A stretch of 64,000 nt of DNA from Arabidopsis thaliana (Eukaryota > Streptophyta > Magnoliopsida > Brassicales > Brassicaceae), in assembly GCF_000001735.4 (NCBI RefSeq), contig NC_003074.8:8308101-8372100 (forward strand), read 5' to 3'. This document shows, one piece after another, positions 1-64,000 of the stretch (position 1 is the stretch's first letter; every line of letters starts with the position of its first letter). Position numbers and translations under genes: made by a program. Below the pieces are notes generated by a model. The model was not told the DNA's origin. It made no database searches and worked only from the letters and a program-made list of their open reading frames with translations.

Positions 1-1391
1 TAATAATATTAAAGCATATATACTAGTATAAAACTGGTAATTTTTCGTAGAGGATTGTTTTCTCAAAGCCCAAACAGTAGTTGCAAATTTGTAATAACCA
101 GATTTTGAAGTAAAATAAAATGGTGAGGAAATTTTAGAATAATTTATTTATCAAAAAAAAACTTTAGAATATGTTACATATTTGGTAGTTATAGTATTGT
201 ATCAAATACACATATTAATCGAATTGTTTGATAAAATGGAAGTAAATTATTTTTGACTGAACTATGTAGCACATATTTATTTTATATGAATCTCAAAATC
301 ATTTATATAATTTATGAAAAAGTTAGTTTTTTTTCTATTCGATACGTTAACAATTAATTATGACCAATAAATTGTTTTAAGGCATTCAGCAGTCTAAAAA
401 TAAAGACTGAAAATGGCGTCATAATAAACGTAAATGCAGTAAATATTATTCCCTCTATTTTTGAATATTTGTAGTTTAAAATTTTTGCACACAAATTAAG
501 AAAACATACAAATCTCATTTAATTTATCTCTTTCTTATAAAAATATTATTAATTACAATTAATCCAACCAATAAAAAAATATGATATAAAATATAATTGG
601 TTAAAAACTATTAAACACATTTAATTTTGCATAGAAAAGTGAAAACAACACTTATAGTAAAAAAAATAAAAAATCTTTAAATTACACTTAATTAGAAATA
701 GAAAGAATACAAAACGTACGGATGTTGTTAACCTAAACACGATTACTACCGAGACTAAAGATGTCTAAGTTTAATACTAAGAAAAGTAAAACAATTTTTC
801 GAGCAGATATATGAATAGTGATTTTTTGGGTCAACACATAATCCACCCAACGTTGATTTTTGTTTGTCGTTTACAATCTCTAAAACGTTTATTTTCTAAG
901 AAATATACGTGTGGGCTCATTTTAATGCCCTTCGTGCGTCTACCCGACGACTTTGTTTACTCGAAACTATATCACACACTACACCACATATTTCAACATC
1001 ACACTGTATACACACATTTATATATACATGCAGACCGATTATTATAATAATATTTTCTCCGGTCCCTAAAACATATATATCATTCATTCCCACATGAGAT
1101 ATAATATTATGTAAAACATACTTTTGACTATGTTGCCAATAATCAAAAAGACATCTCTCTCTCTCTCTCTCACATCCTATTTTCCAAGAAGCTCACCAAT
1201 GCTTTTGAATTCTCCCACATGTCTTTTGACAATTTTAGTATAAATACTCAAACCCCTTAGTCAGTCATTCTCATGTTCATCAACAGCATTTGATCTCAAG
1301 CTCATAGGAATTTGATCTCCACATTATATCTTGATCATCACCACAAGAAAAACATTTCAACTTCTTTTATCAGCAATCACAAATCAAAGAG
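1..1391 (+). promoter_or_regulatory. Upstream region and 5' leader of MYB15
   Basis: AT-rich non-coding DNA with no convincing ORF. A TATA-like TATAAATA lies near 1240-1247, about 150 bp before the MYB15 start codon. A CT microsatellite occupies about 1152-1171. TTGAC W-box cores occur near 1124 and 1225, which would fit the stress induction reported for MYB15, but cores this short arise often by chance. The first 1.1 kb shows no other clear structure. Confidence 0.5.
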
Positions 1392-2524
1392 ATGGGAAGA
1401 GCTCCATGCTGTGAGAAGATGGGGTTGAAGAGAGGACCATGGACACCTGAAGAAGATCAAATCTTGGTCTCTTTTATCCTCAACCATGGACATAGTAACT
1501 GGCGAGCCCTCCCTAAGCAAGCTGGTATGTAAAAATTATAATATCAAATTTCTTAATTTTGATCAAATTTCTTACATTAATTATTGGTAATTATTATTTA
1601 CAGGTCTTTTGAGATGTGGAAAAAGCTGTAGACTTAGGTGGATGAACTATTTAAAGCCTGATATTAAACGTGGCAATTTCACCAAAGAAGAGGAAGATGC
1701 TATCATCAGCTTACACCAAATACTTGGCAATAGGTATTTTACTTCACATATAAGTATATAACCGACACACAAGTTTTATTTTGTTTTCTTACTATATATA
1801 AATCACCAAAAGAAAGTAACTTTATACACACGTCTAGGTCGCACTACTATTCTTTTAACTACACAATGATCGGCTCTTTAATTACTTTTGTATTGATGTT
1901 CTTCGTTTTCCTTTTGGTATCATCTTTAGATGGTCAGCGATTGCAGCAAAACTGCCTGGAAGAACCGATAACGAGATCAAGAACGTATGGCACACTCACT
2001 TGAAGAAGAGACTCGAAGATTATCAACCAGCTAAACCTAAGACCAGCAACAAAAAGAAGGGTACTAAACCAAAATCTGAATCCGTAATAACGAGCTCGAA
2101 CAGTACTAGAAGCGAATCGGAGCTAGCAGATTCATCAAACCCTTCTGGAGAAAGCTTATTTTCGACATCGCCTTCGACAAGTGAGGTTTCTTCGATGACA
2201 CTCATAAGCCACGACGGCTATAGCAACGAGATTAATATGGATAACAAACCGGGAGATATCAGTACTATCGATCAAGAATGTGTTTCTTTCGAAACTTTTG
2301 GTGCGGATATCGATGAAAGCTTCTGGAAAGAGACACTGTATAGCCAAGATGAACACAACTACGTATCGAATGACCTAGAAGTGGCTGGTTTAGTTGAGAT
2401 ACAACAAGAGTTTCAAAACTTGGGCTCCGCTAATAATGAGATGATTTTTGACAGTGAGATGGACTTCTGGTTCGATGTATTGGCTAGAACCGGCGGGGAA
2501 CAAGATCTCTTAGCCGGGCTCTAG
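1392..2524 (+). CDS. MYB15: R2R3-MYB transcription factor MYB15
   Basis: Three exons: 1392-1524, 1604-1733 and 1930-2524, giving 285 aa. The N-terminus starts [20 protein letters not shown], the usual start of subgroup-2 R2R3-MYBs. Two MYB repeats with regularly spaced Trp residues cover about residues 10-115; R3 ends in the typical [19 protein letters not shown]. The rest is an acidic, Ser-rich tail, probably for activation, ending in a W-F-D-V-L acidic motif. Both introns fall in the MYB domain at the positions usual for R2R3 genes. I recognise this as Arabidopsis MYB15 (At3g23250), a nuclear regulator linked in the literature to CBF/cold responses and to lignin and coumarin defence genes. 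Those roles are family knowledge, not read from the DNA. Confidence 0.96.
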
Positions 2525-3694
2525 TTAACATGTTTGAGGAGTAAAGTGAAATGGTGCAAATTAGTTAAGGCTAAGAAATTCAAAAGCTTTTGTTTACCGA
2601 GAAAAAAACACACTCTAACTCTTGATGTGATGTAGTTAGTGTATTAATTAGAGGCTGCGTTTTCAAAAAATTGAATTCATTTGTTTCTCCAAAATTGAGT
2701 AGTTTAGCTTGTACGAGTAATTAATAATCAATGACAAGTAATCAAAGAGTCTACGTATATTAATATTGCCTTGTTGATGAAATAATTATCCAACAAACAT
2801 TGGATGCCACTATAACAACAACAGCAATTAAAATAATATAAGTACTAGATTAATTCACTGTTATAATCATTTTCTAATGAGGTTTTGAAAGTTCAACTAT
2901 GGCGGAAAAGGTAAAGTTACGTAGTTTTATAATAAATAACTTGAGAAAAAGGAGCTTAATGATCATAAACATTTTTAATTAAAATCTCAAATCTCTAAAC
3001 ATTTGTAGTTTATGTGTTAACGACGTCTATGCGTCATCATCCAAATTTAAGCCCCATATTGATGACAAAAAATATTTAAATTATAATTATACAAAACATA
3101 TAAAACTATTGATTACGTTTTTTTTGGTAAGGAAAACTATTGATTACTCTTAAACTAGATGTTGTCCTTTAAGATAATAGCCCACCAAAAACAAAATCGA
3201 GATAATAATAATCTAATTATTTTTAAAAATTTAGACACTGCTTTGTATTGTAATTTTTGAATATCTAATTCATAACATAATTAAGGTAGCTTAAAAGAAA
3301 AGAAAAGAAAAAATTGTGCCCTTTATTTGAGAAAGGTATAATTGTGTGAAGTTAAACGATGACGTTTCTTTGGTACCTTAAATATTAATTTGTGTTTGAT
3401 AATTTATTGTCTATAGATTGAATGCTTTGTTACATAAATGGGTTTGAATCAATGGATAATGGATTAAAGAAATGGATGTTTACATTAAACAACCACACAA
3501 GTATACCGAACCGAAATTGTTTGATGGCTTTGTTATAGACCGAACCAGGTTTCCAATTCGGAACCAATAATTATTAACCTGAACCAAATCGAAATTTGCC
3601 GTCTCCGAATTCAACCGAACCGAAGTTTTTTTTCCGGTTTAGGAGCTTCGTTTTATTGTTGATGCTTCAATTTCCCTTTGGCCTTTGATACAAA
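2525..3694. other. Intergenic spacer after MYB15
   Basis: AT-rich spacer with the MYB15 3' UTR at its left end and the promoter of the next plus-strand gene at its right. A run of GAACCGAA-like motifs (CCGAACCGAA, GAACCAATAA, CCGAATTCAACCGAACCG) lies at about 3507-3622. These are common low-complexity elements in Arabidopsis and no function is assigned. No coding sequence seen. Confidence 0.5.
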
Positions 3695-4847
3695 ATGGTA
3701 GAGAGATTCTTCCCGACGAAGCGGAGCTCCGGCGACGAGAATCACCGTCGGGGAAATCTCTCGCTTCTCTCCGGTCCAATTTCCTCGTATCTTTCTTCCT
3801 CAGACGCTTTTCTCTTAAATTTGATTCTCTCTTTACTCTGTCTCACTCATTGTTCCTCTCTACAGAGGCAAAACCTCTCTGCTCTTCCAATTAGCTCTCA
3901 ATGTAGCGAGTGCTTCTACAACCACTCGTGTCGTCTTCATCTGTCACCGGAAAAAAATCGAATCCAATCCTCCGTTTCTCTCTCAGGTACCTTTACGCCA
4001 TCTTCATCTGATCTTTCTGTTAGGTTTTGTATTGAGGAATTTCAAATTCTTCTCAGGGAATCGATCCTTCCTCTGATGTATTCAATCGAATCCAGATTAA
4101 GTAAGAACACAAAACCAATTTGAAAACTAATTTAACTTAGTTTAGCGAATGATTCGATGATTTTGTGATTGAAGATATGTAGATGATGATGAAGGAATCA
4201 GAAAATACTTTGCTGCGTTTCATCTTCATCATGTTGATGATTTACCATCTGCAGTTATAATCGATGATTTTGGTGATTACTTTAGCAAATTGTAAGCTCA
4301 AGATTTTGCTCAAATCCATTATAAGAATGATGATGATGATGATGATGATGATGATACAAAATTCATGACTCGAGTTGTTAAATTAGGAACTCGGTGATGA
4401 ATTCTCGGGCTAGAGACATGGCGATGGTTCGGACTCTTGCTCTATGCCACAATGCTATAGTTGATGCTAAGTGAGTGAACCTTTTTTCAATTTTCCATGA
4501 CTAGTTGGTATTTTGCAAAATGGTTATATGAGTGCTTTGGTTTTAGTAGGAAAGCTTTGTGCGAGCTTGTCTTATCTGAGACTAACCATGGAGACTCTCC
4601 GAGGTCGTTGTTCATCTACAAACGATGGATTCCGAAGATCTTTACTATAAAAGGTTTTGTGTTTTTTATGTTCCTATAAACATTACAACATTTTGCTGAC
4701 GCTTAGTTTGTGATATCCATTTAATGTGATGAAGGTCATGGTGATGGATCGTTTCTATTGACAAGTAATGATACATCCGAGAGAAGCGCCAAGTATTCGA
4801 TCGCGCTGCAATATCTCATCTTGGAGCAGATTATTGATGATAGTTAG
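3695..4847 (+). CDS. RecA-like P-loop ATPase family protein (SWSAP1-like?)
   Basis: Reconstructed by hand as seven exons: 3695-3786, 3866-3986, 4057-4100, 4175-4291, 4387-4470, 4547-4653 and 4735-4847, giving 225 aa in one continuous frame. Splicing intron 1 creates a Walker A loop, GPISSGKTS (residues 27-35), that no unspliced frame shows. A Walker B-like strand, AVIIDDFGD, follows at about 112-120. The body also has a conserved-looking VVFICHRKK strand and an LSETNHGDSPR segment resembling a RecA-core loop. The small size and layout suggest the SWSAP1-type RecA paralogues that partner SWS1 in recombination, but that assignment is inference; a general P-loop NTPase is the safer name. Exon 6 has a TAGTAG tandem acceptor (4544-4549) that could add or drop one codon. 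Probably the locus annotated At3g23255. Confidence 0.75.
4327..4355 (+). repeat. GAT trinucleotide microsatellite in an intron
   Basis: About ten tandem ATG/GAT units in intron 4 of the RecA-like gene. The perfect repeat lies wholly in the intron and does not alter the protein. Confidence 0.9.
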
Positions 4848-5233
4848 TTAACAGAGGAGAGTATCCCCTAGTGACAAGTTCTGTTTTTAAGATATTTTAG
4901 TCAACCCGTTTCTTTAAATTCTTGTTGTTTTAAGAAGTTTTGCATTATTAGGTACTTCTTTGCGAAAAATTGTTAAATTGTCTTTCTTGGCTCAGTTTGT
5001 TTTAAAATAGAAAACCTAGGTATAGTAAGGATTAGGTCTTTTTAGCTTGCTTGCGACTCTCGGAGAAAGAAAGGGTGAGCTCTCTGCTAAATTTGCTGGC
5101 AAGCTTGGGTCGGCTTGCTCTCTCTCCATCTCTCGCTCTCATATTCTAATTACCGAATTTGATGTTGATTGACAAAGTTATTTAATCACAAGTGCTGTAT
5201 AATTAGGGATTAGGTCGTTTTTTCCTTGTAGCT

Positions 5234-6322
5234 ATGGAGTGGAGAAGCCTTCCGGTGGAATTGCAAGAAGAGATACTTTCTAGGGTTCCGGCTAAATATT
5301 TGGCACGATTGCGATCAACATCGAAACAATGGAACGCTCTATCGAAAACTGGGAGTTTTGCTAAGAAGCACTCTGCTAATGCAACAAAGGAGCCTCTGAT
5401 TATCATGTTGAAGGATTCTAGGGTTTACTTAGCAAGTGTCAATCTCCATGGAGTTCACAACAACGTTGCTCAATCTTTTGAGTTAGGATCTCGATTGTAC
5501 CTTAAAGATCCGCACATTTCTAACGTCTTTCACTGTGATGGCTTGTTATTGCTCTGCTCCATTAAGGAGAATACACTCGAGGTTTGGAATCCATGTTCAG
5601 GAGAAGCCAAGTTAATTAAACCTAGACACAGCTACTACAAGGAATCAGACTTTTATGCTCTTGGTTATGACAACAAATCCTCCTGCAAGAAATACAAAGT
5701 CTTGAGGGTGATTAGTCAAGTCCATGTTCAAGGTGACTTCAAGATTGAGTACGAAATCTATGACTTCACCAATGATTCTTGGAGGGTTCATGGTGCGACT
5801 ACCGAACTGTCTATAAGACAAAAGCATCCCGTGTCTGTGAAAGGAAGTACTTATTGGGTTGTTCGTAATAGGTATTTTCCATATAAATACTTCCTAAGTT
5901 TTGATTTTTCAACCGAGAGATTTCAAAGTCTGTCTCTTCCTCAGCCGTTTCCTTATCTGGTTACGGATTTATCAGTGGTTAGAGAAGAGCAACTCTGTCT
6001 GTTTGGTTATTATAATTGGTCAACAACTTCAGAAGACTTAAATGTATGGGTGACAACTAGTCTCGGATCAGTCGTGTCATGGAGCAAGTTCTTAACAATA
6101 CAAATCATTAAGCCGAGAGTGGATATGTTTGATTATGGGATGAGTTTCTTGGTCGACGAGCAAAACAAATCTTTAGTGTGTTGGATCTCCCAAAAAGTCT
6201 TACACATTGTGGGAGAAATTTATCACATACAAGATTTGGATGATCATGGTAGAGATTCTGCGTTAAGATCATCATGCTCAGTTCTTATGAATTATGTTCC
6301 AAGTTTAGCCCAAATCCAATAA
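5234..6322 (+). CDS. F-box protein with F-box-associated (FBA) domain
   Basis: Single-exon gene of 362 aa. The F-box is at residues 3-45 (LPVELQEEILSRVPAKYLARLRSTSKQWNAL). A long FBA/kelch-associated type domain fills the rest, with the usual landmarks: FHCDGLLLLC near residue 98, EVWNPCSGEAKLI near 115, ALGYDNKS near 140 and DFSTERFQ near 225. Proteins of this class act as substrate receptors in SCF ubiquitin ligases by binding ASK/Skp1; the substrate cannot be predicted. The start is the first in-frame ATG and sits directly at the F-box, as is typical. The family is very large and fast-evolving in Arabidopsis. I believe this is At3g23260. No frame lesions seen. Confidence 0.93.
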   Translation: MEWRSLPVELQEEILSRVPAKYLARLRSTSKQWNALSKTGSFAKKHSANATKEPLIIMLKDSRVYLASVNLHGVHNNVAQSFELGSRLYLKDPHISNVFHCDGLLLLCSIKENTLEVWNPCSGEAKLIKPRHSYYKESDFYALGYDNKSSCKKYKVLRVISQVHVQGDFKIEYEIYDFTNDSWRVHGATTELSIRQKHPVSVKGSTYWVVRNRYFPYKYFLSFDFSTERFQSLSLPQPFPYLVTDLSVVREEQLCLFGYYNWSTTSEDLNVWVTTSLGSVVSWSKFLTIQIIKPRVDMFDYGMSFLVDEQNKSLVCWISQKVLHIVGEIYHIQDLDDHGRDSALRSSCSVLMNYVPSLAQIQ

Positions 6323-8335
6323 AGATTTGGCCTGATCTCTTGGAGGAGGCAAACACAAAGGACTTTGTATGAATTCTGTTCCAATTTTGACTTGTAATTC
6401 TCGCACCAATCTAGCCAAGTCCCTTTTTCTTTTTTTCCTTTAGGAACTTTAATATTGATCAGGTTTAAGGTTTTCTCTGGTTCCATGAACTTAAAAATAA
6501 TCAACTTTGCTTACATGTGTTATCGCTTGAGTTATTTTATGGATTATATACATTCAAATACTCAAGCATATAAATGGTGAATCAGCTTGTAGCTAGAAAC
6601 TGAAAACCATTCGTTTGACCTAAAAACGAATAAACTTTACAGTGAGCAGAAGAATCAACTGGCAATTAGTAACCTATTTATCCACTTTTACATATAAAAT
6701 GTTTTATTCAATCTAAAACTGGGAAATAGTACCAATTTATACAAGAGAGGATTGATATATTTTTGTCAACACAAGAGTGACTTGAAAAGCTTTCTTGAAA
6801 AGAATAAAGAAAAGACAATCAAGCAGTGTACAAACGAATCAATTGTCAATCCTCAATCTTTTTTTTGGTCAGCATCAATCTTATTTTGTAGAAATACAAA
6901 CAAAAAGACGCACAAGTAGGAGAAACAAAGACAGGAAGAAGAATAAATAGATCAATAGAACTTCGAATGAACCTTTCTTGGAACTCAAGAAAAGATCTCT
7001 CTTTGCAGATTTGCCAGATAGTGCTCTCATCACTATGCCTTCTAAAATACCTTTCCTTGGAAAAAGGACGAGACAAGTACTCGAGAAACCGAGAACGTTG
7101 CCTCGAGCTTGTATTTTGAAGATACCTTGCTTTGAAATGAACGATAAGACAGTGCGACATGACATGAAGGAGACGAGAAATCAAAAATCTCTAACCGATG
7201 TAGCAATCTCGAGGTCTCTAACTTTCGATCTGAGCTTGTTAATAAAGCTCCTCCTTGCCAGTTTCACCACATTTTTCTTCTTGCCAAACTGCAAAAGAGC
7301 CATCAGCAACTCTTTTTTTTTTTTTTTTTTTTTTTTTGCAAAGAATGATGTGTTGGAAGAAATCACAATGGTTATCAAGGAAAAATTAGTCTTAGATACT
7401 TTACTTGAAGGTCATAAATAATTGAACCTCATTGTCTTATAAATTACTAGTATCATGTTTCAATGATTGAAATGCAATTTGTGTGTATTGCTTATCCATA
7501 TATGTTATCGTTTTTGTTCACATTTGATAACGGTCGGTCTTCTCAATTTCCCTTATTAGTTACCTTCCCGTTTTTGTGATTTAATAACAACAATGGTTGT
7601 AAGTACTTCCCTAGCCTCATCATTGCAGTAAAAGATTAACGAAGATTTATACAAAGATGAACAACATATAAAAATGTTAAAAATCACACTGTTACTCTAA
7701 AATTCTAATTGGAAGTTTATGTTGTATTGTACGAACTACAAGCTACTAAATTCTATGATGCTGTTTCTTTTTGCGTGGAACACAATTTTCAATTCTAGTT
7801 CTATTTCAATATTTGTAGATCAAGGGTAGATTGAAATTGATCATGGTCGTAAAACATGTTTAGTGTTCCATTGAATTGGTCTAATCTTATTTCTTCCTCA
7901 CAACGTCACGTAACAACCATCAACTAAATGTCTATTTTAAGCTAAATGTTAATCATAAAGTATTAAATTAAAAATAAAAAGACAGAAAAACGTGGTAAGA
8001 AAGAAGGAAGAGCGCCAAAGTCTGAGCTAAATCTATGGTGGTTTCAAGCATTCCTAAAATGGCAATCTTCTCACAAAAAAATATTATCTCACCACTGAAC
8101 CATTCTTACAATTCCTCATATCATTATTCCAAACTGAAAAACTTCCCAAGATTTTTTGTGTGTAGATATGTTTTGATAGATTGAAGATAAGTTTAAATGA
8201 TTTTGGATGAGACTTGAAGCGGATCAAGCTAGAGAAAGGAATCGACGACAAATGAATCTATGAAGACAGGTGAATTACAACACTTGATGCTTCTTGAGTT
8301 TATCCGACGTTCTTCTTTCGGGTTTCTCAGATGGA
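6323..8335. other. Intergenic spacer with unassigned open frames
   Basis: Non-coding spacer between the F-box and PRAF genes. A long poly(T) run (about 7311-7338) interrupts an otherwise mixed sequence. Overlapping open frames exist on both strands at 6846-7184 (minus) and 6978-7421 (plus). Neither shows a recognisable domain, and the plus frame runs through the homopolymer, so I do not call a gene. The last 250 bp are probably PRAF 5' leader. Confidence 0.4.
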
Positions 8336-11300
8336 ATGGCAGATCCTGCTAGTTGTTATATCTATCACGAGCGTGACGTCGACCAAGTTTGTTTTCCTTC
8401 TATCTTAGTACTATATTGGAGATCCTTTTCAGCCATAAGAAATGAAATAAGAGAACAAATTTTATGTTTTTATTTTATTTTATTTTATTTTATTTTATTT
8501 TATGTTCAATGATATTACTTTCACATTTACCACATATTATAATTCACTTTTTTCATTTTGTTGTAGGCACTTGTCGTATTGAAAAAGGGAACTCAATTAC
8601 TCAAGTATAGTCGGAAAGGGAAACCTAAATTCCGCGCATTCAGGCTTTCTCCGGTATGCGATGTTTTTCGATGTCTCGTTTATATATGTTATACAAACTA
8701 TACATATGTTTTGTGCTAGTATGTTCTCCATATATCGTGCTTACTATTACATTGCGCTCATAGTATATGATGACACTCCATGTTTATTAATATAGGATGA
8801 AAAAACGTTGATTTGGTTCTCGCGTGGAGAAGAAAAAGGTTTGAAGTTATTTGAAGTTTCTCGTATTGTCCCGGGACAAAGAACTGTGAGTTTAACCGAA
8901 TCTTTTACTTAAAAGCAAGTTCTTTTTTTCGGTTTCTAACCATTTTTCATGAATAGGCTGTTTTTAAGAGATTTCTACGTCCAGAGAAAGATCACTTATC
9001 ATTTTCACTTCTATATAACAACAGAGAAAGGTCACTTGATCTGGTTAGTAAAGAGAACATTTCAACTTAGATTGTAAAATTGAACATTCACTTATTACAT
9101 ATGTTCTTTTTTTCTTTTCTTTTTGAACAGATTTGTAAGGACAAAGCTGAGACAGAGGTGTGGTTTGCTGCCCTTAAATTTTTGATTGAAAAAAGTCGTA
9201 ATCGACGCGCCAGAAGTGAAATCCCTGAGGTATGTTTTCTTCATAATTTCTATACATTATGTTATATATCTTATATGTAGTCAAATTTATAATGCATTGA
9301 TTCATTTTTGTTATTCAGATACATGATAGTGACACTTTCTCTGTTGGTCGTCAATCTATAGACTTTGTCCCAAGCAATATTCCACGAGGTAGAACATCAA
9401 TTGACTTAGGCTATCAGAACAATTCAGATGTGGGATATGAACGTGGAAACATGTTAAGACCAAGTACAGATGGTTTTCGGATCAGTGTCTCAAGCACACC
9501 AAGTTGTTCAAGTGGAGGATCTGGTCCGGATGATATTGAATCATTAGGTGATGTTTACGTTTGGGGTGAAGTTTGGACTGAAGGGATATTACCAGACGGA
9601 ACTGCTAGCAATGAAACTGTGAAAACAGATGTACTAACTCCAAGACCTTTGGAATCAAATGTTGTTCTCGATGTTCACCAGATTGTTTGCGGTGTAAGGC
9701 ACGTTGCGCTTGTGACAAGACAAGGAGAGGTTTTTACTTGGGGAGAAGAAGTTGGAGGAAGGCTTGGACATGGTATACAAGTAGATATTAGTCGTCCAAA
9801 ACTCGTTGAGTTTCTTGCTCTAACCAACATAGACTTTGTTGCATGTGGAGAATATCATACTTGTGTTGTATCTACCTCTGGTGACTTGTTTTCATGGGGA
9901 GATGGAATCCATAATGTTGGGCTATTAGGACATGGTAGTGATATAAGCCATTGGATACCTAAAAGAGTCTCTGGTCCTTTAGAAGGTCTTCAAGTACTCT
10001 CAGTTGCTTGTGGAACATGGCATTCAGCTTTAGCTACTGCGAACGGGAAGCTATTCACGTTTGGTGATGGAGCGTTTGGCGTTTTAGGTCATGGAAACAG
10101 AGAAAGTGTTTCATATCCTAAGGAAGTACAATCATTAAACGGTTTGAAAACGGTGAAAGTAGCTTGTAGTATTTGGCATACCGCAGCGATTGTCGAGGTT
10201 ATGGGTCAAACCGCTACGAGTATGTCATCTAGGAAGTTGTTTACTTGGGGTGATGGTGACAAAAACAGGTTGGGACACGGAAACAAAGAGACTTACTTGC
10301 TTCCAACTTGTGTATCTTCTCTTATTGACTACAACTTTCATAAGATTGCTTGTGGGCATACATTTACCGTCGCACTCACAACTTCTGGACATGTTTTTAC
10401 TATGGGTGGTACCGCTCATGGTCAGCTAGGTAACTCAATCTCTGATGGTAAATTACCATGCTTGGTTCAAGATAGATTAGTCGGAGAATTCGTGGAAGAA
10501 ATCGCGTGCGGAGCTCACCATGTCGCGGTTTTGACATCTAGAAGTGAAGTCTTCACGTGGGGAAAAGGTGCTAATGGAAGATTAGGACATGGAGATACAG
10601 AGGATAAAAGAACACCAACTTTGGTTGAAGCCTTGAGAGATAGGCATGTGAAGAGTTTATCTTGCGGCTCAAACTTTACGTCAAGTATATGTATACATAA
10701 GTGGGTATCCGGAGCAGATCAGTCAATCTGCTCCGGATGTCGTCAAGCATTCGGATTTACCCGGAAGAGGCATAACTGTTATAACTGTGGTTTAGTCCAT
10801 TGTCATGCTTGTAGCTCAAAGAAAGCTTTAAAAGCAGCTTTAGCTCCAACTCCGGGGAAACCACATCGCGTATGTGATGCTTGTTACAGCAAACTTAAAG
10901 CCGCGGAGTCTGGTTATAGTTCTAATGTAAACAGGAATGTTGCAACTCCAGGACGGTCAATAGATGGATCAGTAAGAACTGATAGAGAAACAACAAGGTC
11001 ATCGAAAGTTCTCTTGTCCGCAAATAAAAATTCAGTCATGTCATCATCAAGGCCTGGATTCACACCTGAGTCTTCTAATGCTCGTGCCTCGCAAGTTCCA
11101 TCTCTCCAACAACTTAAAGACATTGCATTCCCAAGTTCGCTTAGCGCCATTCAAAATGCTTTCAAACCTGTTGTTGCTCCAACTACTACTCCACCACGTA
11201 CACTTGTTATTGGACCATCATCTCCATCACCGCCTCCACCTCCAAGATCATCCTCTCCTTATGCAAGAAGACCGAGCCCTCCACGCACTTCTGGATTTTC

Positions 11301-12237
11301 AAGAAGTGTTATCGATAGTTTAAGGAAGACTAACGAAGTTATGAACCAAGAAATGACAAAACTGCATAGTCAGGTATCTTCATTACTTTTTTTCTTGTTT
11401 TCAAGCACCAAACACTAACAATATAATAAACCTAACTCATTATTGGAACAACTCAAACTTTTAGGTTAAGAATTTGAAGCAGAGATGTAATAATCAAGGT
11501 ACAGAGATTGAAAGATTTCAAAAAGCAGCTAAAGACGCTTCTGAATTAGCTGCAAGACAATCTTCAAAACATAAAGCAGCAACAGAAGCACTCAAGTCTG
11601 TTGCAGAACAGGTTTGCTTCATTTGTTTTATGCTCAAAGAATCTTTTTTTTTTTGTTGCAACATATCATATGATATTTTCTATTTCAGTTAAAAGAATTG
11701 AAGGAGAAATTACCTCCAGAAGTATCAGAGAGTGAAGCATTTGAATCCATTAACTCTCAAGCTGAAGCTTATCTAAACGCAAACAAAGTATCAGAAACAT
11801 CTCCACTTACAACTTCGGGACAAGAACAAGAAACATATCAAAAGACAGAGGAACAAGTACCTTCTAACTCAAGTATAACCGAGACATCGAGTTCATCAAG
11901 GGCACCAAGTACAGAAGCTTCATCATCAAGAATAAGTGGAAAAGAAAGTAAAGAACAATTTGAGCCTGGTGTTTATGTGACTTATGAGGTAGACATGAAT
12001 GGTAACAAGATCTTTCGACGAGTTAGATTTAGTAAAAAAAGATTTGATGAGCATCAAGCAGAAGATTGGTGGACCAAAAACAAAGATAGGTTGCTTAAGT
12101 GTTATAGTTCAAATTCATCATCATCATCATCATCATCGAATCCAACGGCTTCCGACTCACCTGTTGCTCCACAACCACCGTCTGATCCGTCGGTACCTGA
12201 ACAGAGCAATGAGAAGGAACCAGATTCTGAAACCTAG
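8336..12237 (+). CDS. PRAF-family protein: PH, RCC1 repeats, FYVE zinc finger, BRX
   Basis: Eight coding exons: 8336-8386, 8567-8653, 8796-8885, 8957-9043, 9131-9229, 9319-11373, 11465-11611 and 11689-12237, giving about 1,054 aa. All internal junctions are phase 0. A PH-like domain spans the first five exons ([20 protein letters not shown] onward). About seven RCC1 blades lie in the large exon, each with an FTWG/FSWG-type strand and GRLGHG turn. A FYVE finger follows ([13 protein letters not shown], then [16 protein letters not shown] and VCDAC), then a proline-rich stretch, a coiled coil and a C-terminal BRX-like module ([11 protein letters not shown] through DRLLKCY). PRAFs bind phosphoinositides and are thought to act at membranes in trafficking, polarity or small-GTPase signalling. 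The FYVE core reads HNC where animal FYVE fingers have HHC, a known plant PRAF feature. I believe this is At3g23270. The start gives [17 protein letters not shown], the expected N-terminus. Confidence 0.93.
8467..8505 (+). repeat. ATTTT pentanucleotide microsatellite
   Basis: About seven tandem TTTTA units in intron 1 of the PRAF gene. Simple repeat; no coding effect. Confidence 0.9.
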
Positions 12238-13487
12238 TCATATGTGTGTAAGTTTATTTATTGTTTTCATTTGTATCAGTTACAGAAGCAAAATGGAGAA
12301 GTAGTCACTACTGCTAGTACATTGTCACATGTTAACAGTAATGTATGAACCGAGTTATATACTAACGTATAATTTTGTATACAAACGAGCTGAGTCTTTT
12401 AATTACATTTATGTTCATTTAAATTTATTGTATTTTTCACATCTCTATTTTATTTTTATTTTTTAAGCGCTAACAACTTTTTATTTAAGATTTTTTCCCC
12501 CCAATATACTCAAATGAACGAACTTTTAACAACTAATATTTTTCGAATATTTCAAAACAGTTTTTGGTATAAATTATTTTAAGACTTAAAAGATTCCAAC
12601 AATTTTAAATATAGAATCCTTTCAAATATATGACAAGTTTTAATTTAACCAATTTTATATTTGAGACTTTAATCTATATACAACAATCGCAAAAATAATT
12701 TGGATTGGAGAGTTCCATCTCTTTATCATTACTACTTGTTTTGTATATTTACAAAGATCACAATTTACTACAAATGTAGTCACATTTTTTTTACTTACCT
12801 CATCTTATTATCAACTTTCGTTTCATATTCTTTTTACAATTTGTCACATTTATTTATTATAACTCTTTGTTTTACATCTACTAACACACTAAATGTTTGT
12901 CCCACATCATGTGAGAGATTAAATGTCATTTCTCTAGGACCTCTACATCACAATGCCATTGAAAATAATCATTAGAAGATTTTTTAATATTTTAAATAAT
13001 ATAAGAAAATATATATGAAGTTTAGTGTAACATAAAATATGGTTACAAAACTTATACTTTTTAAGTATACTGATCATGAAAAAAAACTCACATATTTTTC
13101 AAAATGGTTAATGAATGGTTTATAATATCCAAAAAATCATCTCCAAAAAATAGTTAAAGGATACAAAGATGAAATATCCTAAACTATAGGGAGCATTTTA
13201 TAAAATCCAGTAAACTCTATAGAAGGAAGAAACGTCAAACGTGAATTACAAAGTTGTTGTTTCCTCTGAATTTCTCAGAACTCTTCTTTGCTAAGGAAAA
13301 ATTAAATATCCATCCAACTGTGTGAATTAGATATTTTCTCTTATCTCTTCTCTTTGTTCGATCAAAAATTCAATTTTCCCGAGATTTTTGTTTCTCTCGA
13401 TCGATTCAACACCTAAAGATTGAAGCTTTTGCTCGTGGGTTATGTAAAGTTTCCACCTTTCGTCTTCTTTCTGATCTGTGAGCAAAA
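12238..13487. other. Spacer between PRAF gene and XBAT35
   Basis: Very AT-rich spacer containing the PRAF 3' UTR and the XBAT35 promoter and leader. An open frame at 12700-12975 lacks a recognisable domain and is compositionally like the surrounding spacer. Nothing else assignable. Confidence 0.45.
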
Positions 13488-16009
13488 ATGGGACAACAGC
13501 AATCAAAAGGGGAATTGCTGTATCAGCAAGTTAGTTATGGTAACTCTGAAGGAATTCGAGCTCTTCATCGAGATGGTGGAGACCTTGAGGTTGGTTTGTT
13601 CTCCATTTTTGTTTAATCAAATTTGTTTTGAATTGATTGAAATTAAGGGTTCAAATTGATTTTGTGTGTGTTTTTGGGATTGCAGTGGATGGATAGAGAA
13701 GGAAAAACTCCGTTGATCTTGGCTTGTATGAACTCCGAGCTATTTGATGTTGCTAAGACTTTGATTGAGTTGGGTTCTAATGTTAATGCTTATCGTCCTG
13801 GTATGTCAAAGATCTTAACTTTTCTTGTAATCCTAGCTTTGAGTAGCTGACTCAATGCTTAGTTAGGATCCGGTGATAATCATTGAAATGTAACAACTTG
13901 TTAAGTTGAAGTTAGTGGAATGTGTTTGGAGTTTGAGACATTGTTGATTCTGTTAGAGGTATTTTGAATCAGTTCTGTGATATTAGATGCTTTGGTTTTA
14001 GAGTGTGATTGAGCTAATGTGGTCATATGTGTTTCTCTTCAGGTCGTCATGCTGGGACTCCTCTGCACCATGCTGCAAAAAGAGGTCTTGAGAACACTGT
14101 TAAGTTACTTCTTTCTCACGGTGGTAAGTGTTTGTCTTCTCATACAACTCGATGAATGTGAGGTCAGTGAATACTTATGGTGTCTTTATCTCATATGGTG
14201 TAATCCCATTTTCTTGTAGCGAATCCACTTGTTCTTAATGATGATTGTCAGACACCACTTGAGGTCGCTAGAGTCAAAGGGTTTAGCAATGTTGTACGTG
14301 CAATTGAGGTATGTTTGTAATACCTGTTTGATCATTTATTCTAACAGACTTTTGAATGATATGACTACTTTGTGGATTAATAGTTTTTTTTTTATTGTGG
14401 ATTCTGTAGAAACACATCTGCTTGTTCTCGGGTTGGATGCGTGAATTTTACGGCCCTACCTTTCTCGACTTATTTGCTCCGCAGCTTCTTTCAAGAAGAG
14501 TGTGAGTATCCATCCATTAAACTTCACCATTATATTTCTTTTTTACTCGTTTCTTTCACTGAATCTGAGGAAAACATTTCTCTTCATGGCGTTGAATCTT
14601 CTTTAAACCTTACGATTTGCAGATGGGTAGTCATTGTACCTACTGGTTCAAGAAACCCTACAAAGCCTTTCAAGTTGGAGCTGGTTGTGTATGCTAGTCT
14701 GCAAGTATGATCATCATTAAACAATAATAAAATCATGACGTGTAACTTTTAATGCTTTTAAGCCTTGCATGTTTGGCTAATCTGTCTACAAAACTGATCT
14801 GATGTAATCAGGATGCACAGCCACGCACAGTGATGCCTTTGTGGAAAGCAAACTTGGAAGAACCAAAAGCGAAGCAGTCCGATACTTCAGTGATGATCGT
14901 TGATAACTCCACAAGTAATTTTCCCAGCACTTTTGTATGTTGTTGACATGCAACCTCTAGTTTTGTGGATGTTGATTGAATTTTATTCTGGTGGATAGTC
15001 CCAAGCCGCAGGATGAAGAAACGAAGGGTCTGCGCCTCCCACGGGAGACGTAGGCCTCAAGTAGTTAGGCGTAAGTCTACACTGTATAGTTGTTGACAAA
15101 CTATCCTTAGTTTCGTATAGTAATTTTTCTGCCTCCATATATAAGTTAACCAAGAAAGTATCTAAATTAATGTCTCTGTTTTATCTCTGCTCTTGCTTTA
15201 CTATTTTTTTGTTTCGGTGATGTAGAAGCATGTTAAGTTTTTCTAATCTTTCTTTCTTTCAGAAACACGTCTTAAATTCGCACCTTCGACTGAAGGTGAC
15301 AGCCAACAGCTAAAGTGGTTTTGTGATGCATGTAAAGGGATTCCACAGGTAATGTCATAAACAACATCCATTGGATTTCTTGTTTCTTTTCTTCCTTATT
15401 TGGTTCTAAGTATTGAAACTTGCTTGGAATATATGTATACAGCCGATGCATCCACCGGTCTTCCTCCAAGCACCACCATCTGCTCCACCACCACCATCAG
15501 AAGATGGACTAGCCATGGGAATGAACGCCTCACTTCACACTACTATGAGTGACCCATCAAATCTCAATCACCATTCCATCGGTCAAGCAAGTTCCTCATC
15601 CGGTCCAAGCTCATCAACTGCACCTCCCTCAGGAAAAGCAAGTGCCTTTGGATTCAATAGCCATGGAATTGGCATTGTGCTAGAATCTTCACCATCAGCT
15701 CCTCCATTGACAGATGATGATATAGCTACAGTAGACGATGGTCCAATTCATTACCCATCAATCGATTCAACACCAGTCGATCTCCCATCTGCTGCTTCTC
15801 TTCCAGCTTCAACAGAAGGTGAAAGGAAAGAAGACGGGAACACTGGAACGTGTGCGATATGTCTCGATGCTCCATCTGAAGCAGTCTGTGTCCCGTGTGG
15901 ACATGTCGCGGGATGTATGTCTTGCTTGAAGGAGATCAAATCCAAGAATTGGGGATGTCCCGTCTGTCGAGCCAAGATCGATCAGGTTATTAAGCTGTAC
16001 CGTGTCTGA
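13488..16009 (+). CDS. XBAT35: Ankyrin-repeat RING E3 ubiquitin ligase XBAT35
   Basis: Ten exons: 13488-13589, 13686-13800, 14043-14123, 14220-14308, 14410-14501, 14623-14704, 14812-14914, 14999-15070, 15263-15348 and 15443-16009, giving 462 aa. MGQQQSKGE suggests N-terminal lipid modification (Gly2). Ankyrin repeats follow (EGKTPLILACMN, GTPLHHAAKRGLENTVKLLL, CQTPLEVARVKGFSNVVRAI). A C-terminal C3HC4 RING begins CAICLDAPSEAVCVPCGH and ends CPVCRAKIDQVIKLYRV. Exon 8 is 72 nt, in frame, and encodes a basic cluster, RRMKKRR. From the literature, XBAT35 makes two splice forms with and without an NLS-bearing exon, targeting the ligase to the nucleus or to endomembranes, with a role in ethylene-dependent apical hook curvature. 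Exon 8 matches that cassette. I believe this is At3g23280. Confidence 0.95.
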
Positions 16010-18857
16010 AAACAGGTATCAACAACAACATGGGATTATCTATATCCTTCATTGAACTATTGAAACTATATCTCTCTATTTACACAGCTAAAATCAATAC
16101 CATGTTTTCTTTTTATCAAAAGCTAAAACAATATGTTTGTAATTTGGAACTTGATAAAAAACAGTTCCAGTATTTTGTATATATGTTTTTGGACAAAAGG
16201 AAGAATGTATCAATGTAAAGTGTGGTAATATATTCTGTATACAATATGCTTATTTATATTTGAATTGATAATATATTTTGTAATGAATCGTGGATTTGTT
16301 CCCAAAAGTAAGAACAGCATATTTAATCATTGTACGGAAAAAGTTGAATGGGTTAATAAACTGTTTGTGTTCTGATAAACTTTTCCGTTAATTACTCAAT
16401 TATCGTAGGCTTCTGGCTTCTTCTTTTACCATGCCTCCTTGCTCCAGTCCACACTCCACAATAAGCAATTATTTCCACAAATATAAATAGAAATAAAGAT
16501 GGATTTTTTTGGTTATATTTCGTTACATATGTAAATTTTGAGGATAAAACAAAGTTCTGTGTCATATCTATTCTTTTTTTTTTTCATTTTAATTAAAAAT
16601 TTGGCAGTATTGATTATTTGATTTATAGTTGTAATGGCATGTTTTAAAACCAAAATAGTATCTTATTAATATATGTTAAACTTTTTAAAAGGAAAAAAAA
16701 ATGTATGTAGAGGATTACAAATTCAATGGATATATTACTCCTTTTGTTTGGAAATTTGAATAAATTAGTAGGCTACAAGTATAAGATAAAGATATCCCCA
16801 CCACCAAATGTAGCATAAAGAGAAGCTTCATGTCATTGCTATTAATGGCAAATACTATAGACTACAAGTATTAAACACACAACAAACAAAGTATAGACTA
16901 TAGAATACAAGTCTAATAACTAATAAGTAATAACCCTCATATGTGAGAGATCGATAAACGGATTTCCATTCAATTAAGTGATCTTTTTTTTTTGTTAAGG
17001 AAAATCTAATGATCTTAACTTTATAATCTCAATAATTATATAAAAGAAGCAAACCATTTGAAATTTGGGTTTGATTTTTTGTTACAATTTGTATCGAATA
17101 TATAACAATCGATGGGTTTTATAAAAGTCAATTGAAAAGGTGGTTTGTACAATCTACCAGACTTCCACTGTTCCATACACTTAGGTATAGAAAACAATAA
17201 TTTTAAAATATATACATATATATATACTTTTAAAATATATATTCATGCTACATAGCCTACATTTAAATGTCAATATATATATATATGCTATATTTTTCTT
17301 TTTTCAAATAACATTAAAAATATATATAAATAAGATCTGATGGAAAAAAAAACATCTATTTTGTAAAAAATTATTCTGTTGCTAAATAAACACAATTTTA
17401 AGAGAAATTATACGCCTATTTTGTTTTTGTATAAGAGCGAAAAGTCCAAAAAACAAAAAACAAAAAACGAAAACCAAGTGAAAAAAATTCACATGGTCCA
17501 CAACGACATGAAATGGAACAGTTAGATTTGATTGATTGACTCAACATTTCTCCTTCTTTATTAAGTAACCATTCAAAAACACACTCCACTGGTCATCTTT
17601 TCCCTCTCTGTCCCCATGCAGTTTTGTACCTCTGCCACAAGTTACCCCTTGCCGCTAACTTCTTTCAGGGGTAATATCGTCTTTTCACTCCAGGTGTTGT
17701 CCACTCACACCAAGAACCAAAGCCATCGTCACTATATTCTCTCTGCCCAACCCTACTGTACTAGTCTCTCCTCTAATTTAGTTATATTGTTGATCACTCA
17801 CTAGATTTGTTTCCATCTTTCTCATTTAACGATAAATTACTGTATTTGTCTAGATTTTTATAGGAGTGTGGAAATGAGTCGTCAGCTTAAGTTAGTCTAG
17901 CTTTTTATGAGTTCCAAATATATGTTTTTAAGGGTCATACATAAAAAGTCTTCCGTTTTATCCTATAGTAGTTTCAAGCAAAAGAAATTGTAAAACATAT
18001 TTCAAAGAAAATGATTGTAAATCGATTACGTAAACGTAAGAGAATAGGGCCATGGCTCCTACCCATGTAACTAGGTCGGTTCCTTCTTCTCCGGTCCAAA
18101 ATATCAAGGAAATGGCGGAATCAAAATTTGTTTTAAAGAAAGCGGTGTTGACTGTTGACTAGAAAAGTTATGAGAATAAGTCCATTGCAAATTTTGTAGT
18201 GTGTTAAGTGATAATAACCAAAGAAAGGTAATCTAGGAGTGGTGATTCATTTAAAAAAAAATCTATGAGTGGTGAATAATTTCCATCTAAACTTAGGTCA
18301 AAGATCATTGATTTGCCACTATGCAAATAAACATTTTTAACAACTAAAGTAATTATACTAATTAATAAGATTTTATATCTTATATATATTTGTTACCATA
18401 TAACATTTTAACTGTTTTCGGTCAACAAAATAAGAAGTATAAATAAACAAATAACCTCATTCGCCCATAATATTAATAAATACCCCTTAATCTTCATCCG
18501 CCAAAAACCTATTCAAAGTCTTACACACAACAATAATGATTTTAAGAGATATACGTAACCTTAGTATTTAGCTTAGTGTTTAACTCAATCTCTATAGACT
18601 ATAGTAAAAACAAGCTTGCATTATTATTTGTTCCACTGTTATTAGTCAAGCGAAAACATAAATGAAAAGCAAAAAAAGAATATTTATATGACTCCATTCA
18701 ATTCACTCTTTTATAGCAATGACTACGATAGCCTCTCATCTTCTTTTTTCCTCTCCATCATCTTCTCTTATCAACTTTAGACTCACAAGCCTCCTCTCAT
18801 CTTCACCATAACCGAAAAACCAAACAAAAAATCCTTAGATAATCAGATCTTGATATT
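16010..18857. other. Long spacer between XBAT35 and LSH4
   Basis: About 2.8 kb of AT-rich DNA with several TA dinucleotide runs (for example 17212-17224 and 17273-17285). It holds the XBAT35 3' UTR at the left and presumably a large LSH4 promoter at the right. Developmental regulators such as ALOG genes often have long upstream regions. A 62-codon frame at 17616-17804 has no family features. Nothing else called. Confidence 0.4.
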
Positions 18858-19910
18858 ATGGATCATATCATCGGCTTTATGGGCACAACAAACATGTCAC
18901 ATAACACAAACCTTATGATCGCTGCCGCAGCCACTACCACTACGACCTCTTCGTCTTCCTCTTCGTCCTCCGGAGGCTCGGGGACTAACCAGCTAAGCAG
19001 GTACGAGAATCAGAAGAGAAGAGATTGGAACACTTTCGGACAGTATCTACGCAATCACCGTCCACCACTTTCTCTCTCCCGTTGCAGTGGTGCTCATGTT
19101 CTTGAATTCCTCAGGTACCTCGACCAATTCGGCAAGACTAAGGTATAACATATACACTTACATATGTGTCTATCTATCTCTTACATCAAAATACTCTTTT
19201 TGATAATTTTCCATTGATATAGAACCAAATGAATTGAAACCCTATGTCTAATTTGGTTCTTTGACCTAAAGGCTAAAACGTATTTTTGTTATATATAGTT
19301 GAGAATTGGATTCTTATTGATCTTCATTAATTAATATAATCTCACTTGGGCTCTATATCTTTCATATATTTTCATCTATCACCGACAAATAGTATTGCAA
19401 CATGATTCTGAATTTTGTTTATTTAAAAAGTTAACTCCATCGTTATTAGCAAATAAATAAAATATATTGTCTATGATTCTTACTGTGATGATGATATACT
19501 ATTGTTGTATATACTCAAAAATGTTTTTCATACATTACAAGCACATAATATCTATATAGATTGAAAATGCTGAAGTTAAAACGCCACTTTGATCTTTGTA
19601 TCTCTAGGTTCACACACACCTATGTCCGTTCTTCGGACACCCAAACCCACCAGCACCATGTGCCTGTCCACTCCGACAAGCGTGGGGTAGTCTGGACGCA
19701 CTCATTGGCCGTCTTAGAGCTGCTTTTGAAGAGAACGGTGGTTCACCAGAGACGAACCCTTTTGGTGCACGAGCCGTTCGACTCTACCTAAGGGAAGTAC
19801 GTGACTCGCAGGCTAAAGCACGTGGGATCAGCTATGAAAAAAAGAAGCGCAAGCGACCTCCTCCGCCACTACCACCGGCTCAGCCGGCGATTTCAAGTAG
19901 CCCTAATTAA
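18858..19910 (+). CDS. LSH4: ALOG-domain transcription factor LSH4
   Basis: Two exons, 18858-19142 and 19608-19910, giving 195 aa. The N-terminus is low complexity (Thr run, then eight Ser). The ALOG (DUF640) domain runs from about residue 47 ([20 protein letters not shown]) to about 178, with the inserted zinc-ribbon-like loop visible as [27 protein letters not shown] nuclear localisation signal follows, then a proline-rich tail. ALOG proteins are plant DNA-binding factors that derive from recombinase-like domains and act at organ boundaries. LSH4 (At3g23290) is expressed in boundary cells downstream of CUC genes according to the literature. The open frame of exon 1 would end one codon into the intron, so the two-exon model is needed for a complete ALOG domain. 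Confidence 0.94.
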
Positions 19911-21599
19911 CATTAAGTCATGAGTAAGATGTTTCAATGAACTACGTTTGTTTACAAATTTTTATCAATGACGAACATGCACGAGTTCTTTTAAAGTCAC
20001 ATGCCCTTTCCTAAACTTTTATTTGGCAAACCTAAAGAATTCTTATGTTGTATTAAATAAATTTGTAGTTCTTTCTGTTTGGCCTCACATAAGTATAGAT
20101 TAGTATATATTTTTAATATATACATGTAACATGTTAGACAAGTCATAAGTTTTATCTTATAGACTAGTAAAAGCACTAAACTAATGGCTTTGTTATTTAT
20201 TTGCAAAATTGAAAGATGGCAAACTTATGATTATGTTGGTTCATTTATCGCATGTATTTATAAAACATTATATAATATTACGTTTTCTCTAAGTGATTCA
20301 AGAGTTTATATTTAATACATTCTTGAATCATTTATCCAATTATTTCAAAGAACCTCTATCTCTATATATTGATCAAGTTAAACAAGTACTAATGTTTTGT
20401 AGGATACTAAATTTAGGGTTTTTCTTTGCTATTTACGGATCCCAATGCAAGACCGAATGTGAATTAGTTGTAATATAGTATTTAGTTTTTTTTTTTTTTT
20501 GTTGTCTTATACTACTTAAGATTATGATGTAAATTCTTCATAATTACCAGCCATTTTAGCAAATAAATCGTAAAGTTGAACTTATTTACAACTCCATACC
20601 ATTAGCATTAAAAAAAATTCCAAAATAATTCATTTTACTTTAAATTCTTAATTTAAATTGTCAATTACATTATCAAGCAAATTTAATCCAAACAAACTTA
20701 AGATCAATCCTTTAAAATTAGCATAAACGTATTTGTTAACAATATTTTAAAACAAAGTTTTTGTTTAAATAAATATTATTCTTACTAAACGTTTTTTGTT
20801 TAAATAAATAAATTCTGTATTTGAACTTATTTACAATTTCATGCTACTGGCATTAATTATATAGGAATGAAAATATTTAATTAAAGATTTAAATTTTCTA
20901 AATCCTTGCTTTTAGATTTATTATGTCATTACCTAAAAGACAAAAACTATTAATTTTTTAAATATTATTATTTATATTTTAAACTTTTTAAAATATTACT
21001 AATATTTAAACTTATAAAAAGTTTAATATATCAAAAAATCTTAACATCATTATATAATATATAGAGTTTCAAAAAATCTCAAATTTTTTTCAGTCATATT
21101 TTGTGATTCGAAATTTAAAAAATGAACATATATTAAACAATTGGCGAAAAATGTGTGAGTTCAACGTCCCACATCGATTAAAATATTTAGAGAATGATTT
21201 ATAAACATATCATAAATAAGATCAACATTAACAAAATAAATGAGTTTTTTTTTTGCGGGACGGGTTTGGCAGGACGTTACTTAATAACAATTGTAAACTA
21301 TAAAATAAAAATATTTTATAAATATAAACAATTTGCAAATTTTTATATATATTAACTTAAAAAAATAAATTGTTCCGCGGTATACCGCGGGTTACATTGA
21401 ATATTATTGTAGTTCGATAAGACATGACAAAAGAAGATTTGCAGAATCAAATGGTTGTTCGTGTCTTTTCATGCTCTCTGTGTACGCCTTCCTTTGTAGC
21501 GTCTTAATTTGGTAGGGAATTGGCAAATCATTCAGTTTCTTGTCCTTGTTACCAAAAAGTCTTTTCTTTCTTTGTTTATAAAAATATATGTATTATTGC

Positions 21600-22402
21600 T
21601 CCGGTAAATTCTTGATCTCATATATCTTAAAAGGTAAAACAGGTCAATCACTTTGATTTACTCTAAACAACAACTTGAACTCAATATTACCTTTTAATCT
21701 TGCTTAAAACCTTAATGTCAAATTCTCTTTTGATTTTTCGACTAATTTGATACATTGATGTTATCTAATTACTAACTTAAGCGTCAAATGTACACGATCA
21801 TAAGTCAGGGCCGGTCCTAAGCAACATTTATGTTATCTAGTTACTATTTTTTTTTTTCCATTTATCGTTTGAGCAAAGCTGACATGAAATGACAAATGAG
21901 ACGGTGAGAGCGTGTGATGCGGTCTGACCCGCTTTGGTCCACCAACCAATCTGCAGTGCACCTATGTAACGTTTCCCTTTTAAGTGTTGGTTCCAACATT
22001 CGTTAAATGATCATTATTGGTTAACAATTGTTGTTTATCGACATAAGTAGGAGTTTGGTTCTGAAAGTTGTCAAATTGTTGTCTTTTTTTTTTGGTCAAA
22101 TCAAATTGTTGCCTTAGTACTATAATTTCCATGTGAACTCGTATGTGTTTTGTTTCATTATTCATCATCGTAAATGTTGCATACGACCGGCTCTGACTAT
22201 TGATCGTGTACATTTGACGCTTAAGTTAGTAATTAGATAGCATCAATATATCAAGTTAGTCGAAAAATCAAAAGAATATTTGACAGTAAGGTTTTAAGCA
22301 AGATTAAAAGGTGATATTGAGCTGAAGTTGTTGTTTAGAGGAAATCAAAGTGATTAACCTGTTTACCTCTAAAGCTATATGAGATAAAGAATTAGGCAAC
22401 AA
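21600..22402. mobile_element. Inverted-repeat element, non-autonomous DNA transposon-like
   Basis: Two arms of about 210 bp, at about 21600-21820 and 22190-22402, are reverse complements with scattered mismatches. For example, left GGTCAATCACTTTGATTT matches right AAATCAAAGTGATTAACC, and left AAGCGTCAAATGTACACGAT matches right ATCGTGTACATTTGACGCTT. The unrelated centre is about 370 bp and has no transposase. Long arms of this kind are typical of non-autonomous Mutator-like or foldback elements. I could not find a clean target-site duplication, so the exact ends and superfamily are uncertain. Confidence 0.7.
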
Positions 22403-23640
22403 TCTTCCTTCTTTTTATCAAGTCAATAAATTTTTTATTATATAAAGCTTGGTTTTTAAAGTTTAGTAATTTATAAGATTGTGTCACATGTCAACTTTAG
22501 TGATCTCATATAATTTTGACATTGATAAACCAAAATATCTTTCTATTAATTTTAAAAATATAAAACATAATTATAAAAATTTATAATTTTAAACAATTTA
22601 AAAATGTAAACAAATATTTACAAGGAAACTATACTTATATATCATACGTAAAACAATTTAAAAAATGTAAAATGGATAATTATAAAGAAACAATCTGTAT
22701 TTTATTATATAAAAACAGAAATTATTATATCATTTACTTATTCTGACTTAAGTTTAAAAAGATTACTTTTTCCTTCAAAATTAAAAAGAGATTTAAGAAA
22801 TTATACAATTAATTAATAAAATACTACTATAATTAAGGTAATTATACAGTAAAGTATTAATCTTAGAAAAATGGTGAGGTAGCTGAGTATCTTTCGCAAC
22901 AGTTCTTCTAAGTAGTTAGCAATTTTTTTACCACAAACAAAACTAGTTGTGCCTAAAAAACATTTTTTTCTCCTCCGTTAGATCTTCAGTCCGATCTCTG
23001 CCATACCTGTACCTAGCTCAAGATGTGAGAGCCCATTTATTTACAGGCTTTAACCCATTTGTTTAACACAATTGCCGAATCAAATAACTATTGTTTTGTT
23101 TTGAGGTCGACTAAAACAAAGTAATTAGTGAGTTACAAAAATAACAGAACTGCACTAAACGACCATAATTTTAAATGGATTAAGTATATGAACTTTTTAG
23201 TTTACAGTATACACTAAATGACATAAATTTAGAAAGGACCCATGACTTGTAGTGGTGAGTCTATGTAACACAACTTGAAATTAAATTGGTATATAACATA
23301 CTGTTCACAGAATTTTTTTGAAGGCTATTCAAACTCTAACAACAACGACATTAAAGATGATATTGTTATGTTATATTAAACTATATATATTTCATCTTGG
23401 ATTCCATTTAACAAAAGACATGAGTTTAGAAGAAATAATATGAATTTCGAAGGAAGAACATCATATATCTTAATACAAGTTTATAGCCATTATGTTCATG
23501 AAGGGTGGATGAGTGAAACTCCATGGAATTTACAAAAATAAAAATTTCATCATTCTACCCTTAAAAGAAAATCTTGTGGATCTACCACTTTGAGAAAGTT
23601 AAACTGAAATTATAGGTATGTTTTGGTAGTCGTCTAAAAA

Positions 23641-23790
23641 ACTTGTCCATAATATGTTGTGGTCAATCAAAAGGTGGCCATTAAAATCTACCAAACATAT
23701 CATTTATGGACTAGTTCTTGGGGGTTTAGCTTTGATGGACAAATTTTAGTGAACAAGTGGTAATATACCAAAACATATTATGGACAAATT
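23641..23790. repeat. Small foldback repeat
   Basis: TTGTCCATAATATGTT near 23644 recurs in reverse complement as AACATATTATGGACAA near 23772, about 110 bp apart. A shorter TATGTTTTGGTA near 23617 also pairs with TACCAAAACATA near 23766. The overlapping inverted repeats suggest an old, small MITE-like remnant. Confidence 0.45.
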
Positions 23791-23913
23791 TTTGATGAAT
23801 TAACTAAAAAATACCAATTTTAGTACTATTTTGTAGAAATGGCAGGTCCATAAAATTTTAAAAGAGAAGATAGAATGAGTAAAATATCCTTAGAAAATCT
23901 AAGTCTAACAACA

Positions 23914-23986
23914 ACAAAAGTTTCTTAAACAACATCAAAGAAAATTTAGTACAAAAGTTTCTTAAACAACATCAAAGAAAATTTAG
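23914..23986 (+). repeat. 37-bp tandem duplication
   Basis: A 36-bp sequence beginning ACAAAAGTTTCTTAAACAAC occurs twice, at 23914-23949 and 23951-23986, with one base between. The copies are identical, so the duplication is recent. It lies in non-coding DNA. Confidence 0.9.
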
Positions 23987-25420
23987 AGCCCATGTTCTAG
24001 TGGTGATTGAGAATTGAAGAAAGGTTGAAAGGAACTAATCCATGTTTGGTCCACCCTCGAAACAAAAAAAATTATATTTGTGTGAGATGTCTGGGTTTGA
24101 GCCAAATACCTAAACATCTTATCTGGTAGTCACTAATATATGATCTGGTCGAAAAATAGTCCAAATTCAGAACAAACAGTGTAGTGGCCCTTTTGAAAAA
24201 AATGTACTTTAAAGCACTTCTTTTTTATCTGTGTTAATCGGACCAGCTAATAAGATTAATTTTAAAAAAAAACACAAATTATCATACGAATTTATTCGTG
24301 TGTTTTGCAATATATATTTTCGAAAACTTGAGGATACTTGGATCATATATAGAAGCATGACGACGAAAATAACACAATATGTACAATTTGATACAAGAAA
24401 ATGATAATAAAATTTACAAAACAATTTGCCAAATAACATGTTAGTTAGAGTATAGCACCCATCCAATTAAATAGCTTTTGCAAATGACATAAGTTTCTAA
24501 AATATCCACTTAATTAATTTTCTTTTCTTACGTTTTTTACATCCTAACTAACACTAGTATACTCAATTAATTTTTCGTAACATTGGTTACATACCTAACT
24601 AACTAGCTCTAGAAAATATATTAAAATCGGGACAAGTCAACCATTAGACATGTGTAAGCTGAACCAAATCGAGTCATTTATTTTCCCAGTAACCCACTCT
24701 CACCAAGACCAGAAAAAAAGCGTAGATCCAGAGGCGACAATATTCAAACACACAAAAAGTCATCAATATATATAAATAAATAAAAGAAAATACAATTCCT
24801 CTTCATATAATTCATATTTTCATGTTACGAAAACAAAAAAGATCACCGACACATAAAACTAAACCAAATATTTCAATGAAAAATTAATTAACGACTTTGA
24901 CGCTTTATTTCTCTTTCTCTCTTCACTCTCTCATTATATCTCTTTCGCTGCCGCTTTTGTTACTTTTTGTTCGTTCGAATCCCAATATAGACCAACGAAG
25001 AAGAAGACGAAGAAGCAGTCTCTCAAACTTCTTCTCCAGATCCGAATCTCACTCTCATTTCTCCGATCTCTCTATTTGAATGACCTACAATTTCGCATCT
25101 CTTTTGATCTTGATCTCTGTTTCTCTCCTTCTACTGGTAAGTGATTTCCTTAATCCGTTTCTCTGATTTTCTTATTCCTTCCTTTAACCTTGTATCTGAA
25201 GCTTCCTCCGGAACTAGGTTTACGATTTGTTTAATTTTGGAATTCGATATCGATATTTTGTTGTGCGTTAATTGTGTGTTTTTATCGTAGCTTTGTTTCT
25301 CTGTTTATCAGATCCATTGATAAGAAGCTTTTTAGATTGTTAATGGCATAAGCACGATATGTTTGTTTGTTTTGTAGAATCTCTTGTTTTGAGTAATCAC
25401 TAATATACACAACGGCGGCG

Positions 25421-27802
25421 ATGAGGGGGAGATCAGAAGGAGGGAAGAAAAAGCCGGTGATTGTGTTACTCTGCGTTGCATCAGTAGTGCTTGTTTTTGT
25501 ATATCTCTTCTTTGGTTCCTCTAACCATAAAGCTATTGAGTATGGGAGGAAACTTGGTTTGGGTGGTGATGATGATGATAGTACTAAGAAAGATGACACT
25601 TCTAGCTCTTTTTATGTAGAAGATGTAGTAGGGAATGGTTTCACTCCCAGAAGCTTTCCTGTGAGTTCTTTAGACCTTCTTTGTGTAATTGATGATTGAG
25701 TTGAGCAATATGTGTTTAATATTGTTGTTAATTCTTGTAAAGGTGTGTGATGATCGACACTCGGAGCTTATTCCTTGCTTAGATAGGAATCTTATATACC
25801 AAATGAGATTGAAGCTTGATTTGTCTTTGATGGAGCATTATGAACGTCACTGTCCTCCTCCTGAAAGGAGGTTTAATTGCTTGATTCCTCCTCCTCCAGG
25901 GTATAAGGTGTGTTATTTCTCTAGCTTTGTTGATATGATCAGTGTCTTGACATATTTTGAAGTTTTTTTCTATGTGAATGTGTCTAGATTCCAATCAAGT
26001 GGCCGAAAAGCAGAGACGAAGTTTGGAAAGTGAACATTCCTCATACTCACTTAGCGCATGAGAAGTCTGACCAAAACTGGATGGTTGTTAAAGGAGAGAA
26101 AATCAATTTCCCTGGTGGAGGCACACATTTTCATTATGGTGCTGATAAGTATATTGCATCAATGGCAAATGTAAGGCAGTTACTAGATCTTATGTGGAAT
26201 AGAGGTGTGTGTCCATCTTCATTTACTGATACTATTCATGGAAATTGCAGATGCTTAATTTTCCGAACAATGTTTTGAACAATGGGGGAAGGCTGAGGAC
26301 ATTTCTTGATGTTGGCTGTGGTGTTGCTAGCTTTGGAGGTTATCTTCTTGCATCAGAAATTATGACGATGTCTTTGGCACCTAATGATGTTCATCAGAAC
26401 CAAATCCAATTTGCTCTTGAGAGAGGGATTCCTGCATACCTCGGCGTTCTAGGGACCAAGAGGCTCCCATACCCAAGCAGATCCTTTGAACTTGCTCACT
26501 GTTCACGTTGTCGTATCGATTGGCTTCAAAGAGATGGTATTCTTCTTCTCGAGCTAGACAGGGTGCTAAGACCTGGTGGCTATTTTGCATATTCATCTCC
26601 AGAAGCATATGCACAAGATGAAGAGGACCTCAGAATATGGAGAGAAATGAGTGCTCTTGTGGGCCGTATGTGTTGGACGATAGCTGCAAAAAGGAATCAA
26701 ACTGTAATTTGGCAAAAACCTTTGACAAATGATTGTTATTTGGGAAGAGAACCTGGAACCCAGCCTCCTCTTTGCAATTCTGACAGTGACCCTGATGCTG
26801 TGTATGGTGTAAACATGGAAGCATGCATTACTCAATACAGTGACCGTGAGTTTTCATTATTCTATCTTCTTTTCACTAACAGAGTTTCGTCATTAACTTC
26901 ACAAGCTTGTGATATTGCATATCTGAGAACAAATATGCTCACTAAATTATTTTTCAACGTTTCTATTAGATGACCACAAAACCAAGGGAAGTGGATTGGC
27001 TCCATGGCCAGCTCGATTAACCTCTCCTCCTCCTCGGCTAGCTGACTTTGGCTATTCCACTGACATTTTTGAGAAGGATACAGTATGTTATGCCCATTAT
27101 CCTTTTTATTTGTTGCAATTGAAGCTCCAATAATATAAAGACTGTAGTCACCTTAAATCATTGCTTGCTCATACAGGAAACTTGGAGGCAGAGAGTAGAT
27201 ACTTATTGGGATCTCTTGAGTCCTAAAATTCAATCAGACACTGTAAGGAACATAATGGACATGAAAGCAAGCATGGGTTCCTTTGCTGCTGCTCTGAAAG
27301 AAAAAGATGTTTGGGTTATGAATGTTGTTCCTGAAGACGGACCAAACACGCTTAAACTAATATACGACAGAGGCCTGATGGGTGCTGTTCATAGCTGGTC
27401 AGTTTCTCCCTTAACCTTTCACTTAATCAAAATCCATTAGTATATATGTGCCTCTTATGATTTATCGTCTGATAATATTGCAGGTGTGAAGCGTTCTCGA
27501 CTTACCCGAGGACTTACGATTTACTCCATGCCTGGGACATCATATCTGATATCAAGAAGAGAGGTTGCAGCGCAGAAGATTTGCTGTTGGAGATGGATCG
27601 TATACTTCGTCCAAGCGGTTTCATACTCATAAGGGACAAACAATCCGTAGTCGACCTTGTGAAGAAGTATCTCAAGGCTTTGCATTGGGAAGCAGTTGAA
27701 ACCAAGACAGCCTCGGAATCAGACCAAGACTCGGACAATGTGATACTCATTGTCCAGAAGAAACTGTGGTTGACAAGTGAAAGCCTCAGAGATTTGGAGT
27801 GA
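25421..27802 (+). CDS. Golgi-type putative SAM-dependent methyltransferase (QUA2/TSD2-like family)
   Basis: Seven coding exons: 25421-25660, 25743-25907, 25988-26170, 26251-26845, 26970-27082, 27177-27397 and 27484-27802, giving 611 aa. It is a type II membrane protein: a short basic N-terminus, one hydrophobic segment (about residues 13-31, PVIVLLCVASVVLVFVYLFF), an acidic stem, then the large DUF248/putative methyltransferase domain. An AdoMet-binding motif, FLDVGCGVASFGGYLL, lies in exon 4, followed by a second lobe (RNIMDMKASMGSFAAAL and LLEMDRILRPSGFILIRD). The family is proposed to methylate pectin in the Golgi; biochemical proof for most members is lacking. I believe this is At3g23300, called PMT1 in some databases; I am unsure of that symbol and leave it blank. 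A probable 5'-UTR intron precedes the ATG. Confidence 0.93.
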
Positions 27803-30800
27803 TTACGATGATGATGATGATGAGGCCAAAAACTGCCTCCAACATGAAAAAACAAAACAACATTCACAAGAGATTTCTTTCTTGGGAGAATCTAATCGAA
27901 AACATACAACGAAGAAAATTCGTTTTATAGCGGCAATTTAACGTTCTTTTCTCTTAAATCTTTCTTTCTTTACATATTCATATAATGTTTGTATGGTTCG
28001 TTAGAGAGGACTAAAGTTTCTTATCAATTTAAACTCTTTTTGTTGCAATTTATGTATTAAATCATTGTTTAATAGATTGATGATTATTCATTACTAAACA
28101 CTATATTCAATCTTAAGAGTCATACTTCATAAAGCTTAAATCCAAAAACTTGGGATGATGAGAAATCATCTCTTTGAGCTCTTTAGAATAATAGTTGTAA
28201 TGAATGGAGAAGAGTGATTGAAACAAAGGTATGCGTGCTGTTTACTTAGTCCCCATTATATAACTCACTCTCAGAAGTAACTTTACTGTTGTTGGAAGAA
28301 ATCTTTAGGTTATGTCCCAAGCAAAATTGAAGATAAGTTATTGTTCTAAGAGACAAAAAGGAAATATAATTAAGAATAATTGCATTTGATGATTAGAACA
28401 TTTTATTGGTCCAAAAAGGAGACTAAACATGTGAAAGCATTCTACAATTTTTTTTTTTTTGTCTCGTGGACACAAAGCTGAAGCTGTTGTCCACTTCTTT
28501 AAGTTAACTCCCATAATCGATGCCCCTCACTTTCTCGATTATATTCTATCCAAATTCAGTAATTGATTTGAAATTTCTTAGCCATGAGTCCATGACAATA
28601 ACAACTTTATATTTGCGTTTTATGGCTAAACTCATACAACAATATATTTTTAACTTTATTTTTACATTTTATCCTTCTTAATTCTTATGTTCAGTTTAGC
28701 TAAATTATATTTACATGCGAAATGATAAGCATGAAGATTTTGTTTAGGTGACATATTTGCTAACATCTCTTTAAAATGTATATTAAAAAAAACATAAAAT
28801 ATTTTGGGCATAAAACTTAATGTGGAATTTTATTAGTTGTCTCATTTAATATGTTTATTTAATATATCTGTATTTGTGGTATTATAATGAATAAGACATT
28901 AAATATGAATAAAAATTCCAAAATAATATTTGCACGTTTATGATAGAAATAATAAAAGTCTATTTAATAACTTGAAAAGAAATGACATGTAGAAACTGAT
29001 TTCAAATGTTAAATACTTATATGGATACTGGATACATCATCCAAAACATTTTTCAACTAATTTTAATAAATAATATAAAAATACTTTTACCATTTCCTTA
29101 CATACCAACTTAATAATTTTCAGACAATTAATCATGACGAACACATTGACCGTTACATCATATGAATGATAAAACAAAAATAGTGGTTTCTGTTTTGGTT
29201 TTCCTATTACTAATTGTTGGAAACCACTTCAATTATACGCGTTACGTAGTTTGATACATTGAATATATGGTACAATATACATTAAATTTATTTTCGAAAA
29301 ATATGAATGTGATACATACCTACAAAGTTTGGCAAATACAAAAATGGTCCCCAACGTTACTCTCCCCCACCTCAAAGCTGTTCATATCGCCCTTCAAAGA
29401 TTGTGAAAATCAAACCCTTATCCTCTTAAAACCCTTAAAATGTTTTCTTCTAAAGAAAAAGTTGCTTTCTTATTTTTATTTTTATTTTGAATTCTGGTTT
29501 TGGCGCATACATATTAGCGAAAATTAGAGAAAAAATTCCTGTATATGCAAAAAAATTAACGTTTTTTTCCTACAAAATTTAGTATAAAAATCAATAAATA
29601 TATTAAAATTATCACACAAGAATTAACTTTGAATTTCTTTTCCAGATTAGCTTTTAATATATTTTGCTTTGTAATAAAGAACATACTGTATTGAAATATG
29701 TTCTACTATTAACTAATATGAAGATTACCGGTAAAGAATTACTAATGTTTCATCTACATTAATTTTTGTGTGCCCATAATTTCAAAATTTTGCCTAGAGT
29801 GGGATCAATAATTTTGGTGAAGATTGAAGAAAAAAACTAAAATTTGGGGACAACATTACAAAAGAGCATTCAGTATTTGGAAAGCTTAGGACCATGGTGA
29901 TTTAGAAGCGCCACGGGCGTGATGCATACTGCATCTTCGGCGGACATCAAGGCTTTTGAAACCTTTTTCTAATTTTGTTATCTATATAATTCACATCAAA
30001 TAGAATTAGTGAACTAATGTTTACAAAATTAGGTAAAACATAAATTATATGTATGAATTAACAAACTATTAGTTTAAAAGTAACATATAGTCTTATTTTT
30101 TTGAAACAAAAAGATTTACTTTAATAATATATTTTTTTTTTTTTGTGTGTGGATCCAGAAGAATTGTGAAGAAAAAAAATTCTTCTAAACTGCATACTAG
30201 TCACACCCTTTACTTTCGCGTAAATTCAGATAGTTCGGCTGAAAAAAATTGGTTAACCCTCAAAAACCGTCATGTTAATTAGGTTTGCACAATCCATTAA
30301 CATTAGGGGATGCCAAGTAGTATCACATTAGTACTTCAAGTCCTCGATGAAGTGTTGATAGGCTTTTGCTTTGTTTCCTTAATCGTAACATAAATGTCTT
30401 CATGTCCTTAGGATATATACAAACCTATCCTTGCCCAATTGATTATTCATCTGCATTCCAAACTAAACACAATGCTTCTTCATGTACCATTCATATCAGT
30501 TGGGTCACACTCCAAACATTTAATTTTCTTTCATTTCCATATAAAAATACATAATCCGTGAATAGTTGAACTTCTCTATATTTGACTTGAGAAGTTAAAT
30601 AGAGAAATTAACAACTATACCAGTTAGTACAGTTGGTAATTACCAATAGATATTCAAAAATTAGGGAGAGAATTCAATGATTTGGGTTAGTAAGGTGGAA
30701 TAATCAATATATGTCTACGTCTAGATAAGGTAACATATGTTTTATTAATAATAACTCGAGATCTATATAATTAAAACGCCCCTAAATCCTAATCCATCAT

Positions 30801-31698
30801 TAATGTCAAATATTTGAAGATTGAACCAAATTCTCAAAAAGTGTTAAAAACTATTTGCAACAAGAGAGAGCAGTTGGGTTGTGTTGTGTTGTGTTGTGTT
30901 GGGTTGTGTTGTGGTCTCTTTGTAATTTTACACATCAAAAGCAACGCAAAGCTTTACACTTTCCTTTCTCCTTTCTCTTTCACTGCAAATTTCTCCTACC
31001 CTTAAAAATCGAAACTTCAAGAGAAGAAATTGAGGAATCAAAAATTCCCTAGATTCGAGGGTTCTTCTCTCACTTGTTCTATCTTCCTGCTTCATCGGAA
31101 TCGTTTGATTTGTGTTCTTTACATTTTCTCCGACTCAACTTATGGTCTGAATTTTACCTAGTAAGTACATTTGTCTACTTTCTGTTTATTCTTTCGAAAT
31201 CGATGCTTTATCTGGAATTGATCATGTTATTGAGTTTGGCTTGGGTTAACTAATCATGGGGAATTCTCAAAATTTGTTTTTTTTTTGGATTATGTGTTTG
31301 ATTTTGGGAATATACTGTTAGGGTTTGGCTAGTGTGATGAAGTTTCTGAAACTGGTGATAGTAAAGGTGTAAACTTTATGCTCATTTTAGGTTAAATTCT
31401 CTGTATCAATAAGGCACTAGGCATTTAGTTTAACAATTCAATGCTCAGAATTTTGATTTGAGTATTTTGTTAGAGTTCAAGTGTTTAGTTTAGCTTATCG
31501 TAGTCTCTTTTGGTATTTGAGGTCACTATTGGCTCATATATGTTATCTTGTTGTAGGTGCAAGGCATTAGAGAAATTGGTACAGTCGTGTGACATGTGAA
31601 GATTGTTGTTGTACATATAGCTGAAGGAACTCTTTGCTGATTTTTACATAAAAGAGTGTATCTTGATATTTGGTTTGCGATCGAGTTAAGTGGAAGCG
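27803..31698. other. Spacer and 5' leader before the NDR kinase gene
   Basis: About 3.9 kb without a recognisable gene. The left end is methyltransferase 3' UTR. The middle is AT-rich with no clear repeats. The right part, from about 30.8 kb, looks like the kinase 5' leader. It contains a GTGTT microsatellite and a probable 5'-UTR intron from 31161 (GTAAGTAC) to 31556 (TTGTAG). Confidence 0.45.
30875..30913 (+). repeat. GTGTT pentanucleotide microsatellite
   Basis: Seven to eight GTGTT-type units, two reading GGGTT, near the probable transcription start of the NDR kinase gene. Confidence 0.85.
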
Positions 31699-35255
<3,557 letters not shown>

Positions 35256-36382
35256 ACCAGACTCTTTGCTACACTTTGGTCCCGGTTAACACACCAAAAC
35301 ACGGTTTGAGGTGGCGGATTTACGGTTGGAGATAGTACAGTTTCCATTGTGGCGGTGAAGGCTATTGTGTGAGAAGATTAAGGATTTGTTCAACAGTTTC
35401 TACATAGGATAATATTTGGTTGTTCAAAAGGTTTAGTTTGAAGCAAAAGGAAGTAAATAGTCATTTTCAGAATGTGGTTTTATTTATTTGTTTGATTGTT
35501 TTGTTTGGGTAAAAATCAAATTTGGTTTGTTTACCACACAGTTCTAAAGCGGACAATGGGAAAAATGTCAAAAAAATCATGAACTTTCAAATTTGGGACG
35601 AAAAAAACATGAACTTCCAAAATGCCATTAAAATCGTAAACTTTTGTTTGACTTTTGATAAATAGTCAAGTTTTGTTGACTTTGCCATTTTGAACATGTC
35701 GTTAAGTTTTCGTTAACAAAAAGATAACGTGATTAATTTTCTGTTAATTTTTTCTGTTAAAAGCGAAACGACGTCGTTTTGAAATTAAAGAAAAAAACAA
35801 AAAACAAACACCAAGTAGAGTTGAACTGGTGACCTTTTAGGTGCTATTGAAGGACTAAAACCATTGAGCCACGTTAACTTTTTAGAAGTATAGTAAACAT
35901 ATACATATATATATATATATACGTAACTAATTAAAAATAACCAACTAAAATAAATCAATAATATAGAAAATTACCTAAAATTTACACAATCCTTCTCATA
36001 TGAATATAGGATTAATCTATACATGCACATAGAATTTCATTCAACTTCACTTTATATATAATTTTATTTATAATAAAACATATATTTTATAAATTAATTT
36101 GATAAATATTTAATAAAAGAAAAATATAAGATCATTATTCCGTCTTCAAATCAATTTTTTTATTCATAATTAGATGGAAAGTATATAAAAAGTTATTTTT
36201 TGGTAATATATTTATAGGTGTTATATTTCACAAGTTTGATTTTTATATAATTTAAGAGAATTTTTTTTTAATTCAATACGTTTAATAAAAAAATTTACAT
36301 TGTTATTTGAGAATATATATTAATGGTAGGTGTATTTAATATTTTTACATGTTTAGTTATTGTTTTTATAGTTCGGTTTTTA

Positions 36383-37133
36383 TTTGGTAGGTGCATTTTT
36401 ATAATTTACATCATTTTTAATATTTTTATTTGCCATTTTGGTTAATATGGAGGATTTGGAAGAGCCGGAATGATTTAGTCTTCAACAAAAAAGCAATCGC
36501 TGTCGCTGATGTGATAAACCAAGCGATAATGGACACGAAAGAATGGCTGGATGTTAAGCATAAAAATGATGACAACGTCAAAGGGGGCCAAACCAAGTCC
36601 TCAAGAACGGACAAATGGCAAAAACCAGGAGCAGAATGGGTCAAATGCAATTATGATGTCTCTAACCATGCGGGAAGACAAGACTCAGGCCTCAGATGGA
36701 TTATTCGAAACTCACAAGGAACCTGTTTGGACTGCGGCTGCGGGAAATTTCAGGGTCGACAAACAATAAAGGAAGCTGAATGCACTGCCCTCATATGGGC
36801 AATACAATGCGCTTGGGATTTGGGATATAGGAGAGTAGAATTTGAAGGCGACAACATCACAGTTAATCGCCTTATTCGAAACAAAGAAACTAATCCACGA
36901 CTTCGATACTATTTGGAATTCATTCAACAATGGAGCAAAGCTTTCACCACTGTGAAGTTCACATTTCGACACCGGGAACAAAACGTTTGTGTTGATGTTC
37001 TGGCGAAAAAAGCAGTAGCTAATCATATAAATCATACTCTATATCATTTTTGTCCTAGATTTCTAATGTCGTTTGTAAACAAAGATGCTGAACACGTGAA
37101 TTAATAAAGTTATTGGAAGGAAAAAAAAAAAAA
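36383..37133 (+). mobile_element. 5'-truncated LINE-type insertion with poly(A) tail
   Basis: An RNase H frame is followed by AATAAAG and a poly(A) run of 14 at 37121-37134. The 15-bp sequence ATAGTTCGGTTTTTA occurs at 36368-36382 and again at 37134-37148, directly after the tail, as expected for a target-site duplication. The first 45 bp (36383-36427) are AT-rich and not obviously LINE-like, so the true 5' end may be nearer 36428. The insertion is nested in the inverted-repeat element. Confidence 0.7.
36430..37104 (+). pseudogene. RNase H-like domain fragment of a non-LTR retrotransposon
   Basis: An uninterrupted frame of about 224 codons. It opens with the WRIWKSRNDLVF motif, which in plant LINE polyproteins lies after the zinc-binding region, and continues into an RVT_3-type RNase H domain. 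Candidate catalytic acids are all present: Asp in CNYDVS, Glu in EAECTAL, Asp in FEGDN and a late Asp in NVCVDVLAKKA. Endonuclease and reverse transcriptase are missing, and the frame has no upstream ATG at its true start, so it is best read as a 5'-truncated relic. The lack of stop codons means it is young or constrained. Confidence 0.75.
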
Positions 37134-37707
37134 ATAGTTCGGTTTTTAATTAGTTTTGCGTATATATATATATATCAGTTTTCATTAATATCGAAATGTT
37201 ATCATAGCATATTGGTTGAGCGCTTGTGATAATTTAGGAGGTTCACGAGTTCAATCCATTCTTGGCGCAAATTTTAATATATTTTTATTTTGAAACGACG
37301 TCGTTTCGCTTCTAACGGAAAATGTTAACGAAAAGTTAACTCCGTTATTTTGTTGTTAACGGAAATTTAACGACATGCCCAAAATAGTAAAGTCAACGAA
37401 ACTTAATCATTTTATCAAAAGTCAGACGAAATTTTATAATTTTAGCGGCATTTCGGAAGTTCACGTTTTTTTTATCCCAAATTTAAAAGTTAATGATTTG
37501 GTTTGATTGAAATGTCCGGTTCTGGTTTGGTTTTCTTTTGTACCGGTTCTCATAATAATAGCCACGTATTAAAAATTTATTAGTAATGGATTTGGGCCAG
37601 ACCCATTCTCAAAGCCCAATCAATTTCTCAGTGAAACATATATAAACCTAATTAAAGTGAAGCAGAAGTTGTATTCTTCTTCTTGCGAACTCGCTGAAGT
37701 CTGAAAG

Positions 37708-38756
37708 ATGCAGGTTTGTCTCTCTCGATTCGAAACCCTAGTTACTTTTTTTTGTTCTTATCTCTAATTTTATACAATTTCTTGACGATTAAGCTAAGCG
37801 TAGCTGAAATCTGGGAACAATTTGCTTTAGTTCTTGTAAAGGTTAGGTTTTTAAGCAGCAGATAGTTATGTAATCTCACTTTTTTGTTTTTGTGCAGGCA
37901 AGTGATAGGTTTAACATAAATTCTCAGCTTGAGCATCTTCAAGCTAAGTATGTTGGTACAGGTCATGCAGATTTGAGCAGATTGTAAGTATTTTTCACTT
38001 TTTGTTTGGATTTTTCAGGATTCCAAAATTGTGAACTTATTGAAAATTTTGAATGTTTTTGTGTTAGTGAATGGACTGTGAACATTCAGCGTGATAGTTA
38101 TGCTTCATACATTGGTCACTACCCGATGCTTTCTTACTTTGCAATAGCTGAGAACGAATCTATTGGTCGAGAACGTTACAACTTCATGCAGGTTTGTTTA
38201 CTATCTTTCTTCTTGCATCATGTCAAGGAATCATATTGAGAATGTTAATGTGTTAGTGTCTTAAGGGAGAGGAACAATTAGGGTTGTTTCAAACAGGGTA
38301 AAGTGTTCCTGCTGCTCCCCTCTTTAGCTTGGAGAAGCCAGTAAATATCTTTCTCTTCAAGGAACTTGTGGGCCTCAAGAAAACCTGCTATAATTCTAGT
38401 TTTTCAACATTCCTCCTTCTGATATCAGCAACAACTCCTTACCCTTAAGAATGGAGAATGGAACTTCCTCAAAGATATTTACTTGGCCTCTGCAACCGGA
38501 AAGGGGAGCAGCATGAAACTCTTTTAACCCTTACCCTGTATTTGTCAAAAACAGATTGTATCATATCGTAAGTTAGCAGGAAACTACCAATCTTGAGGGT
38601 TGTTTCAAACTGTTATCTTCTGGTTCTTCTACACTCAAGAGTCAATGACTTTGCATTTTTGCTAATAGCTTTTACTAACTCCAAACTTCTTTGATTTTTT
38701 TTTTGCAGAAAATGCTCTTACCTTGCGGCCTTCCTCCAGAAAGAGAAGACGAGTAA
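37708..38756 (+). CDS. SF3b 10-kDa subunit (SF3B5 / RDS3-complex subunit 10 family)
   Basis: Four exons: 37708-37713 (just ATG CAG), 37898-37983, 38068-38191 and 38709-38756, giving 87 aa. The sequence MQASDRFNINSQLEHLQAKY, then EWTVNIQRDSYASYIGHYPM and ending PCGLPPEREDE is the full-length, almost invariant SF3B5 protein. SF3B5 is a small component of the U2 snRNP SF3b complex that packs on SF3B1 and supports branch-site recognition in the nucleus. The first coding exon is only two codons, a reason ORF-based tools miss this gene. Intron 3 (38192-38708) holds a long hairpin. I believe this is At3g23325. Confidence 0.94.
38294..38538. repeat. 245-bp intronic hairpin with CAGGGTAA...TTACCCTG ends
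   Basis: Within SF3b intron 3, the left arm (about 38294-38365) and right arm (about 38456-38538) pair imperfectly, including TGCTGCTCCCCT with AGGGGAGCAGCA and AGTAAATATCTT with AAGATATTTACT. The ends are perfectly complementary. The 14-bp GGGTTGTTTCAAAC occurs just before the hairpin (38281-38294) and again at 38597-38610. It may be a MITE (CAGGG ends recall hAT elements) or a young MIRNA-like foldback. Confidence 0.65.
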
Positions 38757-39099
38757 GAGCTTGTGTGCATTTGAAATTAAAAAAAACATTCTACTTCTTA
38801 GAAGCTTGTGTGCAATCTTCTTTAACTGCTCCACCAATGTAATTGCCGAAAAGGCTTCTTCTTGTTTCTAGTTCATAATGCAGTTGTTGATCATGATCTA
38901 AACATTTGTACTTTGTTATAGTCTTGATACAATTGTCAAACTCAAAGTCTTTTTGCTACTCGAACAACTATTGCAAAAGAATTGAATTGAACAAGTCATA
39001 AAAAAAAGAGGTTAAAAGTTGGAGTATTTAAATGAATGACGAAAATAAAAATCAAACCTTTATGTTTGCTAATGGTGAATCTCTGAGAAGGAGACAAAG

Positions 39100-41247
39100 A
39101 TGAGTTCATCAAAAGCCCTAATCAAAACCCTGATTAAGAATCCAACTCGAATCAAATCCAAATCTCAAGCGAAGCAGCTTCACGCACAATTCATCAGAAC
39201 TCAATCACTCTCTCATACATCAGCTTCAATCGTAATCTCAATCTACACAAACCTTAAACTTTTGCACGAAGCTTTGCTTCTTTTCAAAACCCTTAAGTCT
39301 CCTCCTGTTCTAGCATGGAAGTCAGTAATCAGATGCTTCACCGACCAGTCTCTATTCTCCAAGGCGTTAGCTTCGTTTGTGGAAATGCGAGCTTCTGGGA
39401 GATGCCCAGATCACAATGTGTTTCCTTCTGTTTTGAAATCGTGTACGATGATGATGGATTTGAGATTTGGTGAGTCTGTTCATGGGTTTATTGTTAGGCT
39501 TGGTATGGATTGTGATTTGTATACTGGTAATGCGCTTATGAATATGTATGCTAAGCTTCTTGGTATGGGTTCTAAGATTAGTGTAGGTAATGTGTTCGAT
39601 GAAATGCCTCAAAGAACGTCCAATTCTGGAGACGAAGATGTAAAGGCTGAAACTTGCATTATGCCTTTTGGAATAGACAGTGTGAGGAGGGTTTTTGAAG
39701 TGATGCCTAGAAAGGATGTTGTGTCGTATAATACTATCATTGCAGGGTATGCACAGAGTGGAATGTATGAAGATGCTTTGAGAATGGTTAGGGAGATGGG
39801 AACTACTGACTTAAAGCCTGATTCTTTTACTTTGTCTAGTGTGCTTCCGATATTTTCTGAGTATGTGGATGTTATTAAGGGGAAAGAGATTCATGGGTAT
39901 GTGATTAGGAAAGGGATTGATAGTGATGTATATATTGGGAGTAGTTTGGTTGATATGTATGCGAAAAGTGCTCGGATTGAAGACTCTGAAAGAGTGTTTT
40001 CTCGCTTGTATTGTCGGGATGGTATCTCGTGGAACTCGCTTGTAGCTGGGTATGTACAGAATGGTAGATACAATGAGGCTCTGAGATTGTTCAGGCAAAT
40101 GGTGACCGCAAAGGTTAAGCCAGGGGCTGTGGCGTTCTCAAGTGTGATTCCTGCTTGTGCTCACCTAGCCACCTTGCACCTTGGGAAACAACTTCACGGA
40201 TATGTATTAAGGGGTGGCTTTGGCAGTAACATATTCATAGCTAGTGCACTTGTTGATATGTACTCGAAATGTGGGAATATTAAGGCTGCTAGGAAGATTT
40301 TTGACAGGATGAATGTACTCGATGAAGTATCATGGACGGCTATTATAATGGGGCATGCGTTACATGGTCATGGGCATGAAGCAGTTTCGTTGTTTGAGGA
40401 GATGAAACGACAAGGAGTGAAACCGAATCAAGTGGCATTTGTTGCTGTACTAACGGCTTGTAGTCATGTGGGGTTGGTAGATGAGGCATGGGGATATTTC
40501 AACAGCATGACTAAGGTTTACGGTTTAAACCAGGAGTTAGAACATTATGCAGCTGTAGCGGATCTTCTAGGCCGTGCAGGGAAGCTGGAAGAAGCATACA
40601 ATTTCATTTCAAAGATGTGTGTTGAACCAACTGGTAGTGTCTGGTCTACCTTATTGTCTTCTTGCAGCGTTCACAAGAATCTTGAGTTGGCTGAGAAGGT
40701 AGCGGAGAAGATATTCACTGTCGATTCTGAAAACATGGGAGCTTATGTTTTGATGTGCAATATGTATGCGTCTAATGGAAGATGGAAAGAAATGGCGAAA
40801 CTAAGATTGCGTATGAGGAAGAAAGGATTGCGGAAAAAGCCAGCTTGTAGTTGGATCGAAATGAAAAACAAGACTCATGGATTTGTTTCAGGAGATAGAT
40901 CGCATCCGAGTATGGACAAGATCAACGAGTTTCTTAAAGCTGTAATGGAACAGATGGAGAAAGAAGGGTATGTTGCAGACACAAGCGGCGTGCTTCACGA
41001 TGTAGACGAAGAGCATAAGAGAGAGCTTTTGTTCGGACACAGTGAGAGATTGGCTGTTGCCTTTGGTATCATCAACACAGAACCTGGCACGACAATTAGA
41101 GTCACTAAGAATATAAGGATATGCACGGATTGTCATGTCGCAATCAAGTTTATCTCGAAGATCACGGAAAGAGAGATTATCGTTAGGGATAATAGCAGAT
41201 TCCACCATTTCAACCGTGGAAACTGTTCTTGTGGAGATTATTGGTAA
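39100..41247 (+). CDS. PLS-class pentatricopeptide repeat protein with DYW domain
   Basis: Single-exon gene of 715 aa. PPR motifs of P, L and S type run from about residue 35 to 520 (for example DVVSYNTIIAGYAQSGMYED and DEVSWTAIIMGHALHGHGHE), followed by E/E+ motifs and a C-terminal DYW domain ending GNCSCGDYW. The deaminase-like zinc motif is intact: HSE near residue 647 and CTDCH near 677. Such proteins recognise specific sites in organelle RNA and carry out C-to-U editing. The N-terminus is Lys/Ser/Thr-rich and could be a mitochondrial or plastid presequence. A stretch of about 25 residues near 168-193 (QRTSNSGDEDVKAE...) departs from PPR spacing and looks like an insertion. I believe this is At3g23330; its editing site is unknown to me. 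Confidence 0.94.
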   Translation: MSSSKALIKTLIKNPTRIKSKSQAKQLHAQFIRTQSLSHTSASIVISIYTNLKLLHEALLLFKTLKSPPVLAWKSVIRCFTDQSLFSKALASFVEMRASGRCPDHNVFPSVLKSCTMMMDLRFGESVHGFIVRLGMDCDLYTGNALMNMYAKLLGMGSKISVGNVFDEMPQRTSNSGDEDVKAETCIMPFGIDSVRRVFEVMPRKDVVSYNTIIAGYAQSGMYEDALRMVREMGTTDLKPDSFTLSSVLPIFSEYVDVIKGKEIHGYVIRKGIDSDVYIGSSLVDMYAKSARIEDSERVFSRLYCRDGISWNSLVAGYVQNGRYNEALRLFRQMVTAKVKPGAVAFSSVIPACAHLATLHLGKQLHGYVLRGGFGSNIFIASALVDMYSKCGNIKAARKIFDRMNVLDEVSWTAIIMGHALHGHGHEAVSLFEEMKRQGVKPNQVAFVAVLTACSHVGLVDEAWGYFNSMTKVYGLNQELEHYAAVADLLGRAGKLEEAYNFISKMCVEPTGSVWSTLLSSCSVHKNLELAEKVAEKIFTVDSENMGAYVLMCNMYASNGRWKEMAKLRLRMRKKGLRKKPACSWIEMKNKTHGFVSGDRSHPSMDKINEFLKAVMEQMEKEGYVADTSGVLHDVDEEHKRELLFGHSERLAVAFGIINTEPGTTIRVTKNIRICTDCHVAIKFISKITEREIIVRDNSRFHHFNRGNCSCGDYW

Positions 41248-42946
41248 TAATGAAGTGTGAAACTTTTTTGACTTCATCTTTTGTTCAGAGACAGAAACGA
41301 CGTCGCATAGGGAACATATGTTTCATTACACTTATTGTAGTGTTCAACCAATTTATATATTTTTCTATCTCTATAATTTTCTTATAATTAGGAAAAATTA
41401 GAACAAATCATGTGGAAATAGACCTAACAATAAAGTATTGTTTTAAAAGTAAAGTGGAATTTGCATGAGTTTTTTTTTGTATTTATTAAACAAACAATAT
41501 ATGGAATGTTTGGACATAAATATATATGATCTGTTGTGTATACAACAACAACAGACAGAAGCTGACCCATGCATACAAAATTTTCACATTATTATTCATT
41601 GCCCATAATAAATCATGGCCATTGGATCCCTTTTTGGCACTATGAACATTCATTTTCTATGTAGTGGAAAATCGACTAGTCGTTATACTATTATAAAATA
41701 TGTTCACTATATATAAAAACCAACAGAATGGATTTGATTGTAAGTCAGTTTTTTTTTTTAATACCACTAAATTATTGCTATTTTTTTTTATTGCAATGTC
41801 AATTGGTGATATAGTTCATATTTTTACCGTAGTGGTAAAAAACCCCGAAATTTAGTGTATACATAAAATAGGTATTATATTTCTTGGATCGTTTATATTT
41901 GGACTGTTTTTTTTGTCTTACGATTTCTCGATCAATTGTTTGTCCATGATCCTTTTTTCACTATTCTTGCCAATATTGTTTGCTTTGCTTTTCCTATACT
42001 TAACATTTCCAAAGGTGCAACTTGCCATAAATTTAGTCTGCGAAGAAAAGCAAAGGATTAGTTGTGCTAATCATCAAACTCTCTGTTTTAAACATTGTTG
42101 GCATTTGAGAAGTCGGTAACACAAAGCTTACTTTGCTTTTAGTTTTCTTTGTCTTGTCTTTTCCTTGAATTTGGTTGTGCTTGGTTCTACGTCGATGGTC
42201 ATGATTTAGCAATTTTCTAAAGAAAGCAAAAACATTCAAGAAACTTTGGCAGCCATCCATGAATATTAAATTCAGCAAGTCCTAGAAATATATTTTGAAT
42301 AGAGTAGATATCTTTTTTTTTTTGCTCGACAGAAAAAAAGGGAGAGTGGATATAGAGTGGATTTGGTTTATAAATATATACATAAAAGAAAAAATAGGTA
42401 AAAATATAGATTTTTTTTTTTAATGAAATTTGCATCACTATGATAAGAAGCTAAAACATCCAATGATCATAGTGTGAGAGAAAATTAAGAATATAGTGAC
42501 AATTTTTTTAAGGTTTTTGTTTTTGGGTGAATAATATATAATAGGGTGAGAAAGTAATTTGATATATAAAAAAAATGAGTGGGAAAGTAAATTACTAAAA
42601 TATTATTTAACAATAATTATTTTTATCTGTATCCGTTTATTTTCCCTTTCCCGTGACTTAAAAAATGTTATTAATTATTATGTGTATAAAGAAGAATGAG
42701 ATAAATAAATAACATCCGTCAAAACCATCTGTCTCTGTTTTCTCATTCATCTCCTCTACTTGTTTAGTCGGTCATCAAACTATCTCTTCAAGTTTATCCT
42801 CAGAAATATACAAACTCCTCAGAAAATTCTTTCGTTTGGTTTGCTTCGTTCTACAATTTTGTATTGATGAGAATGTTATATTGAGTCATTAACCGTTTGA
42901 TAAATCGTATTTGGCTCTGTAAGTAGTATTTATTGGTATTGAAACG
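41248..42946. other. Spacer between the PPR gene and CKL10
   Basis: AT-rich non-coding DNA with several poly(T) runs. The right 250 bp is likely CKL10 5' leader. An isolated ACGACGTCG near 41288 resembles the palindrome inside the inverted-repeat element but has no flanking similarity. No gene seen. Confidence 0.45.
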
Positions 42947-45691
<2,745 letters not shown>

Positions 45692-46000
45692 GTCACTCAA
45701 GAAAGCTTGCGGATCGGAGTTTGGAAGAATCTGAAAATGTGTAAACAATGTAAAACTGTCTCCCACTTTATGTGTTTATAGTTCTTCATAGAATTTTATA
45801 AAGTGGTATATGTAACTTGTAACACAAGTACTTTGTTTATATTAGTTCAAATTTGGTCAAATGCTTGAAATCTATTAATAGACGTCAAGTGTCTCCTGAA
45901 GTGTCTGAATCTAAAAATAAGGGTTACCCATGTTTGGTCTGAAGCTATCATTTAAGTTGAATTGTGGAGACAGAATAGACCATCCAATTTCGAAAAATTG

Positions 46001-47101
46001 ATGATGGGGACACTTTGGTTTGGAGATTTCAAGAAACAAGCCTCTTCGTTTATTCAAGACAAGTACAATGTTGCTAGACTTGTCCTCACCGATGTTACCG
46101 AAGCTGAGTTGTGAGTAGACTATTAACTTCATTAATTAGCTAATTGATAATACTCCATTAGTGATGGTTAAATTTAACTCTTTCATTCTTAGGTTAGTAG
46201 AAGAAGTAACAAATGGTGATCCTTCTTCACCAGACGCTAAAACGATGACGAAAATAGCCGAGGCATCGTTTGATACCGTGGAGTATTGGAGAATTGTGGA
46301 TGTTCTTCATAGAAAGTATGAATTAGTTTTGTTTCTCTTGAAGATTATTATTATGATTAAGGGATAGCTTAAGATGATGATTATGAAAAACAGGATTGGG
46401 AAAGATGAAAGAGAGATAAAGAATTGGAGAGAAGCGTACAAGGCAATGGTGTTGTTGGAGTTCTTACTAATGCATGGACCTATTCATTTACCTCATGATT
46501 TTCTTTATGATTTGGATCATTTTCGATTCCTCTCCACTTTCCAATACGTTGACAATAATGGGTAAACTATTATTCCCAAATCTCCAAAAAAAAATTTGTT
46601 TTCATATTTTTCTTGTTATTGCTATCATGCTTCAATTTATGTTCGCATTATAGGTTTGATTGGGGAGCTCAAGTTCAAAAAAAGGCAGATCAAATTCAAA
46701 CACTTCTATTAGGGAAAGAAGAATTAAGAGAAGCTCGTCTTAAAGCTCTCAAAATCACTTCCCAAATCAATGGCTTTGGTAACTCCACCACATTTTCTCC
46801 TTCTCCTAATTCTCTATCTAACTCCTTCTCTTCCTTGAAAACCTCCAATTCAACACCAACCAAAAGAATTGATCTTATATCCGAGTCATATTCGTTAATC
46901 GACGACGAAAACAAGCTCTCGGAGAAGGATCAAGCCAGCAAAGAGACGCTAGTCAGCGGAATCTGCACAAAACTCGCCGGATTTAGCCCTTTGAACAAGT
47001 TTCAAGGCGGTCGTACTAAGGCGGCAAAATTTCAAACTTTGTCTAACGTTGAGAGAGTTTCAAGTAAATGTTACGATCGTTGCAATTCTATTGGTTACTA
47101 A
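46001..47101 (+). CDS. ENTH/VHS-type membrane-trafficking protein
   Basis: Four exons: 46001-46110, 46193-46315, 46394-46561 and 46654-47101, giving 282 aa. Residues 1-150 form an ENTH-like helical domain (FGDFKKQASSFIQDKYNVAR, then DPSSPDAKTMTKIAEASFDT and YKAMVLLEFLLMHGP). The rest is a Ser/Thr-rich, probably disordered tail. ENTH domains bind phosphoinositides and act in clathrin-coated vesicle formation. Classic epsin UIM, DPW or clathrin-box repeats are not evident in the tail, so this is a short epsin-like protein. Two consecutive ATGs open the frame. The 3' end is only 55 bp from the convergent PP2C-like gene. I believe this is At3g23350. Confidence 0.9.
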
Positions 47102-47156
47102 ACAAAAACCGGTTCGGTTTTAAATTGTAATTTCGTTCTGTTACAAAACATCCGGT

Positions 47157-48281
47157 TTAGCCAAACCGAATTACAACGCAAGAAATGCTGCTTTTGCTAA
47201 TCCTGTTTAAAGCTTCTTTAGCTAAACATTTTGCAGCTTCTTTAGGATCCTCTATGTGTCTTATTAGGTTAATCGCTTCTTGACTCTTCATCACCTGTAA
47301 CCAAATTATTTTGCTAAGTGATTGATCAGTTTGTATTTTGATGGATCTTGATCTTGATCTTACCTCCCAAATCCCGGGGCTACCGATAATGATAAATTCT
47401 GTATCTGAATTAATCTTTTCTGTAATCACTACAAGCTCTGAATTTCTTGGATCTGATTCATCTTCTTCTTCTCCTTGATTACAAACTGAGATATTACATT
47501 TAAAGAATTTAAGTCTCATTTCATTTTCTTGTCACACAAGTAACCTAAGAGGATATTCGGGTTTGAAGGAACTAACCAGGGAAAATAAATTGTGACCAAT
47601 GTTTTGTTGAGGCTTTCCTATCTCTGATTTGATGAGCCTCACCATCTTTGCAAACCACTACTCTATGGTCCCCAATACTCGCTATAGCTAGCTTCTCTCC
47701 GTTCACCACCATAACCGAAGCGGCTGAGCCACCGGTTCTCTCTTCCTCAACGTACGCTCTTCTCATAGTCTCTTTACACTTTCTCATAATCCCGAGCTGA
47801 AAATGTCCCAGATACATTTTGTTGACACACATTCAAAAATAAAACGATGATCACACTAACATAAACCATTAGGGTAAATTTTCAAGTCATGATTTAATTA
47901 CCTCATTGGGGAGCTTATCAAATAGATGGTTTTGCATATATTTGACAATCTCTTTCCCTGTTCCAGCATTTGAGACTCCAAATAACCAAATCTCAAGCTC
48001 ATCACTTTGTTGCTCTCTCTGAACAAAAACCGAATCATCATTCGATGAATTGTCGGCATAGCTTAACCGGTCAACCGTATAGTATCCATGAGAAACCGGA
48101 GTTAACCATAATGGTTTCTTCTTCTTCCTTCTCTTCCCATCTTCAACTACAAGTCTTCTAAACCGGAACGCCTGTTGGATTCAACGATCTTTAAAATCCA
48201 TAATTCAATACAAAATCTTGAATTAAGAAAGATTGAAAAAAAGATGACCTTGAGCATGAAAGGGAGATCTAAGAAGCCCAT
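47157..48281 (-). CDS. PP2C-like protein with degenerate active site (probable pseudophosphatase)
   Basis: Five exons on the minus strand: 48281-48249, 48171-47902, 47796-47577, 47485-47364 and 47294-47157, giving 260 aa. PP2C hallmarks remain: GGSAASVMVVNGEKLAIASIGDHR (about residues 123-146) matches the GSTA...VGDSR core. The metal-binding motifs do not. The usual FGVFDGHGG reads FGVSNAGTG (about 75-83), and the late SDGLWDV motif reads GSPGIWEV (209-216). The catalytic Asp residues of both are gone. The protein is also shorter than typical plant PP2Cs (350-400 aa). All five exons splice in frame without stops, so it is likely expressed as a non-catalytic PP2C-fold protein; a decaying gene is the alternative. 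I believe this is At3g23360, converging on the ENTH gene. Confidence 0.85.
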
Positions 48282-49512
48282 CGTCGTTCATAGCTTCTTC
48301 TTATTTGCTTACTATCTTTATAAATTGCAAATATCTTTTGATAAAAACAAGAAAACTTTTTTCGATTCTCACAATTTTAAAAGAAACAGACTTTTTCAAT
48401 TGCAAGTTACAGTTTCTTAAGTCATTTTTCCATATTGTAAAATTACAATTCTGATGTATATTTATTAAGTAACGGTAGGAAACTATAAACAATTAATAAA
48501 CATTTAGAATGTTGTCTAGAAAACGCTTATTGTGAACAGTTGAACAAAGCCTCATATAGTAACGTACGCCTTTCGTCTTTAGTTAACTTTGACTATGTTT
48601 ACGTTTCATCAGAAGAAGAAAAAAACTACGTTTACGTTCCAAAACCTTAAAAGACAAGCATTGGAGATTTGGAGATGTTATATATTTTATTAAGTTTTTT
48701 GCATTTTATATGATAATGAGAAAATTAAGAAAAATAGTCTATTTCCTCACAATAATTATCACATCGTATAGAATCCAAATTTTATCCATGATCCTTATGT
48801 TTATGAAGTGATAATTCTATTCTAGTTTACAATCATCATGGGTTTGAGAACTTTCATTTCATGGACATAAGGATCGAGGTTAAAGTTTGGGCTCTATATG
48901 TTATGATGCGATATTCATCGTGGGAAAATAAACCATTTTTCTGAAAAAAATCATGATAGAAAATTTAAAGTTATATTACACTTAAAAAAAGAGAGAGGCT
49001 ATATTACACTTTAGGAAACATCTAATGCCTTGGCAAGTGCATGAGTAGTATGTATCTTCAGAAAACGATGAAACTAAGCTTAAGACCCTAGACAGCTTTT
49101 ACATGTGCATTTGTCAACTATCGTGTCAATTGTCTCTCTATATTCGGTTATTGCGAACAGAATGAAACAGATACTGTTTTTTAATTTGATGAACTGTAAC
49201 TTACACATACCCAAACATATTGTTGTGATTAATCACTAAGACGCTAACTAGCTTTCAATCGTTTAATTTAGATTTGATTATTCTCCTTCATCTTTTATGA
49301 AAAGAAGATGTAAAAATGTTGTGGATGAGAGAACGCATATTTCTGAAATCAAGCAACGAATTAAACCAGTGAACCAATCGGTTAATTACTAAACCGAAAT
49401 ATTCTCTGACAAAAAAAAAAAACTTTATTTACCGGTTCCAGGCATCTGCCTTCTTCTACCTCCGTCTCCTCTTAAACCTCAAATAAGGGTTTTTGAGGAA
49501 AGTTTCTCGAAA
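48282..49512. promoter_or_regulatory. Shared upstream region of the PP2C-like and RRM genes
   Basis: The two flanking genes diverge, so this 1.2-kb AT-rich stretch contains both promoters and leaders. I see no ORF with family features. No specific operator can be defended. Confidence 0.45.
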
Positions 49513-52500
49513 ATGGCCATTGCTCGTTTACTTTCACCCAAATCAACTCCTCAATTCAACAATAGAGGTGATAACACATAATACCCTTTTTCTAAATCTT
49601 CTTAATTTTTCATTCATAACCCAAAAGATTCTCATTTTGCAATTTTTAAATGTGGGTTTAATTGATATTGACGATTCTGGAAACAAAATTGGTTTTTGAT
49701 TACAGGTTTTGTAATTTTGACGAGGAGGTGGTTATCTTCTTCTCTTGAGGATGGTCGGAAATGTGAGAGATTGTCAGATTCTGAAGCTTCCACGAACAAG
49801 TGAGTATGCTTAAATGGGTTCTGTGTGGAGAATTGTAGTGAAGTTAGAATCTTTTTTTGTCATCAGAAGAAACTGAGTAATGGGTTTTGATTAATCTTTA
49901 GTCTCAGTGAAGAGTAATGAAGCTACACTTAGAAACCAAATCTGGAAATGGGTTTTTGCTTGGAGTTTGTGGTAGTTTGATTTAATTCATGCCTTTGTGT
50001 CTTTGAACTGTGAGTGGATTTTCATAGATTAACTTACTGATTCAGTTCTCATGTTAATTTGGGTGATGCATTGTTCTTTTTTTTACTTTTTGATTTGTGA
50101 TAATTTTCTCATGTGTAGAGATATTGGACAAAAGGTAGTGCATTGGTATTCTTTGGGAGGTTTAATTAGTAATCTAAAGCAAAAGATTATGGGAAACGTA
50201 ATTTTGATGGACAAAAGTTCTGGTGAAGACTCGGTTTTGCCAAAATCGCCAATGGTTTCCTCATCAGATGTGGCTGTTACGAAAGTGGTGACCTTGAAGA
50301 ACGTTGCAGAAAGCGAAAACTGTATCCATTCGAGTGTAAAAGAAGAAATTGGATCTGAAGATGCATCTCAAAGTGTTGCTGCGGATAATAAGATCTGTAT
50401 CACTTCGAGTATAAAAGAAGAATCTTTTGTCTCGGAAATGGGATCTCAAGATGCATCTCAAAGTGTTGCTGTAGAAAACAAGAACTGTATCTCTTCTAGT
50501 ATAAAAGAAGAATCTTCAGTCTCTGAAATGGGATCTCAAGATGCATCTCAAAGTGTTGCAGGAATTGAGGCTTGTGGGAAGAGAGAAAGCATAACTGTAA
50601 GTAATGACAGATTAGGTAATATTAATAGGTTAGATGGCTTGGAGTCTGGGCAGGGGAAGGTGTTGAGATCAATACGCACTGAAAGGGTGGATCCTTCTGA
50701 GGAACAAAGTTCTAAAGATGTCACTTTAGGTTTCTTGACTGAAGAAGTATCGGAAAGTCAGACATCATCTAGGAAAAATATGGGGAAGTTGCAGCCTGCG
50801 AAAGGGCTATTCGATAAAGTGAAGCCACCTCAAAATAGTCTCTCGAAGTTGTTTGTAAACTCGGATCCATATAAAGAGGTTAAGCATCCTCTGAGATTTG
50901 AGACTTTGAGTAACAGTAATTCCAGTATGTCTACTGGAGAATCCTGTAGTGATGCAGGTGATCAACACAGCCTATTTGGTAAGATGCTGTCTGATCCTGT
51001 CCAGGAAATTAAAAGTATCCCCAACGAAAATGATGAGCACAGGTTGTCGGATGCTCCTCAAAATCTCAGCTCTTTGACATCCGTTCTATTAAGGGATTGG
51101 ATTGATGAACAGAGGAGTGAAGACCTGGCTGCTATTAGAGAAAGGAAAAGTATATTTTCGCTTGAAAGTTCTAGAAACACTGTTGCACCTATGGCAGTGG
51201 GTACTATGAAGAAGTTGATGGACTCCCTTAACTTTCCAACTGACAATGGCACAGATGCAGAAGCCAACTCGTTGAATTCTAATAGTAGAGAAGAGAAATG
51301 GATATCCGAAGGCAATTCTGCAATGCAAAACAGTGATCGTTTTTGTGCGATAGAGGAAGAAGAACCCCAAGGGGAAACTTTTGTAATGGAAACCCAATCA
51401 TTGTGCAGTCAGGACACTTTGGACGCTACCACCGTGAATCCTAAGGTAACAAAAAAGAGTTTCTTGGCATTATCTGCTGGAGAACACTCTCCTAACAAAG
51501 TACTGCTAAGGTTTTTGCCAGAATCATCTATGAAGAAACACATTGTTAAAGCGTTTTCTTCTCAGTTTGGAGCCGTTTTGCATGTACAAGAAATTCCCTC
51601 TATTGAAGGGTGCATTTACAAAGATGCTCTCTTAACTTTTGAGGTTAGTATTTTGAATTTTGAATTCTCCATCTCGAGAAACAAGTCACACTGCCTTCTT
51701 GTTAAACTTTCTTCTTAAAAAGTGTTTTCCTGCTCACCTGCTATTTGCTTCCATATTTGTAGACTAACACTGCAGTCAAGAAAGCTCTCAAGAAAGGCCA
51801 TGTGACGGTGATGAATTACAATACAGTTGTCGAGGCAACTTCTCAGGAAGACATGGTAGAAAGGATTTGCATTCCGGATCTCATTGGCGATCCAGATGTG
51901 CCTGTTGCATTGGTGAAGGAACCAGCCCGAACAGTTAAGATTCATCCACTGACGCACGATTTTAGTTCAAATCAGATCAAAGAAGCGCTAAAGTTCTGTA
52001 GGAGCAACATATCTAAGTTTACCTTGGGTTCATCGAGAACAGATGCTTTCGTGGAGTTTGAGGTGTGGTTTTATTGTAGCTTTTCTTGTTTTATCCTCAA
52101 AATCCAATGCCAGATACAGTAAAGATAAATCTTGTACTTGTGTTGCAGACGGAAGACGGCAAAGAGAGAGCACTTGCGGAGCATTCAATCAGCATATGCA
52201 ACACACAATTGTTTATCTCGAGGATTGATATACCGAGGACAATCGTGGCAAGGATTTCAAACTTGTCGAAATCAGCAATGAGAGATGTACGAGCATTGTG
52301 TGTACCTTATGGACAGATCAGAGGGGTGTATATCAGGGGAACTGGTGTTGCGGATGTGTTTTTCGATATCTCTGAGTGGCCAAACATGCTCGCCATTCTC
52401 AACAGGTAGAACCATAAACCAGAACATCCATTTTCTCAACATAACAAGTGAAAGTCTTGACCCTTGTTTTGTGTGTTCTTCAAACAGCATGAATGGTATG

Positions 52501-52692
52501 GAGATAGATGGTAAGAAGTTGGTGGTTCGACCTGCAACAACAGTAATACCTCCTGAAATATTGAGGGTTTTGTGGAAAGATCCTCGAGAAAAGAGATATG
52601 TGAAAAGTGTAATTCAGAATCTGGTGAGAGAGATTGAGCAGCCTTTAGATGCAACTCGTTGCCACACACTTATAACAGAATTACTACTATAG
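49513..52692 (+). CDS. RRM RNA-binding protein with probable mitochondrial presequence
   Basis: Six exons: 49513-49567, 49706-49799, 50119-51643, 51763-52062, 52149-52405 and 52488-52692, giving 811 aa. The N-terminus (MAIARLLSPKSTPQFNNRG, then ILTRRWLSSS) is Arg/Ser-rich without acidic residues, as in mitochondrial presequences. A long acidic, Ser-rich, probably disordered region follows. It contains tandem repeats of about 32 residues built on CIxSSIKEESxVSEMGSQ and DASQSVA. The C-terminal 300 residues hold two or three RRM-like folds: KVLLRFLPESSMKKHIVKAF, then RTVKIHPLTHDFSSNQIKEA, then RTIVARISNLSKSAMRDVRA. No known function is assigned. Its last exon and 3' UTR are the source of several degenerate copies in the downstream array. 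Possibly At3g23370; the locus number is uncertain. Confidence 0.85.
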
Positions 52693-53148
52693 CTTCATGT
52701 ACTCTTTAACTCATTAGAGCCTAGAGCCATTGTTTTTGTAAAACGAATCAAAAGAGAGAATTAACTATCCAGACCTCAAAATTAGATATTTGGCAAACCG
52801 GAGTTGACCAGAAGCAGGGATTACACAGACCCACTATCATCTGGATTCCATTGCCTCACCAGTCACCGACTCACCGCCATTGGTCCTGGCTCGTCCTCCT
52901 CTTCATCCTTGTTCCAAGTGGTTATGCTTGATCTTTGCATGGCAGAGATGGACGGCTAAGGACAATTATGAAGTGACCTTGACGCTTAGGAGCCGATCTT
53001 CACCGTCCATTTTAACGTGCTTTGTGTTTTTATGGATAAACATCATGCGTACCCTAATTATACTGGTAGACACAATATCAAATTATCAATGAATTGTGAT
53101 TCTTTCAACCATGCATGCCAAAATCACTTTAAAATCGTTTGCACTGTA

Positions 53149-53158
53149 TATATAAATG
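53149..53158 (+). promoter_or_regulatory. TATA box of micropeptide gene 1
   Basis: TATATAAATG lies 118 bp before the ATG. Equivalent TATATAAATA boxes precede the other genes at 54518, 56614, 58721, 61358 and 62905, 101-118 bp before each start codon. Each is followed by AATG-TTGTAAGAAG-like and then AACGTTTTGCCAACTTC-like leader sequence in the A-type genes. Conservation of box, spacing and leader is direct evidence that these are promoters. Confidence 0.7.
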
Positions 53159-53266
53159 AATGTTGTAATAAGAGATAGAAGAAGCAACAAGAAACGTTTT
53201 GCCAACTTCAAACTCCATTTCTCACCTAAGAAAACGTGACATCTTTTAGTTATTTTACAAATTACA

Positions 53267-53383
53267 ATGGACCTTATAACGGCAGCTACTGTCATTGCAG
53301 TTTTCCTCGTGGTTATTGTGGGTTATATCATTTTGTATTGCATCGAAGGCACTAACAAGGACATGAACGAGACTAATGCGTGA
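53267..53383 (+). CDS. Micropeptide gene 1: 38-aa single-pass membrane peptide
   Basis: ATG-initiated frame of 38 codons in one exon, starting MDLITAATVIAVFLVVIVG. A hydrophobic segment covers about residues 3-26, followed by a short polar tail (EGTNKDMNETNA). It has one juxtamembrane Cys (Cys25). The start context, TTACAAATTACAATGGA, is the same in genes 1-4 and 6. No signal-peptide cleavage site is obvious, so it is probably a membrane-anchored micropeptide. It lies 575 bp after the RRM gene, the ancestral location. Its tail is read in a different frame from genes 2, 3, 4 and 6, stopping at TGA beyond their TAA. I recognise no family and assign no function. Confidence 0.6.
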   Translation: MDLITAATVIAVFLVVIVGYIILYCIEGTNKDMNETNA

Positions 53384-53514
53384 AGGCGACGAGACATATG
53401 GCAGACGAAATCTTTTTTTTTATGAAATATTTAAATAATTTTTAATTTGTGACATTTATGTGTTTCAGTTTCACTATTTATAATTTCTCAATTTAATCAA
53501 TATTTTTTTTTAAC

Positions 53515-53860
53515 GTAACTACATAGCTTCATGTACCTCAAATTATTGCTTTTAGTGATATTGATGAACTAATTATTATTTGCTTCCATATCGTTTTCAT
53601 TTTATAGTGAAATATTTTCATTAAAGAAGATTGTATCTCAAGTCTTAGAATTATAGGCTAGAATCAACGTTTTGATAATACCCATCAAAGAAAAGTTAAC
53701 CTACATAGTTTAAATTGTACTCGAGAGAACAATGAGGGAGACAGAATTAAAAAACTTAAGTCATTCTTTGGTATGCCCAAAAAAGAGTCGAGGTTGCCAA
53801 ATGATACGTAGATTATATAGTTAGGGGTAAACATTTGAAGTTTTGAACTATGTCGGATGA
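53515..53860. pseudogene. Unit-1 remnant of RRM 3'-flanking sequence
   Basis: CTACATAGCTTCATGTACCTCAA (53518-53540) and then TTTTGATAATACCCATC and TTGGTATGCCCAAAAAAGAG match the RRM-fragment 3' flank in later units. The coding part of the fragment is missing here, so this unit has lost more than the others. Confidence 0.6.
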
Positions 53861-54630
53861 AATGCAAGCTCGTGAGGGTGCGTGGAAATAGTACTACGTC
53901 ATTTCTACAAGAGGAAGGAAACTTACAAAATGAAGGCTTTATTTATTTATTTGGTATGTTTCACGAATTAATATATTATAGTTAGGGATAACATTGGACT
54001 ATGTCAGATTATATGATAATTAAACTTTACATTAATACATTTATCATCTTTATATACAAACTCTATTAGTTGTAAATCTTAAAATTTATTATAAGAGATT
54101 TGGTTATTATTTTCTTTCATGTATACATTAAAATTTTAAATTTCTAATAATTGAAGAATTATTTGTTTTCTTCCAAATCTATATATGGAAAGTACATGAA
54201 GGAGAAGTTTAAATATTATGTGATGGAATTCAATTGAAAACCTAAATGTAAAATGAAATTATATTTGTAAAATTATATAAGAATATAAGTGAATTGCCAA
54301 AAATTAGCTTAATTTCATAGTTATGTTTTGATGAAAATTTGATTCTTTTTACTTAAAATTTAAGAAATTAATTCAAAAGTTTAACGTGCTTTCTGTTTTA
54401 TGGAAAAACATATTGCGTACCCAATTACTACTGTTAGACACATGCAATATCAAATTATCAATAAATTGCGATTCTTTCAAACCATACAAAAATTCCTTTA
54501 AAATCTATTGTACTGTGTATATAAATAAATGCTGTAAGAATAGATAGAAGCAAGAAACGTTTTGCCAACTTGAAAGTCCATTTCTAACCAAAAAAAACGT
54601 GACATCTTTTAGTTGTTTTTACAAATTACA

Positions 54631-54750
54631 ATGGAACTATGGATTATAGTGACATTATTAATTTGCTTTGCAGTGTTCCTCGTGGGGATTGTGTGTTCTT
54701 TCCTTTTGTGTTGCGCCGGAGTGTTTTCCAAGGAACAAGACGGAGACTAA
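54631..54750 (+). CDS. Micropeptide gene 2: 39-aa single-pass membrane peptide
   Basis: 39 codons, starting MELWIIVTLLICFAVFLVG. The membrane segment spans about residues 4-27. A CC pair (27-28) follows, then AGVFSKEQDGD. The Glu2/Leu3/Trp4 start, the CC pair and the terminal GD are shared with relatives in the array. The Lys-then-acidic tail suggests the C-terminus lies on a defined face of the membrane, and adjacent Cys residues next to a membrane segment are common S-acylation sites. Both are inference. TATATAAATA lies 113 bp upstream and the leader matches the other A-type genes. Confidence 0.65.
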   Translation: MELWIIVTLLICFAVFLVGIVCSFLLCCAGVFSKEQDGD

Positions 54751-55011
54751 TGCGAGAAGGAAACATCTATATGGCAGAAAAAAACTCTTTTATGAAATAT
54801 TAAAATAATTTTTAATTTTTCACATTTATAATTTCTCAGTTTAAAAATTTGTTGGAGTTGTTGTTAACTACTATAAAAACTCGTTTTAAAAATTCTATAA
54901 TAACTAGTTATCTAATATCTATTAGCAAAAATAAACAACAAAATACTATTTGAATCAAGTGGTGTAATGAATTTATTATGGTTAAGAACTTTTTTTTTTT
55001 GAATGGGTAAA

Positions 55012-55190
55012 AAATACCTCCCAAAACTTTGAAAACTTTGTGGGAACATCCTCAATACAAGAAATACGTGAGAAATATTGAGAAGCCTTTAGATCTAGCC
55101 ACATGCAATTTTGGCCTTGTGTAGGAGATATACTACATAAATTCATGTATCTCAACTCATGAAGATTATACGCAAGAGCCATTGTTTTGA
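55012..55190 (+). pseudogene. Degenerate copy of the RRM gene last exon and 3' UTR (copy 2)
   Basis: Readable as PKTLKTLWEHPQYKKYVRN then IEKPLDLATCN, aligning with the RRM ending PEILRVLWKDPREKRYVKS and IEQPLDATRCH after a gap of about 18-24 nt. The 3'-UTR match continues through TTCATGTA, CAACTCATGAAGATTATA and GAGCCATTGTTTT. It is too short to encode a domain. It marks the left boundary of the duplicated segment. Confidence 0.75.
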
Positions 55191-55943
55191 TAATACCCAT
55201 CGATCGAAAGAAAAAAATCCTACATACGGAATTTTATTTAACTCGAAAGATCAATGAGAGATATGAAATTACAATACAAAGATCCTTTTTTGGTAGGCTA
55301 AGGGTCGAGGTTTCCAAATGGTACATAGATTATAATTAAGGATAAACATTTGACTACGTCAGATGAAATAATAAATGTTAGATTATTGCATTTGTGATAT
55401 TTTATACAAAAACATTAATTTGGAGCTAAAGAGATATATATTAAGAAGTTTTTTTTTAATTATTTCATTTATATATATATATATATATATTGTAAATAAT
55501 TGAAAGTTTAAAATTTAGTTTTAAACTTATAAAATTTATATACAATATGGAAATGAAATCTGTATTTTTGAAACTATTTAAGATAAACCATATAATTACT
55601 AGAAATTAGCTTTTATAGTTTTATGGATGAAACTTTTACTATGTGGGGTGATTTGATAGAAATTAATTAGATTATTGCATTAAGAATGATTTTTGATACA
55701 AATAGCTTAACTAATTTAAAAAATCTATATTTTAAGTGACATTTTAATTAATTTAATTTATATATTCAATAAAACAATTCCAAGAATTGAGAGACAATAA
55801 ATTTTAATTTTAAAATTCATAAAAAACTATATATGGAAAGGAAATCTGTATTTGTAATATTATGTAAATATGTATTAGCTTTTATAGTAAACTTTTGAAG
55901 AATATCAATTCCTTTAACAAAATTTTAATAAATTAACTCAAAA

Positions 55944-56145
55944 CTTTAATGTGCTTTGTGTGTTTATTGCAATTGATACACATCATGGATACTCAATTAT
56001 TGCTAGACATAATTGCAATAAATTTTGATTCTTAAAACCATGCATGCAGAAGCAGATGTCCTATATATAATAAATGAATGTTATAAGAAGAGAGATAGCT
56101 AGGCAGGAATCTTTGGACATATAATAGACTTTTGTACATTAAATA
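55944..56145 (+). pseudogene. Gene-less B-type micropeptide promoter slot 1
   Basis: Sequence from TGTGCTTTGTGTGTTTATTG through CATGCATGCAGAAG, a TATATATAATAAATG box near 56063 and GGACATATAATAGACTT matches the promoter and leader of micropeptide gene 5. It then jumps into the shared AT-rich spacer where the gene 5 ATG would be. The coding part has been deleted. Confidence 0.65.
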
Positions 56146-56714
56146 CATTTGTGATCTTTTTATACAAACTCTATTAGTTGTAAATCTTAAAATTTATTAT
56201 AAGAGATTTTGTTATTATTTTCTTTCATGTATATATTAAAATTTTAAATTTCTAATCATTGAGGGATTAATTTTATTCTTACAAATTTATATAAATTTGG
56301 GAAAGAATTTTAAATTATTATGTTTATGGAATTCAATTGGAAACCTAAATGTAAAAATGAAATTATATTTGTAAACTTATTTAAGAAGAAAAGTGAATTT
56401 CTAAAAACTAGCTTAATTTTATAGTTATGTTTTGATGAAAATCTGATTCCTTTATCGAAAATTTAAGAAATTAATTCAAAAGTTTAATGTGCTTTGTGTT
56501 TTATGGATATACACCATGCGTACTCAATTACTGTAGGATACAATATCAAATTATCAATTTATTGTGATTCTTTCAACCATACAAAAATTCCTATAAAAAT
56601 CCAATGTACTGAATATATAAATAAATGTTGTAAGAAGGGACAGAAGCAAGAAACGCTTTACCAACTTCAAACTCCATTTCTAACCAAAAACTTTTAGTTG
56701 TTTTACAAATTACA

Positions 56715-56831
56715 ATGGAACTGATTATAGTGGCATTAGTTATTTTTGTAGTGATACTCGTGGCGATTGTGGGTTCTTTCTATTTTTGTTGCCCCGGATT
56801 GTGTTGTTCCAAGAAAGAAGAAGGAGATTAA
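56715..56831 (+). CDS. Micropeptide gene 3: 38-aa single-pass membrane peptide
   Basis: 38 codons, starting MELIIVALVIFVVILVAIVG. The membrane segment covers residues 3-24. The juxtamembrane motif is CCPGLCCS (25-32), four Cys in two pairs, followed by KKEEGD. It is nearly identical to gene 4, differing at three residues. The TATA box at 56614 is 101 bp upstream. The CCPG-CC motif is the most Cys-rich in the array. Confidence 0.68.
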   Translation: MELIIVALVIFVVILVAIVGSFYFCCPGLCCSKKEEGD

Positions 56832-57112
56832 TGCGAGAAGGAGAAGTCTATATGGCTGAAGAAATCTCTTTTATGAAATATTTAAATAAATTTTAATTTG
56901 TGACATTTGTTTTTTAATTTCTCAGTTTAATAAATTGTTGGAGATTGTGAACTATGAAAAAAAAAAAGCAAATAAAAAAAACTAGTTTTCAAAATTCTAT
57001 AATAACTAGTTATCTAATATCTACTAGCAAAAAAAACAAAAATAATATATGCATTAACTGGTGTAATGACTTTAGAATGGTTAAGAACTTTTTCTTCTTT
57101 TTTAAAATGGTT

Positions 57113-57300
57113 AAAAAATACTTCTCGAAACTTTGAAGCCTTTGTGGGAACATCTTCATTACAAAAAATACGTGAGAGGTATTGAGAAGCCTTTACATCT
57201 AGCCACATGTAATTATGGCTTTGTGTGGGAGATATACTACATAGCTTCATGTACCTCAACTCATGAAGATTATAGGCAAGAAAAGTTATGATGATACCTA
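57113..57300 (+). pseudogene. Degenerate copy of the RRM gene last exon and 3' UTR (copy 3)
   Basis: Carries CTTTGTGGGAACATC, AAAAATACGTGAGAGG and GAGAAGCCTTTACATC, in the same order as copy 2 and the parent exon. The 3' flank includes CTACATAGCTTCATGTACC. Frameshifted and non-functional. Confidence 0.75.
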
Positions 57301-58050
57301 TCGATCGAAAGAAAAGTTACCCTACATACGGAATTTCATTTTACTCGAAAAGAGTTATGAATGATACGAAATTACAAAATAGAGGTCCTTCTTTGGTATA
57401 CCCAAAAAGAGTCAAAGTTGCCAAATGATACATAGAACATAGTTAAGGATAAACATTTGACTATGTCGGATGAAATAATAAACGCTAGATTATTGCATTT
57501 GTGATATTTTAAACAAAAATGATTTAATTTGGAGCTAAAGAGATATATTTTAAGAAGTTTTTTTTAATATTATTATTTCATTAATAAATATATATATATA
57601 TATTGTAAATAATTGAGAGTTTAAAATATAGTTTTAAACTTAAAATTTTTATGTACAATATGGAAATGAAATCTGTATTTTTGAAACTATTTAAGATAAA
57701 CCATATATTTACTAGAAATTAGCTTTTATAATTTTATGGTTGAAACTTTTACTATGTAGGGTGATTTGATAAACATTAATTAGATTATTGCATTCAGAAT
57801 GATTTTTGATACAAATAGCTTAATTAATTTAAACAATTCTATATTTTTAAGAGACATTTTAATTAATTTAATTTAAATATTCAATAAAAAAATTCCAAGA
57901 ATTGAGAGACTAAAAGTTTTTATTTTCAATTCATAAAAACTATTTATGGAAAGGAAATCTGTATTTGTAAAATTATGTAAATATGTATTAGCTTTTATAG
58001 TAAACTTTTAAAGAATATCAGATTCCTTTAAAAAAAAATTCATAAATTAA

Positions 58051-58260
58051 CTCAAAATTTTAATGTGCTTCGTGTGTTTCTTGCAATTGATACACATCAT
58101 GGATACTCAATTACTGCTAGACATAATTGCAATAAATTTTGATTCTTTAAACCATGCATGCAGAAGAAGAAGTCATATATATATAATAAATGAATGTTAT
58201 AAGAAAAGAGATAGCTAGGGAGGAATCTTTGGACATATAATAGACTTTTGTACATTAAAT
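58051..58260 (+). pseudogene. Gene-less B-type micropeptide promoter slot 2
   Basis: Nearly identical to slot 1, with the same gene-5-like promoter and leader and the same breakpoint after GGACATATAATAGACTTTTG. The shared breakpoint shows the loss happened once, before the unit was duplicated. Confidence 0.65.
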
Positions 58261-58821
58261 ACATTTTTGATCTTTTTATACAAACTCTATTAGCTGTAAA
58301 TCTTAAAATTTATTATAAGAGATTTTGTTGTTATTTTCTTTCATGTATACATTAAGATTTTAAATTTCTAATCATTGAGGGATTAAATTGTTTCTTACAA
58401 ATTTATATAATTTTGGGAAAGAATTTTAAATTATTATGTGATGGAATTCAATTGGAAACCTCAATGTAAAAATAAAATTAAACTAATTTAAGAAGAAAGG
58501 TGAATTGCTAAAAACTAGCTTGATTTTATAGTTATGTTTTTATGAAAATCTGATTCCTTTATTGAAAATTTAAGAAATTAATTCAAAAATTTAATGTGCT
58601 TTGTGTTTTATGGATAAACATCATGCGTACCCAATTACTGTAGGACACAATATCAAATTATCAATTCATCGTGATTCTTTCAACCATACAACAATTCCTA
58701 TAAAAATCCAATGTACTGTATATATAAATAAATGTGGTAAGAAGGGATAGAAGCAAGAAACGTTTTACCAACTTCAAACTCCATTTTTAGCCGAAAACTT
58801 TTAGTTGTTTTACAAATTACA

Positions 58822-58938
58822 ATGGAACTCATTATAGTGGCATTAGTTATTTTTGTAGTGATACTCGTGGCGATTGTGTGTTCTTTCTATTTTTGTTGCC
58901 CCGGAGTGTGTTGTTCCAAGAAACAAGAAGGAGATTAA
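58822..58938 (+). CDS. Micropeptide gene 4: 38-aa single-pass membrane peptide
   Basis: 38 codons, sharing MELIIVALVIFVVILVAIV with gene 3. It then has CSFYF and the CCPGVCCS motif with a KKQEGD tail, adding a Cys at residue 20 where gene 3 has Gly. TATATAAATA at 58721 lies 101 bp upstream. The three differences from gene 3 are all replacements, with no stops or frameshifts, so the frame is either young or maintained. Confidence 0.68.
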   Translation: MELIIVALVIFVVILVAIVCSFYFCCPGVCCSKKQEGD

Positions 58939-59210
58939 TGCGAGAAGGAGGCATCTATATGGCTGAAGAAATATCTTTTATGAAAAATTTAAATAGAGTT
59001 TTAATTTTGTGACTTTTCAGTATAATAAATTGTTGGAGGTTGTGAACTATGATAATAAAAAACAAAAAAAAACTAGTTTTTAAAATTGTATAATAACTAA
59101 TTATCTAATATCTACTAGCAAAAAGAAACGAAAAATACTATATGGATCAACTGGTGTAATGACTTTAGAATGGTTAAGACTTAAGAATTTTTGTTTTTTT
59201 TTAATGGTTA

Positions 59211-59286
59211 AAAATACCTCCGGAAACTCTGAAGGCTTTGTGAGAACATCTTCAATACAAGAAATACATGAGATATATTGAGAAGC
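59211..59286 (+). pseudogene. RRM last-exon copy 4, left part (split by insertion)
   Basis: Matches copies 2 and 3 up to ATATTGAGAAGC. The next expected bases (CTTTAGATCTAGCC) appear only at 60133, after the insertion at 59287-60132. Confidence 0.75.
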
Positions 59287-60132
59287 TATGATATGATTAT
59301 GAATAACTCTTGGACATGTATTCATTGTTTTAGGCGTATCTGCTAAATGACGAAGAATCAATGCACGAAACAACTTGGAGAACTCCTCGAAGAAGAATCA
59401 AATCAAACAAATATCAGATGAAGGAGTTATTCAATTTACAAATCAGGTGATCTCCAGTTTACCGGATTCAGACATGCGCGCATTCAACGAAAGATTCCGA
59501 TTATACCAGAATGAATTAAGCTACAAACCGAATTAGTCTATAATCTTGATCTATTAGAGATGCCCCAAAAAGTGGAATAAGCCCAAAAACAATCAAGAAA
59601 GATCTATTTTCATCCACAACAAAGACTGCATAATTTTGTCCATTTCTCTCTCTTACATACACTTTAGAGATTGAATTGCATCTCCCAAAATGCTTTGCAT
59701 GTTGAACTATTATTATGGACGTTTTTTTGATGTATTTTCCCTTTATATAATGAGTTTATCTCATGAATAATAAAATAAGCCTTTTTGATATTTTTGGAAT
59801 CTTTTGAGAGTGTTTATTATTTCTTGTCAGTGGTTGTCAATGGTGCGTAATATTCATTGGTTTGGTTAATGGTGTGTAATATCAATGCACGATCCGACTA
59901 ATTGCGTCATATCCAAGGGGTCTTGTAGAGAGTGATTCTCATTTCATCCTCGAATTCGTCTTAGTGTGTCATATCTAAGGGATTCAAGTTCGGTAAATTA
60001 AGAGTCTTCCGCAGCTCTTGTGTGACCATTCGCTCCACCATTCTTATCTTTCGTAGTTTAACTTTTTCATTTAGAATCTAAAAAATATCTTTACACCGAT
60101 TTAGAGTGCCGACTCTTTGAAAGATTCTCATC
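59287..60132. mobile_element. 846-bp insertion, possible solo LTR
   Basis: Cleanly splits RRM-exon copy 4. Sequence from TGATATGATT near 59289 to ATTCTCATCA at the right fits TG...CA termini. It contains a TATATAATG promoter-like box near 59736 and AATAATAAAATAAGC near 59767, as LTRs often do, and its base composition differs from the surrounding array. No 5-bp target duplication is visible, so the class is uncertain. No protein is encoded. Confidence 0.5.
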
Positions 60133-60240
60133 ACTTTAGATCTAGCCATATGCAATTGTGGCCTTGTGTGGGAGATATACTACATAGCTTCATGTACCTC
60201 AACTCATGAAGATTATATATGCAAGAGCCATATTAACCAT
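60133..60240 (+). pseudogene. RRM last-exon copy 4, right part
   Basis: Continues the interrupted fragment with TTTAGATCTAGCCATATGCA, then CTACATAGCTTCATGTACC and CAACTCATGAAGATTATA, as in the other copies. Confidence 0.75.
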
Positions 60241-60403
60241 CAATCGAAAGAAAAGCTATCTTACATACAAAATTTTATTTTACTTGAAAGAGCCATGAGT
60301 GATACGAAATTAGAAAACAAAGATCTTTTTTAGTATGCCCAAAAAAGGTCGAGGTTGCCAAATAGTCATAGATCAAAGTTAAAGATAAACATTTGACTAT
60401 GTT

Positions 60404-60644
60404 ATTCGGGAGCTTGTGGTCTAGTGGTAAGGAGACGGGCTTGGGACGCTAACACGTTTCAAGTTTAATTTACTTGCTGAGTGAAAATTCAACACATTTT
60501 CCTGGACACCCGCATGGATATGGGCTCATACTTACGGCCGAGTTGAATATCTGGAGATAAGGATTATCTATGGGCTGCACCTCCCTCAAAGATTAGTATG
60601 GACCTTCCATAGGTTAGGATCTACTCGGAGTTAACAAAAAAAAA
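60404..60644 (+). mobile_element. tRNA-derived SINE-like insertion, copy 1
   Basis: Begins ATTCGGGAGCTTGTGG, with a pol III A-box-like TGGTCTAGTGG near 60417. The B-box region is degraded (TTTCAAGTTTAA). It ends in an A-rich run (60635-60644). It is inserted into the unit signpost ACATTTGACTATGT, part of which reappears after the tail (CGTTTGACTATTT), like a target duplication of about 12 bp. Confidence 0.65.
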
Positions 60645-61473
60645 CACGTTTGACTATTTCAGATAAAATAATAAACAATATATTACTTTATTTATAATCT
60701 TTTATAAAAAAATAGACTAAATTTAAAGCTAAAGGGATATAATACAAGAAGTTTTTTTCTATTATTTCATTTATATATGTTGTAAAATTTTCAATAATTA
60801 AATGTTTGAAATTTAGTTTCAAACTTAGAAAATATATACTCATACCCAAAAAAGAATTAAAAATATATATATACAATTTGGAAATGAAATATGTATTTTT
60901 AAAACTATAGCTCTATGAATTAAATAATTTGACTGTGGGATGATTTGGTAAACATTAATTAGATTATCGCATTAATAGTGAATTTTTAATACGATAGCTT
61001 CATTAATTAAAAAGTTCAATCTAATTTTTTAAGAGATCTTTGTAATTAACTTCATTTATGTATTCACTAAAAATTACCAAGAATTGAGAGTATATAAATT
61101 TAATTTTTAAAGTGCATTTAAAACAAAACTATTTATGGAAAGGATCTATATCTTTGTAAAAATATTTAAATATATATTAGCTTTTCTCATTTTATAGTTT
61201 TATTAGATTCCTTTTAATTTTTTTTAATAAATTAACTCAAAAGTTTAATATGCGTTGTGTGTTTATTTGATACACATTATGCATACCCAATTACTACTAG
61301 ACACAATTGCAATAAATCGCGTTTCTTTCAACCATGCATGCAGAAGAAGAAGTTCTATATATAAATAATAAATGTTATAGGAAGAAAGATAAGCAGGAAA
61401 CATTGGACATACAATAGACTTCAATATCCATCTCTAACCGAAAAAAGAAGAGATCTCTTGAAGTTATTTTACA

Positions 61474-61602
61474 ATGGAAACCTGGATTGAAATCATAATA
61501 GGCATTGTCATTGCACTGGTCCTCGCGGTGATTGTGTTTGGTTTCCTTAAGTTGCTCGGCGTTAAGTTCTCCAAGAAAACAACGACAACAACCGATGCGT
61601 GA
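61474..61602 (+). CDS. Micropeptide gene 5 (B-type): 42-aa single-pass membrane peptide
   Basis: 42 codons, starting METWIEIIIGIVIALVLAVI. The membrane segment runs about residues 7-25. The tail is basic and Thr-rich: KLLGVKFSKKTTTTTDA. There are no Cys residues, unlike its neighbours, but the S-K-K position aligns with genes 3 and 4. The promoter is the B-type (TATATAAATA at 61358, CATGCATGCAGAAGAAGAAG upstream), of which two gene-less copies exist. The stop TGA is in the same place as in gene 1. It is the only surviving B-type gene in the window. Confidence 0.6.
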   Translation: METWIEIIIGIVIALVLAVIVFGFLKLLGVKFSKKTTTTTDA

Positions 61603-61996
61603 AGCAAAACATCTTATTTGGGAAGTTGTTGACTATAATAAAAACTAGTCCTGCAAATTATGTAGATATAATCATATAAGTTATAATTAAGAAATAAAGT
61701 AAATTACCAAACTATATATTTAAAATATATATACATTGTACATAGTGGTTACTGTGTATGCATACTATTTTTCTCAATAAGATGATTAGAATTACTTATG
61801 GCTTTCCTAAAAAAAGAAAAAACCGTATCTCCCGCATTTGCCAAAAAAACGACTCGCAATCATCTTAAAATAAAATTGAAGAAATTGCATTGAAACCACC
61901 AAATAAGGGAAAATCTTCTGGCTATCCGTTGACTGCCAACTTCTACATCCAATAATCATCCGCCACGTAGCTTTTATATATAGAAGTTTAAATGTT

Positions 61997-62613
61997 TGAT
62001 TGGTTATATTGTAAGTGCCATTTACAGCCATATTATTTTTGTAAAGACCAAATTGTTTTTAATCATGTTGTAGTTTTGTTTTTAAAGTTACAACCAAAAA
62101 AATAAAAAATATTTTTGTTTTGACCGTAAATCTTTAATTTTCTATATCCTATTATTTTGTGTTGTAGGTTGTTCTTTTTCTTTCTTCTCTAATTTTTTGT
62201 CACGATTATTTTCAACTAATAATCTAAAATATAGTTATATGAATAACACAGAAAGTATTTTATACATTTAGATAAATGATTTATATATTTATATAGATTC
62301 CATTTACCTAGATGTGCATAATTCAATTTTTATTTTTATTATATAATTGTTTTTAAATAATTTTACTAATTATGATATATAATTTTATTATTTTAAAAAT
62401 ATAATTTATAAATACAAAAATACAAATTTAAATATTTATTAATCATAATTTTTAGTTACAATTAATAAATTTATTTATAAAATCCTATATTCTTTAAATC
62501 TACAAAGTCAAAAAGTTATAGCCAAGATTTACAATCATATTTAAATCTAAAGCTTACACACTTATAGCCAATATTCTACAGCAAATAATCTACATCTATA
62601 GTCTAACCAATCA
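61997..62613. mobile_element. Short-terminal-inverted-repeat element in the array
   Basis: TGATTGGTTA at 61997 and its reverse complement TAACCAATCA ending at 62613 bound 617 bp of AT-rich DNA not found in the other units. The unit sequence resumes at AAATTATTATGTGATGG directly to the right. The interior near the right end has TGTAGATTATTTGCTGTAG on the minus strand, common in Arabidopsis hAT-like MITEs. No target duplication found, so the call is tentative. Confidence 0.4.
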
Positions 62614-63017
62614 TCCACTAAATTATTATGTGATGGAATTCAATTGGAAATCTAAATTTAAAAATGAAATTATATTTGTAAACTTATTTAAGAAGAAAGG
62701 TGAATTGCTAAAAAATAGCTTAATTTTCTTGTTATGTTTTGATGAAAATCTGTTTCCTTTTACTTAAATTAATTCAAAAGATTAATGTGCTTTGAGTTTT
62801 ATGGATAAACATCATGCGTACCCAATTATTGTAAGACACAATATCAAATTATCAATTAATTGTGATTCTTTCAATTAATTACCTATAAAATCCACTTTGT
62901 TGTATATATAAATAAATGTTGTAAGAAGAGATAGAAACAGGAAACGTTTTGCCAACTTCAAACTCCGTTTCTAACAAAAAAAAAACGTGATATCTTTTAG
63001 TTGTTTTACAAATTACA

Positions 63018-63134
63018 ATGGACCTATGGATTATAGTGATATTAGTTATTGTTGCAGTGTTATTCGTGGCGATTGGGTGTACTATCAGTTGTTGTTGCCC
63101 CAGAGTGTGTTCCAATGAAGAAGACGGAGACTAA
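63018..63134 (+). CDS. Micropeptide gene 6: 38-aa single-pass membrane peptide
   Basis: 38 codons, starting MDLWIIVILVIVAVLFVAIG. The membrane segment spans about residues 3-24. A Cys-rich juxtamembrane stretch, CTISCCCPRVCS, follows, then the acidic tail NEEDGD. It combines the DL start of gene 1, the LWIIV of gene 2 and the CCP-VC motif of gene 4. TATATAAATA at 62905 lies 113 bp upstream and the AACGTTTTGCCAACTTC leader is present. The tail lacks the Lys pair of genes 3 and 4. Confidence 0.66.
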   Translation: MDLWIIVILVIVAVLFVAIGCTISCCCPRVCSNEEDGD

Positions 63135-63405
63135 TGCGAGAAGGACGCATCAAGCATCTATATGGCAAAAGAAATCTCTTTTATGAAATATTTAAATAAA
63201 TTTTAATTTGTAACTTCTCAATTTAATAAATTGTTGGAGGTTGTTAACTATGATATAAAAAAAAAGCTAATTTTTCAAATTTTATAATAACTTCGTAGTT
63301 ATCTAATATCAACTAGCAAAAATAAACGAAAAATACTATATGAATCAACTAGTGTAATGACTTTAGAATAGTTAAGAATTTTTTTTTTTTTTTTTAATAG
63401 TTAAG

Positions 63406-63595
63406 AAATACCTCCCAAAATTCTGAATGTTTTGTATGAACATCCTCAATACAAGAAATACGCGAGAGATATTAATAAGCCTTTGGATCTAGGCACATGC
63501 AATTGTGGCCTTATGTGGGAGATATACTACATAATTTCATGTACCTCAACTAATGAAGATTATAGGCAAGAGCCATTGTTTTGATAGTACCCATC
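63406..63595 (+). pseudogene. Degenerate copy of the RRM gene last exon and 3' UTR (copy 5)
   Basis: Same layout as copies 2-4 (AATACCTCCCAAAATTCTG, CAATACAAGAAATACGCGAG, AAGCCTTTGGATCTAGGCAC), continuing into CTACATAATTTCATGTACC and GAGCCATTGTTTTGATAGTA. Non-functional. Confidence 0.75.
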
Positions 63596-63755
63596 GATCG
63601 AAATAAAAAGTACCCTACATACGGAATTTATTTTACTTGAAAGAGCAATGAGTGATACGAAATTACAAAACAAAGGTCTTTCTTTGGTATGCCCAAAAAG
63701 GGTAGAGGTTGCCAAATGGTCATAGATGATAGTTAACTATAACCATTTGAATATG

Positions 63756-63948
63756 TTATTCGGGGCTTTGCGGCCTAGTGGTAAGGAGACGGGCTTGGGA
63801 AGCTAATACGTTCCAAGTTCGATCTACCTGATGCGCGAAACTCCAAACACATTTTTTTGGATAGGAACCATCTATGGGATCCATCTCCCTCAAAAGTTAG
63901 ACTGGACCCCTCCATAGGACTCGAATCTACTTTGAATTAAAAAAAAAT
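63756..63948 (+). mobile_element. tRNA-derived SINE-like insertion, copy 2
   Basis: Better-preserved partner of the 60.4-kb copy: TATTCGGGGCTTTGCGG, an A-box-like GCGGCCTAGTGGTAAGG, a B-box-like AAGTTCGATCTACC near 63817, a body with TCTATGGGATCCATCTCCCT, and a final A-run. It sits at the same position of the repeat unit as copy 1. Confidence 0.68.
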
Positions 63949-64000
63949 GATTATGTTAGATGAAATAATAAACAATAGATTATTGCATTTATGATATCTT

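Follow-up and report, generated by a model that had tools for sequence, protein, structure and literature searches.

A tandem array of candidate genes for single-span membrane micropeptides in Arabidopsis thaliana

The question raised by this locus is whether a row of short open reading frames in Arabidopsis thaliana represents a family of genes or a set of frames left open by chance. The window that we analysed is a stretch of 64,000 nucleotides of NC_003074.8 (positions 8,308,101 to 8,372,100). An earlier sequence-only reading had described six frames within it as tandem genes for membrane micropeptides. All six starts and stops were exactly as claimed (38, 39, 38, 38, 42 and 38 codons by position), but the count of six was too low. 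The family comprises seven intact small-gene copies (A0–A4, B1 and B2), each predicted to encode a membrane-spanning peptide of 38–42 residues, together with two relics (Table 1). The seventh copy turned up outside the window after the claim had been made, and it counts in favour of the coding reading. In the explanation that we favour, the copies form a local tandem family of genuine protein-coding genes, each for a single-span membrane micropeptide; allowing some latitude on the mechanism, we give the whole a probability of roughly 55%.

Table 1. Positions of the array features (numbered from the first base of the window, except for B2)
Feature	Position	Strand	Description
A0	53267..53383	+	38-codon frame, the outlier of the family; TATAWA match nearest ATG 120 bp upstream
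A1	54631..54750	+	39-codon frame; TATAWA match nearest ATG 113 bp upstream
Relic 1 of B unit	55945..56131 (about)	+	promoter and part of leader, without coding part; stops at start of next A unit; found by self-comparison and by B2 DNA query
A2	56715..56831	+	38-codon frame; TATAWA match nearest ATG 101 bp upstream
Relic 2 of B unit	58057..58247 (about)	+	promoter and part of leader, without coding part; found by self-comparison and by B2 DNA query
A3	58822..58938	+	38-codon frame; TATAWA match 103 bp upstream; copy used for structure model
Insert separating A3 and B1	59287..60133		strand not assigned; partial copies at other genome sites
B1	61474..61602	+	42-codon frame; TATAWA match 118 bp upstream; no Cys, four Lys in tail
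A4	63018..63134	+	38-codon frame; TATAWA match 115 bp upstream
Unit of B2, beginning	63481..64000	+	B2 frame proper lies past window end
B2	C3:8372881-8373009	+	seventh intact copy, 42 codons; starts 781 bases past window end

The copies have a common start region. Five had been said to share the same leader and start, and the 19-base sequence TTTTACAAATTACAATGGA is indeed exact in five, the next-best matches genome-wide having 2 mismatches. The start context ACAATGGA is common to all seven copies. The distance to the TATA box had been put at 101–118 bp, which is close, but the TATAWA match nearest to the ATG lies 101–120 bp upstream.

Chance open frames were made unlikely by an ORF control and by neutral simulations. 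A best 19-residue hydrophobicity of 2.8 was reached by 2 of 1301 ORFs of 36–45 residues on one strand of 3 Mb of random DNA matched in composition. On both strands of the array region, 7 of 21 ORFs in this size range did so, these seven being the family members; the other 14 had values of at most 2.19. The aligned blocks of A1–A4 (the B2 pairs were left out of this control) hold 14 reading frames of 25 or more codons, of which the micropeptide frame alone remains open to a shared stop in all four copies. The possibility that the coding frame is a different one, or lies on the antisense strand, was rejected: not one of the 13 other ORFs stays open to a single stop column throughout A1–A4, and the closest competitor, a minus-strand frame, is open in three of them.

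In the neutral simulations, all seven frames were open in 0–1 of 4000 runs under strict conditions and in 9 of 7000 runs under lenient conditions. The lenient result for A1–A4 alone, with open frames in 333 of 7000 runs, was counted against the coding reading. The simulations were run without gene conversion between copies, on a tree built from the 225 bp upstream. This region is possibly itself constrained, making the frame test conservative. An ATG-started frame, as in a sORF gene, has been kept open across homologous copies beyond chance, and the frames look selected.

The claim that the frames stayed open while their flanks gained indels was upheld by the frame, gap and simulation tests. 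Among A1–A4, the coding gaps were all divisible by three (3 of 3, versus 3 of 27 noncoding gaps), although this is less striking given that, when the 225 bp upstream were aligned for the seven copies, 7 of 17 gaps were also divisible by three. No frameshift was seen among the array copies in the membrane part and there was one net shift in the tail. Frame retention fails at the very end, where the final codons of A1–A4 are read in a different frame from those of A0, B1 and B2. At the membrane edge the alignment of A with B copies also admits a reading with compensating 2-base indels, and columns 1–24 are therefore the safer set.

The predicted peptides follow one plan, with an acidic start of 2–6 residues, one helix and a short tail (about 6–17 residues after the helix). 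The best 19-residue Kyte–Doolittle mean is 2.87–3.54 in all seven, predicting the one strongly hydrophobic helix of a single-span membrane peptide. The structure model of A3, the only model made, predicts a helix at residues 2–25 and a disordered tail. Cysteines form a cluster at the membrane edge in A1–A4; there is one in A0 and none in B1 or B2. Since the tails of A0–A4 have a net charge of 0 to −3, the positive-inside rule clearly favours a cytosolic tail only for B1 and B2. Simulated hydrophobicity indicated that the observed level was held above the neutral expectation for most of the starting copies tried; counted against this was drift from A3 on the promoter tree, where 8% of runs kept the minimum hydrophobicity and 13% kept the mean. 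The single-span topology predicted by the sequence-only reading, the shared promoter and start, and the tandem arrangement were all supported, and we consider it likely that these are single-span membrane peptides.

The residues themselves diverge at the pace of noncoding DNA or faster. The dN/dS ratio was 3.2 for A1–A4 (p = 0.03) and 4.0 for six copies (p = 0.0009), in fits to several overlapping data sets whose p values carry no multiple-test correction. A comparison of dN/dS across the copies had been proposed as a check; the values are above 1 in most sets, but those including A0 gave 1.3–1.8 (1.3 over columns 1–24), which is not significant. Taking all fits together, one series spanned 1.3–4.0 and the other 1.6–4.7, with A0 cut at column 28, after which its frame no longer matches that of A1–A4, and the B rows cut after column 36 in joint fits. 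A ratio below 1, which is not a necessary feature of a sORF gene, was found in none of these fits, and purifying selection at the sequence level lacks support among the array copies. Neutral drift is unlikely given the absence of frameshifts from the membrane part and the dN/dS above 1 in most sets. Frame and hydrophobicity kept while dN/dS is at or above 1 is an unusual combination. If the frames are translated, it would suggest that selection can act on the character of a membrane helix instead of its exact sequence, and that genes of this sort would be lost if dN/dS were the sole filter.

Defence and conflict loci tend to show tandem turnover and dN/dS above 1. The array could accordingly be read as encoding membrane-active defence or conflict peptides, where the helix itself disturbs or marks a membrane, or the copies act as determinants of recognition in an arms race. 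Units of the array have been duplicated and lost, dN/dS is above 1 in A1–A4 and in six copies, and the coding part of A0 has diverged more than the downstream spacer relative to A2 (p = 0.03) and A4 (p = 0.01). However, few synonymous changes underlie the dN/dS excess, which is gone over columns 1–24 with A0, the divergence of A0 from A1 is not significant (p = 0.28; this comparison took in A1, A2 and A4, with A3 left out), and the tails of A0–A4 are not cationic. We regard defence or conflict peptides as a live, though rather unlikely, rival. The defence or signalling role proposed in the sequence-only reading is still conjectural. A membrane-embedded recognition locus, which we hold to be unlikely, would have the single helix as a variable, positively selected specificity element whose residues are reshuffled without loss of hydrophobicity or reading frame. 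In immunity, reproduction or toxin–immunity conflict, such a helix would pair with membrane partners that are themselves diverging, or evade them.

A noncoding array of tandem promoter copies or noncoding RNA genes, with frames open by chance and recent ancestry, would fit both the lack of dN/dS below 1 and the entire loss of the coding part in two copies. The frame, indel and hydrophobicity tests point the other way and the window contains no Rfam match or tRNA; this reading is improbable, and the array very likely consists of real coding genes. Secreted SCOOP/STMP-type precursors, in which the hydrophobic stretch would serve as a signal peptide that is cleaved off, with the tail as the active product, are very unlikely: like the array, these are small peptide genes of Brassicaceae that are partly tandem (PMC8448819 places twelve SCOOPs in tandem on Arabidopsis chromosome 5), but the C-terminal SxS motif that defines SCOOPs there is absent from all seven peptides, which start with acidic rather than basic residues and have only the short stretch past the helix.

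The array may represent a new family, of a known kind. Two DNA queries against the whole genome matched only in the array. Peptide queries with five of the seven copies (A0, A1, A3, A4 and B1) also found the array only, save one weak match elsewhere (E 1.4, two stops). These peptide searches were insensitive, with A0 recovering only itself and B1 only B2, and divergent relatives may be present elsewhere in the genome. A set of 5.8 billion proteins yielded only A4, B1 and a 55-residue protein containing B2, and no orthologue. The sequence-only reading had recognised no family, and all Pfam and NCBIfam matches fell below the curated cut-offs. Pfam searches with all seven peptides gave no CYSTM, RCI2/PMP3 or DVL/ROT4 match up to E 1, HMMER filters dropping most matches above about 0.1. 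A solved-structure match to the membrane segment of membrane cofactor protein (E 0.048) was taken as chance. The array was absent from the available text, supplements outside, of the papers found by locus prefix (under an assumed locus numbering), peptide string or topic, PMC7902599 included. If translated, the seven copies would make up a family of parallel micropeptide genes in a plant genome that is probably the best studied of all, and would offer a compact system for the duplication and divergence of a ~40-codon gene.

Under the coding, single-span explanation that we favour, each copy would have a TATA-type promoter and a short leader to itself and produce one peptide of 38–42 residues, with its tail on the cytosolic side of the membrane. 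The cysteine cluster of A1–A4 would be S-acylated, and in the B helix the small residues, spaced four apart, would allow packing on another helix. By binding within the membrane to a larger protein (a pump, channel or receptor kinase), the peptide would then tune that protein, and the choice of partner would shift with the rapid exchange of one hydrophobic residue for another. This partner-tuning role, that of a pump- or channel-regulating proteolipid of the Pmp1/2 or sarcolipin kind, is put forward tentatively, by analogy with yeast Pmp1p and Pmp2p, which associate with the H+-ATPase, its specific activity being halved by double deletion (PMC6521590). These are also small membrane peptides with more than one gene copy, a likeness in how they might work only; Pfam searches found no sequence family link between them and the array.

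CYSTM proteins are small and have one membrane segment with cysteines at the membrane edge. The single segment and edge cysteines of A1–A4 resemble this arrangement, but A0 has its one cysteine, the B copies have none and the Pfam matches are lacking. The ROT4-type micropeptide genes of plants, as described in a review (PMC12983248), are like the array copies in being very short stand-alone genes in intergenic stretches. None of the seven peptides matched DVL/ROT4 in Pfam up to E 1, however, and the genes described here form a tandem family.

All six short open frames claimed by the sequence-only reading (A0 to A4 and B1; 38–42 codons, encoding predicted single-span membrane micropeptides) were found at exactly the positions it had assigned. 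It had also placed a TATA box 101–118 bp upstream; a box is present upstream of every frame, although the distance to the nearest TATAWA extends to 120 bp (range 101–120 bp). The common leader and start that it had described for five of the six were borne out as a 19-base leader-start sequence shared by five copies, and a genome-wide search (119,662,809 bases in 7 contigs, with C3, the contig holding the array, at 23,459,830 bases and the window at C3:8308101–8372100) showed that the closest other matches carry 2 mismatches. A seventh copy, B2, was found beyond the end of the window. In a self-comparison, the A and B units were all in direct orientation, in the order A0; A1 and a B relic; A2 and a B relic; A3 and B1; A4 and B2. 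The two relics retain the B promoter and a portion of the leader, and each ends where the following unit starts. Given these relic ends and the order of the units, we read the array as containing a segment of ∼2.1 kb that was tandemly duplicated, with the junction within a B leader. On one side the array is flanked by long open frames, from which four pieces tested had no match in Pfam, and on the other by a gene with a P21-Rho-binding domain, which would be RIC5.

Coordinates of the array and its surroundings (window positions; L005, DNA beyond the window)
Feature	Position	Remark
Long open frames	50033–52692	flank
A0	53267	ATG
A1	54631	ATG
First B relic, end/next unit start	56131/56135	
A2	56715	ATG
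Second B relic, end/next unit start	58247/58251	
A3	58822	ATG
Insert	59287–60133	between A3 and B1
SINE-like element, B1 unit	60400–60645	
B1	61474	ATG
A4	63018–63134	
SINE-like element, B2 unit	63754–63861	
B2	L005:781–909	C3:8372881–8373009
P21-Rho-binding domain	L005:2018–2155	flank
CATGCATG	about 53109, 61334, 56043, 58155	A0, B1, both relics

Frames of this kind are rare by chance. In composition-matched random DNA (3 Mb), a hydrophobicity (best 19-residue Kyte-Doolittle mean) of 2.8 was reached by 2 of 1301 ORFs of 36–45 codons, compared with 7 of 21 such ORFs from the array region, and those seven are the family members. When ORFs of at least 25 codons in at least one copy were counted by start column on either strand of the aligned A1–A4 blocks (n = 14), only the reported frame was open in every copy and ended at one shared stop column; a contrasting ORF in the promoter had 33, 64, 46 and 25 codons. 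The A1–A4 coding gaps were 3, 3 and 3 bases, whereas multiples of three made up 3 of 27 noncoding gap intervals (one-sided Fisher p = 0.005). Against this, when all seven copies were aligned over 225 bp upstream, 7 of the 17 gaps were also divisible by three.

Neutral evolution was simulated with the tree and indel rate of the upstream alignment. Under strict frame criteria, all seven copies were open in 0/4000 runs starting from A1, A3, A4 and B2 and in 1/4000 starting from A0; with substitutions but no indels, the figure was 0.1–1.6% of 1000 runs. A lenient, length-only criterion applied from seven starting copies gave 9/7000, rising to 19/7000 at half and 45/7000 at a quarter of the indel rate. 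Under the same lenient criterion A1–A4 alone stayed open in 333/7000 runs, so it is the family as a whole that gives the test its strength. When stops were disallowed, and taking each starting copy separately, drift along the promoter tree retained the observed minimum hydrophobicity in 0–8% and the observed mean in 0–13% of runs, and along a coding-scaled tree in 0–0.3% and 0–0.7%; the weakest case was A3 as the starting copy.

The dN/dS ratio across array copies, a check put forward in the sequence-only reading, was above 1 in A1–A4 and in six copies (A1–A4, B1 and B2) but not significantly so when A0 was included. Under a codon model that took its base composition from the flanks, the ratio for A1–A4 was 3.2 (40 columns, p = 0.03) or 3.3 (28 columns, p = 0.06), and the six copies gave 4.0 (p = 0.0009), or 2.6 over columns 1–24 (p = 0.04). 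Adding A0 gave 1.3 over columns 1–24 (p = 0.44) and 1.8 over columns 1–28 (p = 0.07). Simulations at a ratio of 1 were equally extreme in 0/100 (six copies) and 1/100 (A1–A4). With coding base frequencies the values were 2.8 for A1–A4 (p = 0.06; 28 columns, 2.8, p = 0.11), 4.7 for B1–B2 (p = 0.08), 3.0 for the six copies (p = 0.004) and 1.7 and 1.6 for all seven (p = 0.09 and 0.18). The underlying counts are small: 0.5 synonymous and 19.5 replacement differences between A1 and A4, and 1.5 and 13.5 between B1 and B2. A0 showed the opposite pattern against A1–A4 (dS 0.62–0.78, dN 0.33–0.44). Compared with A1, A2 and A4 in turn, its coding part had each time diverged further than the promoter (p = 0.0002–0.002). 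Its excess over the downstream spacer was significant for A2 (p = 0.03) and A4 (p = 0.01) and fell short of significance for A1 (p = 0.28). The promoter was less diverged than the spacer in all three, significantly in one (p = 0.005; others 0.31 and 0.18). We read the data as selection that keeps the open frame and its hydrophobic character while residue replacement is free or favoured, and not as sequence conservation.

We favour the reading that the array peptides would be small membrane partners of larger proteins. According to PMC6521590, double deletion of yeast Pmp1/Pmp2 halves the specific activity of the H+-ATPase, and no phenotype is reported for the single Candida gene; the double-deletion effect shows that a design of this kind is workable. 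The main rival, that the peptides act in defence or conflict, holds that place because of the copy turnover in the array and the dN/dS above 1.

Every peptide has an acidic N-terminus, a single hydrophobic stretch and a short tail. In the one structure predicted, for A3, a helix spans residues 2–25 (mean pLDDT 77; in successive blocks of up to ten residues 93, 95, 67 and 48). Cysteines number 4–5 in A1–A4, mostly at the membrane edge, one in A0 and zero in B1 and B2, and the B helix has G/A residues spaced four apart; we infer that A1–A4 may be S-acylated and the B helices may pack. The B1 and B2 tails carry four lysines each (net +3 and +2). Those of A0–A4 have a net charge of 0 to −3, so tail orientation is only weakly indicated for the A class. 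The last codons of A0, B1 and B2 lie in one frame, ending GCG or GTG and then TGA, whereas A1–A4 use another frame over homologous DNA, ending GAC or GAT and then TAA. Part of the tail divergence is thus a frame switch, which gave a new C-terminal tail.

For all seven peptides, no Pfam or NCBIfam family reached its curated cut-off, and the sole solved-structure match (E 0.048) spans a membrane segment only. Membership of the SCOOP/STMP peptides was rejected on the SxS motif, which defines that group (PMC8448819) and which the array peptides lack. In the open-licence literature, searched by peptide and by locus numbers between the two neighbours, no paper on the array was found, which does not show that the array genes are unannotated. 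We class the array as a new family, the intergenic plant micropeptide gene being a kind already known. A metagenome protein set holds a protein identical to A4 and a protein containing B2, the longest contig being 30,981 bases for both; the simplest explanation is that a metagenome included DNA from this plant.

Parts of the insert recur elsewhere in the genome, on C5 (two copies, 79%), C3 (one, 73%) and C1 (one, 84%, the last 230 bases of the insert), and it is therefore probably mobile-element sequence. The SINE-like element occupies an equivalent position in both B units and seems older than their duplication; by eye its start is tRNA-like, and it has relatives on C4 (two), C1 and C5. RY-like motifs signify seed expression. 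By eye, A0, B1 and both relics carry one such motif, CATGCATG, in their promoters; in those of A1–A4 and B2 it is altered.
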